From: Candidatus Gastranaerophilales bacterium
GTDB taxonomy: Bacteria > Cyanobacteriota > Vampirovibrionia > Gastranaerophilales > Gastranaerophilaceae
Direction: 5' to 3'
DNA: 64,000 nucleotides
NCBI GenBank assembly: GCA_944323625.1
Contig: CALUTD010000005.1
Span: 1-64,000, forward strand
Each line of letters begins with the position of its first letter. Position 1 is the stretch's first letter. Under the pieces are notes generated by a model, which saw nothing but the letters and a program-made list of their open reading frames with translations, had not been told where the DNA came from and made no database searches. The translations under genes were made by a program, and so were the position numbers. Positions 1 to 64,000 of the stretch are shown in pieces.

Positions 1-10
1 ATCAAATTAT

Positions 11-186
11 CCGTACAGTTCAAATTTGGTGCGTATCTCACTGATAATATACAAATCTCAATCTATCCGTACAGACCAGAAAAAGTCCAGTTTTCCAGTT
101 TGATTTTTTTGGAACACTTAATTTTTCCGACCCGAAAACGCCCACACAAAGCCTACTTTACCAAAATAATCTATCTAACCGTACAA
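11..186. repeat. Three spaced CCGTACA motifs at window edge
   Basis: Gene-free stretch before tRNA-Ser. CCGTACA occurs at 11, 67 and 179, each preceded by an A/T-rich TATC or TAAC, so the spacings are 56 and 112 nt. On the other strand it reads TGTACGG followed by a T/A-rich run. No gene or hairpin was recognised here. The motifs could be binding sites or a decayed tandem repeat; the window edge hides the context. Confidence 0.3.
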
Positions 187-278
187 ATCAACCTGGACAA
201 AAAACTACAATAAATATAACTTTACAGCATTTAAAATACACTGGACATTAAAGTACACCTATAATAAATATAAAGAAC

Positions 279-367
279 GGAGAAGGTGGGATTCGAACCC
301 ACGGTGCAGATTACTCCACACAACACCTTAGCAGGGTGCCGCCTTAAACCTACTCGGCCACTTCTCC
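279..367 (-). tRNA. tRNA-Ser (GCT anticodon)
   Basis: The minus strand folds as a class II tRNA of 89 nt. The acceptor stem GGAGAAG pairs with CTTCTCC, and the D arm starts GCCGAGT. The anticodon stem-loop GCACC-CTGCTAA-GGTGT gives anticodon GCT. A long variable arm follows, as expected for serine, then a T arm GTGGG-TTCGAAT-CCCAC. No CCA end is encoded. Confidence 0.95.
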
Positions 368-384
368 TTTTGCGTTATATAAAT

Positions 385-412
385 ATTATCACAAATATAT
401 TACTTTATTCAA
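385..412 (-). promoter_or_regulatory. Promoter of tRNA-Ser
   Basis: Read on the minus strand, TTGAAT is followed after 16 nt by GATAAT, about 18 nt before the tRNA 5' end. This matches a sigma70-type promoter for the tRNA-Ser gene. Confidence 0.5.
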
Positions 413-501
413 GTAAATTATTGGTAAAAAATCTTAAATATTCTAACAAATTATTTTTTGTTTGGGTTTGATGTTAATAAACAGTCGAGAGGAATATTTA
501 A

Positions 502-1935
502 TTGAGAATTTCAAATATTAATAATTTTTATAAAATTACGTTTGGTTATGATAAAAAATTAAATGAAGAGTTGAAAGAAGCGTTAAAAACTTATCCTGAC
601 AGGCCTTGGGCTAATACTCTTTCATCTTTAAATAATCATTGTAATAAACTTGAAGATACTATAATAAAGCAAGAAAAAAACGCAGGCCGGAATGTTTCTC
701 AATTTAATGATTATTGTGAGATGTTAGAAGAACTAAAAACTTTGCTTGCTTCTCATATTGCTTGTACTTTTGAAAATCTAAAATATCCTGACAGAGAATC
801 TGCACATTATGAAAAACAAGCTGAAAAAATGGCAAAAAATAATCTAATAAGTTCTGATAATTGGCGGTTAAAACTTGTTGATGCCATTGCTTGGCTGGCA
901 AATGATCCACCTGAATCATTCAAGAAAAAAGAACAAGAATTAGCAAAACAAATTTTGGATTCAAATAAACAAAATATTAATTCAGTTGCGGAATCTAACA
1001 AAAAGCAATCGTCTGAAACAATTAATAAACAAGTAAATAAACCGGTAAGGCTAGATAAAATTATTCAAAAATATATTCCATCAGACAAATCACCCAAAGG
1101 TTTTTGTGATGTTGTTGGTATGGAAGATGTAAAAACTAAACTTCAAGATGGGGTATTAAAAGTATTAAAAAATCCTGAACAAGCAAAACTGGATTATGAA
1201 GAATACGGAATGAATATGCCTGAAGGTTTGTTATTATATGGGCCTCCCGGCTGCGGAAAAACGTTTATAACTAAAGCTCTAGCACAAGAGGCAGGCATTC
1301 CTTTATATACACTTTCATTAGGCGATGTGGGTTCTCATTATGTAAATCAAACTTCAAAGTTAATTAATCAAGCATTTGATGAAATAATTGCCCATGCAAA
1401 AGAAACAGGGAAACCCGTTTTATTATTTATGGATGAGATTGACTCAATGGCTTTTAACAGAAATGAAAATACGTATACTGAAGATATAAAACAAGTTGGC
1501 ACACTGCTTCAGGCAATGGACAGAGCAAAAGATTCAAATGTATTTATTATAGGTGCAACAAATAAATATTTTCTTCTTGATCCTGCGGTTAAAAGACGTT
1601 TTGATGACAAACTTGTTGTTGATATTCCTGATTTAGAAACTAGAAAAGGTCTTTTAAAGTTATTTTTGTCTGAGATTGAAAAGGGTAAAAACTTATCACA
1701 AGATGAAGAATCAATAACCAAAATAGCAGGCAATTTAGACGGTTACTCAAATGATTCAATATGCAAAATTTCAAAAGAAGCTGCTAATTTTGCATTAAAA
1801 AGAAACAGAGATGATATAAAACTTGAAGATTATATTAATGCAATAAAAGAAACTACACAGGAAAAACCTGACAGAAAAGAATACATTGATAAATCTAATG
1901 CAAGGAAAAGCATAATAGGATTTACAAATAACTGA
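502..1935 (+). CDS. AAA+ ATPase, FtsH/Vps4-like, unknown substrate
   Basis: A 477-residue protein with one AAA+ module in its C-terminal half: Walker A GPPGCGKT near residue 247, Walker B LLFMDEID near 306-313, then a sensor GATN and a PAVKRRFD segment holding the probable arginine finger. The N-terminal 190 residues are helical, charged and unrecognised, and probably choose the substrate. No protease domain or membrane segment follows, so it is a remodelling ATPase rather than FtsH. The TTG start at 502 is chosen because GAGAGGA lies 9 nt upstream and no in-frame ATG is near. The N-terminus ends in ITFG, a short hydrophobic-Phe-Gly pattern also hinted at in another unknown protein here (51871-53742). 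It stands alone on the plus strand, convergent with ftsX. Confidence 0.8.
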   Translation: MRISNINNFYKITFGYDKKLNEELKEALKTYPDRPWANTLSSLNNHCNKLEDTIIKQEKNAGRNVSQFNDYCEMLEELKTLLASHIACTFENLKYPDRESAHYEKQAEKMAKNNLISSDNWRLKLVDAIAWLANDPPESFKKKEQELAKQILDSNKQNINSVAESNKKQSSETINKQVNKPVRLDKIIQKYIPSDKSPKGFCDVVGMEDVKTKLQDGVLKVLKNPEQAKLDYEEYGMNMPEGLLLYGPPGCGKTFITKALAQEAGIPLYTLSLGDVGSHYVNQTSKLINQAFDEIIAHAKETGKPVLLFMDEIDSMAFNRNENTYTEDIKQVGTLLQAMDRAKDSNVFIIGATNKYFLLDPAVKRRFDDKLVVDIPDLETRKGLLKLFLSEIEKGKNLSQDEESITKIAGNLDGYSNDSICKISKEAANFALKRNRDDIKLEDYINAIKETTQEKPDRKEYIDKSNARKSIIGFTNN

Positions 1936-1937
1936 TT

Positions 1938-2843
1938 TTATACCTGGAGATGTTTTTTTATTGAAAGCATACTTCCGCCGGCGCTAAAGAATACGGCCAT
2001 AACAAAAAGACAGAATACAACTATATTCATTGCAAATTCTGACGGAGGAACATTTAAAAAGTCATGCAATTTATACAATCCGTTTTGAACTGTATTCAAT
2101 GGAATTAAAGATATAACAGCGCCTAAAAAGCCGTATATTGCTCCCTGAAATATCAAAGGCAGTTTAATATACCAGTTGCTAACTCCCATAAGACGCATAA
2201 TTTCTATTTCATCTTTTCTTGATTGAATTACAAGTTGAATTGTGCAATTTATTATTATAATAGTAAGCATTGCAACAGCGACAAGTACTAAAAGAGTAAC
2301 TGTATTAAAAACGTTAGTAAGAGTTTGCAATTTTCTTGCAATTTCTTGTGCATAGGACATATTTTCTATTCCGGGCACTTTTTTTATATTTTCACATACA
2401 GCTCCAATATTTGCAGGGTCATCGACGGTTACATGGAGCGTATCCGGAAGCGGGTTAACAAGTCCTGAAACATCAATATCTTCATTCATTTCTTCCCAGG
2501 CTTGTTCTTTTGTTATTATGGATATTTTTTTTACGTGTTCAAGTTCATTTAGGCGGGAAGCTATATATTCAGGGTCTGAGTTTTGTTTTAAATATACAGA
2601 AATTTCAAGTGCATCACCAAGTTTATCAACAAAAGAAGTAAGTGAAAAACTCGTTCTAAACAATGCTCCGAATATGGTTAAGATTGCTGCCATTGCCGCG
2701 ACTATTGCTATATTAATCAACCCTGTTCTTTTTATTCCATATATTGTTTCCATTCCTATCCGGTACAGGATTCTGACAGACGACAAATGTCTTTGAGGAA
2801 TATGTTTTTTTACCGTTTCTTTTATTAATCTTTTTTTATTCAT
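1938..2843 (-). CDS. ftsX: FtsX, cell-division ABC permease
   Basis: A 301-residue membrane partner of FtsE. Four hydrophobic segments lie near residues 42-62, 180-202, 229-250 and 271-292. A large extracytoplasmic domain sits between the first two, which is the FtsX topology. FtsEX couples ATP hydrolysis to activation of peptidoglycan hydrolases at the septum. The charged motif RKDEIEIMRLMGVSNWYI after the second segment is typical of the family. Its start overlaps the ftsE stop by 8 nt, so the two are translationally coupled as the last genes of the wecG-tkt-ftsEX operon. Confidence 0.95.
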   Translation of the reverse strand: MNKKRLIKETVKKHIPQRHLSSVRILYRIGMETIYGIKRTGLINIAIVAAMAAILTIFGALFRTSFSLTSFVDKLGDALEISVYLKQNSDPEYIASRLNELEHVKKISIITKEQAWEEMNEDIDVSGLVNPLPDTLHVTVDDPANIGAVCENIKKVPGIENMSYAQEIARKLQTLTNVFNTVTLLVLVAVAMLTIIIINCTIQLVIQSRKDEIEIMRLMGVSNWYIKLPLIFQGAIYGFLGAVISLIPLNTVQNGLYKLHDFLNVPPSEFAMNIVVFCLFVMAVFFSAGGSMLSIKKHLQV

Positions 2844-3510
2844 AGGTACCTGCTTGAACGTCTCTTATAATTTGTCCTTGTTCCATTGTAATAACACGTT
2901 TTCTGAAGTAATCAACAATATCTCTGTCGTGAGTGGATACAATAACAGTAATTCCTTTATTGTTAATTTGTTCAAGAATTTGCATAATTTCCATAGAATT
3001 TTTTGGGTCTAAATTCCCGGTAGGTTCATCTGCAATAAGAAGCGGAGGTCCGTTTACAATTGCGCGTGCAATGCTTACTCTTTGTTGTTCTCCGCCTGAT
3101 AATTCACATGGCTTAGCATTCATTTTATTTAAGAGTCCTACTACTTTTAGAGCCCCTGTAACTCTGTCTTGTATATCTTTTGATCTCATTCCGAGTGTTC
3201 TTATTACATAGGCAATATTATCATAAACGCTTATATTCGGAAGGAGTTTATAATCTTGAAATACAATCCCCATACATCTTCTGATATTCGGTACTCTGTC
3301 ATTTGGCAATTTTGCTATGTTAATATTACCTATCATAACTGTTCCGGTTGTAGGTACTTCTTCTCTGTATAAAAGTTTCATTAATGTTGATTTGCCGGCC
3401 CCTGATGAACCTGTTAAAAACACAAATTCACTTGACATAATATCTAAATTAATGTTTTGTAGCGCATAATTATCTTTATATTTTTTTGATACATTTCTCA
3501 ATTGAATCAT
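2836..3510 (-). CDS. ftsE: FtsE, cell-division ABC ATPase
   Basis: A 224-residue ABC ATPase of normal FtsE length. Walker A GSSGAGKST is at 34-42, signature LSGGEQQ at 137-143, and Walker B LLIADEP at 157-163, followed by TGNLD. It binds FtsX at the inner membrane and drives septal hydrolase activation. It overlaps ftsX by 8 nt and the transketolase C-subunit gene by 4 nt, so all are probably co-transcribed. The combination with transketolase has no obvious functional logic and may reflect simple packing. Confidence 0.95.
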   Translation of the reverse strand: MIQLRNVSKKYKDNYALQNINLDIMSSEFVFLTGSSGAGKSTLMKLLYREEVPTTGTVMIGNINIAKLPNDRVPNIRRCMGIVFQDYKLLPNISVYDNIAYVIRTLGMRSKDIQDRVTGALKVVGLLNKMNAKPCELSGGEQQRVSIARAIVNGPPLLIADEPTGNLDPKNSMEIMQILEQINNKGITVIVSTHDRDIVDYFRKRVITMEQGQIIRDVQAGTYE

Positions 3511-4442
3511 TTTAAAAATCCTGTTATTTTTTCTGCCAGTTTGACTGAGCTTAGTCCGTAATAATTCATTAACTCTTTTGCTGTTCCGGATTGTCCGAAT
3601 TCATCATTTGTTCCGATTCTTGTAACTTTTACGGGGTAATTTTCACTTAATACTTCACAAACCGCACTGCCTAAACCTCCAATTACGGAATGATTTTCTA
3701 TTGTAAAAACTCTGTTTGTTTTCTTCGCCGATTTAATTATTGTTTCTGCATCTATCGGTTTTACAACAGGCATATTAATTATTTCCGAACTTATCCCTTT
3801 TTCTTCCAATATTGTAGCACAATCAAGAGTTTCCACCAATGTTTCCCCGTTTGTAATTAACGTAATATCATCTCCTTCTCTCATAATCATTGCTTTATAG
3901 GGCGTAAATTTATATGAAGAATCAAAAATATCAGGCAGGCTTGTCCTCGCTATTCTTATATATACAGGACCTTTATATGATGCGGCAAATTCAACAGCCT
4001 GTTTTGTTTCTTCTGCATCAGCAGGCACTATAACTGTCATATTAGGAATACTTCTCATAAGAGAAATATCTTCAAGCGCTTGATGGCTTGCCCCGTCTTC
4101 ACCTACCGTTATTCCTCCGTGAGTAGCCGCAATTTTTACGTTTAAATTTGAATAACAGATAGTATTTCTTATCTGTTCCCATGCCCTTCCGGTTGCAAAC
4201 ATTGCAAATGTAGATACAAAAGGAATTTTGCCCGTGCAGCTCAATCCTGCTGCGGTTGTCATTAAATCCTGTTCCGCAATTCCGACATTAAAAAATCTTT
4301 CGGGAAATTCTTTAGCAAATAATTGTGTTTGTGTTGAACATGATAAATCCGCATCCAAAACAACAATGTTTTTATTTTTTTTGCCTAATTCAACAAGAGT
4401 TGAACCGTAAACACTTCGTACTGATTTACATTCTCTTTGCAT
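3507..4442 (-). CDS. Transketolase, C-terminal subunit
   Basis: A 311-residue protein matching the second half of split transketolases: the pyrimidine-binding domain followed by the C-terminal domain. It carries the conserved segments GIAEQDLMTTAAGLS and HGGITVGEDGASHQALED. With the neighbouring N-terminal subunit it forms a thiamine-diphosphate transketolase that exchanges two-carbon units in the pentose phosphate pathway. The gene starts 11 nt after the N-subunit stop and overlaps ftsE by 4 nt. A DXP synthase-like identity is less likely because of the separate N-subunit and the length. Confidence 0.9.
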   Translation of the reverse strand: MQRECKSVRSVYGSTLVELGKKNKNIVVLDADLSCSTQTQLFAKEFPERFFNVGIAEQDLMTTAAGLSCTGKIPFVSTFAMFATGRAWEQIRNTICYSNLNVKIAATHGGITVGEDGASHQALEDISLMRSIPNMTVIVPADAEETKQAVEFAASYKGPVYIRIARTSLPDIFDSSYKFTPYKAMIMREGDDITLITNGETLVETLDCATILEEKGISSEIINMPVVKPIDAETIIKSAKKTNRVFTIENHSVIGGLGSAVCEVLSENYPVKVTRIGTNDEFGQSGTAKELMNYYGLSSVKLAEKITGFLK

Positions 4443-4453
4443 AATTTAAACCT

Positions 4454-5290
4454 CTATTCCAACTCTTTTAGAGCTTGCTCAAGCTGTTCATCATTTGGCG
4501 CTTTACCGTGCCAGCCGGGATTATTTGCCATAAATGAAACTCCATAACCTTTTATTGTGTCTGCTATAATGACAAACGGTTTATCACTTGTTTGTGCAAC
4601 TGAAATTGCATTATATATTTCTTGGATATTATGTCCATTTATTTCAATTGTATTCCAGCCAAAAGCTTCAAATTTTGCTTTTATATCGCCTACGGATTTA
4701 ACACTTTCCGTTGAACCGTCTATTTGCAGCCTATTTCTATCCACAAACGCAATAAGATTATTAAGTTTATTATGACTTGCATTCATGGCTGCTTCCCAAA
4801 CGCTGCCTTCTTCTATTTCACCGTCCCCCATAAATACGTAGATCTTAGAGTTTATTTTATCCAGCCTTAACCCTAAAGCCATACCGCATCCGATAGAAAG
4901 CCCTTGACCTAAAGAACCTGTTGAAACTTCTATTCCCGGCATTTTAAAAGAACACGGATGTCCTTGAAGTCTTGAACCGAATTTTCTAAACGTCATAAGT
5001 TCATCTTCTTTTATAAACCCCAAATGTGCCAAAATGGCATATAAAGATGCAGATGCATGGCCTTTTGAAAGTATAAATCTATCACGATATTTATAATTCG
5101 GATTACTTTCACAATCGGGATAATATTTCATAAATTTTGTAAACAAAACGTTTAGTATATCAATACATGACAACGAACCGCCGGGGTGTCCGGATTTTGC
5201 ATTATGTATCATTAAAAGCACATTTCTTCTTAATTTTTTTGAAACCTTTTCAATTTCTTTTATATCTTCTTTTGAAACCTGACTAATCAT
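4454..5290 (-). CDS. Transketolase, N-terminal subunit
   Basis: A 278-residue protein matching the first half of split transketolases. It shows SGHPGGSLS near residue 34, KGHAS, and the thiamine-diphosphate/Mg motif [15 protein letters not shown] with a following N. It works with the C-terminal subunit encoded immediately downstream. The start codon overlaps the end of the wecG/tagA-type gene by 4 nt, which supports one operon. Confidence 0.92.
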
Positions 5291-6051
5291 TGCTTTTCCT
5301 TTTTGACAAAAATACCATTAGTTCTTATTGCTTCTATTATAACTTTAAATAAAAACACGGGCAAAACTTTATAAATTCTTTTTATTCTTTGAGGCTGTTT
5401 AAAAGTTCTGTAAATCCATTCCCAGCCCATAACTCTAAAAAACTCCGGAGCTCTTTCGACGGCGCCTGCCCATACATCAAATGAACCGCCTACCCCTATA
5501 AATGCTGCGTATTTTATTTTTTCACGACACTTTTTAATAAATAATTCTTGTTTAGGTGCTCCAAGTGCAACCAAAACCAGCTGCGGGTCTGTTTCGTCAA
5601 GTTGATTTATTATTCCTTCTTCTTTGTCATTTGAAAAATATCCGTTACGTGAAAAACATATATCAAGCCCTCTAAATTCAGCCTCCAAACGTTTTTTTGT
5701 TGTTTGCAAAACCTCTTCTTTTGCGCCTATTAAAGCAACTGAATATTTCATATCCCGGCAGGTTTTAATAAGTTCATAAGCTAAATCTATACCCGGTACC
5801 TGTTCTTGTTCTATTCCTTTTAATTTTAGTGCAAGTGTTATACCCGAACCATCAGGTACTACAAGGTCTGCATGCCTTAAAATCCTTGAATACTCTTGGT
5901 TCTTAGCGGCAATTGCCATAATTTCAGGGTTTACAGTTACAACTTGAATTCCTTCTCTTTTGAGAATTTTGCCCATTACAAAATCAACCGCACCTGACAG
6001 TGAAATTAAATCAATATCATATCCTAGAACTTTTTCTGTTTTTCTTGCCAT
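5287..6051 (-). CDS. WecG/TagA/CpsF family glycosyltransferase
   Basis: A 254-residue protein of the GT26 family, which transfers N-acetylmannosamine or a related sugar to a lipid-linked acceptor. Family marks are [11 protein letters not shown], the [15 protein letters not shown] block, [10 protein letters not shown] and the C-terminal [14 protein letters not shown]. Length is normal. It is the first gene of the operon leading into transketolase and ftsEX. The exact donor and polymer cannot be told from sequence. A catalytic Asp is expected in the PDGSG block. Confidence 0.88.
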
Positions 6052-6101
6052 TCTTATATTTTATCACGATGAAGTAAAAATGTTAAATTAATGTATATTA
6101 T

Positions 6102-6177
6102 GTTGGGATAAAATCCCAACCTACTAAATTCAATTTGCATTCAAAAAATACCAAGTAGGTTGGGCTTTCGGCCCAAC
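6102..6177. repeat. REP doublet next to RAYT (left)
   Basis: Two palindromes in opposite orientation lie about 30 nt apart. The first is GTTGGGATAAAATCCCAAC followed by CTAC at 6102-6124. The second is GTAG followed by GTTGGGCTTTCGGCCCAAC at 6155-6177. The CTAC/GTAG tags point inward, as in REP doublets (REPINs). They sit just downstream of the RAYT gene on the minus strand. Confidence 0.8.
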
Positions 6178-6207
6178 AATATATTTAAGGTGAAAAATCC
6201 CAATAAA

Positions 6208-6738
6208 TTATTCCAAATTTAAATTTTTTATATTTTCAACATCTTTTGGACTGCCCCAGTTATATTCATATAAACCTTGATTTAGATACTTATGAAAAGA
6301 CGAATATTTCCAATCTTTTACATTTTTTACAAAGCCATGTTTAACCGGATTGTAATGTATATAATCAATTTGATTATTTAATTCTTTTTCAGATATAATT
6401 GTATGTTCAAAAAATCTGCGTTGAAAAACACCTTTTTCCCCTTTATTCACATAACCGTATGTTGGGGTTTCTACTATATCATTATAATTTTTAGAAAAAT
6501 AATATTTAATTGATGTAACTATTTTAGGATATTCATTAATATTTTCAGGATTTATGATAATATGAATATGATTTGGAAGAACACAGATTGCAATAATTTC
6601 AAATTTAAAGAAATCTTTAGCATTTTTAAAAGCCTTACGTAGAAGTTCTATATTATTTATAAATATATTTCTTCTATTGTAAGCAACAACAATTAAATGC
6701 ACACAACTATTTGAAATAAAAACTCTTCTATAATTCAT
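6208..6738 (-). CDS. REP-associated tyrosine transposase (RAYT)
   Basis: A 176-residue Y1-type HUH nuclease. The HUH motif is HIH at 57-59 within LPNHIHIII. The probable catalytic tyrosine is Tyr126 in IDYIHYNPVKHG, the usual RAYT signature, and the N-terminus MNYRR also fits this family. RAYTs are single-copy, domesticated relatives of IS200/IS605 TnpA that mobilise short REP palindromes. The gene is flanked on both sides by GTTGGG-type palindromes, which are almost certainly its substrates; related copies lie at 7617-7844 and 56902-57046. No accessory TnpB is present. The frame is intact. Confidence 0.9.
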   Translation of the reverse strand: MNYRRVFISNSCVHLIVVAYNRRNIFINNIELLRKAFKNAKDFFKFEIIAICVLPNHIHIIINPENINEYPKIVTSIKYYFSKNYNDIVETPTYGYVNKGEKGVFQRRFFEHTIISEKELNNQIDYIHYNPVKHGFVKNVKDWKYSSFHKYLNQGLYEYNWGSPKDVENIKNLNLE

Positions 6739-6761
6739 TCTATAATTCTATATCAAATACA

Positions 6762-6842
6762 GTTGGGCTAAAAGCCCAACCTACCAAATTCTACAAAATT
6801 CAACTTACTTCTGAATATTTTTTGTGGGATAAAAATCCCAAC
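6762..6842. repeat. REP doublet next to RAYT (right)
   Basis: GTTGGGCTAAAAGCCCAAC followed by CTAC is at 6762-6784. A second, slightly imperfect palindrome, GTGGGATAAAAATCCCAAC, is at 6824-6842. The 38 nt between them (around CTACAAAATTCAACTTACTT) recur almost exactly at 7691-7726, so the whole unit is a duplicate of part of the 7617-7844 cluster on the other side of the next gene. Confidence 0.75.
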
Positions 6843-6865
6843 TTTATAATCTAAGAGATAATTTT

Positions 6866-7459
6866 TTAAGATTTTTTACTAGAATAACGATTTTGTGCAT
6901 CTTCAACAATGCCTTTACATTTACCTTTTGGTGCTATTTCCACACTGTGAAAAGAACCAGAATGTGTTGCGCTTCCATCTTCAAAAATTACCGTTGTATC
7001 ATTTGTCCAATTTTTATTATTTAATACTAAATTACCATTATAAAGATATACATCAAATTCAGGCTTGTCTTTATAAATTGTAAAAAAGGCACAAGGTGGA
7101 GTTTTTGGGCGTCCAGCTTTTTTCAAAATATTTTCGATTTCTTTATCAGAAAATAATGAATTGCAATCAAGCTTTTCACTAAGTGGGCGATTAGTTATTT
7201 TTGGTGTAACCATACTTCTGCCTAAAACATCTTTTGAATCATATCTTAAAAAATTCAAAGGTTCAGTATCTCCATTGCCAATTTTGCCAAATTCCATGTG
7301 TTCTTGAAAATTTTCAGGGCTACATGACTTACCTGGAATTAGTGAAGATTGATTTGCATTCAATCGTTCAAGATTGTTTTCAGGATTAATTAAACCAGCT
7401 TCTACATGTCTTGAATATATAGATTTTTCCGGATTTAAAAAAGACGTAAATGATACCAT
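6866..7459 (-). CDS. Unknown lineage-type protein
   Basis: A 197-residue protein I do not recognise. The start at 7459 is chosen because GAGGT lies about 5 nt upstream; a longer open frame to 7534 has no ribosome site. The sequence is polar and probably soluble, without a signal peptide or membrane segment. The middle holds a DKEIENILKKAGRP helix, and the last third (FTIYKDKPEFDVYLYNGNLVL) looks like a small beta domain. The region just before the start resembles that before the unknown gene at 41390, including a TGAATGCGAGG-like ribosome site. The gene is bracketed by duplicated REP units, so it may have been carried or flanked by a local duplication. No function is assigned. Confidence 0.6.
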   Translation of the reverse strand: MVSFTSFLNPEKSIYSRHVEAGLINPENNLERLNANQSSLIPGKSCSPENFQEHMEFGKIGNGDTEPLNFLRYDSKDVLGRSMVTPKITNRPLSEKLDCNSLFSDKEIENILKKAGRPKTPPCAFFTIYKDKPEFDVYLYNGNLVLNNKNWTNDTTVIFEDGSATHSGSFHSVEIAPKGKCKGIVEDAQNRYSSKKS

Positions 7460-7616
7460 ATAGACCTCACAATCATTAATTATAAAAACACACTGTATAA
7501 AAAATACAGAACTATTTTTTTGCCATTTACACATATACAGTTTAATAAAAGTTTACAATAACTCTACTATAATCTAACGAATAAATTTGAAATAGAGAAT
7601 ATGAATATGTAGCATT

Positions 7617-7844
7617 TTTGGGATAAAAATCCTAACCTAAATTCGATTTACTAACTACATTTGAAGTTGGGCTAAAAGCTCAACCTACAAAGTTCTACAA
7701 AATTCAACTTACTTCTGAATATTTTTTGTGGGATAAAAATCCCAACTTAAATTCAATTTACTAACTACATTTGAAGAAGTTGGGCTGAAAGCCCAACCTA
7801 CCTGAAAGCCTAATTTCATATGTAGGTTGGGCTTTTAGCCCAAC
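7617..7844. repeat. REP cluster, five palindromes
   Basis: Between the unknown gene and tRNA-Phe lie five related palindromes, near 7617-7635, 7666-7684, 7727-7745, 7779-7797 and 7822-7844. All are variants of GTTGGGN-loop-NCCCAAC with CTAC or GTAG tags. The 7621-7684 and 7737-7800 segments are near duplicates of each other (shared ATTTACTAACTACATTTGAA), which shows stepwise tandem growth. The rest of this 500-nt gap holds no gene. Confidence 0.85.
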
Positions 7845-7886
7845 TGTATTTGAGTATTTTTAACCTATCAAATTAAACTTACAAGC

Positions 7887-7921
7887 AAAAAAAACAAGAC
7901 CTCGAAAGTCTTGTTTTTTTT
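7887..7921 (-). terminator. Terminator after tRNA-Phe
   Basis: AAACAAGAC pairs with GTCTTGTTT around a 7-nt loop, with A and T runs on either side. On the minus strand it ends in a long T run directly after the tRNA. It could work in both directions. Confidence 0.8.
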
Positions 7922-7924
7922 AAG

Positions 7925-8000
7925 TGGTGCCACGTCTCGGAATCGAACCAAGGACACAGGGATTTTCAGTCCCTTGCTCTACCAACTGAGCTAACGTGGC
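7925..8000 (-). tRNA. tRNA-Phe (GAA anticodon)
   Basis: A 76-nt minus-strand tRNA with acceptor GCCACGT/ACGTGGC, discriminator A and an encoded CCA. The anticodon arm GGGACTGAAAATCCC gives GAA. The T arm contains GGTTCGATTCC. The encoded CCA contrasts with the Ser and Arg tRNAs of this window, which lack it. Confidence 0.96.
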
Positions 8001-8010
8001 TCACCTAATT

Positions 8011-8038
8011 ATCATACCAATTAAATGTTAATAGTCAA
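8011..8038 (-). promoter_or_regulatory. Promoter of tRNA-Phe
   Basis: On the minus strand, TTGACT and TATGAT are separated by 16 nt and end about 10 nt before the tRNA. This is a good sigma70-type match. Confidence 0.7.
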
Positions 8039-8054
8039 CAACTTTTTTTATCAA

Positions 8055-8832
8055 TTAAATTCTATGCGGGTAATCATCTTTAATTTCCCAACCGTCTATT
8101 TGTATTAAATATGTGCAGGTTTTTACTAAACCATCGCCAAGTCCACCAGCGTTAATATTTGATTTACACCTTTCTATATAATAAGACCTATCATGTTTTC
8201 TTTTTTCTTCATTCCAGCTTAAAGTATTAACATGTGGCAAAGAATAAATTAAATCTTTATCTATATCATCATTGCCCAATAAAATATAAAAAGGGAAAAT
8301 ATCTCTACCCCACCGATTTGGCCCCTTTTCACCATTGACATCTATTATGGGATTATCCATAGCATCAATAGGAAACAAAATTGAGCCATCATTTAAATAT
8401 ACCAACATTGTGCTTTCATAGAAGAAAGGAATTTGACTGCTAATATCGTTGTAATATTTCTGATTATCACTCGCTTTTTCTATCTTCATATAGCTTAGAT
8501 ATTTTCCATAATATTTTTCAAACCACTTTTTATCTTTTTCGAAATCAGAAACAAGCCATGTCTCCCATTCATAACTCGGCATACCCCATTCTGCTTCTGA
8601 TAATTTTACGGCATTAGATAATGTTGAATAAAATTTTTTCAATTTTGAAGCAGTTTCTGTCTTTCTATGGTTTGCCATAACAACAGGTACGGTTATTGCG
8701 GCAATAATACCTATAACAACCAAAGTAATTAATACTTCTGCAAGTGTAAAAGAATGTAATTTAAGAGAGAAAGAGTTTTTAAAATTTAACTCATTTCTAC
8801 CCCCCCCCGTGGCGATTTAATAATTTTTTCAT
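8055..8832 (-). CDS. Pseudopilin with poly-G tract, out of frame as written
   Basis: The body encodes a class III prepilin-type protein. Its cleavage and hydrophobic segment read SFTLAEVLITLVVIGIIAAI, followed by a helix, an NGEKGPNRWGRD block, two late cysteines and a WEIKDDYP end. It is closely related to the proteins at 27740 and 37929. The only start with a ribosome site (GGAG, 8 nt spacing) is the ATG at 8832. From there the frame reads MKKLLNRHGGG and stops at TAG because the G tract (8800-8808) has 9 bases. With 8 or 11 G it would continue as GGGRNELNFKNS into the SFTLAEV leader and give about 258 residues. I therefore read it as a phase-OFF copy of a slipped-strand contingency gene; a sequencing miscount or simple decay are alternatives. 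If expressed, it would be processed by a prepilin peptidase and inserted in the inner membrane or a pilus. Confidence 0.7.
8800..8808 (-). repeat. Poly-G tract (9) in pseudopilin 5' end
   Basis: Nine G on the minus strand (C on plus), preceded by ATCGCCAC and followed by TAG. In a sequence this AT-rich such a run is unlikely by chance. It sits 9 codons into the reading frame, where a change of one base switches the pseudopilin on or off. Confidence 0.85.
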
Positions 8833-8880
8833 AATTTTATCTCCTTTTTTGCTTATATAATTATATATTCCCTCTTTATT
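8833..8880 (-). promoter_or_regulatory. Leader promoter and RBS of poly-G pseudopilin
   Basis: On the minus strand, GAATATATAATTATATAAG carries a TATAAT -10. It is followed by AAAAAAGGAGATAAAATT and then ATG. The same layout (-10 block, GGAG or GGGG, ATG) precedes the poly-G tracts at 27585 and 51506. Confidence 0.65.
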
Positions 8881-8895
8881 TTTTTTGTAACATTC

Positions 8896-10203
8896 CTATT
8901 CTTTCGGCATACAGCATTTTTTATATTTCTTGCCGCTGCCGCAAGGGCACAAATCATTTCTGCCTACGTTTGAATAGTCTATGCCTTCTTTTTTATGAGA
9001 TTCTTCTTTATTTGAAACAACATTCATCATCTGTTCAAATATTTTGGAAGCATATAAAACACTTGCTGATGAATAAATTTTCTTTTCAACCGAATCTTGT
9101 TTGTAGTAGTTTAATAATTCATTAAGATTATAAGAGGTTGAAAGAATTTCATTTGTCCTGTTCATAAAATCAGGATATTTTTGAGCAACTCTTTTTATAA
9201 TATTTGCAGGTATCTTATCATTTTCAAGAAAACTTTTAACACAGTCTTTATAGCCTTGAACACTCTTATAGTCATCAACTTCATATATTTTACAAAAAGT
9301 TTGATAAAACGGAACTACAAATAAGCCCAGTTCTTTATCGTAAATAATTCCTATATCATAAACACTGGAATGAGATGAAAATCCTTCAAGTGATTTTTCC
9401 ATAAAGTCCGAATATGAATTTCTAAAATCAGATACGGTAAAATACCTATTATTTTCAACATTTTTAATATTTGCCTCAATATCTTCTTTGGAAGGCATGA
9501 TACCATCATCACAATAAGTATTAAATAAATTAATCAAATTATCTGCATATATATTTGTTGTTATTACTTCATCAGAGGCAAAACATTCAAGAAATTTTTT
9601 GCCGAAATTTTGCACAAGCTGCTCTATTTGTTCTTTTTTCTTTTGATTCTGTTCATAGGCATCTTCAGGTTTTTCTATAATCTTGGCAATTGCATACTTA
9701 TAAACTTCTTCTTTATTTATACTTGACAAAACATTTGAAACTTCTAAGAGATAATATTCGTCTTTTATAGGAAATATTCTTGCCAGTGCAAATTGCCCCG
9801 GAGTAATACCTCTAAAATTATTCATTTTAACAAGTGAAAGAACTTTATACATTCTTTCATTAATAAGATTATACAGTTCAAATCCATTGCTTAATATTCT
9901 TCTTACTTCAAAAACAGAAGAAAAAGATTTTGAAAGAGATTCAAGTATTTTCTTTTCATCATCCGTTAAATCGGTATTTTTTTCCTCAAATAATTGTAAT
10001 ATTGTTTTCCTTTGTTCTGTTAATCTTCTTTCAAATATATATGGAATTATAAGCGCTTGTATTCTGTTTTTGTCTGCATTTTGAGCCGAAAAAGTCGCAA
10101 GATACTCATCAAAATCGGGTTTTACTGTTTCATCCGTCATAACAAAGTTCATAAGTTTTGTTATTGTATCTGAAATATTAGCTAATTTTTCTATAACTGA
10201 CAT
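8896..10203 (-). CDS. SEC-C motif protein of unknown function
   Basis: A 435-residue protein, mostly alpha-helical and acidic, that ends in NDLCPCGSGKKYKKCC. This is the SEC-C zinc-binding motif also found at the end of SecA and in many unrelated proteins. There is no SecA ATPase domain. The remaining 410 residues match nothing I know. There is no signal peptide. It follows pgeF by 2 nt and is the last gene of the TPR-lgt-mce-upp-pgeF operon. The motif suggests binding to a ribosome, SecB-like partner or nucleic acid, but that is only inference. Confidence 0.7.
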   Translation of the reverse strand: MSVIEKLANISDTITKLMNFVMTDETVKPDFDEYLATFSAQNADKNRIQALIIPYIFERRLTEQRKTILQLFEEKNTDLTDDEKKILESLSKSFSSVFEVRRILSNGFELYNLINERMYKVLSLVKMNNFRGITPGQFALARIFPIKDEYYLLEVSNVLSSINKEEVYKYAIAKIIEKPEDAYEQNQKKKEQIEQLVQNFGKKFLECFASDEVITTNIYADNLINLFNTYCDDGIMPSKEDIEANIKNVENNRYFTVSDFRNSYSDFMEKSLEGFSSHSSVYDIGIIYDKELGLFVVPFYQTFCKIYEVDDYKSVQGYKDCVKSFLENDKIPANIIKRVAQKYPDFMNRTNEILSTSYNLNELLNYYKQDSVEKKIYSSASVLYASKIFEQMMNVVSNKEESHKKEGIDYSNVGRNDLCPCGSGKKYKKCCMPKE

Positions 10204-10205
10204 AT

Positions 10206-10943
10206 CTATCCCCTTTTTATTTTCATAACGGCTGAGTGTCTTGCCGTAATACCTTTTTCTTTTCTATAAGAAAAAAATATATCAGACATACAGCATGTGC
10301 AATAGTCACAAATATCTATATTAATTATACCTGTGTCTAACAACTGATATTTATTCAATAGTTTTAAATCTATGAAAAATTTATTACCCTTTTGTGTGTA
10401 CAAATTTGTCATAGATGTATCTTTTATAAGCTGTAAAAATACATCCTCGCCCGTTTCAAAACAGCATTTTCCGATTGAAGGTCCTATTAACGCGATTATA
10501 TTTGAGCTTTTTATATTGAATTTATTTTGCATTATCTTTGATGTTTTTTTTGCAATTTCAAGAGCGCTGCCTCTCCATCCGGCATGAATAAGTGCACCTG
10601 TATTATCATGTTTACTGTATAGTATTATCGGAACACAGTCTGCAAAATTCAAAATCATAAGTGAATCCGGAATGTTACTTATCAATCCGTCCGTATTATC
10701 GTAAAATGACTGCGCCGGTGATACAATTTCAACATTTGCACTGTGAGTTTGTTTTGCAGTTATAATATCACCGCAGCCCAATTTTTGTTTAAGAAACAAT
10801 CTATTATCGTCTGCTTCTTGTTTTAAATCTTCACGGTTTGAAGGAGTTAAAACAAAATTTCTTGTTGTAAAAAAGCAGTCATAATCACTTAACAATGTAG
10901 ATTTTAGAATTTTTTTGCCGTAAAAATCATCAAAATAAAACAT
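10206..10943 (-). CDS. pgeF: PgeF/YfiH-family protein (Cu-oxidase_4)
   Basis: A 245-residue member of the YfiH/laccase-domain family, named peptidoglycan editing factor PgeF in E. coli; homologues show purine nucleosidase-type activity. Family marks are the AKQTHSANV histidine, NFADCVPIILY, LIHAGWRGSALEIAKK, and GPSIGKCCFETG, which together hold the metal-binding His and Cys residues. The end keeps RHSAVMKI. Length is normal. The start codon shares one base with the upp stop codon, so the pair is coupled. Confidence 0.88.
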   Translation of the reverse strand: MFYFDDFYGKKILKSTLLSDYDCFFTTRNFVLTPSNREDLKQEADDNRLFLKQKLGCGDIITAKQTHSANVEIVSPAQSFYDNTDGLISNIPDSLMILNFADCVPIILYSKHDNTGALIHAGWRGSALEIAKKTSKIMQNKFNIKSSNIIALIGPSIGKCCFETGEDVFLQLIKDTSMTNLYTQKGNKFFIDLKLLNKYQLLDTGIINIDICDYCTCCMSDIFFSYRKEKGITARHSAVMKIKRG

Positions 10944-11614
10944 TAATTTTCAACCGTATTAAATATTCTGTCACCTGCGTCACCCAGTCCGGGGCGTATA
11001 TAGCCTGAAGAATTTAAACAATTATCAATACTTGCGGTTATAATTTTTACATCGGGATATGTATCCTGAACTTTTCTAAGACCTTCCGGAGCACTGATTA
11101 AACTAACAAATCTTATATTCTTTTGAGGTACTTTTTTATTAACAAAAAGCTTAATTGCTTCAACTGCGGAATTTCCTGTCGCAAGCATGGGATCCAATAT
11201 CAAAATAATTTTGTTCAAAGGATTATCAAACTCAACCGGAATTTTATTGTAATACCAAATAGGAGTGAGAGTTTCTTCATCTCTGTACATTCCGATATGT
11301 CTTACTGTTGCAAACGGCATAATTTCATTTGCAATATCCGAGAATATAAGTCCTGCTCTTAAAATTGGTGCAATTATTATTTCATTTTCTTTTTTTAATA
11401 CTTTGCATGTGCAGGTTTCAAGCGGAGTACAAACGCACTCTTCTTCAAGCTCCAAATCCTCTGTTGCCTTGTAGAACAGAAGATATGTAATTCTTTTTAT
11501 TGCATTTCTGAATACCTCTGCTGTAGTATTTTTATCTCTTATAATACTCAAATTATGACAGCATAAGGGATGATTTACAACATATAAATTAGACTCTTTA
11601 TTCATTATTTTCAA
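10943..11614 (-). CDS. upp: Uracil phosphoribosyltransferase
   Basis: A 223-residue salvage enzyme converting uracil and PRPP to UMP. The PRPP-binding loop is ILDPMLATGNSA, preceded by APILRAGLIF, and the uracil-binding C-terminus is GYIRPGLGDAGDRIFNT. It carries a small cysteine-rich insertion (CVCTPLETCTC, near residues 61-71) absent from standard Upp; this could bind metal or form disulfides. It overlaps the MCE gene by 17 nt and touches pgeF, so it is in the middle of the operon. Confidence 0.92.
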   Translation of the reverse strand: MKIMNKESNLYVVNHPLCCHNLSIIRDKNTTAEVFRNAIKRITYLLFYKATEDLELEEECVCTPLETCTCKVLKKENEIIIAPILRAGLIFSDIANEIMPFATVRHIGMYRDEETLTPIWYYNKIPVEFDNPLNKIILILDPMLATGNSAVEAIKLFVNKKVPQKNIRFVSLISAPEGLRKVQDTYPDVKIITASIDNCLNSSGYIRPGLGDAGDRIFNTVEN

Positions 11615-12257
11615 CCGTTTCTATATTTTTACCAGTTCTTTTTGTTTCCGAATATTTTTTTGTTGATTCGGTAAGTTTTTCTATTATTACAGTTTGTGCA
11701 GTATTAATTGCGCCTGTTTGTCTTGTTATATCTTTAACCAAGGCGCTTTGCTTAAAATATTGTTTTTTGTTAATTAAGTCAGCACCTTGAATGGTTCTTC
11801 CTATTCCGCCATAAATATCAATCATTACATTTGCCACTAATGTTTGACCATCCCATAAATCTTTGACTCTGTATGAATTTACAGGAAATATAACTTCTCT
11901 GTCTGTTGTTTCGATAGAATCATCTTGCATAAGTTCAAGGGAAGTAGAACCTCCAAGACCGTAAAATTCAATAATTGCAGCTGTTTTTCTTGGCAAAACC
12001 GCATCTTCTTTTGTAACAAGAAATGAAACAAATACTTTATTGTCAAATATTTTTACGTCTTTTACATACCCTATATTAATACCCATTAAACGAACAGGCG
12101 AACCCACTACTAAACCGCCGGCATCATCAACAAATATGTAATACATGTTTTGAGCATTATCTTTGATTTTGGTTTGAATAACGAAGAAAAACAACGACCC
12201 TAATATAATCAGAATCCAAATAATAATTTCAGCTATCCAAATATATTTCTTTTTCAT
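11598..12257 (-). CDS. MCE/MlaD-family lipid transport protein
   Basis: A 219-residue protein with one N-terminal membrane anchor (about residues 8-28) and an MCE domain beginning YYIFVDDAGGLVVGSPVRLMG. Such proteins form hexameric rings that carry phospholipids across the periplasm. The YGLGGSTSLELM segment is typical. No Mla ATPase or permease lies beside it, so partner genes must be elsewhere. It is 23 nt downstream of lgt, and its C-terminus overlaps upp. Confidence 0.85.
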   Translation of the reverse strand: MKKKYIWIAEIIIWILIILGSLFFFVIQTKIKDNAQNMYYIFVDDAGGLVVGSPVRLMGINIGYVKDVKIFDNKVFVSFLVTKEDAVLPRKTAAIIEFYGLGGSTSLELMQDDSIETTDREVIFPVNSYRVKDLWDGQTLVANVMIDIYGGIGRTIQGADLINKKQYFKQSALVKDITRQTGAINTAQTVIIEKLTESTKKYSETKRTGKNIETVENNE

Positions 12258-12280
12258 TCTTATATTATAGCCTAAAATAT

Positions 12281-13078
12281 CTATAAAGTTTCCGTTTTTT
12301 TATTTGAGTTAACAAAAATCAAACCGAGTATTCCAAAAATAATAAATATACCAGCCGTTATATGTGCAATATGAAGCCCGGCAACATTTAACACACTGTC
12401 TAAACGAATTGATTCCACAAGTATTCTTACTATTGAATACAAAATAATATATGAAAAGAAAATTACTCCGTCTTTTCTTTTTGTAAATTTTGTTAACATA
12501 AAAAACAACATTATAAACACAACAATATTTAATAACGATTCATACAAAAAAGCAGGATGGAAAAATTCGAAATTTTTATACTCTTCAGGCCTTGAAAGAT
12601 AAGGTATATATAGTTTCCATGGCAGAGATGTCGGCAACCCAAAAGCTTCAGAGTTAAAGAAATTACCCCATCGGCCGACAGATTGACCGATTATAAGTCC
12701 GAATGAAAATAAATCCGCATATTTGAAAAAGTTTATATTATTTGTTTTGGCATAAACATAGCCGGCTACAATTCCTCCAAGTATCGCCCCTTGAATTGAA
12801 ATACCTCCGTTCCATACGGCGGGTATTTCAAGTATATTTTTAGCGAAATACGGAAAATCAAGTATTACATAATATAATCTCGCAAATATAATTCCAAATA
12901 CTATTAAAATAAAAGTGATGTCAAAAATAGAATCAACTGTTATTTCTTTAAAAAAATATTTTCTGATTATTAACACAGTAAAAAGCCCGATTAAAATTGC
13001 AACAGACATAATTATTCCGTACCAGTGAATTTCAATTGAACCTATATTAAAAGCTAAATATCCCGGAGATGTAAACAT
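12281..13078 (-). CDS. lgt: Prolipoprotein diacylglyceryl transferase
   Basis: A 265-residue inner-membrane enzyme that adds diacylglycerol from phosphatidylglycerol to the lipobox cysteine. It has about seven hydrophobic segments, the ARLYYV region, WNGGISIQGAI, and the signature GRWGNFFNSEAFG at 135-147 with the essential Arg and Asn. The gene immediately upstream encodes a lipoprotein, a likely substrate. It sits 3 nt after that gene, so they are co-transcribed. Confidence 0.95.
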   Translation of the reverse strand: MFTSPGYLAFNIGSIEIHWYGIIMSVAILIGLFTVLIIRKYFFKEITVDSIFDITFILIVFGIIFARLYYVILDFPYFAKNILEIPAVWNGGISIQGAILGGIVAGYVYAKTNNINFFKYADLFSFGLIIGQSVGRWGNFFNSEAFGLPTSLPWKLYIPYLSRPEEYKNFEFFHPAFLYESLLNIVVFIMLFFMLTKFTKRKDGVIFFSYIILYSIVRILVESIRLDSVLNVAGLHIAHITAGIFIIFGILGLIFVNSNKKTETL

Positions 13079-13081
13079 ATT

Positions 13082-13645
13082 CTATTCAATATCATTTGAT
13101 TGATTATTATCAGTTAATGACAGATCCTTTATCTTATTGTTTAATTCATTTATTTGAAAATTTATTGCTTCTGTTTCCTTTGCATCAGGTTTTTTGACTA
13201 AATATAAATTGTATGCATCAACGGCCTCAGTTGCCTTTTTATTAAACTCTTCTATTTGTTCTTCCGTCAAATTTTCAACATCTTCTTCACCCGATAATAC
13301 ATCTTTTTCTATTATCTGATAAGCAAGTCCCTCTTTGGCTACCGCCATAGTATAATATGCATCAAAAAAATCGGGTTTGAGTTTTAAAACGGTGTTAAGT
13401 TCTTCTATAGCTTCACTGTATTGTGCAACACTGTTATATGCCACCGCCAAATTATAATGTGTTTGATATATATCATTATCAAGTTCCAAACTTGACTTCA
13501 ATCGACATATTGCGCTCTGAGCATCTCCATTGTCCATATAACTTACAGCTTTATTATTTAATTCTTGTATAGCAAGATTATTAATACAGGCAGTTGTAAT
13601 CACAGAAACAAATAATATTGTAAATAATAATAATATTTTCTTCAT
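13082..13645 (-). CDS. TPR lipoprotein
   Basis: A 187-residue precursor with a type II signal peptide; the lipobox ends VITTAC with Cys20 as the lipidation site. About 2.5 TPR repeats follow (NLAVAYNSVAQYSEAIEELN, then LKPDFFDAYYTMAVAKEG), and the end is acidic and polar. It is probably an envelope scaffold or part of a pilus or outer-membrane assembly complex, but nothing specific identifies a partner. It is first in the operon that continues with lgt. Confidence 0.8.
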   Translation of the reverse strand: MKKILLLFTILFVSVITTACINNLAIQELNNKAVSYMDNGDAQSAICRLKSSLELDNDIYQTHYNLAVAYNSVAQYSEAIEELNTVLKLKPDFFDAYYTMAVAKEGLAYQIIEKDVLSGEEDVENLTEEQIEEFNKKATEAVDAYNLYLVKKPDAKETEAINFQINELNNKIKDLSLTDNNQSNDIE

Positions 13646-13753
13646 AAATCTCCCCTAATGAATTGTTAATAATATAAACGTAAAATGAAAATTTTGCAAT
13701 ATTTTTAAAATAGTATACAATATTTGGAGGATGAGATAATTAAAGAGATAGTC

Positions 13754-14035
13754 ATGACTGATTCAGAGAAAATAGTTTCGCTTAAAAACGCTAGAAATAA
13801 GACAAAAGAAGCAAAATCAAAAGAAAATAACGAAACAAAACAACCTGAGCTTGTATATTGTAGCTTTTGCGGCAGGCCAAATACAAAGGTAGCTAAAATG
13901 GTTCAGGGGCCGGGTGTTAATATTTGCTCGGAATGTACTATGATAGCCGTACAATATTTAATATTAGAGGACAAACTTCCTTCAGGTGAAGCCCAAAGAA
14001 TTTTAGACATTTTTTGGAGCAAAATTAATAAATGA
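13754..14035 (+). CDS. Stand-alone ClpX-type zinc-finger protein
   Basis: A 93-residue protein with a C4 zinc finger like the ClpX N-terminal domain: CSFCGRPNTKVAKMVQGPG followed by CSEC. In ClpX this domain dimerises and binds adaptors and substrates, but here no ATPase follows. The first 30 residues are Lys/Glu-rich. The start is uncertain. A TTG at 13724 would extend it by 10 residues but lies on top of the GGAGG; ATG 13754 with AAAGAG upstream is preferred. It overlaps the next gene by 4 nt. It may be an adaptor, an anti-adaptor or a domain relic put to new use. Confidence 0.7.
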   Translation: MTDSEKIVSLKNARNKTKEAKSKENNETKQPELVYCSFCGRPNTKVAKMVQGPGVNICSECTMIAVQYLILEDKLPSGEAQRILDIFWSKINK

Positions 14036-15666
14036 CAATTTTTTCAAAACTTCAAATTCGCTCTAAGATATTGGAAATTATTTCAAATGTTGACAGTATG
14101 ACTTCAGATGATGATTCACATTTTGATGCATTACTTAATCAAATAAAAAAACTAGATGATTATAAAACATCTGCAGAAGTTATACTTAAGGAATATCCGT
14201 TATTAAATGATTCAGAAAGAAACTTTTGTTCGTTTGTTTTAAAAAATATATCTTCTTTGGATTATATATGCGAAAAAATAACAGAGTATATTGCATCAAA
14301 AACTCTATCTGATGACTTAAAATATAAATATGTCGAACTGTTATGTTTTCTTAATATACGTGACAGAATCAAAGAATTGCCTAATTATTTTGAGAAACCA
14401 AATGAAATAATAGATCTTGAAACAAAAAAATTGCTTGAAAGAGCCTCTTTTAATCCTGAAGCAATGCTTGATTTCCTTGATTTCATTTCAAATGTTTCAT
14501 TAAGTGATGCACATCTTTTGCTTGATTCATTATGCTCGGACTATAATGGTGATTCACTTGCCAATATTATTTATCCTGTCTTATATTCGGATTTCGATGA
14601 TGAAATAAAATTAAAAGTTATTAATGTTCTTATTGAAACAAAATCACCTTTGGCTATAAAACCTTTTAAATATTTATTAGAAGTTAGCAATAATAAAGAA
14701 ATTCTAAATGCTGTTAAAATTGGTTTGAAAAAATTAAAGCTTTCAGGGGCAAATGAAGATAAAGCAAAAGAATATTTCTCTTCAATGATACAAGATTATA
14801 AACCTGCGGAATTTTATGCTACAAGCCCTGACGGCTCTGAAAGTCAGGCTTTTTTGATGACAATGGTTAATAAAAAAGGACAATATCTCCTATTAGCTGT
14901 TGTTATCAATGATATTTTCGGAATATTATCCTGTTTTGGGTTCTATAATATACCGCAAAATGATATTATTAAAATAATTACAAAATTCTATAAATCGGAG
15001 GGTGATTATAAAGTAACTCCCGAATATACAAAATTTCGACTGAATAAAGCAGAAGAAGCAATGATAAATAGTAAAAAACCTTTCCCGTATGAATATATTT
15101 GCTGGTCTAATATGTTGTTTAATATACAACCCTTGGATTTTGAGCTTAAAGACTATTCAAATAAAAATTGTAAAATCCAAATTTTATCGAAAGATGCGGC
15201 TTTATCTTTTTTGACAGATGAATACACTTTAAGGTGGTTTCTTACACCGAATGAAAATAACACGATAAAACAGTTAACAGATGAATTCTATAATATGGAT
15301 AATCCAAATATTGAATATATTAATAATCGTGCGAAACAAGAGATTGACAATGTTTTTAATGCTGAAACAACAAAGTTATGGGAAGATAAATTTTATAATC
15401 TTATATATTTGTTAAGAATTAACAATTTGCTAAAGGAGGCAGATAATTTTTATACTATCCTTAAAGAAGAGGAATTGTTCAATTTATTTAAAACTGTTAT
15501 ATTACAAAGAAGTATTTTTTCTTATTATGTAGGAATTCAAGAAACTATAAAAGAAATGAACAAAACGGCCAACATATTTAAAAAGAAAAATTCAAATGAA
15601 AGTAAATTTGATATAAAAAAAATAGAAAATTTGATAAGCATACTAAAAATAAATTGGATAAAATAA
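14032..15666 (+). CDS. Unknown 544-aa helical, HEAT-like protein
   Basis: A 544-residue protein that I do not recognise. The N-terminal half is a run of amphipathic helices, and residues about 190-250 look like HEAT repeats (DEIKLKVINVLIETKSPLAI). The second half has a mixed-fold domain with AEFYATSPDGSESQAFLM and a hydrophobic core YLLLAVVINDIFGIL. There is no signal peptide. It overlaps the upstream zinc-finger gene by 4 nt and is followed 3 nt later by ruvX, so zinc finger, this protein, RuvX and the DUF1292 protein form one operon. It may work with the zinc-finger protein. Confidence 0.65.
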   Translation: MTIFSKLQIRSKILEIISNVDSMTSDDDSHFDALLNQIKKLDDYKTSAEVILKEYPLLNDSERNFCSFVLKNISSLDYICEKITEYIASKTLSDDLKYKYVELLCFLNIRDRIKELPNYFEKPNEIIDLETKKLLERASFNPEAMLDFLDFISNVSLSDAHLLLDSLCSDYNGDSLANIIYPVLYSDFDDEIKLKVINVLIETKSPLAIKPFKYLLEVSNNKEILNAVKIGLKKLKLSGANEDKAKEYFSSMIQDYKPAEFYATSPDGSESQAFLMTMVNKKGQYLLLAVVINDIFGILSCFGFYNIPQNDIIKIITKFYKSEGDYKVTPEYTKFRLNKAEEAMINSKKPFPYEYICWSNMLFNIQPLDFELKDYSNKNCKIQILSKDAALSFLTDEYTLRWFLTPNENNTIKQLTDEFYNMDNPNIEYINNRAKQEIDNVFNAETTKLWEDKFYNLIYLLRINNLLKEADNFYTILKEEELFNLFKTVILQRSIFSYYVGIQETIKEMNKTANIFKKKNSNESKFDIKKIENLISILKINWIK

Positions 15667-15669
15667 ATA

Positions 15670-16074
15670 ATGGAAAAAGTAGTAGGATTAGATATAGGCA
15701 AAAAACGCATAGGAATAGCAATGAGCGACATTATGGGACTTATTGCCCATCCTGTTGAAACTATACCCAGGGAACCCGAAAAAGAAGCAATTGCAAAAAT
15801 TAAAAAACTTTGCAAAGATAATAATGTAAAAAAAATAGTTGCAGGGCTGCCGAAAAATATGAATAATACAATGGGAGAACAGGCTCAAGATTGCATAGAT
15901 TTTACAAATAAACTTAAAAATGAATATGAAATCATCTTTGAAGATGAAAGACTTACCAGTAGGCAGGCAGAGTATATTTTGGCTCAAACAGGAAGAAAAT
16001 ACACAAAAGACAAAAAACTGGTAGATTTAAAAAGTGCCTGCATTATATTACAACAATTTTTAGACAGAAAGTGA
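15670..16074 (+). CDS. ruvX: RuvX/YqgF, putative Holliday junction resolvase
   Basis: A 134-residue RNase H-fold nuclease. The first metal-binding Asp is in GLDIGKKRIGIAMSD, followed by VAGLPKNMNNTMGEQ, DERLTSRQAE and KKLVDLKSACIILQQFL, which cover the conserved acidic residues. In E. coli the family matures 16S rRNA 5' ends (YqgF); a resolvase role is also proposed. The placement before a DUF1292 gene is common in Firmicutes and related lineages. Confidence 0.92.
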   Translation: MEKVVGLDIGKKRIGIAMSDIMGLIAHPVETIPREPEKEAIAKIKKLCKDNNVKKIVAGLPKNMNNTMGEQAQDCIDFTNKLKNEYEIIFEDERLTSRQAEYILAQTGRKYTKDKKLVDLKSACIILQQFLDRK

Positions 16075-16080
16075 GACATT

Positions 16081-16350
16081 ATGGCAGAAAATAATCAAAT
16101 TATAGAAACTTTTGATGAAGATGGAAATAAAGTATCTTTTGAACTTATTGATATTGTTTCGGTTGACGATATAGAATATGCACTTTTATTGCCTTCTGAG
16201 AAACAAGAAGATATGGAAGATGATGAAATACTTGTTATGAGATTAAAAAAAGATGGCGATGAATACATATTTGAAGTAATAGATGATGATAGTGAATTTG
16301 AAAAAATAGTTCAATATATTGAAGAAATAGAAGACGAAACAGAAGAATAG
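16081..16350 (+). CDS. DUF1292 (YrzB-like) acidic protein
   Basis: An 89-residue acidic protein of the DUF1292 family, with the typical VSFELIDIVSVDDIEYALLLP and VMRLKKDGDEYIFEVIDDD pattern. Its role is unknown. The usual neighbour is ruvX, as here, 6 nt upstream. No clear terminator is seen in the 69 nt before the convergent kinase gene. Confidence 0.85.
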   Translation: MAENNQIIETFDEDGNKVSFELIDIVSVDDIEYALLLPSEKQEDMEDDEILVMRLKKDGDEYIFEVIDDDSEFEKIVQYIEEIEDETEE

Positions 16351-16419
16351 CAAGTTTATTTTTATCTCCAAATTACATATCATATACAATTATGACTGAT
16401 AATTAATCACATAATTAGT

Positions 16420-18105
16420 TCAGGTTTGAGAAGTAATAGGAATAGAAATTATAAATTCTGTTCCTATATTTTGTTTTGAAGTAAAATTAATGGTTCCTTT
16501 ATGAAGTTCAATAATTTTTTTTGATATAGAAAGCCCAAGGCCTGTTCCAATACCAATTTTTTTTGTTGTAAATCCAACATTAAAAATTTTATTTTGTATA
16601 TTTAACGGAATACCTGCACCATTATCTTCTATTTTTACAATTAAATTCTTTTCATCAGAAAGCGTAGAAATTTTGATAAAACCTTTATTCCCTTTTTCCT
16701 GTATTGAATGGCAGCTATTTACAAGTATATTCATAAATACTTGATTCAACATATTAACACTGCACATAACAGGTGGAATTTGTGAATAGTTCTTTACAAC
16801 TTTAATATTATTTTTTAATTCATGTTCAATTAATTTAAGAGTTAAATCTAATTCTTTATTAATATCTGCTTCTTGAAATTCTGCTTCATCAAGCCGTACA
16901 AACCTTTTTAAGGATTTTACTATATTTGAGATTCTTGAAGCAGCTTCGATATCAATATCATTAAGATTTTTAAGTATTTCAAGTTTCTTTGAGTCAAATT
17001 GTTCCGAAGATGAAAGTATTTTGTTTATAAGCTTATTATTTGAACTTATAGAAGCCAATGGGGTGTTTATTTCATGTGCGACTCCCGAAACTAATTGGCC
17101 TACGGAAGCCATTTTTTCCGAATTAATTAACTGCAATTGTGTATCCTTAAGCTCTTTTAATGTTTTTTCAAGTTTTTTATTCTTTTTATTTAGTTGGCTT
17201 ATTAAACCGGCTTGTATTATAGAGCTCGAAAGGTGTACTGAAACAGACTGCAGAATCTCTCTGTTTTCTTCAAGTTGTATTTTTTGTTTTGTTAGAACAA
17301 CAATAATTCCGAGAAGTCTGTTTTTGTTATAAACAGGTATAATAATTCTGTTTATACCGTCAGGTAAAAATGAATCTGCATTTAAATATTCTTTTTTACA
17401 AGCTGTCATAACTATATTTTTATTTTTGATTTCTTTTAAAATATCGGGTTCATATTCTGTTTCAACATCTGTTAAAGATATTTCGGAACCAATACAATAT
17501 TTAATTTTAAATATATTTTTTTCTTTCATTGAAAAATATGTTTTATAAGCCCCCATAAAATTATGAATTTCTTCAAGAGCAGAAGCTAAAACTTTTTCAA
17601 TGTCATTAGTTTCTCTGATTACAGATGATATTCTGTTTATAAGCCCCATTTTTAAAACTTGATTTTGAGCATGTTCTTGCAATTTTGAATACATTTTTGT
17701 TGTTTCTTTTATCTCATCATACTTTTTCTGAAGCTGAATATACCTTGATTCTGTTTTTTCTAAGGATGTTTGTGCGGTAATATTTTTAAATACAGTTATT
17801 TTATATTCATTATAGGTAAATTTATAAATATAGAAATTCAGATATTCATCATTATAATTTTGATATGTGCAAATAGTGTGAAAATTTTCATCAGATTTTA
17901 AAAGAATATCAATAGGAGTTAGATTTTTTATATTCTCGGAAGAAAGAAAACAAATATTAAAGTTGAATCTTTTTTTAAATCTTTCGAAATTTTTATAATC
18001 AAAAAAAACAGACCAAAATGTACTATTACTAAAGATAAGTTCATTATCTTTAGTAAAAGCGCAAACTGCATCGGAAAAATTATTAAAAAAATTTAGTTTA
18101 TTCAT
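16420..18105 (-). CDS. Sensor histidine kinase with PAS-like and GAF domains
   Basis: A 561-residue soluble-looking kinase. Residues 1-115 resemble a PAS domain, 155-300 a GAF domain, and 300-335 a coiled coil. The H box is GVAHEINTPLASI with phospho-acceptor His344. An N box (MNILVNSCHSI), a G1 box (IEDNGAGIP) and a G2 box (GTGLGLSISKKI) follow. No membrane segment is obvious, so it probably senses a cytoplasmic signal. No response regulator lies beside it, which makes it an orphan. It is last in the rsgA-ispA-DUF212 operon, 6 nt downstream of the previous gene. Confidence 0.88.
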   Translation of the reverse strand: MNKLNFFNNFSDAVCAFTKDNELIFSNSTFWSVFFDYKNFERFKKRFNFNICFLSSENIKNLTPIDILLKSDENFHTICTYQNYNDEYLNFYIYKFTYNEYKITVFKNITAQTSLEKTESRYIQLQKKYDEIKETTKMYSKLQEHAQNQVLKMGLINRISSVIRETNDIEKVLASALEEIHNFMGAYKTYFSMKEKNIFKIKYCIGSEISLTDVETEYEPDILKEIKNKNIVMTACKKEYLNADSFLPDGINRIIIPVYNKNRLLGIIVVLTKQKIQLEENREILQSVSVHLSSSIIQAGLISQLNKKNKKLEKTLKELKDTQLQLINSEKMASVGQLVSGVAHEINTPLASISSNNKLINKILSSSEQFDSKKLEILKNLNDIDIEAASRISNIVKSLKRFVRLDEAEFQEADINKELDLTLKLIEHELKNNIKVVKNYSQIPPVMCSVNMLNQVFMNILVNSCHSIQEKGNKGFIKISTLSDEKNLIVKIEDNGAGIPLNIQNKIFNVGFTTKKIGIGTGLGLSISKKIIELHKGTINFTSKQNIGTEFIISIPITSQT

Positions 18106-18111
18106 AATACA

Positions 18112-18561
18112 CTATTGAAAGAAGTAAAAATGGTTTAAGAATGCCAGGGCAGTACCTAAAAGGGCACCTACAAAAACTTCAAAAGGTGTATGTCCCAGTA
18201 ATTCTTTAAGCCTTTCTGCAGGAACCTGACCGTGAACATAATAGTCATCACAAATTTTGTTAAGACATGCTGCAATTTTACCGGTAGAACGTCTTAAACC
18301 GGCTGCATCATACATTACAACAAGAGCATACCCTATTGCAATTGCAAATTCTACAGAATCAAACCCTCTTATTATACCTACCGTTGCAGATAAAGCAACA
18401 ACACCTGCAGTGTGAGCACTTGGCATTCCGCCTGTTGTTGCCAATACTTGAAAATCAACTTTTCTTTTGAATATTATATGACCTAAAAATTTTAACAATT
18501 GTGCAACAAATGCTGCTTCCAATCCGTTTACTATTACTTCATAACTTGTATTTAAGAACAT
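18112..18561 (-). CDS. DUF212 (divergent PAP2) membrane protein
   Basis: A 149-residue membrane protein of the DUF212 family, related to acid phosphatase/vanadium haloperoxidase folds. Conserved blocks are TTGGMPSAHTAGVVALS, MYDAAGLRRSTGK and a C-terminal GHTPFEVFVGALLG, which supply the His and Arg residues of a phosphatase-like site. It overlaps the isoprenyl synthase gene by 10 nt. A role as a polyprenyl phosphate phosphatase would suit this neighbour but is inference. Confidence 0.85.
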   Translation of the reverse strand: MFLNTSYEVIVNGLEAAFVAQLLKFLGHIIFKRKVDFQVLATTGGMPSAHTAGVVALSATVGIIRGFDSVEFAIAIGYALVVMYDAAGLRRSTGKIAACLNKICDDYYVHGQVPAERLKELLGHTPFEVFVGALLGTALAFLNHFYFFQ

Positions 18562-19448
18562 TTTACTACCCCTTCTGAAATATCAGATACAACTCCCAAT
18601 AAAATGTCGGAATTTATATTGTTTGTCTTAAGTATATCACAAGCTTGTTTACAAAGGAATAAAGTTTGTTTTTTAGCTTCGTCAAGTCCAAACATAGTGA
18701 CATAAGTAGATTTTTCCGCTGCTGCATCTTTCCCCGGAGTTTTTCCCAAAACTTCAATTGATGAAGTTACATCCAAAATATCATCATAAATTTGAAATGC
18801 ATGCCCGTAAAGTGAAGCAAAATGAGTCAATACTTCAATCATATCAGAAGAAGCGCCGCCCATGATTGCCCCTGCTCTTATAGCCAATTTAAATAGTTTT
18901 GCGGTTTTATATTCCTGAAGATAATCTAAAGTTTCTTTTGAAATTTTCTTTTTTTCTGAGTCAATATCAACAATTTGACCTGAAATAATTCCATCAACAC
19001 CTGCGGCAATAAAAAATTCGTTCAATACTTTTAGAATTATATTACTGTTAACAGTTGACGGCGTTTTATCTATAATTAACTTCGGTGCAAAACTCAACAA
19101 AGCATCACCTGCAAGTGTAGCAACCGCTTCACCGAAAACTTTATGATTTGAAGGTTTTCCTCTTCTGAAATCATCATTATCCATACAAGGAAGGTCATCA
19201 TGTATCAGACTTTGGCAATGCAGCATCTCTATTGCACATGCGCAAGGCATTATGTTTTCTATTGGAACATTAAATAAAGATGCTGTTTCTATTGCAAGTA
19301 CCGGCCTCAGCCTTTTACCTCCGGCTAAAAGAGAGTAGCGCATTGATTCATAAACTATTTCAGGATATTTAATTTCAATATATTTTTCAATATGCAAATC
19401 AACATTTCTTTTTATATCTTCAAATCTTTTTTTTGCATGAATTTCCAT
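18552..19448 (-). CDS. ispA: Polyprenyl (farnesyl/geranylgeranyl) diphosphate synthase
   Basis: A 298-residue trans-isoprenyl diphosphate synthase. The first Asp-rich motif is DDLPCMD at 84-90, followed by DFRRGKPSNHKVFG, and the second is DDILD near 222. It condenses isopentenyl diphosphate with allylic diphosphates. The residues before the first motif (CAIEMLHCQSLIH) include no bulky aromatic stop immediately adjacent, so product length (C15 or C20) cannot be fixed by eye. It lies 2 nt from rsgA and overlaps the DUF212 gene. Confidence 0.92.
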   Translation of the reverse strand: MEIHAKKRFEDIKRNVDLHIEKYIEIKYPEIVYESMRYSLLAGGKRLRPVLAIETASLFNVPIENIMPCACAIEMLHCQSLIHDDLPCMDNDDFRRGKPSNHKVFGEAVATLAGDALLSFAPKLIIDKTPSTVNSNIILKVLNEFFIAAGVDGIISGQIVDIDSEKKKISKETLDYLQEYKTAKLFKLAIRAGAIMGGASSDMIEVLTHFASLYGHAFQIYDDILDVTSSIEVLGKTPGKDAAAEKSTYVTMFGLDEAKKQTLFLCKQACDILKTNNINSDILLGVVSDISEGVVKCS

Positions 19449-19449
19449 T

Positions 19450-20454
19450 TTACTCTTCTTCCTTATATAACCTTTGATTAGCTGTTTTTCTTGAAAGATT
19501 TCTTTTTTTATTAGAAATTTTCGTCATAATTTTGTTATTATTATATTTTACATTATGCTCTTCTTTTATTGATTCTTTTGAAATTCTTTTTTCATATTCT
19601 TTTGCTTCAATTAATAGTTTTTTATAGCTCTGATATCGTGATTCTGCCATATTTTCAATTATTTCAACAGCACTGCAGCCGGTTTCCCCGGTATGCAGAC
19701 AATCTTTAAATTTACAATTTAGCTCATACTTACTAAATTCAACAAAAAGCTTTTGGACCTCATAAGGGAGCAGAAAATCAAATTTCAAATGTGAAAACCC
19801 GGGAGTATCAACAATATAAGAATTTGTATCCGTTTTTAAAAGTTCACAGTGCCTTGTTGTATGTGTGCCCTTTTTATTTTTATCACTTACCGCTTTTGTC
19901 TTTAATTTGCAATTATTTAAAATTGCATTAATCAATGATGATTTTCCTACCCCCGAAGCTCCGCATAATATGGAGGTATTGTCAAATAATACAGGTTTTA
20001 ATTCTTCAAGTCCTGTTTTTTTTAATGCTGAAGTAAAAATAATTTTATATCCCAACGGTGAATATATGTCTGTTATTTTTTGCTTAAGTATATCATTATC
20101 TTGAATATCTTCTTTGTTAAAACACAAAACAGGGGTTATTTTATTATATTCGCAGTGCGCAATGTATCTGTCCAACTGTTCAAAATTTAAATCCGGTTCT
20201 TTTAATGCCGAAACAATTATAACTTGAGTAACATTTGCAGCCTTTGGTTTTGAAATAAGATTTACTCTGTTAACGGTTTTTAATATAAATGCCTGCATTG
20301 ATTTTTCATCAAATTGTATAAGTTCAACAAAATCACCTGTATAAATATCTTGTTTCCCTTTTTTTAAGACACTCCTTAACTTGGATTCAACAAGCCCCAA
20401 TTCTGTTTGAACATAATAAAAATCTGAAAATATTTTTACTACACGCCCTATCAT
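19450..20454 (-). CDS. rsgA: RsgA, 30S ribosome assembly GTPase
   Basis: A 334-residue circularly permuted GTPase. The N-terminal OB fold is followed by G4 (NKED, 113-116), G1 (GASGVGKSS, 165-173) and G3 (DTPG, 216-219). The C-terminal zinc site uses Cys247, Cys252, His254 and Cys260. It checks and releases late 30S particles. The tail is very Lys/Asn-rich. It is the first gene of its operon, and the 103 nt to the divergent gene at 20558 hold the promoters for both sides. Confidence 0.95.
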   Translation of the reverse strand: MIGRVVKIFSDFYYVQTELGLVESKLRSVLKKGKQDIYTGDFVELIQFDEKSMQAFILKTVNRVNLISKPKAANVTQVIIVSALKEPDLNFEQLDRYIAHCEYNKITPVLCFNKEDIQDNDILKQKITDIYSPLGYKIIFTSALKKTGLEELKPVLFDNTSILCGASGVGKSSLINAILNNCKLKTKAVSDKNKKGTHTTRHCELLKTDTNSYIVDTPGFSHLKFDFLLPYEVQKLFVEFSKYELNCKFKDCLHTGETGCSAVEIIENMAESRYQSYKKLLIEAKEYEKRISKESIKEEHNVKYNNNKIMTKISNKKRNLSRKTANQRLYKEEE

Positions 20455-20557
20455 ACCTAAATACTACAACAAAATGAATTTTTAATAAACATATCTTAAA
20501 ATAATCAGCAATTTTTTTCTGTAAGTTTTTTTTATAATAACAAGGAGGGTTTTAAAT

Positions 20558-21115
20558 ATGCAAACAAATGGTTTACAGCCTAAAGTTGATTTATCTGCTT
20601 ATTACAATAAAAATAGTATCAATAAAAATGAAAAAGCAGATACAAGTGAAAATACAGTTGTACAAACAGATGAAAAATTATCATCAGAACCGGTAAAAGC
20701 TGATTTGGTCAGTGCATATTATCCGAATATAAACATTTCAAAATCTCAAGATTCTGCCGCTAAAAAATATGATAACGGTCTTGAATTGTCTGACGGTAGT
20801 AAATTGCTGAGAGTAATGGTTGCAAACACTGCTAACACTGAAATTAAAAAATCCGAACAAGAAGGAATGTACGATATTGTAACAACATCTTTAGCAGGTG
20901 GTCATGCGCAAGAACCCTCAGTTCAAACGGTTTCGGAAGAGGAACTCCTTAAAGATAAAGGTTTGGCAGCCGGCAAAGTTAAAAAGCTTGATGATGATTC
21001 TTATGAAGTTACTTACTATACAAGCAGTAATTACAAGGATTTTACCGAAACAACACAAGTTTTAACAGGTGAAGAATTAAATAAATTTATGACGGAAAAT
21101 GCTTATTATATTTAA
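20558..21115 (+). CDS. Unknown 185-aa polar protein
   Basis: A 185-residue protein without a recognisable family. It starts at ATG 20558 after a strong AAGGAGG. The N-terminal 60 residues are polar and probably disordered. The rest has ADLVSAYYPNINIS, an AAGKVKKLDDDSYEVTYYTS beta-rich stretch, and ends NKFMTENAYYI. There is no signal peptide or membrane segment. It is preceded by TATAAT about 8 nt before the ribosome site and followed by a terminator, so it is a single-gene unit. It may be a secreted or structural protein peculiar to this lineage; no function is claimed. Confidence 0.6.
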   Translation: MQTNGLQPKVDLSAYYNKNSINKNEKADTSENTVVQTDEKLSSEPVKADLVSAYYPNINISKSQDSAAKKYDNGLELSDGSKLLRVMVANTANTEIKKSEQEGMYDIVTTSLAGGHAQEPSVQTVSEEELLKDKGLAAGKVKKLDDDSYEVTYYTSSNYKDFTETTQVLTGEELNKFMTENAYYI

Positions 21116-21130
21116 AAAATTAATATTTAA

Positions 21131-21169
21131 CAAAAAAAATGACGTATTTCAAAATGCGTTGTTTTTTTT
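21131..21169 (+). terminator. Terminator after unknown gene 20558
   Basis: ACGTATTT pairs with AAATGCGT around a 2-nt loop, with an A run before and eight T after. It isolates the upstream gene from the AAA ATPase promoter. Confidence 0.65.
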
Positions 21170-21208
21170 GCTGTTATCAAAATGAAAAAAAAATTCAATT
21201 CTCTTTTT

Positions 21209-21249
21209 AATACGTCCTAAATTGGCGTATTTTGTATTTAAAATAAAAT
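21209..21249 (+). promoter_or_regulatory. Promoter with AATACGTCC operator, double-AAA gene
   Basis: AATACGTCC (21209-21217), 4 nt, TTGGCG (-35, 21222-21227), 16 nt, TAAAAT (-10, 21244-21249). The operator is also half of an inverted repeat AATACG...CGTATT. The same spacing and words occur before rtcB at 24492-24532. Transcription would start near 21256, which fits ATG 21270. Confidence 0.65.
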
Positions 21250-21269
21250 TAAAAGAAAGGGATATTGAA

Positions 21270-23228
21270 ATGAATAATTATGAAAAAAGAAAACTGGCTA
21301 AATATTTTAACGTATTAATTCCTTTATTTAATTTTAGAAATCCAATGCTAAAAGAGATATTAATAAATGTGAATGAAGCTTTTAATATAACAGGTGTGAA
21401 TTATGAAGATTTTGAAGATGAAGGTCCAAAATACAAAGAAAACAGAAAAAAAATATTTCAGAACTGTGCAGAATTAATAAATATAAAAATTCAAAAAGAA
21501 AAAATTGTAAATTCGTTGGAAGAAAAAAAAATTAATCTGATTTCTAACATATATAATCTGAATAAAAAAGAAAAAGAATATTTAGAATATTTTCTTTTGA
21601 TTAAAATTAACAGATGTTTTTACGATATAGACAGTAATGTAAGTAATAGTACTAAAATGGCCAAAATACTTTCCATAAAAGAGTGGGAAGTTGAGGGAAT
21701 ACAAAAATCTCTTATAAGAAAAGGTATTATGTATGATACATTTAATGAAGAGATTAACGCCAAAATTATTGAAACTATTCAAAGAAAAGATATAAAAACT
21801 CTAAGGCAAATACGTTGTATAATTCTTGGGCGCCCTCAAAAAAGTATTTTAAACTGGGACAATTTTAATCATATTGCAAAGGAACGAGAAATTGTATATA
21901 AAATAATAACTTCTGCTGCAAAAAATAAAGTAAAAGGGATAAACATATTACTATATGGACATGTCGGAACAGGTAAGACTCAATTTGCAAGATTAGCCGC
22001 CAACAGAGCCAAATTAGATATGTTTGAAATAACTTCTGAAGCAGAAGAAAATAAAGAAGCATCAAAAAGCGACAGACTTATTGATTTATATTCAAAACAG
22101 AATATTTTATCAGATGTAAATAATGCATGTATCCTTTTTGATGAAGCAGAAGATGTTATGAACAGATATTCATATTCTTCGAAAGCGTATTTAAACAAAA
22201 TACTTGAAAATGCTCCTGTTCCTACATTTTGGACTACTAATAATATATTTGATGTTGACCCGGCTTTTCTAAGAAGAATGACTTATTCAATTGAGTTTGA
22301 AAAATTAACGGATGATACAAGATTAAATATTTGGAAAAAAATTATAAGAAAAAATAAGTTTAAAGTTGATAGAAATAAACTAATTGCACTAAATATGGCT
22401 TACGATGTATCTCCGTCAATTATTGCAAATGCTGTCCAAACAACAAAGTTAATAGGTGGTTCTCAGGAGCATTTTGAAATATTTGTAGAAAATGTTTCAA
22501 AAGTTGTAAGTAAAAAGAGGAATCAAAAAAAGATAAAATGTTTTGAGATGGGTAATTATAATGATAATTTAGTTAATACGGATTTAGATTTAAAAAATCT
22601 GACAAGAAAGATTAAAAATTGCGGAAATTTAAACTTTTCACTTTGTTTGTACGGAGAACCCGGTACGGGGAAAAGCCTTTATGCAAAATATCTTGCGAAA
22701 CAATTAGGGCTTGAAGTTATATTAAAACATGCAAGTGATTTAATATCACCTTATGTCGGTCAAACAGAACAGAATATTGCAGCCGCATTTTCAGAGGCAA
22801 AAGCACATAGGGCTATGTTAATTTTTGATGAAGCAGACACATTTTTACAGAGCAGAAATGCAGCAGTGAGAAGCTGGGAAGTTTCAAAAGTTAATGAAAT
22901 GCTTACAAGGATGGAAACATACGAATATCCTTTTGTCTGCACTACAAACCTGCTTGAAACACTTGATGAAGCTGCACTTAGAAGATTTACATTTAAAATT
23001 AAATTTAATTTTTTGGAAAAAGAACAGTTAAATGCAGCATTCAATTATTTTTGGAATATTAAAAATGCGGATCTAAATATAAAAGGGCTTACCGCAGGTG
23101 ATTTTGCTACCGTTAAAAAGAAAGCTGATTTTCTAAATATTACGGATGTAAGGGAGTTGACTTCCATGCTTATAGATGAAGTTAAATTAAAGCAATCTAA
23201 AGATTTGAAAAATACCGTAGGATTTTAA
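21270..23228 (+). CDS. Tandem-AAA+ ATPase, unknown target
   Basis: A 652-residue protein with two AAA+ modules. Module 1 has Walker A GHVGTGKT near 230 and Walker B ILFDEAED near 288. Module 2 has GEPGTGKS near 461 and LIFDEADTF near 517, with a TTN sensor and ALRRFTFKI arginine region. The first 190 residues are helical and unrecognised. ATG 21270 is chosen because GAAAGGG lies upstream and the predicted -10 at 21244-21249 leaves no room for the earlier start at 21222. It shares a promoter motif with the rtcB locus, so it probably acts in the same stress or RNA-damage response. ClpA/Cdc48-like remodelling is possible; no protease-docking motif was seen. Confidence 0.8.
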   Translation: MNNYEKRKLAKYFNVLIPLFNFRNPMLKEILINVNEAFNITGVNYEDFEDEGPKYKENRKKIFQNCAELINIKIQKEKIVNSLEEKKINLISNIYNLNKKEKEYLEYFLLIKINRCFYDIDSNVSNSTKMAKILSIKEWEVEGIQKSLIRKGIMYDTFNEEINAKIIETIQRKDIKTLRQIRCIILGRPQKSILNWDNFNHIAKEREIVYKIITSAAKNKVKGINILLYGHVGTGKTQFARLAANRAKLDMFEITSEAEENKEASKSDRLIDLYSKQNILSDVNNACILFDEAEDVMNRYSYSSKAYLNKILENAPVPTFWTTNNIFDVDPAFLRRMTYSIEFEKLTDDTRLNIWKKIIRKNKFKVDRNKLIALNMAYDVSPSIIANAVQTTKLIGGSQEHFEIFVENVSKVVSKKRNQKKIKCFEMGNYNDNLVNTDLDLKNLTRKIKNCGNLNFSLCLYGEPGTGKSLYAKYLAKQLGLEVILKHASDLISPYVGQTEQNIAAAFSEAKAHRAMLIFDEADTFLQSRNAAVRSWEVSKVNEMLTRMETYEYPFVCTTNLLETLDEAALRRFTFKIKFNFLEKEQLNAAFNYFWNIKNADLNIKGLTAGDFATVKKKADFLNITDVRELTSMLIDEVKLKQSKDLKNTVGF

Positions 23229-23241
23229 TATTGCTAATTAT

Positions 23242-23430
23242 TTGTCCGAACAAAATTTCACTCACAACACTTCGTGTCTTATCGTGAAATTTTGATACAA
23301 AACGAACAGCAGAACCGAAGGTGATGCTTGTGAGCTTGTATCCGACGCAGCGTAGCTGCCAGGTGAGGGCGCCATAGCTCCCGCTCCCGCAGCCGGTAAC
23401 CAAGAAGTGCGGGCGACACTAGATTAGATT
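23242..23430 (+). repeat. GC-rich structured repeat R1 after AAA gene
   Basis: Starts TTGTCCGAAC 13 nt after the AAA gene stop and ends GGGCGACACTAGATTAGATT. It contains a perfect 11-bp stem CAAAATTTCAC/GTGAAATTTTG (23251-23261, 23284-23294), a GCAGC-GTA-GCTGC hairpin and a GC-rich core, in sharp contrast to its surroundings. The start and the end recur in R2 (25900-26031), and ACAAAACGAACAGCAGAACC recurs in R3 (27294-27313). It could be a transcribed structured RNA or a mobile repeat that prefers gene 3' ends. Confidence 0.7.
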
Positions 23431-23460
23431 TAAGAGGAAAAACATTTTTGTGTTATTTTT

Positions 23461-24447
23461 TTATATTATACTTTTTTGTTTATCCAAAGTTTTTTGAAGC
23501 ATATCAATATATTGGTTTCTAAGGGATGTGGGTGATATTATTTGAACATCATTTCCCCATTTAAATAAATGCCAAATTATTTCATATTCTCCTGAAGCTT
23601 TGAATTTTACAATAACACTTTTGTCATCATTTTCTTTTATTTTTTGAGAGGGATGGAAAAAATAATTTTTTACTTCTTCTGCAACATTTTTAGAGAATAA
23701 AAGTTTTACATCATAACACTTGCCCTGATAAACTCCGAATGATTGTTTTGCATATTTATCAAGGTCAAAATTTCCTCTGTCAAAAGTTTCTTTTAATAGT
23801 TTAACTTCCGAAAATTTATGGAGTAAGTAATTGTATGGATTTTTTCCTTTTCCTTCATCAATAGCAATAAGATAAATTTTTTCGCCGTAAATTAACCCTA
23901 AAGGTAAAAATTTTGCAGTTCGTCCATTGTATTTTGCACTAAATTTTAAATTTTTTTTCATTGCTTCTCTTATGCAAGAGATTATCTTTAAATCTATTTT
24001 ATATTTAGGCATTTGTTTTACGGCAAAACCTTCCGACTGCATTAAAATTTCAATTATATCATCCGTCATAGTAATATAATTTCTGTTTAGGGCGTTTATT
24101 TTAGTTATTGTTGTTTCAATTACCTTTTCTTTATCAGTAAAACCGCATTCTTTATGATATTCTTTTATTTTTTCAAGGTTTGTAATTTCTTCGGGAGTAA
24201 AACTTATAATTTCTTTTAAAAATCCACTTTTAAAACCCCAGCGTTTTTCTCTTGAAAAGGTTTGAAGTTCTTCAACCTGCGGAACACAAACCATAATACT
24301 GTCACGCATTCTTTCTGCTGTTCTTCTCGAAACATTAAAATACTTTTGAATTTCAGATAATGTAACTCCCTGTATTTTTGATTGCATTAATATTAAAAGC
24401 TCAATTATATCACTTGTTCTCGAATATCTCGGTTTATCTTCCATAAA
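23461..24447 (-). CDS. WYL-domain transcriptional regulator
   Basis: A 328-residue regulator. It has an N-terminal HTH (SEIQKYFNVSRRTAERMRDSI) and a WYL-type ligand domain (KFSAKYNGRTAKFLPLGLIYGEKIYLIAID), followed by the WCX C-terminal region. WYL proteins often sense nucleic acid or nucleotides and control stress or phage-defence genes. ATG 24447 is preferred with AGGT upstream; the earlier ATG at 24474 overlaps the probable -10. It is divergent from the small gene and rtcB, and its own promoter -35 overlaps the shared AATACGTCC motif, which suggests self-regulation together with control of rtcB. Confidence 0.85.
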   Translation of the reverse strand, partial: FMEDKPRYSRTSDIIELLILMQSKIQGVTLSEIQKYFNVSRRTAERMRDSIMVCVPQVEELQTFSREKRWGFKSGFLKEIISFTPEEITNLEKIKEYHKECGFTDKEKVIETTITKINALNRNYITMTDDIIEILMQSEGFAVKQMPKYKIDLKIISCIREAMKKNLKFSAKYNGRTAKFLPLGLIYGEKIYLIAIDEGKGKNPYNYLLHKFSEVKLLKETFDRGNFDLDKYAKQSFGVYQGKCYDVKLLFSKNVAEEVKNYFFHPSQKIKENDDKSVIVKFKASGEYEIIWHLFKWGNDVQIISPTSLRNQYIDMLQKTLDKQKSII

Positions 24448-24491
24448 AATACCTATATATTTATATTTAGTCATTATAATATATTTTCTAA

Positions 24492-24532
24492 AATACGTCC
24501 ATAATTGACAGATATTATTATTAAACTAAAAA
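24492..24532. promoter_or_regulatory. Shared operator/promoter between WYL and rtcB
   Basis: On the plus strand: AATACGTCC (24492-24500), 4 nt, TTGACA (-35, 24505-24510), 16 nt, TAAAAA (-10, 24527-24532), then AAGGAG and the small gene. On the minus strand a TATAAT at 24473-24478 lies 17 nt from TGGACG, which is part of the same motif. One regulator bound here could control both directions. The layout is the same as at 21209-21249. Confidence 0.65.
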
Positions 24533-24547
24533 TAAGGAGAATACATT

Positions 24548-24769
24548 ATGAAATATTTAATCAGAAACGGCAAAGTTGAGTTTTTAGGGAATAAAAAACA
24601 AATAATAGCTTATGTTTTAGAACAATACAAAAAGGAATATTGGGTTAAAGAGAATCATAAAAAATTTGATATTGATTTTGGCAGTTTTAAATTTACACTG
24701 GAAACACTAGGATTAGAACTCGCTGATAAAATGCCTAATAAAGAGTATAATAAAAAGCATAGGAGATAA
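24548..24769 (+). CDS. Small unknown protein upstream of rtcB
   Basis: A 73-residue basic protein, MKYLIRNGKVEFLGNKKQ at the start and Lys/Arg-rich at the end. It has AAGGAGA 8 nt before ATG and ends 4 nt before rtcB, so it is the first gene of the rtcB transcript. It has no known domain and no cysteines or membrane segment. It might be an RNA-binding helper or a small regulator of the ligase; this is inferred from position alone. Confidence 0.6.
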   Translation: MKYLIRNGKVEFLGNKKQIIAYVLEQYKKEYWVKENHKKFDIDFGSFKFTLETLGLELADKMPNKEYNKKHRR

Positions 24770-24773
24770 ATTT

Positions 24774-25898
24774 ATGCAGGAAATTCAAGGTAAATATACC
24801 GGGGCTAAAATATTTTCAAATAATATTGAAGAAGAAGTTATAAATCAAACATTGGATATATGTAATCATCCGATATTTAAAGATTGTATCGTAAGAATTA
24901 TGCCCGATTGCCATAAAGGGAAGGGCTGTACAATAGGATTTACTTCAACAATGCCGCAAGGCGGCGAGATTATTCCGAATATAATAGGCGTAGACCAATC
25001 TTGCGGAATGCTTGCAATAAAAATAAAAGACTGTAAAACGACAAGGGACTATATCAAACTGGATAAAGTAATAGAAATGAATATTCCGACCGGTACAGGA
25101 GGAAAAAGAAAAACGCTGCACAGATTCTTAGAAAACAACATACTAAAAGAACATATAGAAAAGGCTTCAAAAGACTACTTAAAAGAAGACTTTATGAATG
25201 AGTTATTAAAGGTTGGCACACTCGGCGCTGGGAATCATTTTATTGCCCTTGAAAAAGGAGAAAGCGGACTTTATTTAATAATTCACAGTGGTTCAAGACA
25301 TTTTGGAAACGGACTTGCAATATATTTTCAACAAAAGGCTATAGAAACAAACTGTTACCAAGACGGATATTTAAAAAATCTTTCTTTTTTAACGGGCAAA
25401 GATGCACAGGATTATTTATTTTGGGCTAAAGTGTGCAGGGAATATGCTTCTCTTTCAAGAGAAATTATGGCAAAAGAAATACTTGATAATATGGAATGGG
25501 ATTCGCTTGATTATTTTGAAACGGTTCATAATTATATCGGAGATGATAAAATAATAAGAAAGGGCGCAATTTCTGCTAAAGAAGGAGAAAGAGTATTAAT
25601 TCCGATAAATATGGCATACGGAAGTTTTATTGCAAAAGGCAAAGGAAATACGGACTGGAATAATTCGGGACCGCATGGCGCCGGCAGAGTATTATCGCGT
25701 ACACAGGCAAAAAATCAATTAACAATGAAAGAATATAAAGAAAGTATGAAAGGAGTCCATAGCTGTTGTATAACAACCGGGACTATTGATGAAGCGCCAA
25801 TGGCTTATAAAAACGGAGATGAAATAAAAGAACTCATTTCTCCGACTGCTGAAATTATTGACAGACTTATACCCGTATATAATTTTAAAGCCTGTTAA
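24774..25898 (+). CDS. rtcB: RtcB-type RNA ligase
   Basis: A 374-residue RtcB, which joins 2',3'-cyclic phosphate (or 3'-phosphate) and 5'-OH RNA ends with GTP and Mn. Metal and active-site blocks are DCHKGKG (45-51), GVDQSCGM (72-79; the usual form is GVDIGCGM), GTLGAGNHF (about 147-155), HSGSRHFG (about 171) and GPHGAGR, whose histidine is the expected guanylylation site (about 300). It is shorter than the archaeal enzyme, like the compact RtcB2 types. No archease or RtcA lies beside it. The WYL regulator and operator imply induction by RNA damage or stress. Confidence 0.92.
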   Translation: MQEIQGKYTGAKIFSNNIEEEVINQTLDICNHPIFKDCIVRIMPDCHKGKGCTIGFTSTMPQGGEIIPNIIGVDQSCGMLAIKIKDCKTTRDYIKLDKVIEMNIPTGTGGKRKTLHRFLENNILKEHIEKASKDYLKEDFMNELLKVGTLGAGNHFIALEKGESGLYLIIHSGSRHFGNGLAIYFQQKAIETNCYQDGYLKNLSFLTGKDAQDYLFWAKVCREYASLSREIMAKEILDNMEWDSLDYFETVHNYIGDDKIIRKGAISAKEGERVLIPINMAYGSFIAKGKGNTDWNNSGPHGAGRVLSRTQAKNQLTMKEYKESMKGVHSCCITTGTIDEAPMAYKNGDEIKELISPTAEIIDRLIPVYNFKAC

Positions 25899-25899
25899 A

Positions 25900-26031
25900 T
25901 TGTCCGAGCAAAAAGTTACGATAAGCCCGAAGGGTGTGAGTAACTTTTTGTGAGTGGCGCTTCAAAAAGTGAGCCCCAATTTTTCGGCGTGGATGACACG
26001 GCGAAAAATGTGGGCGACACTAGATTAGATT
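25900..26031 (+). repeat. GC-rich structured repeat R2 after rtcB
   Basis: Begins TTGTCCGAGC one nt after the rtcB stop and ends GGGCGACACTAGATTAGATT, like R1. It has a 10-bp stem AAAAAGTTAC/GTAACTTTTT (25910-25919, 25940-25949) around CGATAAGCCCGAAGGGTGTGA, which resembles the complement of the R1 loop, and a second stem ATTTTTCGGCGTG/CACGGCGAAAAAT. R1 and R2 thus bracket the WYL-rtcB block. Confidence 0.7.
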
Positions 26032-26073
26032 ATCAAAAAGTTAAAATATAAGATTTATAAAAAGGATTAATTT

Positions 26074-26850
26074 ATGGAATCATTCCAACTTACAAAAGAA
26101 AAATCAATTGAAGTTATTTCAAAATACAATGAGTATGTAAAAAATAAATCTTTTAATCTGTTTGAAACAATACAAATGCCTGAAACAAGTCATACAAAAT
26201 TTATCGCTGCCCTGCTTAATATAAAAGGAAAAGATAAAAACAGTCCTCAATATGTTTTTATGAGAAACTTTTTACAAAAAATACAAATGGAAAATATTGA
26301 TAATTTGACTGACTTAATGATTCAGGACATGATTGTGGAAACCGAATATAAGACACCTTTCGGAATAATAGATATATTTATTTATTCACAAAAAGCAAAT
26401 TTTGTTTGTGTAATAGAAAATAAAATTTATGCCAAAATATGTAATAATAACGGTCCTCAACTAAAAAGATATTATGAATATATAAAAAATACCGCTCCAT
26501 ATAAAGATTGCAATAAAAAATTTGTTTTTATTTCCGTATATTTAGATAAATTAAATCGACAAACCAAAAATTTACTTAAAGAATTTGATTACGTAAGTAT
26601 TGAACATAGTGATACTGCTTTATTTATTAATGATGAAATGCTGTCAAAATGTAAAGATGACTTTCAAAGAGAACTTTTTAAACAATATAGAGAATTCTGG
26701 GAATTTAATTACTATGATTCAATTGACAATGTATATTTAAAAGATGCCTGTTATAACTTAATAAAAAACTGTAGCAAAGAAGAAATTCAAAACTTGCCCG
26801 AAAACGTAAAAAAAGTTATATTTAAATTCTATTCTTCAGAAAATTACTAA
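26074..26850 (+). CDS. PD-(D/E)XK nuclease-family protein
   Basis: A 258-residue protein matching the PDDEXK_4 type of nuclease-fold proteins. ETSHTKFIAALLNIKG near the start is typical. The putative catalytic residues are the Asp of GIIDIFI (about residue 94) and Glu/Lys of VIENKIYA (about 110), followed by QLKRYYEYI. Members occur near phage and defence loci, but their targets are mostly unknown. ATG 26074 has AAAGGA upstream. It follows repeat R2 and precedes a broken transporter gene by 17 nt. Confidence 0.75.
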   Translation: MESFQLTKEKSIEVISKYNEYVKNKSFNLFETIQMPETSHTKFIAALLNIKGKDKNSPQYVFMRNFLQKIQMENIDNLTDLMIQDMIVETEYKTPFGIIDIFIYSQKANFVCVIENKIYAKICNNNGPQLKRYYEYIKNTAPYKDCNKKFVFISVYLDKLNRQTKNLLKEFDYVSIEHSDTALFINDEMLSKCKDDFQRELFKQYREFWEFNYYDSIDNVYLKDACYNLIKNCSKEEIQNLPENVKKVIFKFYSSENY

Positions 26851-26867
26851 GAAAAAAGAGAGAGAAT

Positions 26868-27282
26868 ATGTGGATAGTTTTTGCATTTTTATCGGCATTT
26901 TTGCCGGTATTACAGCAATACTGGCAAAATGCGGTTTGCAAAAAACTGATTCTAATATTGCTATGGCAATAAGAAGAATAATAGTTCTTTTATTTTCCTG
27001 GGGAATAGTTTTTTGTATAGGCTCTCAAGCAGAAATTAGTAGTTTAACGTTAAAAACCTGGTGTTTTTTGATTCTTTCCGGTATTGCACAGGTACTTCAT
27101 GGCTTTGTTATTTTAGAGCTCTTCAAGACGGCCCCGCAAGTGTTGTAGCCCCTATTGACCAGCTTAGTATTGTTATAAGTATATTATTTTCTTATATAGT
27201 ATTTAAAGAAACATTATCAAAAAAATCATTATTTGGACTTATTTGTATTATTTTAGGAACTTTTCTTATTTCGATTCCATAA
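26868..27282 (+). pseudogene. EamA/DMT transporter, two frameshifts
   Basis: Reading all frames together gives one EamA-type half transporter of about 138 residues. It starts MWIVFAFLSAF (ATG 26868), continues in another frame as GITAILAKCGLQKTDSNIAM, then LILSGIA, and ends in the first frame as GTSWLCYFRALQDGPASVVA and LICIILGTFLISIP. Two single-base losses explain it, one in the T run near 26888-26895 and one near 27087-27091. Four to five membrane segments are visible. Both may be true decay or base-calling errors, since each lies in a short run. Confidence 0.75.
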
Positions 27283-27285
27283 AAG

Positions 27286-27416
27286 ATTGTCCGAACAAAA
27301 CGAACAGCAGAACCGAAGTAGGATGCGGTAAATCAACGATTTACCGCATCAATAATGTATTTGTTTCGGTAATCAAAGATTACCAAAACCTACTTTTTTA
27401 ATACTGTTCGTTTTGT
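27286..27416 (+). repeat. Nested structured repeat R3 containing P1
   Basis: Begins TTGTCCGAAC after the EamA stop, like R1 and R2. An outer stem ACAAAACGAACAG/CTGTTCGTTTTGT (27294-27306, 27404-27416) encloses P1 (27316-27395). P1 is a three-way structure closed by AAGTAGG/CCTACTT, with hairpin 1 GATGCGGTAAATC-AAC-GATTTACCGCATC and hairpin 2 GGTAATC-AAA-GATTACC. A T run follows the closing stem. Confidence 0.75.
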
Positions 27417-27427
27417 AATAAAAAGTA

Positions 27428-27467
27428 AAGTAGGATGCGGTAAATCGTTGATTTACCGCATCAATAA
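27428..27467 (+). repeat. Partial P repeat (P2)
   Basis: A truncated copy of P: AAGTAGG and hairpin 1 with a GTT loop, then AATAAT, but no hairpin 2. It lies 33 nt after P1. The loop is the complement of the AAC loop in P1, so hairpin 1 is inverted relative to P1. Confidence 0.75.
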
Positions 27468-27494
27468 TTTTAAATACTCGAAAATTAAATCAAG

Positions 27495-27596
27495 GTTTTA
27501 TTTTTTTATTTGTAAAAATAGAAAATATATGATAATATAAATTTTAAAGGAGATAATATTATGGATAAATCTTTAATATGCTACGGGGGGGGGTAA
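27495..27596 (+). promoter_or_regulatory. Poly-G leader cassette with short ORF MDKSLICYGGG
   Basis: AATATATGATAATATAAATT (a TATGATAAT -10 region), AAAGGAG, then ATG 27561. The frame reads MDKSLICYGGG and stops at TAA 27594 directly after nine G. The 20-nt promoter word is identical at the 51506 locus on the other strand. With 8 or 11 G the frame would run about 32 more codons but does not reach the pseudopilin downstream; with 10 G it stops at once. It is therefore a leader without an in-frame body, either decayed or acting as a small regulatory unit. Confidence 0.6.
27585..27593 (+). repeat. Poly-G tract (9) in leader ORF
   Basis: Nine G preceded by TTTAATATGCTAC and followed by TAATTTAA. 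The 5' flank matches those of the other four tracts (compare CTAAATATGCAC at 38681 and TTTAGTCGCTAC on the minus strand at 51519). Confidence 0.85.
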
Positions 27597-27644
27597 TTTA
27601 AACTCTAAAAATAGATTTATATTGTATTTTGTTTATAATAATTT

Positions 27645-27680
27645 AAGAAAATATTTCATAGAAATATTTTCTTTGTTTTT
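27645..27680 (+). terminator. Terminator between poly-G leader and pseudopilin
   Basis: A 13-bp perfect stem AAGAAAATATTTC/GAAATATTTTCTT with a 3-nt loop, followed by TGTTTTTG. It would end transcripts from the leader before the pseudopilin gene, whose own -10 could be TATAATAGAA further on. Confidence 0.6.
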
Positions 27681-27739
27681 GTTTAAATATTGATATATAA
27701 TAGAATATAATTATTATTGAAGGTTTGGGGTTAAAATTT

Positions 27740-28387
27740 ATGAAAAATATAAAATCATTTACTTTAGCGGAAGTACTAATAACACTTGTTGTTATAGGTA
27801 TTATTGCTTCAATTACAGTGCCAATGGTTATGGCAAATCATAAGAAAACAGAAACTGCGTCAAAATTAAAAAAGTTTTATTCAACACTTACAAATGCCGT
27901 TAAATTGTCGGAGATTGACCAGGGGATATCTTCAAGAGAATGGGATTATAATAATCTTTCCAATGTTGAATTTTTTGAAAAGTATCTTGCAAAATATATT
28001 AGTTATGAAAAACTTGGAGAGGTTGAATATAGAGTAATAGAAGGTTCTACCTATTATGCTGATCATGCTGCATATTTAAATGACGGAACAATTATTTATT
28101 TTGATATGCCGGGATTATATACTTACGATGTAAACGGAGAAAAAGGACCGAATGAATATGGCAGAGATATGTTTGGATTTGAACTTCTTGGTACTTATTC
28201 GGATTTAGTCCATTATGATGTTTCAAATAAAGATGTAGTTGTTCCTGAAATGTGTCCTGATAAAGCTGAAAATGAAGATTGTTCAAGAAGCGGTTTAATA
28301 AATTGGTGTAAAATGGGTAATTACTGCACGCAGCTAGTTCAAACTGACGGATGGGAGTTTAAAGATGATTATCCTAAAAAATTATAA
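27740..28387 (+). CDS. Pseudopilin-like protein
   Basis: A 215-residue class III prepilin-type protein. The leader is MKNIKS, cleaved before FTLAEVLITLVVIGIIASI, with Glu5 of the mature form present. A long helix (MANHKKTETASKLKKFYSTL) leads into a globular domain with the VNGEKGPNEYGRDMF block. Four to five cysteines precede QTDGWEFKDDYP. It is closely related to the genes at 8055 and 37929. ATG 27740 is chosen over an upstream TTG because it gives a normal short leader; the ribosome site is weak (GAAGG). No pilus ATPase or secretin is in this window. It lies just downstream of a poly-G leader and a terminator. Confidence 0.82.
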   Translation: MKNIKSFTLAEVLITLVVIGIIASITVPMVMANHKKTETASKLKKFYSTLTNAVKLSEIDQGISSREWDYNNLSNVEFFEKYLAKYISYEKLGEVEYRVIEGSTYYADHAAYLNDGTIIYFDMPGLYTYDVNGEKGPNEYGRDMFGFELLGTYSDLVHYDVSNKDVVVPEMCPDKAENEDCSRSGLINWCKMGNYCTQLVQTDGWEFKDDYPKKL

Positions 28388-28614
28388 ATCTTTAGACGAA
28401 ATCAAAAAAGCAGCAGAAGAAAAAGTTGCGGCTGATGCGGCTGATGACGGAGAATTAACTGAAGATTCAAAAGTTAGTAGGATGCGGTAAATCGTTGATT
28501 TACCGCATCAATAATGTATTTGTTTCGGTAATCAAAGATTACCAAAACCTACTTTTTTAATACTACGGTAATAATAATTTGAACAATGTCGAAAATAAGT
28601 TAAGCCAGTTAGGA
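28388..28614 (+). pseudogene. ORF remnant interrupted by P repeat
   Basis: The stretch 28386-28475 reads KSLDEIKKAAEEKVAADAAD and ends DDGELTEDSKV. After the P3 repeat another frame reads NNLNNVENKLSQLGA (28570-28617). Both look like real protein segments, with helical, charged codon use, but neither has a start. The simplest reading is one former gene tail into which P3 inserted. The parent protein is not recognised. Confidence 0.45.
28476..28563 (+). repeat. Complete P repeat (P3)
   Basis: An 88-nt near-identical copy of P1: AGTAGG, hairpin 1 with GTT loop, AATAATGTATTTG, hairpin 2, CCTACTTTTTTAATACT. It differs from P1 only in the hairpin 1 loop, where GTT replaces AAC, i.e. the hairpin is flipped. 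Confidence 0.8.
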
Positions 28615-28662
28615 GCCCGCCGCTGCGGGGAAATTTGCTATCATAATTTTCACTCGGACGAT
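28611..28662 (-). repeat. R-type repeat overlapping a gene 3' end (R4)
   Basis: On the minus strand, TCGTCCGAGTGAAAATTATG and then CCCCGCAGCGGCGGGC. The opening matches R1-R3 (TTGTCCGARCAAAA). Here it contributes the last codons (Ser-Ser-Glu-stop) of the gene at 28650-30074. Confidence 0.55.
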
Positions 28663-30074
28663 TTAAGATTTATTAAATATATATAGTAGTTAAATTTTTG
28701 AGTATTATTTTGTTGTACCTGATGAAATTTAAAGTTCTCAAACTCTTTTCGGTTTTCTAAGGGAGTTTGGGTAATTAAATAGTTTTGTTTTCCTCTGTCA
28801 AGGCTTTTAATAAATTTATCATACTTAAATGCTTTTTCATTTCTGTTATATGTTGCTTTTAGTGCTTCAAATTCGTTTAATTTTCTGCCTTTCATATCAT
28901 ATATATAGATATTTTGATTATTCAAATACGGAAGTGCAACGGATAAGTGTATAGGATTTATGTCAGAATATATTTTACCTTGTTTTAGTTCTTCTGATTC
29001 CGATATTGCGTTTAATATAACAGGGTTTCCAAATGGCGGTATAATGTGAATTGCCGCAATTGTGTATACCAAGATAAAATACATTACAAAGAGGGAATAA
29101 TGCTTAATTTTTATTGACGGGTTTTCTTCAAGAAAAATCCAGTAAGAAATAATTAAGTATATAAAAAAGAAGCATATATGCCATTCTCGCGGCAGATAGA
29201 TATTTAAAAAGAACAATGAACAACCGAGCATAGAAAAAACATATACAATCAATGCTTTTGGACGGGTAATAAATGCAAAAAACATCATGACCAAAGTAAT
29301 TCTAAAGAACCAAACTGATAATGAATATATTTTTAAAATTTCAGTTTGTCCCCAAAACATTACAAAAGGGTTAATTATAGTTCGCCAGGGTTTTGAAATT
29401 ATTTCATAATCGGGCACGAAAGAGTTCGAAAACTGAAAATAGTACATAATACCGGTAAGAATTGTTAAAATCGTAACTGCTATTGCTGCTTTTTTCAGTT
29501 GTTTTTCTCTGTATAAATCAAATAAGAATACTATTCCTATTGCACTTGCGCCAAACAGAGCCTGAATGCTCGTATTCGCAGCTAAAAATAAAATAAAGAA
29601 ATATGTATAAGGATGTTTTAGTCTTTGTTTGTAAAACGTACATGCAAGAAACAAAAATAAAACTCCTACAGCATAGCACCTTGCATGAGAAGCGTAAAGT
29701 AAAAATACCGGAGAAGCCACTATTGCAGTTTTAATTACAATATTAAACGGTGATTTTTTCCACATTATTGCCAGTGAAAGTGTACAAAAAATCCAATTTA
29801 AAATTTGCATAGGGTAGGGGTATGTAAAATTCAATTTGGCAAACGGCATAACAATCAGGAACCATAAAAGCATGTGTCCTTCATATTTCATTATTTCAAA
29901 TATTTCAGTGATTGAGAGGTTTTGAACAATTATCCAAAAGTGTGCTTCATCCTCCCAGCACATACGCCCAGAAAAAAACATGATTTTTAGTGTGGAGATA
30001 GTATAAAAAAAGAAAATTATGAATGTTAACAGTATGTATAGGTGTTTGTTGTTGCATACTTTAAAACTTCCCAT
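28650..30074 (-). CDS. Multi-pass membrane protein, GT-C glycosyltransferase-like
   Basis: A 474-residue inner-membrane protein with about ten hydrophobic segments. An early loop carries MCWEDEAHFW, which resembles the acidic motif of GT-C glycosyltransferases (PMT/ArnT type) that use lipid-linked sugars. A soluble C-terminal part of about 110 residues follows. The family match is by architecture only. It starts 3 nt after the pseudopilin gene at 30077, so the two are co-transcribed and it might glycosylate the pilin or a surface polymer. Its last codons come from an R-type repeat, so the C-terminus may be altered. Confidence 0.6.
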   Translation of the reverse strand: MGSFKVCNNKHLYILLTFIIFFFYTISTLKIMFFSGRMCWEDEAHFWIIVQNLSITEIFEIMKYEGHMLLWFLIVMPFAKLNFTYPYPMQILNWIFCTLSLAIMWKKSPFNIVIKTAIVASPVFLLYASHARCYAVGVLFLFLACTFYKQRLKHPYTYFFILFLAANTSIQALFGASAIGIVFLFDLYREKQLKKAAIAVTILTILTGIMYYFQFSNSFVPDYEIISKPWRTIINPFVMFWGQTEILKIYSLSVWFFRITLVMMFFAFITRPKALIVYVFSMLGCSLFFLNIYLPREWHICFFFIYLIISYWIFLEENPSIKIKHYSLFVMYFILVYTIAAIHIIPPFGNPVILNAISESEELKQGKIYSDINPIHLSVALPYLNNQNIYIYDMKGRKLNEFEALKATYNRNEKAFKYDKFIKSLDRGKQNYLITQTPLENRKEFENFKFHQVQQNNTQKFNYYIYLINLKSSE

Positions 30075-30076
30075 TC

Positions 30077-30838
30077 TTAATTTCCACCGTTATTTTTCAT
30101 GTAATGGTCGTAATAACTTTTGATGTCTGTTTTAATACTTGTAGGATAACTTCCCTTTTTTTTATAGTTAAATTGCCAATTGTTTTTAACGATATCTATA
30201 AAACACTTTGAATCAAAAAGTGCTCCATGTCCGTACACATCTACATTATTACACGTTATGTTAGTAGTTAGAGAATCAGGGTCGTAAATATTTAAAGCTA
30301 AAGAACCACTGCTTGTTATTGGGATATGGAATACATCAAAATTTGAAATATTTGGTCCTTTGTATATACTATCTAAATCAACATAAAATTCGAGTTCTGT
30401 TTTATAAATTTCTTTTGCATAAATACTTGGCAAATTAATAAGGACAGTAATACCATCAGACAAAGTAAAATATTTATAATTGTTCGTATAGTGAGAAGTA
30501 TATCCTTGTTGAAATGGAAAATTTTCGCCTGCTATTTTAACATCGCTTGCAATATTAAAATATTTAGAAAATACTTTTGTTGCTTCTTCTGCCGAAACAG
30601 AAGATGAAACTGCTTGATACAAATCTGTATTTCTTATATCCCCTGTGCCATTGTCGGCGAGAGCTTTTTTGCAGGCCTGTGAAACCACGCTTGCCGCTTT
30701 TTTCAGTTTTGCGGATTTAGCCTGTTTTGTATAATTTGCCATTATTGTAGGCACGGTTATTGCAGCAACTATACCTATAATTGCCAATGTAATTAAGACT
30801 TCCGATAGAGTAAACCCATAGTTTTTTATTTTTTTCAT
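30077..30838 (-). CDS. Pseudopilin-like protein, divergent type
   Basis: A 253-residue prepilin-type protein. Leader MKKIKNYG is followed by FTLSEVLITLAIIGIVAAI and then TVPTIMANYTKQAKSAKLKK. It is a different subtype from the three KKFYST proteins: the globular part lacks the NGEKGPN-GRD block and shows KKALADNGTGDIRN, a tyrosine-rich centre and ITCNNVDVYGHGALFDSKCF. Gly before Phe fits the usual prepilin peptidase site. A ribosome site AAGGAGG precedes the start. It is cotranscribed with the GT-C-like gene and divergent from an XRE regulator across a perfect palindrome. Confidence 0.82.
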   Translation of the reverse strand: MKKIKNYGFTLSEVLITLAIIGIVAAITVPTIMANYTKQAKSAKLKKAASVVSQACKKALADNGTGDIRNTDLYQAVSSSVSAEEATKVFSKYFNIASDVKIAGENFPFQQGYTSHYTNNYKYFTLSDGITVLINLPSIYAKEIYKTELEFYVDLDSIYKGPNISNFDVFHIPITSSGSLALNIYDPDSLTTNITCNNVDVYGHGALFDSKCFIDIVKNNWQFNYKKKGSYPTSIKTDIKSYYDHYMKNNGGN

Positions 30839-30876
30839 TTTAATTCCTCCTTATTTTGATAATTATAGTACAAATT

Positions 30877-30901
30877 TGTCTGATATGCAAAATATCAGAC
30901 A
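30877..30901. promoter_or_regulatory. Perfect inverted repeat, likely XRE operator
   Basis: TGTCTGATAT-GCAAA-ATATCAGACA, two 10-nt arms with no mismatch. It lies between the divergent pseudopilin and XRE genes, 38 nt before the pseudopilin start and 57 nt before the regulator start, where it would overlap promoter elements of one or both. Confidence 0.65.
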
Positions 30902-30958
30902 TTAAAATACTGTAAAATACTCTTAATTATTTTAGAATTGAATAAGAAGGGCAAAGCA

Positions 30959-31327
30959 GTGCAGGAAAAATTTGACAGAAAGTTTATCGGAAACGAGATT
31001 AGAACAGCAAGAAAAAATAAAAAACTTTCTCAGTTTGAGCTTGCCGAATTGACAGGGGTTGATGAAAAGCAGATATATCGCATTGAATCAGGAATAACCA
31101 GCCCTAAATTAGAAGTGTTTATTAAAATAGCGGAAGTTTTGAATCTAAAAATCAAATATTTTAATTCCGTTAATATAAGTACAAAAAGTTTTGTAAGACA
31201 GATTCTTGAAATTCTTGATAATGCTTCTGAAGAAAAGATTGAAATTTATTATAATGTGTTAAAAAGTCTTGATGACAGTTTACCTGATAAACTTTATAGT
31301 CATGAGTTAAAAAGAGTGAATGAATAG
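30959..31327 (+). CDS. XRE-family HTH regulator
   Basis: A 122-residue protein with an N-terminal Cro/C1-type HTH (about residues 11-64: GNEIRTARKNKKLSQFELAE then TGVDEKQIYRIESG) and a short helical C-terminal part that may dimerise. GTG 30959 is preferred, with AGAAGG about 7 nt upstream; a TTG at 30938 is an alternative. Its position beside the palindrome suggests that it controls itself and the divergent pseudopilin operon. Confidence 0.82.
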   Translation: MQEKFDRKFIGNEIRTARKNKKLSQFELAELTGVDEKQIYRIESGITSPKLEVFIKIAEVLNLKIKYFNSVNISTKSFVRQILEILDNASEEKIEIYYNVLKSLDDSLPDKLYSHELKRVNE

Positions 31328-31349
31328 CTTATTGTTTATAATACGGATT

Positions 31350-32483
31350 TTATAAATAATCTCTTGTATAAACTCTTGAGAGTCTTGCTTTAAGTCTGCA
31401 TATAAGTTCATAATTAATTGTTCCCAATATATAAGCCCATTCGTTAATTGATATCCCGTTTCCTATTAACGTTATAATATCTCCTTCATTTGCTTTAACA
31501 CCGGTTATATCGAACATCATTTGATCCATTGTAATATTTCCGATTTGGCGGACTTTTTGCCCGTTTAAAATCCCGTATATTTTATTTGAAAGTCTTCTGT
31601 CTACTCCGTCGGCATAACCTATCGGAATTGTAGCTATTGTTGTAGGTTTATCGGTTATATAGGTGTGTGAATAGCTTACCCCCGAATTTATTGGCGCATT
31701 ATGAATGTTAATAATTCTTCCTTTAAGGCTCATAGCCGGCAGCAATTCGGGAATATTTTTACAAAAAGGCGGTAAATCGGGAATTAAGCCGTAAAGAGCG
31801 AGTCCCAGGCGAACCATATTATATTGTGTTTCTTTATATCCGGCTATTGTTGCCGCTGTATTAAAACAATGCAGAATCAAACCTTCGGTATTGACTTCAG
31901 ACAGTATATTTTCCCAAATATCAAGTTGTGCTTTTGTTTTTGTTTCATCTTCGGCGCAGGCAAAATGAGTGAATATTCCCTCGAGTTCGATAGATTCCAT
32001 ACTTTGGACTTTTTTTATAAATTTTACGGCATCTTCTTTTGCAACTCCGATTCTGTTCATTCCAGTATCGAGTTTAATATGTGCTTTTGTTTTTAATCCT
32101 GTTTTTTTATAAGTAATTTCTGCAGCTTCAAGATGATTTTGAAGAAACAGAGAAAGTGAAATATTATTTTGTGCTGCATAATCAAATGCCCAAATTGGTG
32201 CTGCACCGAGGACAAGAATAGGGCAAGTAAACTTATTATTTCTAAGTTCCATACCCTCGTCAACAGAGGCTACACCCAAATAATCCACTCCCGAAGCTAG
32301 AAGTGTGGGCGTAATCATTGCGCTTCCGTGTCCATAGGCATCCGCTTTAACAACGGCTAGTATTTTAGACCCCGAACGCACAAATTTTTTAAGGGTCAGA
32401 ATATTTTTTTCTATTGCATCAAGATTAATTTCTACCCATGCATCTCTTTTTGTATTTATATTTGAAAGTCTTTGAAATTTCAT
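31350..32483 (-). CDS. alr: Alanine racemase
   Basis: A 377-residue PLP enzyme making D-alanine for peptidoglycan. The PLP lysine is Lys46 in VVKADAYGHG. The second catalytic base is the Tyr in SGVSYSHTY, and the C-terminal domain keeps TIPIGYADGVDRRLSN and DQMMFDITG. Length is normal. It is convergent with the XRE gene (22 nt gap) and divergent from argS, so the 96 nt between alr and argS carry both promoters. Confidence 0.95.
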   Translation of the reverse strand: MKFQRLSNINTKRDAWVEINLDAIEKNILTLKKFVRSGSKILAVVKADAYGHGSAMITPTLLASGVDYLGVASVDEGMELRNNKFTCPILVLGAAPIWAFDYAAQNNISLSLFLQNHLEAAEITYKKTGLKTKAHIKLDTGMNRIGVAKEDAVKFIKKVQSMESIELEGIFTHFACAEDETKTKAQLDIWENILSEVNTEGLILHCFNTAATIAGYKETQYNMVRLGLALYGLIPDLPPFCKNIPELLPAMSLKGRIINIHNAPINSGVSYSHTYITDKPTTIATIPIGYADGVDRRLSNKIYGILNGQKVRQIGNITMDQMMFDITGVKANEGDIITLIGNGISINEWAYILGTINYELICRLKARLSRVYTRDYL

Positions 32484-32579
32484 ATCTATATTTTATATTA
32501 AAAACTATATTATTTACATATAAAATCTTTTTTTGATATATTAATTGTTGTAAATAATTTAAAAGAGAGCAGAATTATT

Positions 32580-34349
32580 ATGTATAAAGAATATTTTTTG
32601 GAACTTGTTGAAGAATCGGTTAAAAGCCTTGCGGCTTCTTCAAAACTGGGTCAGATGACATCAGAGCAGGAATTTACACTTCAGGGCGAAGTTCCAAAAA
32701 ACTCTCAATTCGGTGATTTCGCCGTGAATGTTTCATCACTTGCAAAATTTGCAAAACTTCCTCCTGTTAAGATTGCGGAGCTTATTGCTCAAAATATTGA
32801 CAGTAAAGATTTTGATATAAACATTGCGGCAGGTTTTATTAATTTTAAACTGCATAATAATCTTTTAAATAACATACTTGTTGAAATCAATGAAAAACAG
32901 AATGATTATGCAAGAAATAATCAAGGCAGGGGCAAAAAAGTTATACTCGAATATGTAAGCGCGAATCCTACAGGGCCGTTTCATATCGGGCATGGAAGAT
33001 GGGCCGCTATGGGAAGCGCTTTGGCTAATGTTATGAAATATTCGGGGTATGATGTTTATCAGGAGTTTTATATAAATGATGCGGGGAGTCAAATCCAAAA
33101 GCTCGGTAAATCTCTTTATATAAGAATTCTAAAAGAACTCGGTGTAGATATTGATTTCCCTTCGGATGAAGAAGAAGCAAAAAACTTTTATACGGGGGAA
33201 TATCTTATTCCTGTCGCAAAGGAATTTATTGCCGAAGAAAAAACAAAGGCGAATGAGATTAAAAATAATTATAAAGGCAGTTTTGACGAGGAATACTTAA
33301 AATATATATCAAAATATGCCCGTTTAAAGATGCTTGGAATGCAAAAATCTTTGCTTGAGAATTTTAATACTCATTTTGATAATTATTTTAGTGAATTAAC
33401 GCTTCATGAATCGGGTCAGGTAAAAGAATGCATTGAAAAACTGGACAAACTCGGAGTTTTATATGAAAAAGACGGTGCTTTATGGTTTGCTTCTTCAAAA
33501 TACGGGGATGATCAAGACAGAGTTATAAAGAAGTCAGACGGCGCATATACGTATTTGACCGCCGATATAGCATATCATTACAACAAACTTCAAAGAGGGT
33601 TTGAAATACTTTTAAATATTTGGGGTGCAGACCATCACGGATATATACCGAGAATGAAAGCTGCCGTTGAGGTTCTCGGCTATAATCCTGATTCATTGGA
33701 AGTTCTTTTAGGCCAGCTTGTAAACCTTGTTATGAACGGTGAACAAGTCAGAATGGGAAAAAGAACAAAAATGATAACTCTTGATGAATTAATAGATGAT
33801 GTTGGAGTTGATGCAACAAGATACTGGATGATAATGAGAAGTATTGATACAACACTGGATTTTGATATAGAACTTGCGAAATCAAAAACAGATGAAAATC
33901 CTGTATTTTATGTACAATATGCCCATGCAAGAGCCTGCTCTATTTTAAGAAATGCTATAAAAGAAAAATATGATATTGTGGGAAATGATATTAAACCTGC
34001 AATGATTGACTCAATTGATGAAATAATTAATTCGTTAAAAAATGAAGATTTTAATATTTTATGGGAAAATGCAGAAGAAAAAACTTTGGAAACTACAAAA
34101 AAACTTCTTTTAAAATTAGAAGAATATAAATCGGTTGTTCAAAATGCGGCTAAAAACAGGACTCCGTATTTATTAACCAAGTATCTGCAAGAGCTTGCGG
34201 CAAGTTTTCACCAATTCTATACTTTCTCTAAAGTTCTTGTTGAAAATGAAGAATTAATGTATGCAAGACTTGCAATTGTAAAATCCGTAACAATAATCTT
34301 GAAATCCGCATTGAGTCTAATAGCTGTAAATGCGCCTGATAAAATGTAA
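32580..34349 (+). CDS. argS: Arginyl-tRNA synthetase
   Basis: A 589-residue class I synthetase. It has the N-terminal Arg-specific domain, SANPTGPFHIGHGRW with the HIGH motif, a KMSK-like MGKRTKM loop, and the DALR anticodon-binding domain at the end (AHARACSILRNA, then SFHQFYTFSKVLVENE). AAAAGAGAGCAG precedes ATG 32580. Length and motifs are complete. It is monocistronic or leads weakly into accD 107 nt later. Confidence 0.96.
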   Translation: MYKEYFLELVEESVKSLAASSKLGQMTSEQEFTLQGEVPKNSQFGDFAVNVSSLAKFAKLPPVKIAELIAQNIDSKDFDINIAAGFINFKLHNNLLNNILVEINEKQNDYARNNQGRGKKVILEYVSANPTGPFHIGHGRWAAMGSALANVMKYSGYDVYQEFYINDAGSQIQKLGKSLYIRILKELGVDIDFPSDEEEAKNFYTGEYLIPVAKEFIAEEKTKANEIKNNYKGSFDEEYLKYISKYARLKMLGMQKSLLENFNTHFDNYFSELTLHESGQVKECIEKLDKLGVLYEKDGALWFASSKYGDDQDRVIKKSDGAYTYLTADIAYHYNKLQRGFEILLNIWGADHHGYIPRMKAAVEVLGYNPDSLEVLLGQLVNLVMNGEQVRMGKRTKMITLDELIDDVGVDATRYWMIMRSIDTTLDFDIELAKSKTDENPVFYVQYAHARACSILRNAIKEKYDIVGNDIKPAMIDSIDEIINSLKNEDFNILWENAEEKTLETTKKLLLKLEEYKSVVQNAAKNRTPYLLTKYLQELAASFHQFYTFSKVLVENEELMYARLAIVKSVTIILKSALSLIAVNAPDKM

Positions 34350-34456
34350 AAAAATAATTATATACAATTGTACAGGCTTCTTTGAATAAATATTTGTAGT
34401 ATAATGAGTTTATTATAAAGCGGAGAACGCAAACGGATTAGCGGAGGAAAATTTTT

Positions 34457-35320
34457 ATGACCGTTAAGGATTGGTTTGAACAACGAAAAGAATTGCAGAT
34501 TGCACGTAGAAAACAGGATCCTCAAATAGATGATAATATAGGTAAATTATGGGTTAAATGCTATAATTGTAATAGCCAGTTGTTGAGGAAAGAAGTGGAA
34601 GAAAATCTTGAAGTTTGCCCTAAATGTAACTACCACTTCAGAATAAATGCAAGAACACGAATTAATCAACTTTTTGATGAAGGAACATTTGAAGAACTTT
34701 TTAGTAATATTACAACTGCAGATCCTCTGAATTTTGTTGACACTGAACCTTATACTAAAAGAATTTCTCAGGCCAAGGCAAAAACAAATTTGAATGAGGC
34801 TGTTATATCGGGTGTCGGTAAAATTGACGGTAATTCGGTTGCCGCTGCCGTTATGGATTTTGATTTTATGGGCGGCTCTATGGGCAGTGTTGTCGGAGAA
34901 AAAGTTACTCTCGCAATGGAAGAAGCTTTAAAAAGAAAAATTCCTATGCTCGCTGTTACAGCCTCTGGCGGTGCAAGAATGCAGGAAAGTATTCTAAGTC
35001 TTATGCAAATGGCAAAAACAAGCTGCGCTGTTGCCCGTCTTAACGAAGCCGGATTACTATATATAACAGTATTAACCGAACCTACTTTCGGCGGCGTTAC
35101 CGCAAGTTTTGCGACTTTGGGTGATATTATAATCGCAGAACAGGATGCTAGAATCGGTTTTGCAGGAAGAAGAGTTATTGAGCAAACAATAAGACAAAGT
35201 CTTCCCGCAGACTTTCAAACGGCAAACTATTTGATGAAATACGGCCAAATAGATATGATTTCATCAAGAGCCGATTTAAAATCAAATATTTCAAAACTTA
35301 TTAATCTGCACAAACATTAA
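34457..35320 (+). CDS. accD: Acetyl-CoA carboxylase, carboxyltransferase beta
   Basis: A 287-residue beta subunit with a C4 zinc finger (Cys35, Cys38, Cys54, Cys57) and the carboxyltransferase core (GGSMGSVVGEKV, TASGGARMQE, PTFGGVTASFA). With AccA it transfers the carboxyl group from biotin to acetyl-CoA, the first step of fatty acid synthesis. A TATAAT lies about 65 nt upstream, and GGAGG is 11 nt before ATG. It is followed 11 nt later by accA. Confidence 0.96.
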   Translation: MTVKDWFEQRKELQIARRKQDPQIDDNIGKLWVKCYNCNSQLLRKEVEENLEVCPKCNYHFRINARTRINQLFDEGTFEELFSNITTADPLNFVDTEPYTKRISQAKAKTNLNEAVISGVGKIDGNSVAAAVMDFDFMGGSMGSVVGEKVTLAMEEALKRKIPMLAVTASGGARMQESILSLMQMAKTSCAVARLNEAGLLYITVLTEPTFGGVTASFATLGDIIIAEQDARIGFAGRRVIEQTIRQSLPADFQTANYLMKYGQIDMISSRADLKSNISKLINLHKH

Positions 35321-35331
35321 GGGAGTGAATA

Positions 35332-36282
35332 ATGACAATACTGGAGTTTGAAAAACCTTTGTATGAAATTGAACAAAAAATACAAGAACTAAAAGAGATA
35401 AGTGAGTCATCAGGCATGGATGTATCAGATAAAATAGAGCTTTTTGAAAAACAAGCGCAAGAATATAAAAAAGAATTATATGCAAATTTGACTCCGGCAC
35501 AAAGGATTCAAATAGCACGCCATTCGGACAGACCAAACTTTTTGGACTATATAAAATTGATTACATCGGATTTCATAGAACTCCACGGCGACAGAACCGG
35601 TACTGACGATAGGGCAATAATTGGCGGGCTCGCTAAAATTGACGGTCAAAACGTCATGATTATAGGTACCCAAAAGGGTAAAAATACAAAAGAAAATCTT
35701 GTTTATAACTTCGGTATGCCTCAACCACAAGGCTACAGAAAGGCTTTAAGACTTTTTCAACACGCCGATAAGTTTAACCTCCCTATAATAACATTAATTG
35801 ATACTCCCGGGGCATACCCCGGCATGAAGGCGGAAGAAACCGCACAGGGAACGGCAATAGCAGTCAATTTAAAAGAAATGGCCAAATTAAATGTTCCCGT
35901 TATTGCGGTTATAACGGGTGAAGGTTGTTCGGGAGGTGCTTTGGGGTTAGCGGTTGCAGACAGAGTATTTATGCTTGAACATGCATATTATACCGTAATA
36001 TCTCCCGAAGGATGTGCTTCTATTCTATGGAGAGATGCTTCAAAAGCAGATGTTGCCGCTCAAGCACTTAAAATTACAAGTGAGGATTTATTAAAACTTG
36101 ATATAATTGACGGAATCATAAAAGAACCTCTTGGCGGTGCACATAACGATTATGAAATGATTTCCAATGAACTCAAAACAACAGTTATGAAAGCAGTTAA
36201 CGAATTAAAAGATGTAAAATCTTCTCAGTTAAAAGATGACAGATATAATAAATTTAGAAGAATGGGTGTATTTTGTCAGTAA
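35332..36282 (+). CDS. accA: Acetyl-CoA carboxylase, carboxyltransferase alpha
   Basis: A 316-residue alpha subunit. An N-terminal helical part (LEFEKPLYEIEQKIQELKEI) is followed by the core blocks ELHGDRTGTDDRAIIGGLAK, DTPGAYPGMKAEE, GEGCSGGALGLA and YTVISPEGCASILW. The gene follows accD by 11 nt and overlaps prmA by 10 nt, so fatty-acid initiation and protein methylation genes share a transcript. Confidence 0.96.
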   Translation: MTILEFEKPLYEIEQKIQELKEISESSGMDVSDKIELFEKQAQEYKKELYANLTPAQRIQIARHSDRPNFLDYIKLITSDFIELHGDRTGTDDRAIIGGLAKIDGQNVMIIGTQKGKNTKENLVYNFGMPQPQGYRKALRLFQHADKFNLPIITLIDTPGAYPGMKAEETAQGTAIAVNLKEMAKLNVPVIAVITGEGCSGGALGLAVADRVFMLEHAYYTVISPEGCASILWRDASKADVAAQALKITSEDLLKLDIIDGIIKEPLGGAHNDYEMISNELKTTVMKAVNELKDVKSSQLKDDRYNKFRRMGVFCQ

Positions 36283-37196
36283 AAGAAAAAAAATATTGGG
36301 AACTTTGTATAGAAATTAATCCGGTTTGTGCTGATGTCGTTTGTGATATAGTTCAATCCGAGTTCGATTGTGAAGGAATTGTTACGGCTGAAGAAAAATA
36401 TAAAAATTTAGAGCTTGTTTCAACAACCGAAAATACATTAAAAGCATACATTGTAGCTGATAAAATTGATTTTGATGAAGTAAAAAACTTTTTTAAACTG
36501 AAAAGGCAAGATTTATTAGAAAAAAATGTTTTTAAAGACGATATCGGAAGCTGGAATGTAACTATAAATAAGCAAGAAATTGTGGATTGGTCAAAAAAAT
36601 GGAAAGAGCACTGGAAACCTTCTAAAATTTCTCAAAGAATTGTAATATGCCCTACTTGGGAAAAATATACTCCTAAAGATGATGAAATTGTTGTAAATAT
36701 TGACCCGGGTAACGCATTTGGAACGGGCGAGCATTCAACAACTCAATTATGTGTCAAAGCTTGCGAAAAATATATGAAATTAAATGATGTAATTGCCGAT
36801 GTCGGCTGCGGCTCGGGAATATTGGCAATATGTGCAATGAAACTTGGCGCAAAAGAGGCTGATGCTGTGGATAACGATGAAACTGCAGTTGAAACCGCAA
36901 TTTTAAATGCAAAAATAAATAATGAAACTTCAATTAAATTTCAAACTGCAACGTCGGATGCTCTTCCCGGGGCTAAGTATGATTTTGTGTTCGCAAATAT
37001 TTTGCACAATGTACTGGCTCAAATTATGCCTGATTTAAAACGTATAATGAAAACAGGCGCTAAAATAGTATTGAGCGGGATACTTGACGGGAAAGAAGAT
37101 GTTGTATTAAAGGCAATTAAAGATAACAACTTACATTTGATTGAAGACCTAAGGCAAAAAGAGTGGATTGCTTTAGTTGTTCAAAAGGAGGATTAA
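36273..37196 (+). CDS. prmA: Ribosomal protein L11 methyltransferase
   Basis: A 307-residue SAM-dependent methyltransferase. It has an N-terminal L11-recognition domain and the motifs VNIDPGNAFGTGEHSTTQLC, VIADVGCGSGILAICAMKLG and FVFANILHNVL. It trimethylates L11 residues. It overlaps accA by 10 nt; its stop shares one base with the kdsB start. Confidence 0.93.
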   Translation: MSVKEKKYWELCIEINPVCADVVCDIVQSEFDCEGIVTAEEKYKNLELVSTTENTLKAYIVADKIDFDEVKNFFKLKRQDLLEKNVFKDDIGSWNVTINKQEIVDWSKKWKEHWKPSKISQRIVICPTWEKYTPKDDEIVVNIDPGNAFGTGEHSTTQLCVKACEKYMKLNDVIADVGCGSGILAICAMKLGAKEADAVDNDETAVETAILNAKINNETSIKFQTATSDALPGAKYDFVFANILHNVLAQIMPDLKRIMKTGAKIVLSGILDGKEDVVLKAIKDNNLHLIEDLRQKEWIALVVQKED

Positions 37197-37921
37197 TGTC
37201 TAAAACTGCAATTATAATTCCTGCAAGATATCATTCAACAAGACTTCAGGGCAAACCTTTAATAAAAGTCCTTAATAAACCTATAATTCAATGGGTGTGG
37301 GAAAAAGCAATAAGGGTTAAATCTGCGGATACTGTAATTATTGCAACGGATAATCAGGAAATTTATGATTGCGCAAAAAGTTTTGGCGCTGATGTTGAAA
37401 TGACCTCCGAAAACCATAAATGCGGCAGTGACAGAATAGCGGAAGTTGCAAAGAAATATCCTGATATTGCATATATTATTAATCTTCAGGGTGATGAACC
37501 AATGATAAACACTGATTGTGTTGAAGAATTAATAAGACAAATTAAAGAAAATAATGAAGCTGATATTGCGACTCTGCTGACAGAAATTCAAGAACAGGAT
37601 TCACATGATCCAAATAGTGTTAAGTGTGTCGTTGATATTAACGGATATGCAATGTACTTTTCTCGTTCAAAAATTCCTTATGAAAGAAATTCAGGTATTT
37701 CAAAATTTTATAAACATATAGGAATATATGCATATAAAAGAGAGGCACTCTTTAAAATGACCTCTCTTCCTCAAGCCGATATTGAAAAAACTGAAAGCTT
37801 AGAACAGTTAAGAGCACTCTATTATGGAATGAAGATAAAAACTTCGATTGTTGAGTATAACTCTATAGGAATAGATACTCAGGAAGATTTAAATGCATTC
37901 AAACAGCTTGTTGAAAAGTAA
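37196..37921 (+). CDS. kdsB: CMP-Kdo synthetase
   Basis: A 241-residue nucleotidyltransferase activating Kdo with CTP for LPS core assembly. Marks are IIPARYHSTRLQGKPL, CGSDRIAEVA, INLQGDEPMI and YFSRSKIPYER, followed by KHIGIYAYKREAL. The ATG at 37196 (TAATG overlap with prmA, GGAGG upstream) is preferred to an in-frame ATG 33 nt earlier. It implies that the organism makes a Kdo-containing outer membrane polymer. Confidence 0.94.
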   Translation: MSKTAIIIPARYHSTRLQGKPLIKVLNKPIIQWVWEKAIRVKSADTVIIATDNQEIYDCAKSFGADVEMTSENHKCGSDRIAEVAKKYPDIAYIINLQGDEPMINTDCVEELIRQIKENNEADIATLLTEIQEQDSHDPNSVKCVVDINGYAMYFSRSKIPYERNSGISKFYKHIGIYAYKREALFKMTSLPQADIEKTESLEQLRALYYGMKIKTSIVEYNSIGIDTQEDLNAFKQLVEK

Positions 37922-37928
37922 CTTTTGA

Positions 37929-38558
37929 TTATAATCTAATCGGGTAATCATCCTTAATTTCCCAGGCATCGTAAAGTTGTAGAATATAAGAACATGTTAG
38001 CCCCAAGGCCGGATCTTCTGCACAGTCATTTATAAAATCCTCTCTAGTATTGTTTTTTTTCTTATAATTATAAAAACTACTGTTAGGTAACATATATTCA
38101 AACTGATCTCTGCCATGAGCATTAGGACCTTTTTCACCATTAATATCAATAAAAAATGTAATATCATTATTGTCAAAAGATAACAACATACCATCATCCA
38201 ATACTACACAATAGAGCCCTATACAGCCTTTTGGGAAATCATCTGAAAAGTAATCTCTGTATTCTTTGTTATATTTAATATATTTTGCAAGGTATTTAAT
38301 AAAGTATCTGCCATCACCGCCATAGTCATAACCGTCATCCATATCACTTACATCCCATTCTTCAAGAGGTACACCCCATTCTGTTTCCGCAAGTTTTATT
38401 GCGTTTTGTATTGTAGAATTGAACTTTTTTAACTTTGCAGTTGTTTCACTTTTTCTGTGGTTAGCCATAATAACCGGTACTGTAATTGCAGCAATAATAC
38501 CTATAATTACAAGAGTTATTAAAACTTCCGCTAAAGTAAATGATTTTTTCTTTTTCAT
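37929..38558 (-). CDS. Pseudopilin-like protein
   Basis: A 209-residue prepilin-type protein. Leader MKKKKS is followed by FTLAEVLITLVIIGIIAAI and then MANHRKSETTAKLKKFNSTI. It has the NGEKGPNAHGRDQF block and a C-terminal pair of cysteines before LYDAWEIKDDYP. It is close to the proteins at 8055 and 27740 and looks like a recent duplicate; unlike the 8055 copy its frame is intact and it begins with a short leader behind GAGGTG. It is the end-to-end neighbour of kdsB (7 nt, convergent). A poly-G tract lies 134 nt upstream on the opposite reading. Confidence 0.85.
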   Translation of the reverse strand: MKKKKSFTLAEVLITLVIIGIIAAITVPVIMANHRKSETTAKLKKFNSTIQNAIKLAETEWGVPLEEWDVSDMDDGYDYGGDGRYFIKYLAKYIKYNKEYRDYFSDDFPKGCIGLYCVVLDDGMLLSFDNNDITFFIDINGEKGPNAHGRDQFEYMLPNSSFYNYKKKNNTREDFINDCAEDPALGLTCSYILQLYDAWEIKDDYPIRL

Positions 38559-38616
38559 ATTTCACCTCATTATTTAACTATATTTGTATATCAATATTAG
38601 TCAATATTCACAACAA

Positions 38617-38652
38617 AAAGAGGAAACCATACCTAAATATGATTTCCTCTTT
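38617..38652. terminator. Hairpin upstream of pseudopilin 37929
   Basis: AAAGAGGAAA pairs with TTTCCTCTTT around a 16-nt centre that adds CCAT/ATGA pairing. On the minus strand it is followed by TTGTTG, on the plus strand by ATAAATTTTTT. It probably ends transcription from the cysK side before the pseudopilin, or is part of its leader. Confidence 0.5.
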
Positions 38653-38670
38653 ATAAATTTTTTATTAACT

Positions 38671-38702
38671 ATGCAACTAGCTAAATATGCACGGGGGGGG
38701 GG
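38671..38702 (+). repeat. Poly-G tract (10) with ATG-led short frame
   Basis: Ten G at 38693-38702, preceded by CTAAATATGCAC. An ATG at 38671 would read MQLAKYARGGG and then about 17 hydrophobic residues to a stop, but no ribosome site lies before it. The 5' flank is related to that at 27585. It lies in the 221-nt gap between cysK and the pseudopilin gene; the rest of the gap shows only the hairpin at 38617. Confidence 0.75.
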
Positions 38703-38779
38703 AATTTTTTATATCATTTTCTCTATATTTTTATCAATTATCTTTCAATATACATAAATTTTTGTAAACATATTATTGT

Positions 38780-39709
38780 TTAATCAATAAAATAAGGAGT
38801 TGAAAGATATCGCTCTCCAGAATCGGGAAGAAGAATAACAATAGTTTTACCTTCGTTTTCGGGCCTTCTTGCAATTTGTGAAGCTGCAAACAATACGGCG
38901 CCCGATGATATACCAACAAGAACGCCTTCATTTTTTGCAAATATTTTTGCCGTATTAAAAGCATCATCATTTTCAACCGGGATAACTTCGTCATAAATTG
39001 AAGTATTTAAAGTATTAGGTATAAAACCTGCTCCTATACCTTGAATTTTATGTGCACCTGATTTCCCTTTTGTAAGAACAGGAGATGAAGCAGGTTCTAC
39101 TGCTGCTATTTTTATTTTGGGGTTTTTAGATTTTAAATATTCTCCTGCTCCAGATATGGTTCCTCCTGTTCCGACTCCTGCAACAAAAATATCTATTTGT
39201 CCGTCTGTATCCTGCCATATCTCAGGCCCTGTAGTTGTAAAGTGAGCTTTTGGATTAACCATATTTGTAAACTGACCGGGAATAAAAGAGTGCAAAAACT
39301 GTTTTGCAAGTTCATTTGCTTTGTCAATGGCCCCTTGCATACCTTTATCCCCCGGAGTTAAAACAAGTTCTGCTCCGTAAGCTTTCAGCAGATTTCGTCT
39401 TTCAATGCTCATTGTTTCAGGCATGGTTAAAATTATTCTGTACCCTCTTGAAGCGGCCAGCATGGCTAGTCCAATACCTGTATTCCCGCTTGTGGGTTCT
39501 ATAATAACTGAATCTTTTTGTAACAGCCCTCTGTTTTCTGCATCATCAAGCATAAATTTGGCAATTCTGTCTTTTGAACTGCCTGCCGGATTAAAATATT
39601 CAAGTTTTGCCAGTATTTTAGCGTTTATATTTAAAAAACTTGCAAATTTTTTTGCATCCAATAGTGGAGTATTGCCGATTAAATATTCAACTGATTCATA
39701 TACTTTCAT
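38780..39709 (-). CDS. cysK: Cysteine synthase A
   Basis: A 309-residue PLP enzyme (O-acetylserine sulfhydrylase). PLP Lys46 lies in AGSSKDRI. The substrate loop PTSGNTGIGLAMLAA, the phosphate loop GTGGTISGAGEYL and the SSGAVLFAA block are present. It makes cysteine from O-acetylserine and sulfide. No serine acetyltransferase or riboswitch was seen nearby. AGGAGTTTATT precedes the ATG. Confidence 0.95.
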   Translation of the reverse strand: MKVYESVEYLIGNTPLLDAKKFASFLNINAKILAKLEYFNPAGSSKDRIAKFMLDDAENRGLLQKDSVIIEPTSGNTGIGLAMLAASRGYRIILTMPETMSIERRNLLKAYGAELVLTPGDKGMQGAIDKANELAKQFLHSFIPGQFTNMVNPKAHFTTTGPEIWQDTDGQIDIFVAGVGTGGTISGAGEYLKSKNPKIKIAAVEPASSPVLTKGKSGAHKIQGIGAGFIPNTLNTSIYDEVIPVENDDAFNTAKIFAKNEGVLVGISSGAVLFAASQIARRPENEGKTIVILLPDSGERYLSTPYFID

Positions 39710-39779
39710 AATAAACTCCTGATTCTAAAGACGGTTAGCAATATAACATTTATTATAAACAAAGTCAATTTAAATCGGA

Positions 39780-41084
39780 TTATACATCTTCATCTGCAGA
39801 TACGGTAAATTCTTCATTATTAACTTGTCTTATAAACTCATTCCAAGCATTATAATAATCTGCTAAAGCGTAAGTATGTGCAACGCTAATCATTCTGTAT
39901 GATTCTTCCATTGTGATAAGTGTTGTTAAATCTGTTTTTCCCTGTTTATAGCTTTCTCTTGATGCTTTTATAAGTTCTTCCGAGTTTCCTAAAAGCTGCT
40001 CACTGTAATTTCTTAAATTCATTTGCGCCAATAAAAATTTATCATAAGATTTTTTTATATCATTTAATGCTTTATTTTCTACCGATGCATAATTAAGATG
40101 TGCTTGTTCCAATTTTAGTCTTGCATTTTTAATTTCAGGTGCATAGTTGTATAGAATAGGAAGATTGACCAAATTTGCACCTACGTAAGCACCGTGTTTA
40201 AATATTCCGTCACCTGACTGTCCCGGGTTTTGATAACTGTATCCGCCTGATATTTCTATATCAGGTACTTTTTGTCTTACAACAGTTATAAGCTCCTTTT
40301 CCGATACATCTATAGCTTGAAGTGCTATTTTTATATCAAGTCTATTATTTATTGCCGCGGTCGATATTGACTCAAAATCCGGCATTTGTGCATCAGGTTT
40401 TGGAATTAATAGAGGTTTATATTCCTTAGTAAAACTATCTTCTGTTGTATCATAAAAACCGTCAGGACAATTTATTACTTTATTAAACTCATACAATGCA
40501 GTTTTTACGTCATATTGAGCCGAATTTACTTCAGTTATAATTTGATTTAATAACAATTGAGCCTGTAAAACGTCTATTTGTGTAACTTCCCCGGTCTTGT
40601 ATTTCGCTTGTGCCTGCTCAAGCATTTTTTGAAGCAATTCTTCTTGAGCCTTCATTGTAGTGTATACTGACTTTTTTGCAAGCAAATTTGTATAAGCTTC
40701 TCTTACATCCATCTTTAAATCAAACTCTAAATACTCGATATTTCTTAACGTCAGTTCATAACCTGCTTTTGCGAGTTTTTTTCTTGCTCCTCTTTTAGCT
40801 ATTTCAACAGTTTGACTTGCTCCTATCTGCTGCGGATTCCCTTTTCCTGCCTGTCCAAAATTATAAAATACACCAATCTCGGGATTTTGAAGTCTGTTTG
40901 CAGCTTTTATATTATTTTCCTCAATGTTGATATTTAACCTTGCTGCCTGAATATCAAGGTTATTTTTTCTTGCAATTTCAACAGCTTCATTTATAGACAC
41001 TTTTTGAGGATCTATAATCGCAAAAACAAACGGCTGTATAAATATGAATATAAAGACTGATAAAATTATCTTTTTCATAATCAT
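39780..41084 (-). CDS. TolC-family outer membrane channel
   Basis: A 434-residue protein. The signal peptide covers about residues 1-23 (MIMKKIILSVFIFIFIQPFV then FA). Two outer-membrane efflux repeats follow, each with long coiled-coil helices (SINEAVEIARKNNLDIQAAR; ALNDIKKSYDKFLLAQMNLR). It forms a trimeric tunnel that serves an exporter. No membrane fusion or pump gene is adjacent, so its partner is unknown. The first Met (MIMKK) and the third are both possible starts. Confidence 0.88.
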   Translation of the reverse strand: MIMKKIILSVFIFIFIQPFVFAIIDPQKVSINEAVEIARKNNLDIQAARLNINIEENNIKAANRLQNPEIGVFYNFGQAGKGNPQQIGASQTVEIAKRGARKKLAKAGYELTLRNIEYLEFDLKMDVREAYTNLLAKKSVYTTMKAQEELLQKMLEQAQAKYKTGEVTQIDVLQAQLLLNQIITEVNSAQYDVKTALYEFNKVINCPDGFYDTTEDSFTKEYKPLLIPKPDAQMPDFESISTAAINNRLDIKIALQAIDVSEKELITVVRQKVPDIEISGGYSYQNPGQSGDGIFKHGAYVGANLVNLPILYNYAPEIKNARLKLEQAHLNYASVENKALNDIKKSYDKFLLAQMNLRNYSEQLLGNSEELIKASRESYKQGKTDLTTLITMEESYRMISVAHTYALADYYNAWNEFIRQVNNEEFTVSADEDV

Positions 41085-41389
41085 TATTATAATTCAAAAA
41101 ATTTTTTTATAAAATTCTACTAAAAAGTTTAAAGAAATATTGTAAATAATTACAAAAATCATTGATTAGGACTGGACATTTTTTAAAAAAAGGTATATCA
41201 TAGTTATATATTGTCCCTGAGAATTTTCACGAATAAGTAAAAGTCTTGAACATATTGCAACAGTAAGTATTTATTATTTGTATCCGAAAAGAAGTGTGTG
41301 CGTGAATTTTTTCAAAAAATACAAGTTTGTCTGTGTGGTTTTACTGCAAAATAATTTGTTACTCCATAATAAATGAATGCGAGGTTTGT

Positions 41390-41803
41390 ATGAATGTTTC
41401 TGCTGTCGGCTTCTTGTTTCAAGATGCAATTGAAACAAAAGGTTTATTAAAAGGGAAAAATTATACTTGTATAATTCATAAAATTAACCCTAATGGAGGT
41501 GTTAACCGTAATATAATTAAATCTCCCATTATTAAACAAAATACAATTGAGCAGATTTCGCCGATTGCCGCTTATGTTGACCTTGTTAATTCTTTGGCAT
41601 ATATTTCGTCTGATAAAACTCCGTCAAAATTTATAGGGGCAACAATTAAAGACGGTATAAAAGAAACAGAAATTCATTCGTTTTTATTCAATAAATTATA
41701 TGCAGTAAGAACAAAAGATGCTGAAGGTAAAAACCATTTTAAAATTATGACAAAAGCTAATACAAGTAAATTACTTGCTAATAACCTACATTTAAATGCT
41801 TAA
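41390..41803 (+). CDS. Unknown small protein
   Basis: A 137-residue protein without a recognised domain. ATG 41390 is chosen because GCGAGGTTT lies just upstream; the frame is open from 41327 but has no ribosome site there. Polar, with FLFQDAIETKGLLKGKNYTC near the start and FIGATIKDGIKETEIHSFLF in the middle. The 20 nt before the start resemble those before the unknown gene starting at 7459. The 305-nt gap upstream (41085-41389) contains only a possible TATATCATAG -10 and no other feature. It is followed by a hairpin terminator. Confidence 0.55.
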   Translation: MNVSAVGFLFQDAIETKGLLKGKNYTCIIHKINPNGGVNRNIIKSPIIKQNTIEQISPIAAYVDLVNSLAYISSDKTPSKFIGATIKDGIKETEIHSFLFNKLYAVRTKDAEGKNHFKIMTKANTSKLLANNLHLNA

Positions 41804-41832
41804 ACTAATCTTATTATCCTTTGTTTCCTTAT

Positions 41833-41867
41833 GTCAGGCAGGTATATGCAGTAAATACATGCCTGAC
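41833..41867. terminator. Bidirectional terminator
   Basis: GTCAGGCA/TGCCTGAC with an 18-nt loop that can extend the stem (GGTAT/ATACA). TTTTATC follows on the plus strand. It lies between two convergent genes. Confidence 0.65.
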
Positions 41868-41874
41868 TTTTATC

Positions 41875-42585
41875 TTAAATACTTGAAAATATTGAATAAT
41901 ATATGAAAAATCCTGTAAGAATAAGAAGTACACCGCTGAATTTCATAAGAATATCAGAATACTTTGCAAGTTTTCCCATATGCTTTAATGTTGATGTAAA
42001 AAGAGCAAAGAATATTATAATTGCACACTGACCTATTGCAAAACAAAATAAAAGAGATATTGAAAATAATATACTTGAAGATATTGTTGCAACCGCCATT
42101 ATACTTGCTAATATTGGCGAAGAACAGGGGCTTGAGGCAAGTGCAAAAAAAGCACCGACTAAAAACGGAAACACAAACATACTGCCGGGTTTATTCTGAG
42201 GCATCTTTTTTACAAGTGCTGGAAAATGTATTTCCAAAACTCCTAAAAGATTCAATCCTAATATAACTATTACAGAAGCAAAAAGTAATATAACAATGGG
42301 TGAAGCAAAACTTGTAAATGCTCTTCCCGTTAATGCACATATAACGCCTATAATACTTAATATCAAAGATAATCCGAAAGAAAATGATAACATTTGTATA
42401 AATAACTTTTTATTACCTTCTTTTGAATATCCGCCCACATATCCTATAATTAATGGTAATACACCTAAACTACAAGGTGAAAGTGAAGCCAGTATTCCGG
42501 CTAAAAACGATATGCCAAGTAAAAGCGGAATTATAAACGGATTATTTGATCCATATAAAGAAAATGCCTGAATAAAATTATCCAT
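41875..42585 (-). CDS. CcdA/DsbD-like thiol-disulfide membrane protein
   Basis: A 236-residue membrane protein with six segments. The pattern SLSPCSLGVLPLIIGYVGGY in the first and SSPCSSPILASI in the fourth gives the two buried cysteines that pass electrons across the inner membrane. The neighbouring thioredoxin (8-nt overlap) is the likely extracytoplasmic partner. Substrate could be cytochrome c, a peroxiredoxin or cysteine-rich pilins. CcdA and the DsbD membrane part cannot be told apart here. Confidence 0.85.
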   Translation of the reverse strand: MDNFIQAFSLYGSNNPFIIPLLLGISFLAGILASLSPCSLGVLPLIIGYVGGYSKEGNKKLFIQMLSFSFGLSLILSIIGVICALTGRAFTSFASPIVILLFASVIVILGLNLLGVLEIHFPALVKKMPQNKPGSMFVFPFLVGAFFALASSPCSSPILASIMAVATISSSILFSISLLFCFAIGQCAIIIFFALFTSTLKHMGKLAKYSDILMKFSGVLLILTGFFIYYSIFSSI

Positions 42586-42970
42586 TTATAACTTCCTCAA
42601 TTTCTTTTATAAGTTCTTCTTTTGGAATATATCCTTCTATTTTATTTACTTCATTTCCGTTTTCATCAAGAAATACCATAGTAGGTACTAAAACTACATT
42701 ATGTTTTTTTATATAATTTTGAACTTTTCTGTCTTTTTCCGTTGCATTAATTGAAATAAAATTTATTCTGTCTTGATAAGATGGTTGAATTTCTTTTAAA
42801 ACACCTTTCATTTTTTGGCAATCCATACACATTGTTGATGTAAATGTCAATAAAGAAGGCATATTTTTTTCTTTTGCTATAGCGCTAAAATCATTAGAAT
42901 TTTTGCTCATAATTAAATACACCAAAACCGGCAGAACTAAAATTAATACTATTGTTATAATGTTTTTCAT
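42578..42970 (-). CDS. Membrane-anchored thioredoxin-like protein
   Basis: A 130-residue protein with one N-terminal anchor (about 4-21) and a thioredoxin fold. The active site is TSTMCMDCQKMKG (Cys48 and Cys51). VVLVPTMVFLDENGNEV holds the cis-Pro. CMDC is unusual compared with CGPC. It overlaps the CcdA-like gene by 8 nt and should be its redox partner in the periplasm. GGAGGAAAC precedes ATG. Confidence 0.88.
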   Translation of the reverse strand: MKNIITIVLILVLPVLVYLIMSKNSNDFSAIAKEKNMPSLLTFTSTMCMDCQKMKGVLKEIQPSYQDRINFISINATEKDRKVQNYIKKHNVVLVPTMVFLDENGNEVNKIEGYIPKEELIKEIEEVING

Positions 42971-43042
42971 GATGTTTCCTCCTCTTGAATAACATTACAA
43001 TATTGTTAGTATAAACTAAATTCTCTAAATAGGTATATTTTT

Positions 43043-43213
43043 TTATAAATCTTCAGGCAGATATAAAATTGTATCATCTAGTCTGTTTCTTATTTCAGAA
43101 TATGAACAGGCTCCAAAAGTTAGTGCCTGATATTCTCTTACAATATTTATTATATCCTCAGTATTTAATCTTATTTGTCTTCTTCCTTTTGAATTTTCAA
43201 TAACTTTTGCCAT
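43043..43213 (-). CDS. Small 56-aa unknown protein
   Basis: A 56-residue protein beginning MAKVIENSKGRRQIRLNTED. ATG 43213 follows AAGGAGGAAAATT, which fixes this start over one ten codons earlier. It has a helical middle (IINIVREYQALTFGA), one cysteine and an acidic tail (LYLPEDL). It is divergent from the radical SAM gene. It could be a regulator of the neighbouring genes or a peptide substrate, but no leader-core pattern is clear. Confidence 0.6.
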   Translation of the reverse strand: MAKVIENSKGRRQIRLNTEDIINIVREYQALTFGACSYSEIRNRLDDTILYLPEDL

Positions 43214-43377
43214 AATTTTCCTCCTTAAAAAATATATCGGCATTAGTTTAACTTTCTGAAGAAATATACACCGATTGGATTAGTAGAGGCTTTTCATATT
43301 TTATACGAATGTCTAATTTAACATAAAAATGTTTGGTGATAAATCTTTTTAATAGCAGAGGAAAAAAGGATTTGATT

Positions 43378-44232
43378 ATGAACAGAACTATTATTAAAGC
43401 TCCCTCGGTAAATATGGAGAAACTTGAAAATTTGTTTATTGAAATGACGGCTCAAAATTGTAATTTAAGATGTAAGCATTGTTATATTGATTTTAAAGAT
43501 AAAAAAGTAAAAGATTTTATCCCGATTGATAAAGTAAAGCAAGCATTAATGAATGTTAACAAGAAAGATTTACAATATATACATCTGACAGGTGCCGAGC
43601 CTATGTTGCACCCTGATTTTAACCATATTTTAAGACTTTGTTTAAAATATTCGTCTGTTGTAATACATACAAACGCTCTTAATATTAATGATAAGAAAGC
43701 AAGATTTCTTCGTAAAGTTGAAGAAGAAAATAATATGAACCATGAAATTGTTTTTATGATTAGTATTGACCACTATATTGAAAAAGAAAATGATTCATTA
43801 AGGGGAAGAGGTTCTTACAGAAAAGCTGTACATGCACTTCAAAGTCTTATTAAATATGAATTTAACCCAATATTATCTATTGTTAATTATTTTAATATTC
43901 CAATTGATGAATTAAAATCTAATTTTAAAGAACTGTGTGATTCTATTAATTTTGAAACAACAGACTTGAATTTTAAAATTATTCCTTATCTAGATAAAAA
44001 CAAAATGATGGATATGCCTGAAAATATTGATTATACTAACTTGAAAACGGAATGCAAAAAAGGTAGAACTCTTACTATTAACGGAGTATTCACATGCCCT
44101 TTATTATGTTGTGATAACAGAGGAAAATGCGGTTCGGATTTAACTGACTATTCTTCAAAAAGCTATTTGGAAACAGAGTTTTGTTCTCAATGTATTAACC
44201 ATAACAATTTTTTATTCTCATTAGAATTGTAA
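43378..44232 (+). CDS. Radical SAM protein
   Basis: A 284-residue radical SAM enzyme. The 4Fe-4S cluster motif is CNLRCKHC (Cys28, Cys32, Cys35), and HLTGAEPMLHPDF follows. Six to seven cysteines near the C-terminus (CPLLCCDNRGKC, then CSQC) suggest a SPASM-like auxiliary cluster. Such proteins modify peptides or proteins, or activate enzymes. ATG 43378 after AAAAGGA is preferred to one 45 nt earlier. No clear precursor peptide accompanies it; the divergent 56-aa gene is the only small neighbour. Confidence 0.85.
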   Translation: MNRTIIKAPSVNMEKLENLFIEMTAQNCNLRCKHCYIDFKDKKVKDFIPIDKVKQALMNVNKKDLQYIHLTGAEPMLHPDFNHILRLCLKYSSVVIHTNALNINDKKARFLRKVEEENNMNHEIVFMISIDHYIEKENDSLRGRGSYRKAVHALQSLIKYEFNPILSIVNYFNIPIDELKSNFKELCDSINFETTDLNFKIIPYLDKNKMMDMPENIDYTNLKTECKKGRTLTINGVFTCPLLCCDNRGKCGSDLTDYSSKSYLETEFCSQCINHNNFLFSLEL

Positions 44233-44324
44233 CAGAATTTTAACAAAACTGTTTAAAAAAGTCATGAATTGGTTTCAAAAAGTTTTCATGTAAATAAGAG
44301 GAAAAAAATAACGAGGATAAAAGG

Positions 44325-44768
44325 ATGGCATACGCTTTATTTGCATCAAGAAAATTAGTTTTAGACGGGCAGTTAAACAATGCACAATTGCAACAGACTC
44401 AACGGTCAAATGAGCAGTATAATCTTGCAACAAGAAATCAAAACCTTCAACAGCAATTGACAAGCATGAATGTTTCTCAATCGGGAGAATTGGCTGAATT
44501 ATATGAACAGTTATCAAATGCATCAAATACAGATGAGAGAAATTCAATTAATGCTCAAATACAACAAAAAGAATTAGAATATGAACAAGAAATTGACGAT
44601 ATAAACAGATCGATATATGAAATTTCAATAAAAGAAAATGCTATTGAAATGGAAGTTAAACGTCTTGATACCCAGGTAACAGCTTTGCAGCAACAGTTAC
44701 AAGCGGTAGAAGAAGCAGAAGGTGCAGGCATCCAAAGGGCAACACCCAAATACGGCGGTATCCAATAA
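44325..44768 (+). CDS. Unknown coiled-coil protein
   Basis: A 147-residue Gln/Glu-rich helical protein. A coiled coil runs from about residue 20 to 125 (NEQYNLATRNQNLQQQL; ELEYEQEIDDINRSI), and a short tail ends GGIQ. Near the C-terminus NAIEMEVKRLDTQ matches NMLEMELKQLETQ in the unknown protein at 53862, so the two may be distant paralogues. A strong terminator follows, and it is transcribed as a single unit. Confidence 0.6.
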   Translation: MAYALFASRKLVLDGQLNNAQLQQTQRSNEQYNLATRNQNLQQQLTSMNVSQSGELAELYEQLSNASNTDERNSINAQIQQKELEYEQEIDDINRSIYEISIKENAIEMEVKRLDTQVTALQQQLQAVEEAEGAGIQRATPKYGGIQ

Positions 44769-44789
44769 TAATCTTAATAATAATAAAAA

Positions 44790-44827
44790 CAGAAGGAGAA
44801 AATATATATTTTCTCCTTCTGTTTTTT
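44790..44827 (+). terminator. Strong terminator after coiled-coil gene
   Basis: A perfect 16-bp palindrome (CAGAAGGAGAAAATAT with its complement) followed by TTTTTT. Confidence 0.9.
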
Positions 44828-44914
44828 GCGTTTAATATTGTTTGAAATGCTACATTTACATTAACACAGATTTTTTATATATGATATAATTTTTAATAAG
44901 ATAATCTTGGAAAA

Positions 44915-46780
44915 ATGATGAGAGTTATATCTAGATATATATATACGAGTATTTTTATTATTTTTATGTTTTTGTTCGCTCAAACAGGTTTTTGTGAAGA
45001 ACAAAACGATTTGACTTCTGATATTTCAGATACATCTAAGATTACTAAAATAGAATTTGAAGGAAATCATCTTATTAATGATTCAGATATCGTAAAAGTT
45101 ATGAACATGCAAATAGGTGATATATATAGTAAAGAACTTGTACAACAAAATTTGAAGGCTATATATAAAACAGGTTATTTTTCAGAGAAAATGAAAGCCA
45201 TTCCTATACCTACAGACCCTGATTCTCTGACTTTAAGAATCTATTTGGAAGAAAATATTCCGATTACAGGATTTGCAATTTCCGGTAATACAGTCGTATC
45301 AACGGGAGAAATTATAAGTATTATAAATTATCTTGAAGGTCAGCCGCAAAATTTAAAAACTTTAGGCGAAGCCGTTGTTAAAATAGAAGATTTGTATGCA
45401 TCAAAAGGATATGTACTGGCAAGAGTTTCCGCGCTTCAAGATGACCCTGACGGCTGTGTAAATATTGAACTTGAAGAAGGTATTATAAATTCTATTGCGT
45501 TTGAAGGAAATAAGAAAACAAAAGATTTTGTTATTGAAAGAAATATTTTGTCTACTCCCGGAAGTGTTTATAATGAAAATACTTTGAAAGCAGACTTAAT
45601 GAGATTATATTCGACACAGGCATTTAGGGATGTAAATCGATCCATTGAAAGATGTGATGATAATCCGAATTTATATGATATTACTATTTTGCTTGAAGAA
45701 CAGAGAACGGGAACAATCTCTCTAGGTGGTGGTTTGGATACTGCAACGGGACTTTTTGGACAGGCCGGATTTGTTGAAAATAACTTTTTAGGTAACGGTC
45801 AGAGAGTAGGTATTAACTTTATGGCAGGTACCGGGGTTATAATGTCTGACAGTTCAACACTTGACCATGCCAATTTACAGGCAGAAGTAAGTTTCTTTGA
45901 ACCGCGTTTAAAAGGAACTGATAACTCATTACTGGTTAAAGCTTTCGGCCGTGATTTCGGTAGCTATCAGGTTCCTCTTGCCATAGAACAAAGATACGGA
46001 GCGGAAGTAGTTCTTTCAAGACCCTTTAAAACATATAAAAATTTACTCGGTTCTATCAAAATCGGTGGTGAATATATAAAAGTTAAAGAAGGTGACGCAA
46101 ATAAAATTGCGGCAATATATAATCAACATAATGTACCGATATCAGAGCGTTCAAAGCAGTTACAGGGCGGAACATATTTTACTCTCGGACCAAGCCTTGT
46201 TTATGATACCCGTGACAATGTCTTAAATCCTAGAGATGGTGTACTTGCGACTTTAAGATTTAATGAAAATGTTAATTTAACTGATTTTGATTTCACGCAC
46301 GGAACTTTATCAGCAGGTATTAAAAAATATTTCCCTGTTATGAAAAAGTCGTCTTTCTCTTTGATGGCAAGAGCTGCAGGAAAAATCCACGGCGATATGC
46401 CTGAAGTTATGGCATATAGCCTTGGTGGTCCTTATACCGTAAGAGGTTACAGAATGAGTACAATCGGTACCGGTGAAGGTTTTATGATGGGAAGCGCCGA
46501 ACTTACTACTCCGTTTTTCTTTTTGGATAGAATTGAAAAGGCTAGATTCTTAGATAACATTAAGTTTTCTATGTTTGTTGATGCCGGTCATTTATATAAC
46601 GGTACTATTACAAATAAACTCTATAACAGACCCGAATACGGTATTGCAGGCGGTGTAGGTATTAAATTGTTTATCCCGGGGGTTGGTCCTTTGTCTATAA
46701 ATTACGGTATACCGTTTACAAATGTAGGTGAAGGAAACAGAAGAGGAGCATTCTCATTTGGTGTCGGAGATATATTCTGA
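44915..46780 (+). CDS. bamA: BamA/Omp85 outer membrane assembly protein
   Basis: A 621-residue protein. The signal peptide (about 1-27) ends near GFC. Three POTRA repeats follow: ITKIEFEGNHLINDSDIVKV (about 43-110), ITGFAISGNTVVSTGEIISI (about 117-190) and INSIAFEGNKKTKDFVIERN (about 192-265). A 16-strand barrel domain (about 280-621) ends in Phe. Three POTRAs resemble cyanobacterial Omp85 rather than the five of proteobacteria. It inserts beta-barrels into the outer membrane. The stop shares one base with tsaE. Confidence 0.93.
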   Translation: MMRVISRYIYTSIFIIFMFLFAQTGFCEEQNDLTSDISDTSKITKIEFEGNHLINDSDIVKVMNMQIGDIYSKELVQQNLKAIYKTGYFSEKMKAIPIPTDPDSLTLRIYLEENIPITGFAISGNTVVSTGEIISIINYLEGQPQNLKTLGEAVVKIEDLYASKGYVLARVSALQDDPDGCVNIELEEGIINSIAFEGNKKTKDFVIERNILSTPGSVYNENTLKADLMRLYSTQAFRDVNRSIERCDDNPNLYDITILLEEQRTGTISLGGGLDTATGLFGQAGFVENNFLGNGQRVGINFMAGTGVIMSDSSTLDHANLQAEVSFFEPRLKGTDNSLLVKAFGRDFGSYQVPLAIEQRYGAEVVLSRPFKTYKNLLGSIKIGGEYIKVKEGDANKIAAIYNQHNVPISERSKQLQGGTYFTLGPSLVYDTRDNVLNPRDGVLATLRFNENVNLTDFDFTHGTLSAGIKKYFPVMKKSSFSLMARAAGKIHGDMPEVMAYSLGGPYTVRGYRMSTIGTGEGFMMGSAELTTPFFFLDRIEKARFLDNIKFSMFVDAGHLYNGTITNKLYNRPEYGIAGGVGIKLFIPGVGPLSINYGIPFTNVGEGNRRGAFSFGVGDIF

Positions 46781-47247
46781 TGGTTTATTCAGTACTTTGT
46801 AATGACATTAATGATACTGAAAAACTTGCAAAAAAATTTGCAGATATAATAATACCTTACGGCGCTTTTGTATGTTTATTTGGAGAAGTAGGCGCGGGTA
46901 AGACAGCATTTACAAAACTGGTTTGTAAATATTTAGAAGTTAAAGAAAAAGTTACAAGTCCAAGCTTTGTAATTTTAAATGAATATAAAACAGGAGTTAT
47001 TCCGGTTTATCATTTTGATTTATACAGACTTGAAAATGAAGGAGTAAAAACTGTTATTAATGAACTGGAAGAATATTCTGAAGGAAAAATACTTACCTGC
47101 GTTGAATGGGCTGAATTTTCTCAAAATGCTTTACCTTTTGACAGAATTGAGCTTAAAATTAATTATGTAGATGAAAATAGAAGAGAATTTGTTTTTGAAT
47201 CTTTTGGAAATAAAAGCAGCGAAATTGTGAAAAGGCTTTCTTTATGA
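46780..47247 (+). CDS. tsaE: TsaE, tRNA t6A biosynthesis ATPase
   Basis: A 155-residue ATPase with Walker A GEVGAGKTAFTK near residue 36, then VTSPSFVILNEYKTG and CVEWAEF. Together with TsaB, TsaD and TsaC it makes threonylcarbamoyl-A37. It starts inside the bamA stop and overlaps tsaB by 4 nt. Confidence 0.95.
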   Translation: MVYSVLCNDINDTEKLAKKFADIIIPYGAFVCLFGEVGAGKTAFTKLVCKYLEVKEKVTSPSFVILNEYKTGVIPVYHFDLYRLENEGVKTVINELEEYSEGKILTCVEWAEFSQNALPFDRIELKINYVDENRREFVFESFGNKSSEIVKRLSL

Positions 47248-47906
47248 TTACACTTGTTTTTGATACTTGTTTTAATAAATCTTATATATATCTTAAAATA
47301 GATAATAAAATTAATGTTTCAAAATCTTTGATTTCAGATGATAAAAATTATCATACGGCATATCTTATTCCTCAAATTTGCGAAATTCTAAAAGAAAACA
47401 AATTATTTGTAAAAGATATAGATGTAATCGGAGTAAATATAGGCCCCGGAAGTTTTACCGGAATAAGGGCGGGGCTTACTATTGCAAGAGTTTTATCACA
47501 ACAGGCTAATATAAAACTTGTCGGCGTAAATTCCTTTGAAATTCTATCAAAAATTAATAATACTGAAAAACGAACTATTATTGCGCTTGATGCAAGAAAA
47601 AAAATGGTATATTTTTCTGATGGTATTTTAATAAAGCCTCAATTAATTCAAAAAGATTCTTTAAAAGATTATATTGATGATGATTGTTTTGTTATTACTG
47701 ATTCTTCCATTAACTTATATTTAAAAGAAGCCGGTATTAATTCTCTTTGCTATGAAGATTGCAGTTGTGATTTTGGAAAATTTTTGTCGGATATTGTAAA
47801 TTGTAAGCTTACAAATGAGCCCGATAATGATTTTCACTGGGCCAAAGTTAAACCTTTATATATTCAAGAACCTTCAATTACTAAGCCCAAAACGGTTATT
47901 CGATAA
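47244..47906 (+). CDS. tsaB: TsaB, tRNA t6A biosynthesis scaffold
   Basis: A 220-residue member of the TsaB family, an inactive relative of TsaD. It has GVNIGPGSFTGIRAGLTIAR and LIPQICEIL. The overlap with tsaE and matching function support the call. tsaD is not in the window. Confidence 0.93.
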   Translation: MITLVFDTCFNKSYIYLKIDNKINVSKSLISDDKNYHTAYLIPQICEILKENKLFVKDIDVIGVNIGPGSFTGIRAGLTIARVLSQQANIKLVGVNSFEILSKINNTEKRTIIALDARKKMVYFSDGILIKPQLIQKDSLKDYIDDDCFVITDSSINLYLKEAGINSLCYEDCSCDFGKFLSDIVNCKLTNEPDNDFHWAKVKPLYIQEPSITKPKTVIR

Positions 47907-47936
47907 ACCTAAATTTGTATTTTAGGATTTATTCGC

Positions 47937-48209
47937 TTAAGCAATTGGCAAAGTATATACCGGCATATTTACAATTTCCTCTTTTTTCTTTCTTGAAAGT
48001 TTCTTGAAATTTATTTCTGCTTTCATTGCTTCGCTTTTAGAATTAAATTCTTTTGAATATACAAGCATAAACGGTTTATTTGCTCTTGTATACTTTGCAC
48101 CTTTTCCTTCTTTATGCATTTTATATCGTTTTTCAACGTCATCTGTATAGCCGCAGTATAATTTATTATTTACTGTTAAGATTACATACATATAATATTT
48201 TTTATTCAT
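47937..48209 (-). CDS. GIY-YIG nuclease-domain protein (UPF0213-like)
   Basis: A 90-residue single-domain GIY-YIG protein. It reads YYMYVILTVNNKLYCGYTDD, then an RYKMHKEGKGAKYTR block, then EINFKKLSRKKKEEIV. Small proteins of this type are common and mostly uncharacterised. ATG 48209 overlaps the dus stop by 8 nt; a TTG four codons earlier is an alternative. Confidence 0.88.
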   Translation of the reverse strand: MNKKYYMYVILTVNNKLYCGYTDDVEKRYKMHKEGKGAKYTRANKPFMLVYSKEFNSKSEAMKAEINFKKLSRKKKEEIVNMPVYTLPIA

Positions 48210-49188
48210 TTCCCTGTTCAATTTCTTTTAGTATAGAAACAATATTATCATATTTTAATTCCGTGACAAGCCTATGTCTGTATTCGCCTCCGCCTCGAAC
48301 ATTTTTTATATATGCAGGATAGAATTTTCTGAAAAATTTAATCCCTGTTTCTTCACCTCTAAATGATATTTGAAAATCTAAATGCTTTTTTAACATTTTT
48401 ATTTTTTCATTCAAATCCGGTTCAGGAAGAAGTATTCCTTCATTTAAATATTTTTCTATTCTTGAGATAAGTGATAAATCTCCCATGCAGGCTCTTGCAA
48501 CGGCGATTCCGTCTGCTTTTGAAATTGTAAGACATTCTTGCGCGTTTTGCGGGCTTGTTATATCTCCATTTGCGAAATACGGAATATCAATTTCTCCTTT
48601 TAGTTTTGAGATTTCAACCCAATCGGCAGTGCCCGAATACATTTGTGCTCTTGTTCTTGCGTGAACGGTCACTGCATTTGCGCCTGCTTCTTGCATAAGC
48701 TGCGCAAATGCAACAAAGTTTTTTGAATCTTGGCTCCAGCCAAGTCTAAATTTACATGTAACGGGAATTTTTACTGCTTCTTTGACTGCAATTACTATAT
48801 CTTTCGCAAGCTTCGGATTCTTCATTAATGAACATCCGTCATTGCCATTTACTATTTTTTTTATCGGGCAGCCCATATTTATATCAATTATTGTTGCTTT
48901 AGGTTCAAGTATTTTTGCAGCTTTAGCCATTAGTTCAGGTTTGTGACCTTCAATTTGAAAAGAACATGGCGCCTCTTTTTCATTTGTATGTGTAATATTG
49001 CAATCAGGTTTTTGCACAAGTGCTTCAGAACTTATCATCTCTGTTGTAAGAAGTGAATTTTTAGAATATTCTCTTATTAAACTGCGCAAAACAAAATCTG
49101 TGATTCCTGCCATCGGGGCAAGTGCAACCTTTGATTTAATTATTACATTTCCAATTTTTATTGAAGGCTGTTCAATTAATGTTTGCAT
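48202..49188 (-). CDS. dus: tRNA-dihydrouridine synthase (DusB-like)
   Basis: A 328-residue flavoenzyme reducing uridine in tRNA D loops. It has VALAPMAGITDFVLR, INMGCPIKKIVNGNDGCSLM (with the catalytic Cys), VTVHARTRAQMYSGTADW and ANGDI. A single clear DUS domain with a C-terminal helical extension fits DusB. It shares one base with the TPR gene. Confidence 0.93.
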   Translation of the reverse strand: MQTLIEQPSIKIGNVIIKSKVALAPMAGITDFVLRSLIREYSKNSLLTTEMISSEALVQKPDCNITHTNEKEAPCSFQIEGHKPELMAKAAKILEPKATIIDINMGCPIKKIVNGNDGCSLMKNPKLAKDIVIAVKEAVKIPVTCKFRLGWSQDSKNFVAFAQLMQEAGANAVTVHARTRAQMYSGTADWVEISKLKGEIDIPYFANGDITSPQNAQECLTISKADGIAVARACMGDLSLISRIEKYLNEGILLPEPDLNEKIKMLKKHLDFQISFRGEETGIKFFRKFYPAYIKNVRGGGEYRHRLVTELKYDNIVSILKEIEQGNE

Positions 49189-51311
49189 TATTTAATCTCT
49201 GTAATTCTTGTTTGAGCATATTTTTTATATTCATTATCTTCATTACAAAGTTCAACATATTTCTTGTAGTTTTCCTTTGCCGCCTGGTAGTTATTTATTG
49301 CATCGTAATCAACACCTAAAGAGTAATATGCAATTATCATATCAGGTGCATATTTTAATGTGGATTTATAATCTGATATAGCTTTTTGATAATTATTTAA
49401 TGCATCATAAGCCAATGCCCTGTAATAGTATACAGTAGAATTTGAAGAATTTAATTTTAACACTTTATCAAACTCTGCTATAGCCTCAGTATATTTTTTT
49501 GAATCATATAAATTTACTGCATTTGCTAATATGTCCTCTGTTAACTTCTCAGAAATAAAAGATGAAAGCTCTTTTGCCTTAGTGTTGTTCGGATTTTTAT
49601 TCAAAGACATCTGCAAATAAGTTTGAGCATTTGTTAAATCGTCGGCATAAGCATATAAGGAAGCAATATAATAGGGGATATCGGAATTTTTTGAATCAAG
49701 TTCCATGGCCTTTTTATAATAGAATATAGCATTATTGTTATCAGACAAAGACTGATACGCTGCTGCAATCCCTAGCAGAGAGTCGGCAGTAGGCGGATCA
49801 ATTTTTTTATATTCTTCTATTGCCTTTTGGTAATCACCGCTTTGGAAAAGATTTGAAGCATTATTATATCTGTTAAGACTGTATTCACTTTCTGCAATTT
49901 TATATTGTTTTTGAACAAGTTCATTTGCAGGGGCTATACTTTGAGCTTTCTTAATTATGTTGTATGCATCATTATAATTTTTCTTTTGTCTGTATGCTTG
50001 TGATAGATTAATATATGCATCTATATTGTTATTATCCATTTTAATGGATTGAAGATAATAAGTTATGGCATCATCTATTTTATTAGCTTTATGAAGTTCA
50101 TAAGCAAATTCATAGTATGCTGCAGCATTCATTGGACTGTTTTGAACATTTTTATATAGATATGCAAGTACATCTTCAGTAGACATAGTATTTTTTAATA
50201 AATCAAATAATGCTGCTTTTATTGCCGCATTACTCGGATCAACAGCCAAAGCTTCTTTATAAAGTGCAACTGCTTCATCATTTCTTTTAAGATTTTTATA
50301 GCATTCTGCCTTATAAACTAAAACTTTAGGATTTTGAGGCTGCATTTGAAGTATAGAATTATAAGTTGTTATTGCGGAATCATATTTTTTTTGCTCTTGA
50401 TACAGTGTACCTATATTAATTTTAGTGTTTATATTTGAAGGATTTAGAGCTTCTGCTTTTTTGTATTCTGCTAATGCTTCGTTGTATCTTTTTTGCTTTT
50501 GATAAACTACTCCCAAATTAGCATGTGCCTCCGCATCTTTTGGTGCTTCATCAACTTTTTTTTGCCATATTCGCTCTAATGAATTTAGTATATCATCTCT
50601 CTCGGATGATGAATTAAGCGCATAACTGTATTCTTTTAAGGAGGATGAAAAATCGTTTAATTGTTCATAAGTTCTTGCAAGCTTTAAATGAATATCAATA
50701 TTATCAGGTTCAATTTGTTCTGCTGTTTTATAAAGTTTTAACGCTTTTTCGGGTCTGTCAAAAATTTTATAAATATCACCTAAAGAATATGTTGCTTGAA
50801 ACTTATATTTCTGATTATTAATAAGTCTATAATAGTCGTATGCTGCAGCTGCAAATTCACCTTTAACTCTTGAAGCTTTTGCATTTTCCAATATTGTTTC
50901 AGGAGTAAGCTGTTCTTTAAGGCTTCCTTCTAATGCAGCAAGGTTTTTTTCCATTGAAGCTACTGATTGAGCGGAAGCAAAACTATTTGAGTCGGAAAAA
51001 TATTTTACAAAAAATAATGCGGATTTTATATCAGAGATTGCTTTATCTACAGATTTGACGGTGTTATTATAATATACTGCCCTCATATTATATGCATTTG
51101 ATAAACCGATAAGAGAAGATGTGTCATTCGGGTTAATTCTAATGGCTTTTTTAAATTCATTTATAGCACTTGAATACTGAGAATTAGAAAGGTATTGATT
51201 CCCTTGGACGTAATTTTCACTTTCTTGATAATTGTCATCATATACAGTTTGCGGGTATGCGGCTGTTTGAAGTGCTAATATAACAATAAAAAAACTAAAT
51301 AATCTCTTCAT
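49188..51311 (-). CDS. Large secreted TPR protein
   Basis: A 707-residue protein starting MKRLFSFFIVILALQTAAYP, a signal peptide, then about 15-17 TPR repeats almost to the end (for example AEAHANLGVVYQKQKRYNEA; NPKVLVYKAECYKNLKRNDE). Met at 51311 is chosen because AAGGAGC lies upstream; a longer frame to 51350 would hide the signal. No catalytic domain. It probably scaffolds an envelope or secretion complex. It starts at a divergent region containing the inserted poly-G leader. Confidence 0.8.
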   Translation of the reverse strand: MKRLFSFFIVILALQTAAYPQTVYDDNYQESENYVQGNQYLSNSQYSSAINEFKKAIRINPNDTSSLIGLSNAYNMRAVYYNNTVKSVDKAISDIKSALFFVKYFSDSNSFASAQSVASMEKNLAALEGSLKEQLTPETILENAKASRVKGEFAAAAYDYYRLINNQKYKFQATYSLGDIYKIFDRPEKALKLYKTAEQIEPDNIDIHLKLARTYEQLNDFSSSLKEYSYALNSSSERDDILNSLERIWQKKVDEAPKDAEAHANLGVVYQKQKRYNEALAEYKKAEALNPSNINTKINIGTLYQEQKKYDSAITTYNSILQMQPQNPKVLVYKAECYKNLKRNDEAVALYKEALAVDPSNAAIKAALFDLLKNTMSTEDVLAYLYKNVQNSPMNAAAYYEFAYELHKANKIDDAITYYLQSIKMDNNNIDAYINLSQAYRQKKNYNDAYNIIKKAQSIAPANELVQKQYKIAESEYSLNRYNNASNLFQSGDYQKAIEEYKKIDPPTADSLLGIAAAYQSLSDNNNAIFYYKKAMELDSKNSDIPYYIASLYAYADDLTNAQTYLQMSLNKNPNNTKAKELSSFISEKLTEDILANAVNLYDSKKYTEAIAEFDKVLKLNSSNSTVYYYRALAYDALNNYQKAISDYKSTLKYAPDMIIAYYSLGVDYDAINNYQAAKENYKKYVELCNEDNEYKKYAQTRITEIK

Positions 51312-51419
51312 GTTCGGCTTGCTCCTTAAACAATAACTATTGTATACCAATTATAAGAATATTCATATAGCAAAACAAGATAATTTAATATTTTTCAAGA
51401 GTTATAATTTTAAATTTTG

Positions 51420-51528
51420 TTTACAAAATGTTAAATTAGGGTATAATATTAATATAAATTTATAAGGAGGAATTATGAAGAATTTGCAAAATCTAATGCA
51501 AAATACCCCCCCCCCTTGTAGCGACTAA
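51420..51528 (+). pseudogene. Promoter and 5' end of an interrupted gene
   Basis: TTTACA (51420-51425), 16 nt, TATAAT (51442-51447), TAAGGAGGAATT, ATG 51475. The frame reads MKNLQNLMQNTPPPCSD and stops at 51528, running into ten C at 51506-51515. Other tract lengths also stop quickly. The strong expression signals lead nowhere, which suggests that the gene body was cut off here. Its likely 3' part is at 51667-51819. Confidence 0.6.
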
Positions 51529-51600
51529 ATGATTTATACATAATTTTTCCCCTTTTTTCAATTTATATTATCATATATTCTTTATAATTTGTAAATAAAA
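51506..51600 (-). repeat. Poly-G leader cassette, reversed, ten G
   Basis: On the minus strand: AATATATGATAATATAAATT (identical to 27518-27537), a GGGG ribosome site, ATG 51541, frame MYKSFSRYKGGG, then ten G and only about ten further codons to a stop. It is the same cassette as at 27495-27596 and 8797-8880, in reverse orientation relative to the interrupted plus-strand gene that ends at the tract. Confidence 0.7.
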
Positions 51601-51666
51601 ACAAAAACTTAAAGAATCGTTTGCACTATATTCATAAATTTCTCCTTTAGAAAATAAATTAATATA

Positions 51667-51819
51667 TTAAACGTACTTGAATCTACCTTTATAGAGGCTT
51701 TTGACTTTGAGCACAAAAATTCAAACGATGATTTAATTAAACAAATAAACACTATAATGCAAGAAAATCCGCAGAAAGTAGAAGATTTTTATAAAATAGT
51801 TGTTGCATTAACAAAATAA
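51667..51819 (+). pseudogene. 3' fragment of the interrupted gene
   Basis: An open stretch LNVLESTFIEAFDFEHKNSN continuing DDLIKQINTIMQENPQKVED and ending ALTK, with normal codon use but no start. It follows the reversed leader cassette. Joined to the orphan start at 51475 it would give a small helical protein. The parent is unknown. The remaining bases to the next gene hold nothing else. Confidence 0.5.
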
Positions 51820-51870
51820 TTTAAGTTTTACCTGACAAAATAACACAGTATTACCTTTGATATCAAGTTA

Positions 51871-53742
51871 TTATATATATTTTTTGCTTTCATTTAAAAT
51901 GCTATCAGTTGATTTAATTATTTCATTAACCTGTTTATCAATTTCTTTTGTATTATCTTCTATAGTTATAGGGTCAATTGAAGGAATATATCTGTCTGAG
52001 TTGTCATTATTTGAATCATTTTTGTTTAAAGCGGATGAGGCTATAGTATTATTTTCTTTTGACTCAGGTTTAATGGGGGTTTGATTATTATTAATATTTT
52101 GAGCCGGTAAAGCGTTTTGATTTTGAGGCATATTTGCAGGCATATCTATATTTTGTACCTGAGGTTTAGAATCTGATATATGTTTATTTACTAAATTTGT
52201 TTCTCCATTTGTCTTAGCGGAATTTGATGTATTTGTATTTATTGTAGTTTTATCCGTTTTTTGAGTTGTTTTAGAATTATTATCGGCATTTTGAGTCTGA
52301 TTTTGTTTTTCTAAATATGTTTTTGGCTTACCAAAAATTTTATGAAATAATTTTGTAATGGGTTTTTGAATAAAAGGTTGGATTGCCATAGTTATAAGTA
52401 TAAACCTGCCAAGTCCGCCAACAAAGCCTTTTACTGTTGGTTTAGGAATTTTTATTCCTTTAATATATGTTGGTTTTTGGAGTTTATCTAATCCCATGCT
52501 CAAAACTTTTCCTGCGAATTTTAATGGTTTTTCCCAAAACTTGAGCTTTGCACCATCTTTCTTTAAAGATTTTGCAAGGGTTTTTGCTTCATCAAGACCT
52601 TTTCCGGCAAGTTTTGCAACTTTGTCTTTGTCTACCCCCTTAATTAAAAGTTTTTTCTGCATTTTTGCGATTTTAAGCCCTTCTTTTGTAAGTTCTTTAT
52701 TCGCGTTAGTAGTATTAATAAGACTTTTAAGGGCTTCTCTGCCTTGTTGAGTCATTCCTCTATATTTATTCCCGCCTGCTTTATATAATATATTGGCAGA
52801 AGGTTGCAACAGTGCAAGACCCAAATAGCCTTCAGAAAAAACGTGCATAAAGGTACTTAGTTTTTCTCCTTTTGGGGCTTCTTTTGCCGCTTTTGAGGCT
52901 GCTACTATCCCCTGAGCAGCAAAAAACAAACTAAATGCGCCACCTCCATAAGTAATAAGATTTTTTCCTTTTATAAAGCCTTTTGCCATTCCGTTGCCGA
53001 GTGCGCTTTTTCCTATTTTGGATTCTGCTGTTTTCAGTTTATTATTTAGTTGTGATAAATTTATCCCGCTCGAAAGCAGTCCGTCTTTTTTTACTTGTTC
53101 TATGCCATTTTTTATTAAATCATCTGCTGCATTTATTAACATATTATTAGGTAATTTATATTGTCCGGAGGATTTTGCTATACTATTAAGCACATTTTTG
53201 GTTTCATTTGTTAATTGTATTTTATCATTTGCTAATTCTTTTATAAAATCTTCATTTTTCACAAGTGTTCTTAAGCCGGCAACCAGTTTATCGGCGCATT
53301 CACTGCTTAGACTGGTAGCTTTTACTGCAGACATACGTGGAACTGCCTGATATTTATTTGTAAAATATTTAGTGAATCTGTTATTAGAAATAGATTTAGC
53401 TATTTTTTGTTTTTTTGTAGGGTTAAAGACTTTATCAAGATGGAGTTTATCTGAAATTTTGTCACCAACATTTGCAATTTTTTTCAAAATACTTTTATTT
53501 TCAGAGCCGCCCATAGTATGATTTACAAAATTATCAATAATCATTAACGGAGGAATTAAAGTAAGTGCTTTAATTGTTGAATCAGTATCCGCAGTACCGG
53601 TTAATGCCTGCACTGTAGAAGTATTTTTTGAATAATCCGTTACTGCCTGTTGCGATTTTGATAAATTGGATTGTATATCTTCTTTTTTTATCCCGCTGCC
53701 AAATCCGGAAGTATTATTTGAAAAATTAATGCCGTTAACCAT
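51871..53742 (-). CDS. Unknown 623-aa membrane-associated protein
   Basis: A 623-residue protein of no known family. It begins MVNGINFSNNTSGFGSG. Residues 100-240 are basic and helical. Three hydrophobic segments occur (GGGAFSLFFAAQGIVAAS, YLGLALLQPSANILY, FVGGLGRFILITMAIQPFI). The last 150 residues are Asn/Thr/Gln-rich and look disordered. The layout, without a classical signal peptide, resembles secreted effectors or pore-forming cell-surface proteins, but this is only a resemblance. AGGAGTAAGG precedes ATG. It is transcribed alone. Confidence 0.6.
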   Translation of the reverse strand: MVNGINFSNNTSGFGSGIKKEDIQSNLSKSQQAVTDYSKNTSTVQALTGTADTDSTIKALTLIPPLMIIDNFVNHTMGGSENKSILKKIANVGDKISDKLHLDKVFNPTKKQKIAKSISNNRFTKYFTNKYQAVPRMSAVKATSLSSECADKLVAGLRTLVKNEDFIKELANDKIQLTNETKNVLNSIAKSSGQYKLPNNMLINAADDLIKNGIEQVKKDGLLSSGINLSQLNNKLKTAESKIGKSALGNGMAKGFIKGKNLITYGGGAFSLFFAAQGIVAASKAAKEAPKGEKLSTFMHVFSEGYLGLALLQPSANILYKAGGNKYRGMTQQGREALKSLINTTNANKELTKEGLKIAKMQKKLLIKGVDKDKVAKLAGKGLDEAKTLAKSLKKDGAKLKFWEKPLKFAGKVLSMGLDKLQKPTYIKGIKIPKPTVKGFVGGLGRFILITMAIQPFIQKPITKLFHKIFGKPKTYLEKQNQTQNADNNSKTTQKTDKTTINTNTSNSAKTNGETNLVNKHISDSKPQVQNIDMPANMPQNQNALPAQNINNNQTPIKPESKENNTIASSALNKNDSNNDNSDRYIPSIDPITIEDNTKEIDKQVNEIIKSTDSILNESKKYI

Positions 53743-53839
53743 GGTTTACCTTACTCCTATATTTTTATTAAAACAAAATATAAATTAAATTGCATTAATT
53801 TTTTAGAAAATTAAAATATAGTAACATTTTGTAATAAAA

Positions 53840-53861
53840 AAACAGGAATTAAATCCTGTTT
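53840..53861 (-). terminator. Terminator after gene 53862
   Basis: AAACAGGA/TCCTGTTT around a 6-nt loop directly beside the stop codon, with a T run on the minus strand. Confidence 0.8.
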
Positions 53862-54602
53862 TTAACCGTCTGTAAATAGTTTAAATGTTCTTTCAATATT
53901 GTTACTTATAACTTCCTGAACGGATTCTAATTCACTCATAACTGCTTCGTGCTGTGTTTCCAATTGCTTCAGTTCCATTTCAAGCATATTATCTTGTCTT
54001 GATATTCTTGCTGTTTCGTATTCATATTTACTTTCTGCTTCAGCATCATCAGATGTATCTTCCACATACCTCATTTCGGTATTTGATTCTAAATTGCTTA
54101 TACTTATTCCGTCTACTTGCTCTGACGGATCAGATAAAAATAAAACTCCGTTCATTATGGCATTTTGAAGAACTTTGCCGTCATTCAAATATTCACTGCC
54201 ATCTAAAATATCATATTCTTTTTCGCCAATTATTGCTTTCCCTGTTGTTGAGTCTATGGATAAAAGATTGTTGCCGTCCATATCTTGAGGTATTTCCCAT
54301 TCGCCGGTTTCTTCATCTTTCTTTAGATATATTTGATAATTTGAGTTCGTAACAAGATATCCCATTTGAGTCAGATTTGAATAATTTAAATCCTCTGTAG
54401 TATATCCTTTATCTTCTGCTGTATTTGTAACATTAATTGTCAATTTATAATTGCTAAGTGCATCATTATATTCAGTTGCTGCCTTTTCTGACTGCATTGC
54501 TAATTGATTTTGCCTTTGAGATATCATTATCTCCGCAAGCTCAATAGACGACAAGTTTGCCGTTAACATTAATAATCTGCCCTGTGAAGATGATAATCCC
54601 AT
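53862..54602 (-). CDS. Unknown coiled-coil protein
   Basis: A 246-residue protein. It starts MGLSSSQGRLLMLTANLSSI, then a helix (AEIMISQRQNQLAMQSEKAA), a beta-rich centre (YQIYLKKDEETGEWEIPQDM), and a C-terminal coiled coil with NMLEMELKQLETQ that resembles the end of the 44325 protein. Acidic; no signal peptide. The MGLSSSQ-type start is known to me from uncharacterised families in gut bacteria, without a function. GGAGAAAAAATATA precedes the ATG. Confidence 0.6.
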   Translation of the reverse strand: MGLSSSQGRLLMLTANLSSIELAEIMISQRQNQLAMQSEKAATEYNDALSNYKLTINVTNTAEDKGYTTEDLNYSNLTQMGYLVTNSNYQIYLKKDEETGEWEIPQDMDGNNLLSIDSTTGKAIIGEKEYDILDGSEYLNDGKVLQNAIMNGVLFLSDPSEQVDGISISNLESNTEMRYVEDTSDDAEAESKYEYETARISRQDNMLEMELKQLETQHEAVMSELESVQEVISNNIERTFKLFTDG

Positions 54603-54700
54603 TATATTTTTTCTCCGATATTGCCTTATACATTATATATATCGGTTTTTTTTAAAAAAACTTAAATTTTACGTTAGAAAATCTTAACATTTTTTAATGT

Positions 54701-56266
54701 TTATTTATTTTTAATATAATTTGAAATATCTATTACTTTGTTAACTTCTTGAGGTATATAAAATTCACATTCTGACCAAAGCAATGTTTCAGGGATATCG
54801 CCATCAGAGTTTTCCTCCATTGCTTTTTTGTTGCAGTACCCTTTAATCATATTATTTGTGCCGTCAATTTTGGGAGAGAAATAAGCGCAAGACTGACATA
54901 TTTTCATTCTGAATCCGTGTTGTTCCAAAATATCGGAAATATTTTTAACCGCATCACACATTCTTACGAAACTTTGTGCAGTCTCTTGTTTTTTATTTTT
55001 GTATCTGAATACAGCTTTTTTAAAACCGTCTTCAGATATTAAATCCAAATAACATTGGAATATATTTCTTCCATTTGTTACATTTACGGGAACAGTAATT
55101 TTTTCTACATTAACTTTTTTCTTTTTATTTGTAAATTTAAAGAGTTTTTTAAATATTTTCATTTTTGAAATGGTGTCTGCAAGAGTTAAAAATGGACAAG
55201 CGGCCAAATAAAATAAAGGTTTTATATATAATTGTGAGGTATATATTGAAAATCCGAAAGCCACTGCAAGCACTATTGCAAGGAATACAGACCAAGGGAA
55301 GTCAAACATAAACTTGTAATTAAAAGAGTATGTGGCTGTCAAAACAATTATACCAATTAAAATTACCGGATTAGGCTTAAATAAAGAGAACAAGAACTCT
55401 AAAAATTTGAAATTAGTAATAACTCCCGGGTTAAAACAATGTCTGAATAATGACATTTTAAATGCGAAATCGGGTCTTCTTATTTCGTAATCAATTGAAG
55501 AAACATATGTTTTGATTTCAGGAACAAATTTTGGAGGATAATTGACTCCGGTAAGGAGAAATGAATATTTTAACTCTGAATTTGCATCTTTAAAATCTAT
55601 ACAGCGTACTTTTTCAAGTACTTCATGTTTTATGATAGTAATATCAGAATCTATAGGAACAGCAAGTCCCAATTGTGAGCGACCAAGTTTCATTATATTT
55701 ACGTTGTACTCATTTACATTTGAAAATACCTTTTCATAGTAATTTGCATCTTCCAAAAATATTTCTGTAGAACCTACTATAACAGGATTTTCCTGTAGTG
55801 CTTCATTTATTTTAGATAAGAAATCAGTTCTTACCATTCTATTTGCGTTTAAAAATACGTATCCATCAACTCTTTTAAAAGACAATAAATTTTCTAAAAG
55901 CCATGAAACTGCTTTATCTTTACCAAAAGGTACATCATCCTTGAGTCGCCATAACTTTGCCCCTCCGACAAATTCAAGTTTGTTTGATGAATTATCTGTG
56001 CAGTTATCTAAAATTATATGTATTTGATAGTTCCCTTTCGGATAGTCTTGCTTTTTTAACTGTTCTAAAAGGTTTACAATAGTTTTTTCGTTGTTGTGAG
56101 AATATATTATTACTATTAAATTGTTATATTCTTTTCTTGTATCTGTATTTTTTTTATTTTTTGATTTTAATATACTCATCGATACAATTAATGCAAAATA
56201 TATTGTGAAAATTGCAGCATATAAAAATAAAATTGTTATTATACATAATAGTAATTTATTAAACAT
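54701..56266 (-). CDS. Membrane-anchored family 2 glycosyltransferase
   Basis: A 521-residue protein. An N-terminal membrane segment (about 4-28) is followed by a GT2 domain (NLIVIIYSHNNEKTIVNLLE; IHIILDNCTDNSSNKL; VFLNANRMVRTDFL). Membrane segments follow in the second half (about 300-370), then a cytoplasmic tail with several cysteines (CQSCAYFSP, GYCNKK, WSEC) that could bind zinc. It resembles processive or BcsA/NAG-transferase types. ATG 56266 has GAGGTGG upstream; a longer frame to 56338 lacks one. It stands alone. Confidence 0.8.
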   Translation of the reverse strand: MFNKLLLCIITILFLYAAIFTIYFALIVSMSILKSKNKKNTDTRKEYNNLIVIIYSHNNEKTIVNLLEQLKKQDYPKGNYQIHIILDNCTDNSSNKLEFVGGAKLWRLKDDVPFGKDKAVSWLLENLLSFKRVDGYVFLNANRMVRTDFLSKINEALQENPVIVGSTEIFLEDANYYEKVFSNVNEYNVNIMKLGRSQLGLAVPIDSDITIIKHEVLEKVRCIDFKDANSELKYSFLLTGVNYPPKFVPEIKTYVSSIDYEIRRPDFAFKMSLFRHCFNPGVITNFKFLEFLFSLFKPNPVILIGIIVLTATYSFNYKFMFDFPWSVFLAIVLAVAFGFSIYTSQLYIKPLFYLAACPFLTLADTISKMKIFKKLFKFTNKKKKVNVEKITVPVNVTNGRNIFQCYLDLISEDGFKKAVFRYKNKKQETAQSFVRMCDAVKNISDILEQHGFRMKICQSCAYFSPKIDGTNNMIKGYCNKKAMEENSDGDIPETLLWSECEFYIPQEVNKVIDISNYIKNK

Positions 56267-56450
56267 GTTCCACCTCAATATTAATTGTATGAAAAAAAGA
56301 GTAATAATTCCAGTATACAGAACTTGTGACAAAATCAATACATTGTAAATTTTTATTAAAATTATAATAAAAAATATAAACTTTTTAATAAAACTGAATT
56401 ATTATAATTGTAACAAATCCCCAAATCTCCTCCCAAGATTATTAAGTATT

Positions 56451-56473
56451 AGCTGCTGTGCAGCTTTTTTTTT
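56451..56473 (+). terminator. Orphan terminator
   Basis: AGCTGC-TGT-GCAGCT followed by nine T on the plus strand. No plus-strand gene precedes it, so it may end a small RNA from the 56340-56450 gap or be a bare remnant. Confidence 0.65.
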
Positions 56474-56624
56474 GCTTATTTATTTTTCTTTTATTGAATT
56501 TTTAATTAATATTCTTGATAATAAAAATTTATGTTGTATTATTGGTAGTATATTGAGTTTGTACTCGAAAGTCGGTTGTATTGCTAAATTTTTTAGCTAT
56601 AAGAATTTAGTTCAATTGGCGGCT

Positions 56625-56735
56625 TTTGGTAAAATCAAAAAACTGAATATGTGCCTGCATGCCAGCTGAGCCGTTAAATCTTTTACGAAGTAAAAGTTTA
56701 ACGAAGTAGAGATTAAAAACACTCTATCCGGCGGC
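56625..56735 (+). repeat. Duplicated tRNA-Arg 5' region and hairpin
   Basis: AACTGAATATGTGCCTGCATGCCAGCTGAG (broken after GCCTG and rejoined) repeats AATTGAATATGTGCCTG at 56751, the promoter-proximal region and first 8 nt of tRNA-Arg, with the preceding GGCGGC also repeated. Between the copies lies a hairpin GTTAAATCTTTTAC/GTAAAAGTTTAAC and a stretch ACTCTATCC that is the complement of tRNA D-arm bases. It looks like a scar of duplication or insertion at the tRNA. The 56476-56625 gap shows nothing else. Confidence 0.55.
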
Positions 56736-56760
56736 CGGGTATAATCGAAAAATTGAATAT

Positions 56761-56834
56761 GTGCCTGTAGCTCAGCTGGATAGAGTGTTTGGCTACGAAC
56801 CAAAAGGTCGGGGGTTCGAATCCCTCCAGGCACG
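56761..56834 (+). tRNA. tRNA-Arg (ACG anticodon)
   Basis: A 74-nt tRNA. Acceptor GTGCCTG/CAGGCAC with discriminator G; D arm AGCTCAGCTGGATAGAGT; anticodon loop CTACGAA giving ACG; T arm GGGGGTTCGAATCCC. No CCA is encoded. A TATAAT lies 15 nt upstream at 56740-56745. ACG will be read as ICG after deamination. Confidence 0.96.
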
Positions 56835-56841
56835 TTTAAAG

Positions 56842-56864
56842 AGACTCTTAGGAGTCTTTTTTTT
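56842..56864 (+). terminator. Terminator after tRNA-Arg
   Basis: AGACTC/GAGTCT with a 4-nt loop and eight T. Confidence 0.8.
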
Positions 56865-56901
56865 GGATTCGAACCCGCAAATTTATAATTAGTAATGATT
56901 A

Positions 56902-57046
56902 GTTGGGTTGAAAACCCAACCTACAAAATTTTCAGGAGTATTTCAAATTTGTAGGTTAGGGTTTCTACCCTAACAATTCTAAATTACAGGCATTTGGAAG
57001 TTTTTTATGTATAAAATAAATTTTAGGTTGGGCATACTTGCCCAAC
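56902..57046. repeat. REP cluster near tRNA-Arg
   Basis: Three palindromes: GTTGGGTTGAAAACCCAAC with CTAC (56902-56924), GTAG with GTTAGGGTTTCTACCCTAAC (56951-56974), and AGGTTGGGCATACTTGCCCAAC (57024-57046). They belong to the family around the RAYT at 6208, 50 kb away, showing that the family is dispersed. The first two form a doublet. Confidence 0.8.
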
Positions 57047-57220
57047 AAAACTGACTCATTATTAGTTTTGAAGTTTTGTAAATGTTTAATCGGCAATTAA
57101 AAAACATGTAATATTTATGTTAGTATTTAGTAAATAAAATGAGTTTTTCATCTTTTTTTAGTATGGTTACGAGTTTTCGTTAACAGAGGGTTATTAGACA
57201 GAAGAAGTTAGAAGTATATA

Positions 57221-57382
57221 ATGGCAGATAGTCTGATTATTGACAATGTTTTAACAAAACAAATTAAGCAAAGCTTATTTGGTTTATTATTTTCAAAAAC
57301 TGAACCGGAAACGGTATTAGTCAATTATATGCCTAAATCCTCCGTTTTTTTGTCATTGTACCCCCCCCCGACACTCAATTAA
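57221..57382 (+). CDS. Short ORF ending in poly-C tract
   Basis: A 53-residue frame: MADSLIIDNVLTKQIKQSLF, then GLLFSKTEPETVLVNYMPKS, then SVFLSLYPPPTLN. The end crosses nine C at 57361-57369, so a change of tract length would alter the tail. The ribosome site is weak. It may be the start of a gene cut by the tract (compare 51475) or a real small protein. No family known. Confidence 0.4.
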   Translation: MADSLIIDNVLTKQIKQSLFGLLFSKTEPETVLVNYMPKSSVFLSLYPPPTLN

Positions 57383-57654
57383 TTTTTATTTTAAACACTA
57401 AAAAACGAAATTTTTGTTTTTCTGTTAGTTTATGTTTATTAAAGACAATTCTCAAAACAAGTTCAGTTTGGGTTTGTCTTGGTCTTATTCTTAAAAACTT
57501 TGAAATTTTAATGCAAAATATTGTGTTTTTGCATTTCTCAGTGTTGCACATTTTTTGTGATTGTTTGACGGAACTTTGTTGTTCTTTAAATCTGACTTTT
57601 GCTTTTTCTACGTCAAATTATTTTTTTCATACAAAATTTTTGGAGGTATTTTAA
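57383..57654 (+). other. Long leader of the polysaccharide locus
   Basis: A 272-nt gap without a gene. It has a hairpin AATGCAAAA/TTTTGCATT (57510-57535), a TTGACG that could be a -35 near 57565, and TTGGAGG 8 nt before the ATG at 57655. No JUMPstart or ops-like sequence was seen. The first 20 nt after the poly-C tract are only A/T-rich. Confidence 0.4.
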
Positions 57655-60114
57655 ATGGAAAATTTGGTATCTATAATACTGCCAACTTATAACGGAGAAA
57701 AATTTTTAAAGGATTCTATTGAAAGTATTCTTAAACAGACATATACTAATTGGGAGCTTATTATTGTTAATGATTGTTCAACTGATAATACATTAAAAAT
57801 TATTGAAGAATATGCTCAAAAAGATGCTCGAATAAAATATATTTCAAATAAAGTAAATTCAAAATTGCCTCAATCTTTAAACAACGGTTTTAAATTAGCA
57901 AAGGGAGAATATTATACTTGGACAAGTGACGATAACATGTATAAACCAAATGCCATAAAAAAAATGGTAGAATATCTTAATGAAAACCCGACTTGTGATT
58001 TAGTTTCTTTTAATTTTGATTTCATAACCGAAGATTGTCAATTTGAAAAAAAGTTAACTGATTATTTCCCAACACGTAATATGTTACAATTAGCTACATA
58101 TTGTAATGTTGGTGCGTGTTTTATGTATCGAAAAGAAATAGCTGCCAAAGTTGGCGAATATGATACAGAAATGTTTTGTGCAGAAGACTACGATTATTGG
58201 TGTAGAATAGCAATAAACGGAAATATACATTATAATGATGAAAATTTATATATGTATAGAAATAATCCACAAAGTTTGACCGCAACAAAATCTGATGTTA
58301 TCCAAAAAAGAACAAATGAAATAAGAAAAAAATATGCGTTGAAAATATTAGAAAAATGTGGTTTTAATAAAAAACAACAAGTCGAGTATTTATTGCATTC
58401 TTATAAAATTTCAAATGAGTATTTATATTTAGAAATAGTTCAAGATATTGATAAAAAAGTGTTTGAAAAATTGAAACAAAAAGAAAAAATAAAAAATTTT
58501 ATAAAATCTATTTTTTCATTAAGCAATGTTTATTCTAATAGTAAAAAGTATAAAGTTATAAGTGTATTGGGAATAAAAATTAAATTTAGAAAAAAAGAAA
58601 AATCTGTTGACAAAAAAATAGATTATTTGCAAAAGTATAAATTAGCAAAAGAATGGATAGAAAAATATACAGTCGATAATAAAGGAATTTGTGTTGAATC
58701 AAATCTACCGAAAACAATATATCCTGAATGTACAGGATATTATATACCTACGTTGTTAAAATTTGGAGATAAAGAAAGGGCTGTTAATTTTGGTAATTAT
58801 TTAATTTCCATACAAAATGAAGATGGTTCCTGGAATGAACAAACCGGAAAAATTGCTTATACGTTTGATACGGCACAAATTTTAAAAGGTTTAGTTTCTC
58901 TTATTGAACATAATTTAGATGAAAAAGATAAATATAAAAATGCTTTGTTAAAAGGTTGTGATTGGATTTTATCAATGCAAAGAGAAAACGGTTCAATTGC
59001 TACACCTGATTACTCATACTGGGGTTTGCCTTATGGAAAAAGAGTTCCTGAAGCAATTCATGTTTATTGCCTTGAACCGTTGCGAAAAACTGCAAAAATG
59101 TTTGGAATAAATAAATATGAAGTCTGTGTTCAGAAAGCATTGAATTACTATTTGTCATTAGAAGATTTAACTGATTTCAAAACTTTATCTCATTTTAATG
59201 CGTACATTATTGAAGGACTGATTGATACAGGAGAAATAAATAGAGCTAAAAGAGCAATGGACTTAATTTCCTTGCATCAAAGATTAGATGGTTCGGTTAG
59301 TGCATATTCTCACGTTGATTTTGTATGTTCAACCGGATTACTTCAATATGCAATTTGTTGGTATAAATTAGGTGAAATAGAAAAAGCAGATAAAGCATTC
59401 GATTATGTATGCAACTTGCAAAATAAATCGGGCGGCTGGTATGGAAGCTATACAGTTGCAAGAGATAAAGCAAATTATTTTCCGGATGGAGAAATTGACT
59501 GGGCTGTTAAATATTTTTTAGATGCTATTTATTTTCGGACAAAGGTCAAATATGACACAATTAATTGGAGTAATATGTGGAGTTGTTTACAAAAAAATGA
59601 TGAAAGATATTCGATTATTGAAAATGAAGTTGCAAATGAATCAGTTAATACAGTTTTGGATTTAGGCTGCGGAAAAGGCAGATATACAAAGAAATTGATA
59701 GAAAAGTATCCAAATAAAAAATATTGTTGTGTTGACATTACAGAAAAATTATTTAAAGATTTTGAATTTAATTCAGAAAACAAAATCGGAACTATATTGG
59801 ATATTCCCTATCCGAATAACTATTTTGACTGTGTATTTATTTGTGAAGCATTAGAACATTGTATTGACTTAGATAATGCAATAAAAGAAATTGCACGAGT
59901 TATAAAACAAAATGGCAGATTAATAATTATTGACAAAAATATTAAATCATTAGGTCAACTAGAATTGGCTGATTTTGAACAATGGTTTGATGAAAAAGAA
60001 TTATGTAAAAAATTGGAAAATAACGGTTTTTCCGCAACGGTAAAATCAAACATAGAATATGAAAATGGAATAAAGGACGGATTATTTTCGGCGTGGCAAG
60101 GAGTAAAAAAATGA
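57655..60114 (+). CDS. Fusion: GT2 glycosyltransferase - toroid - methyltransferase
   Basis: An 819-residue protein with three parts. Residues 4-230 are a GT2 domain (VSIILPTYNGEKFLKDSIES; IIVNDCSTDNTLK; a TSDDNM metal site; EDYDYWCRIA). Residues 330-630 form an alpha/alpha toroid like prenyltransferase/squalene cyclase or pectate-lyase relatives, with QNEDGSW, QRENGSI, QRLDGSV and QNKSGGW repeats near 387, 442, 542 and 589. Residues 650-819 are a class I methyltransferase (VLDLGCGKGRY at 667-677; FDCVFICEALEH). The segment near 300 (VLGIKIKFRKK) is like that in LPS enzymes. It probably builds and caps a surface glycan. It overlaps the next gene as ATGA. Confidence 0.8.
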   Translation: MENLVSIILPTYNGEKFLKDSIESILKQTYTNWELIIVNDCSTDNTLKIIEEYAQKDARIKYISNKVNSKLPQSLNNGFKLAKGEYYTWTSDDNMYKPNAIKKMVEYLNENPTCDLVSFNFDFITEDCQFEKKLTDYFPTRNMLQLATYCNVGACFMYRKEIAAKVGEYDTEMFCAEDYDYWCRIAINGNIHYNDENLYMYRNNPQSLTATKSDVIQKRTNEIRKKYALKILEKCGFNKKQQVEYLLHSYKISNEYLYLEIVQDIDKKVFEKLKQKEKIKNFIKSIFSLSNVYSNSKKYKVISVLGIKIKFRKKEKSVDKKIDYLQKYKLAKEWIEKYTVDNKGICVESNLPKTIYPECTGYYIPTLLKFGDKERAVNFGNYLISIQNEDGSWNEQTGKIAYTFDTAQILKGLVSLIEHNLDEKDKYKNALLKGCDWILSMQRENGSIATPDYSYWGLPYGKRVPEAIHVYCLEPLRKTAKMFGINKYEVCVQKALNYYLSLEDLTDFKTLSHFNAYIIEGLIDTGEINRAKRAMDLISLHQRLDGSVSAYSHVDFVCSTGLLQYAICWYKLGEIEKADKAFDYVCNLQNKSGGWYGSYTVARDKANYFPDGEIDWAVKYFLDAIYFRTKVKYDTINWSNMWSCLQKNDERYSIIENEVANESVNTVLDLGCGKGRYTKKLIEKYPNKKYCCVDITEKLFKDFEFNSENKIGTILDIPYPNNYFDCVFICEALEHCIDLDNAIKEIARVIKQNGRLIIIDKNIKSLGQLELADFEQWFDEKELCKKLENNGFSATVKSNIEYENGIKDGLFSAWQGVKK

Positions 60115-62174
60115 AACTGTTCTATAAAGAAAAACAAGGAAATAAAAGAATTATTCACATTGGAAAAATCAAAATATCATATAAATGCAATTTAAAAAAA
60201 GTATATCAACAAAAATGTATTGAATGTGAAGAATTAAGACAAAATTATGAATATTTAAAAAGACATAGCGATATAACAAAACTAAGACCTGCAAATGGTG
60301 AATTAAGATTATTTCAAATTGCTTTATTAGAATATTGTAACAGTTTAATAAAAATTATTGAAGAACAACATTTTCAATATTTTCTCATTGCGGGAACTTT
60401 GCTTGGAGCAGTTAGACATAACGGATTTATTCCCTGGGATGATGATTTTGATATTGGTATGATGAGAACTGATTTTGAAAATTTTAATCAATTTTGTAAA
60501 GAAAATTTTGTAAATATTGATAATTCAATGTTAAATATAAATGATACTAATTTTATTCAAAAAAACTATGATTTAATAGATTTCTATTTAAAAAAATATC
60601 CGAATCAAATTTTATATTACAGATATTGGGAACATTTACAGTTATTTTCAGGAAGCTCATTAAAAGATTTAAAAAATTTGGATATTTTCCCCTTTGATTA
60701 TTATAAAGACGACTATGATATAAATTACCATAATTCATATTTGAAGGAATTAAGAAAAAAAATACAAGAAATAGGCAATATTTCTAAAATTATTCAATAT
60801 TTAGATAATGAAAGAAAAACAAATAATAATATTGTTATAAATTCTAATACTATATTGTATGGAATTGACAATACATTTAGTTATACGAAGGAAATTAAGA
60901 AATTTTTTAATAAAAAAACATTTTTACCATATACAAAAGTACCTTTTGAAAATTATAAATATTTTGTTCCAAATGATTATAGCAGTTATTTAAATCAAGA
61001 ATTTGGAAATTATATGTGTTTTCCAAATGATATAGGATATTCTCACCATTTGGATATTAGAAAACAATATACTACTAATGAAGAAAAAAAATCAGTAGAT
61101 GTAATATCTGACAAAAATTCTCTTATAGAATTTTATCTTATTGATGCCTTTGAAATATACCATTTTCTTCCAATATATAATGAATTGTTAAACCAAGGTA
61201 TAAATGTTCGTATTGTTGCAGAGCCTTGCGAAATAAATTCTGATGGCGGTTGGTTTGATTACAATACCGCTGTTAAAATTTTAAAAGAATTAAATATTGA
61301 TTACAGCACAAAATGCAATCCAAATGCAGCTATAGCTATTACTACCCAAAGAGTTGAAATATTAAATAAATACAAAAATCTAAAAATTAATTTTTCTTAT
61401 GGTGTCGGATTTTCTAAAAATTATTTTAATAACAGCAGAGAATCAACAGATGGTTTTGATATAAAATTTGTACATGGAGATTATCAAAAAAACTTAATTG
61501 AAAAATATAATCTTTCAACCCAAATTATTAAATTTGGGTATCCGAAATTTGATAGTTTCTTCAATAATACTCCTGACAGAAATAACTTGTTGAAAAAACT
61601 AGGTATTAATACAGAAAAAAAAATAATAACCTATTTTCCGACTTGGGATGAAGACAGTTCAATTTCTAAATTTGCATTAAGTATAAAAGAACTTAAAAAG
61701 AATTTTTATATAATTGTAAAACCTCATCATTGTACATTTCGTATACCTGAAAAGAAAACAGATTTAGAAACATTGTATCAAATTTCAGATTTTGTTCTTG
61801 ATGGCAATTATAATTTTGCAGAAGCTGCACTCTTAGGAGATATTGCTTTATGTGATATTAAATCAGGTGCATCCTGTGATGTTCCGTATATAAATAAAAA
61901 TATTGCAGTTATTCTATTGTCTTCCTGTTATAATTTAGACAGGTACAGTAACATTGCTTCTGAATATTTTGATATAGTTATAAATCCGTCTGAATTGGTC
62001 CAAGAAATAAATAAAATACTTATTAACGGATTTGATAAAAATAAAAGAGAGAAATTTTTAAAAGAAGTATATGATAATACTGATATAAAGCACACAACAG
62101 AGATATTAATTAATCTAACAGATAAGAAAAATATAAATGAAAAAATTATGAGGTATGATAAATGGAAGAAATAA
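60111..62174 (+). CDS. Fusion: LicD transferase - TagF-like transferase
   Basis: A 687-residue protein. The first half is a LicD domain, with GTLLGAVRHNGFIPWDDDFD at 95-114 holding the Asp cluster; LicD proteins attach phosphocholine or related phospho-groups to glycans. The second half (about 340-687) resembles CDP-glycerol/poly-ribitol glycerophosphotransferases (TagB/TagF): VHGDYQKNLIEKY, FGYPKFDSF, ITYFPTWDEDSSISK, KPHH and a late DVPYINKNIAV. The ATG at 60111 overlaps the previous stop and has AAGGAG upstream. Context with PEP mutase suggests transfer of a phospho- or phosphono-group to a surface glycan. Confidence 0.78.
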   Translation: MKLFYKEKQGNKRIIHIGKIKISYKCNLKKVYQQKCIECEELRQNYEYLKRHSDITKLRPANGELRLFQIALLEYCNSLIKIIEEQHFQYFLIAGTLLGAVRHNGFIPWDDDFDIGMMRTDFENFNQFCKENFVNIDNSMLNINDTNFIQKNYDLIDFYLKKYPNQILYYRYWEHLQLFSGSSLKDLKNLDIFPFDYYKDDYDINYHNSYLKELRKKIQEIGNISKIIQYLDNERKTNNNIVINSNTILYGIDNTFSYTKEIKKFFNKKTFLPYTKVPFENYKYFVPNDYSSYLNQEFGNYMCFPNDIGYSHHLDIRKQYTTNEEKKSVDVISDKNSLIEFYLIDAFEIYHFLPIYNELLNQGINVRIVAEPCEINSDGGWFDYNTAVKILKELNIDYSTKCNPNAAIAITTQRVEILNKYKNLKINFSYGVGFSKNYFNNSRESTDGFDIKFVHGDYQKNLIEKYNLSTQIIKFGYPKFDSFFNNTPDRNNLLKKLGINTEKKIITYFPTWDEDSSISKFALSIKELKKNFYIIVKPHHCTFRIPEKKTDLETLYQISDFVLDGNYNFAEAALLGDIALCDIKSGASCDVPYINKNIAVILLSSCYNLDRYSNIASEYFDIVINPSELVQEINKILINGFDKNKREKFLKEVYDNTDIKHTTEILINLTDKKNINEKIMRYDKWKK

Positions 62175-63472
62175 AAAGACCCATAGTATATATGTGTTTT
62201 TCTACAGACATAATTCACAGCGCTCATATTGCCATTATTGAAAAGGCAAAAGCATTGGGGAATATAGTTATTGGAGCATTACCGGATGAGATAATCGCCA
62301 GCTATAGGCGTTTTCCTATTGTACCTTATGATGAAAGAGTTGCATTATATAAAAATATCAAAGGGATTTATAAAGTAATTGAACAAAAAACATGGGGTTA
62401 TAAGGATATATTAAGAGAACTTAAACCCGACTATTTGGTTCATGGTGATGATTGGAAGGAAGGTTTTCAAAAACCTATAAGAGAAGAAGCAATACAAGTT
62501 TTAAATGAATATGGAGGCAAATTGGTTGAATTTCCATATTCTAAGGATAAAAAATATGATGAATTAGATGCCGTTTTCAGGCGCCAATTGGCGACTCCCG
62601 ATATGAGAAGATCAAGATTAAGAAAATTAATTTCCATGAAAAGCTGTATTAATGCAATAGAAGCACATAGCGGGATAACAGGACTTATTGCTGAAAAAAC
62701 AACTGTTTACCAAGATGGTAAAGCATACCAATTTGATGCAATGTGGCTTTCTTCTTTATGCGACAGCACCATTAAAGGAAAGCCCGACATTGAACTTGTT
62801 GATATGACATCACGTTTTAGGACCGTAGATGATATTATGGAAGTGACTACAAAACCGATTATATTTGACGGAGATACAGGGTCTTTGACGGAACATTTTG
62901 TCTATACTGTAAGGAGTCTTGAGCGAATGGGTGTTTCAATGGTTATAATTGAAGATAAAACCGGATTAAAGAAAAATTCTTTATTCGGAACGGAAGTTAA
63001 ACAAACTCAGGATACTATTGAAAATTTCTGTGCCAAAATCAGTGCCGGAAAAAAGGCTCAAAAGACAAAAGATTTTATGATTTGTGCGAGAATTGAAAGC
63101 TTAATTTTAGAGCAAGGTATGGAAGATGCCCTTACACGTGCGTTTGCGTATGTTAAAGCGGGGGCTGATGCCGTTATGATTCATAGCCGTAAAAAGGAAC
63201 CTGATGAAGTTTTTGAATTTACCAAACGATTTAGAGAACACGATAAAGTAACACCTATTGTTGTTGTTCCGACTTCATATAACCAAGTTACTGAAGAAGA
63301 GTTTAAGCAGCATGGTATAAACGTGGTTATATACGCTAATCATCTGACACGTTCAATGATTCCGGCAATGAAAAAGACTGCTGAAACTATACTTAAAAAC
63401 CATCGTTCGTTCGAAACAAATGATATGTGTATGTCGATTAAAGATATTATTACGTTAATACCCGAAGAATAA
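62162..63472 (+). CDS. aepX: PEP mutase with N-terminal cytidylyltransferase domain
   Basis: A 436-residue fusion. Residues 1-140 are a cytidylyltransferase-type Rossmann domain (STDIIHSAHIAIIEKAKALG, then YLVHGDDWKEG). Residues 150-436 are phosphoenolpyruvate mutase with FDGDTG (235-240) and the EDKTGLKKNS loop (264-273), the signature that separates mutase from isocitrate lyase relatives. The mutase makes phosphonopyruvate, the entry into all natural phosphonates; the N-terminal domain could activate the product as a CMP-phosphonate. It overlaps the LicD gene by 13 nt, which ties phosphonate synthesis to glycan decoration. Confidence 0.92.
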   Translation: MEEIKRPIVYMCFSTDIIHSAHIAIIEKAKALGNIVIGALPDEIIASYRRFPIVPYDERVALYKNIKGIYKVIEQKTWGYKDILRELKPDYLVHGDDWKEGFQKPIREEAIQVLNEYGGKLVEFPYSKDKKYDELDAVFRRQLATPDMRRSRLRKLISMKSCINAIEAHSGITGLIAEKTTVYQDGKAYQFDAMWLSSLCDSTIKGKPDIELVDMTSRFRTVDDIMEVTTKPIIFDGDTGSLTEHFVYTVRSLERMGVSMVIIEDKTGLKKNSLFGTEVKQTQDTIENFCAKISAGKKAQKTKDFMICARIESLILEQGMEDALTRAFAYVKAGADAVMIHSRKKEPDEVFEFTKRFREHDKVTPIVVVPTSYNQVTEEEFKQHGINVVIYANHLTRSMIPAMKKTAETILKNHRSFETNDMCMSIKDIITLIPEE

Positions 63473-63487
63473 GAAGGAGAAAATATA

Positions 63488-64000
63488 ATGGATTTAAAAG
63501 AAAGAATCAGATTAAAAAAAGCGGACAGAACTGAATTATATACGGAAGAGCCGCCATTCCCGTATTCGAACTTCTTATTGGAATTATCAAATATTTGTAA
63601 TCATCACTGCATATTTTGTGCGCACAATAAAATGAAGCGAAAAATCGGCAAAATGAAGCCTGAAATGGTTGAAAAAGTTTTAAGAGAAGCATATGAACTT
63701 GGAACAAGAGAAGTCGGTTTTTATGCAACGGGAGAACCGTTTTTAGTACCTGAGTTACCTCAATATATAAAATTAGCGAAAGAAATAGGCTATGAATATA
63801 CATATTTAACTTCAAACGGGGCAATGGCAACACCCGAAAAAATCAGAGCGGTAATTGATGCAGGTTTGGACAGTATTAAATTTTCTATAAATGCTCCCGA
63901 GAGAAAAATGTATGAATTTATTCACGGGCATGACGATTTTGATAAAGTTGTCGAACATCTAAAATATTTGAATCAATATAGAAAAGAATCCGGTAAAAAT
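63488..64000 (+). CDS. Radical SAM protein, 3' end outside window
   Basis: At least 171 residues; the window ends inside it. The cluster motif is CNHHCIFC (Cys37, Cys41, Cys44), then YATGEPFLVPELPQYI, LTSNGAMATPEKI and FSINAPERKMYEFIH. AAGAAGGAGAAA lies 5 nt before ATG 63488. It follows aepX by 15 nt, so it may act on the phosphonate or glycan. Confidence 0.88.
   Translation, partial: MDLKERIRLKKADRTELYTEEPPFPYSNFLLELSNICNHHCIFCAHNKMKRKIGKMKPEMVEKVLREAYELGTREVGFYATGEPFLVPELPQYIKLAKEIGYEYTYLTSNGAMATPEKIRAVIDAGLDSIKFSINAPERKMYEFIHGHDDFDKVVEHLKYLNQYRKESGKN

Follow-up and report, generated by a model that had tools for sequence, protein, structure and literature searches.

In the 64 000-nucleotide stretch of Gastranaerophilales DNA analysed here (the window), a start codon with a good ribosome site leads into a run of nine G residues at position 8800 and then at once into a stop codon, and an intact prepilin-like reading frame lies behind it. 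Is this frame silent, is it misread in the assembly or is it switched by changes in the length of the tract? Our preferred reading, with a probability of about 0.85, is translational phase variation: 8800 would be a contingency locus, and the genome would hold more than 80 of this kind. The contingency-locus reading, which had been put forward in an earlier note on this DNA, is supported by about 120 runs of G8–G11 in the genome, most of them in one layout before prepilins; by near-identical paralogues that are unlike in tract length and a syntenic pair of ON and OFF orthologues; and by intact ORFs under purifying selection behind OFF tracts and the occurrence of tracts in glycan-modification genes. 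The genome-wide count also rules out treating 8800 as a lone locus. The best-known cases of phase variation through slippage at homopolymers come from pathogens of mucosal surfaces; in the present case such variation would be a leading trait of an uncultured cyanobacterial lineage that does not photosynthesize and is found in animal guts, acting on one pilin family of at least 80 genes per genome.

Reading frames and protein at the 8800 locus

Positions 8832 to 8797 of the minus strand read ATG AAA AAA TTA TTA AAT CGC CAC GGG GGG GGG TAG, which bears out the start, leader, nine G and TAG described in the earlier note; the tract (8800–8808) occupies codons 9–11 of the leader, and not the 'fourth-to-ninth-codon region' given there. 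The start codon and the leader MKKLLNRH (8809–8832) follow a pattern common to most tract-linked prepilins of the genome. Upstream on the same strand lies a Shine–Dalgarno sequence, AAGGAG (8841–8846, read from the sequence and kept over 70 loci), the GGAG of which stands 8 nt upstream of the ATG and makes a good ribosome site. Further upstream, an A/T-rich stretch (8853–8870) with the family consensus ATATATGATAATATAAAT is a putative −10-like part of a promoter, and a generic sigma-70 scan returned no pick at this stretch. Beyond the tract, a 15-codon linker, RNELNFKNSFSLKLH (8754–8798, minus strand), is translated solely from in-phase tract lengths and leads into the prepilin-like ORF (8055–8753, minus strand), which starts SFTLAEVLITL, ends in DGWEIKDDYPHRI and has no usable start of its own. 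An alternative in-frame start as the explanation at 8800 is ruled out, since the interval from the tract to SFTLAEVLITL contains no ATG, GTG or TTG in the prepilin frame; over 58 family loci there are 12 candidate start codons of this kind, only two of them ATG.

Direct translation of the G7–G12 alleles agrees with the earlier prediction that G8 or G11 opens the prepilin frame. The computed products are 258 and 259 amino acids for G8 and G11, and 14, 11, 15 and 12 amino acids for G7, G9, G10 and G12, respectively, so that a repeat in the 5′ coding part, with a unit length not divisible by three, opens the frame at two lengths and closes it at the others. With G9, the locus is OFF in the assembly. 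That long G runs are unexpected in this DNA was likewise confirmed: the window holds 12 (overlapping) matches to G8, compared with 0.10 expected from dinucleotide shuffles, an excess of about a hundredfold. Five of its G/C runs measure 9–10 and none measure 6–8, and the run-length distribution is thus detached from the background. The matches from a search for orthologues of the locus within the genus were all partial and covered mostly the prepilin motif, and none comprised tract and pilin together. Two genes away from the tract, at 6208–6738 on the minus strand, the window encodes a Y1_Tnp transposase of the IS200-like/REP-associated type (Pfam PF01797).

The protein had been called a pseudopilin. 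Its membership of the type IV (pre)pilin superfamily is supported by the conserved Glu and the hydrophobic helix in SFTLAEVLITL and by TIGR02532 (prepilin motif), which is above its cut-off in all three window proteins tested; the more specific name is not supported, as the model of the type II secretion (T2SS) major pseudopilin GspG (TIGR01710) scored 28.4 bits against a cut-off of 88.85 and no other equivalog model reached its cut-off. With the N_methyl model (PF07963) the protein encoded at 8055 lies just below the threshold (19.9 versus 21.2 bits), and two window paralogues lie above it. The predicted structure (mean pLDDT 79.8) combines an N-terminal helix of 53 residues (4–56) with a C-terminal domain of mixed type; among solved chains a type IV pilin aligns best, a weak match with a Z score of 5.0, and Foldseek gave no match in the PDB at E ≤ 0.001. 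In view of the passing TIGR02532 score, the failing GspG and equivalog models and the weak structural match, 'prepilin-like' is the safe name. Across genera, the family carries FTLAEVLITL at the N-terminus and DGWEIKDDYP at the C-terminus with a variable middle, and its Pfam matches are N_methyl and DUF6613.

Tract-linked genes across the genome

The 2 Mb genome contains 119 runs of at least nine G and two C-preceded runs of eight, about 120 in total, and 118 of the longer runs were read in context from the stretches around the tracts. The lengths measured are G8 in two cases, G9 in 63, G10 in 48 and G11 in seven. The base before the tract is C in 100 of the 119 runs and the base after it is C in none of the 119. 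A prepilin motif adjoins at least 85 tracts; almost all of these lie on the strand of the pilin, and a handful are inverted, with poly-C on the coding strand. Before most tracts the unit is near-identical and consists of the promoter-like region (ATATATGATAATATAAAT), AAAAAGGAGATAAAATT, an ATG, about seven codons and YAC. Conservation starts no more than about 60 nt before the ATG and extends little past the pilin stop codon, and each unit therefore looks like a single-gene unit.

Four further tracts lie in the window. The G9 tract at 27585–27593 (plus strand) follows the same leader (27561–27584) and is separated by stop codons from a prepilin-like gene with its own ATG (27740–28387, plus strand, starting MKNIKSFTLAEVLITL), which lies 146 nt after the tract; between the two stands a 13-bp hairpin followed by a T-rich stretch (27645–27673, plus strand) that resembles an intrinsic terminator. 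The G10 tract at 38693–38702 (plus strand) is inverted, so that the coding strand carries poly-C, and lies about 135 nt upstream of the prepilin gene at 37929–38558 (minus strand). At 51506–51515 (minus strand) an orphan promoter and leader with G10 has no prepilin behind it and stands about 150 nt before a gene for a TPR protein. The G9 tract at 57361–57369 (minus strand) falls outside the pilin family; at a length of ten, a 144-amino-acid ORF of the plus strand would span it.

The locus at 27585 belongs to a second class of about 21 loci, in which the same leader and tract are followed by stop codons, a hairpin with a T-rich tail (−10 to −14 kcal/mol) and a pilin that starts at an ATG of its own; L061, L062 and L107 are examples elsewhere in the genome. 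In the OFF frames of this class the leader ORF usually ends 3 or 8 nt past the tract, 40 or more nt before the hairpin; the ON-frame ORF mostly reaches the hairpin and ends within or past it. Judged from this arrangement, the second class is a possible phase-variable attenuator, and its pilin may have a promoter of its own.

Tracts are also found in genes for an acyltransferase, a glycosyltransferase, a member of the UDP-glucose/GDP-mannose dehydrogenase family, FdtA and a radical SAM/SPASM protein, and in genes for long proteins that carry the prepilin motif and repeats. Glycan and acyltransferase genes are customary targets of contingency loci. Two of the long proteins (L044 and L077) carry, after a prepilin-type N-terminus, repeats such as AIGFNALSS and AIGNQAL that are reminiscent of the head repeats of trimeric autotransporters, and both have G tracts of their own. 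In three loci (L175, L200 and L212) the linker between tract and motif encodes in-frame peptides such as CHPEFISGSHIEIPKQVRNDKK and NCHPELVS, which look like the translation products of palindromic repeat elements inserted in the pilin leader. Inverted tracts, which occur at L013, L047, L052, L054 and window position 38693 and at L109–L114 in a relative, keep the flank YAC-Gn-TA on the G strand. No viral contig bearing the leader was found.

Tract length, expression state and competing explanations

Tract length changes the ON/OFF state between close relatives in this family. Near-identical paralogues, taken as pairs with no more than four mismatches over the first 50 nt downstream of the tract, are unlike in tract length in 12 of 33 pairs. 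In a pair of syntenic orthologues, L125 has G10 and is ON with 301 amino acids, and L175 has G9 and is OFF with 15; the syntenic DNA is 84–89% identical, with three mismatches in 100 nt around the tract. These lengths are compared between paralogues or species rather than between clones. A loss of mismatch repair, which would favour slippage, was not found: each of the 12 genomes tested has MutS. Loss of MutS was rejected as the cause on this ground, and the point counts against the preferred reading.

The genes behind OFF tracts are intact and under purifying selection. Among the tract-linked ORFs, 79 of 83 are 159–245 amino acids long and four are truncated, and the median dN/dS of tract-linked pilins is 0.19 (14 usable close pairs). 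Fifty-eight loci belong to the open class, defined by the lack of a stop between tract and prepilin motif in the ON frame, and only five of these are ON in this genome, together with three of 25 loci in named Gastranaerophilales genomes and three of 21 in other genera. The pooled fraction, 11 of 104, compares with an expected one third (p of about 1e-7, a significance that is overstated as paralogues are not independent). In a small, post hoc sample of nine non-pilin tract genes from the same genome, four are ON and five OFF. The strong excess of OFF states needs an extra assumption: either selection for sparse expression or leaky OFF alleles.

We propose that every gene of the family is equipped with a promoter-like region, a ribosome site and a start codon of its own, from which some eight leader codons lead into a tract of 8–11 G. 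Slipped-strand mispairing at replication, which we infer as the cause of length change, would add or remove a G. At one length in three the ribosome would pass the tract into the linker and then the prepilin-like protein, and at the remaining lengths translation would usually end soon after the tract. With independent switching, and with lengths that peak at 9–10, at which most members are OFF, the cell would make few members at any one time. The pilin-like surface of this gut commensal would then be diverse and would change; that genes switch within a population, that the products lie on the surface, that expression is sparse and that the cell benefits are all inferred. A broader proposal, offered tentatively, is that species of Gastranaerophilaceae carry tens to about 100 single-gene prepilin units per genome as a stochastic few-of-many repertoire, in which the most frequent lengths are OFF, species differ through gain and loss of units and the tract of the second class sets the entry of the ribosome into the terminator hairpin.

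The alternative that survives best, which we nevertheless regard as unlikely, is recoding or transcriptional slippage, in which RNA polymerase or the ribosome would slip on the G run, OFF lengths would still yield some pilin and no change in DNA length would be needed. This would account for a family that is mostly out of frame in the assemblies and yet intact and selected; a +1 shift at GGG-TAG (G9) or a −1 shift on the G run (G10) would reach the pilin frame, and slippage at homopolymers has a precedent in bacteria, on A/T runs (PMC1088944). A fixed recoding signal would not be expected to vary in length among near-identical paralogues and orthologues as these tracts do, and the almost even division of the nine non-pilin genes fits random states. 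Since G9 and G10 alleles need opposite shifts, no single programmed shift serves the family, and a single programmed frameshift as the sole account is ruled out.

Slightly less probable still is a function of the tract in DNA recombination, as a site of cassette exchange or a G-quadruplex-type initiator, instead of or besides the frame switch. Single tracts in unrelated glycan genes and an open tract-to-motif frame kept in 58 loci speak against it, whereas several features of the units speak for it: leaders are more similar than their pilins, some pairs share only the upstream flank and others only the downstream flank, and the YAC-Gn-TA flank is the same in both tract orientations. Moreover, a roughly 1-kb pilin unit found in one genus (L239, 1214–2190, compared with L240–L243 and others) is an insertion between two conserved genes that are close together in sister species lacking the unit; units thus come and go. 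No unit ends or target duplications were recognized around this unit, and the lack of conserved ends and duplications speaks against inversion or exchange via the YAC-Gn-TA flank, a possibility raised by the occurrence of tracts in both orientations.

That the family is a decaying set of silent pilin genes is very improbable: only roughly a tenth of the members are in frame, truncation affects four tract-linked pilins and the window holds one orphan leader, but the intact ORFs, the low dN/dS and the absence of ON-frame stops between tract and motif in 58 loci are not what relics would leave. Least credible of all is an error of assembly or sequencing that masks a constant in-frame length, an artefact conceivable in assemblies from platforms prone to homopolymer errors but ruled out by lengths that are mixed (8–11) and differ among loci, by recurrence of the layout in about 110 independent genomes and by unbroken ORFs of at least 150 amino acids over 90 A/T runs of at least seven (25 of at least eight) in the window, as random mistakes would not leave nine in ten loci out of frame with A/T runs clean.

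Known systems and spread over the order

The mechanism of the preferred reading, phase variation by tract length, is already known; its scale, family and lineage appear undescribed. In Bifidobacterium breve, replication slippage in an intragenic G tract gates a sortase-dependent pilus, and mixtures of lengths were found by maximum-depth sequencing (PMC9187656). The likeness lies in G-tract slippage (which in Gastranaerophilales is deduced from sequence) gating pilus expression in a gut commensal, and the difference in two sortase-pilus clusters of a Gram-positive organism compared with more than 80 type IV prepilin-like genes per genome here (PMC9187656). The vlhA genes of Mycoplasma gallisepticum also form a large surface family with one repeat per gene and few members expressed, as would be the case here, but their GAA repeats lie in the promoter and act on transcription, with one repeat number thought to be active, whereas the present G tracts lie in coding sequence and would act on translation (PMC6258824). 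The Campylobacter phasome likewise includes dozens of poly-G contingency genes per genome, spread over many homology groups, whereas most of those found here belong to one prepilin family (PMC6321876). A genome paper on termite-gut members mentions only genes of the pilA–D type (PMC5877343), and our literature search found no paper joining the Gastranaerophilales lineage with phase variation.

If the preferred reading is true, one strain could display very many pilin combinations, which bears on the persistence and adhesion of these commensals and on their encounters with host immunity and phages. The opa family of Neisseria comprises about a dozen genes at most, in which CTCTT repeats in leader-peptide codons provide a translational switch. 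Like opa, the present family is a multigene surface family with a repeat in the leader codons of each member; unlike opa, it uses G tracts, encodes prepilins, belongs to another phylum and has several times more genes. Gene callers will split or overlook most of these tract-linked genes, and existing metagenome reads allow a direct test of phase variation.

The layout, searched for as a ribosome site, an ATG, 14–36 nt and G9, was present in 110 of 286 sampled genomes of the order (mostly MAGs), in 24 of 50 genera and nearly always in the window's own family, compared with near zero for a reversed-pattern control. Seven tract-rich genomes have 59–146 N_methyl matches versus 6–15 in five tract-free relatives, and over these 12 genomes the numbers of tracts and prepilins are correlated (Spearman 0.87). 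The leader sequences differ from genus to genus.
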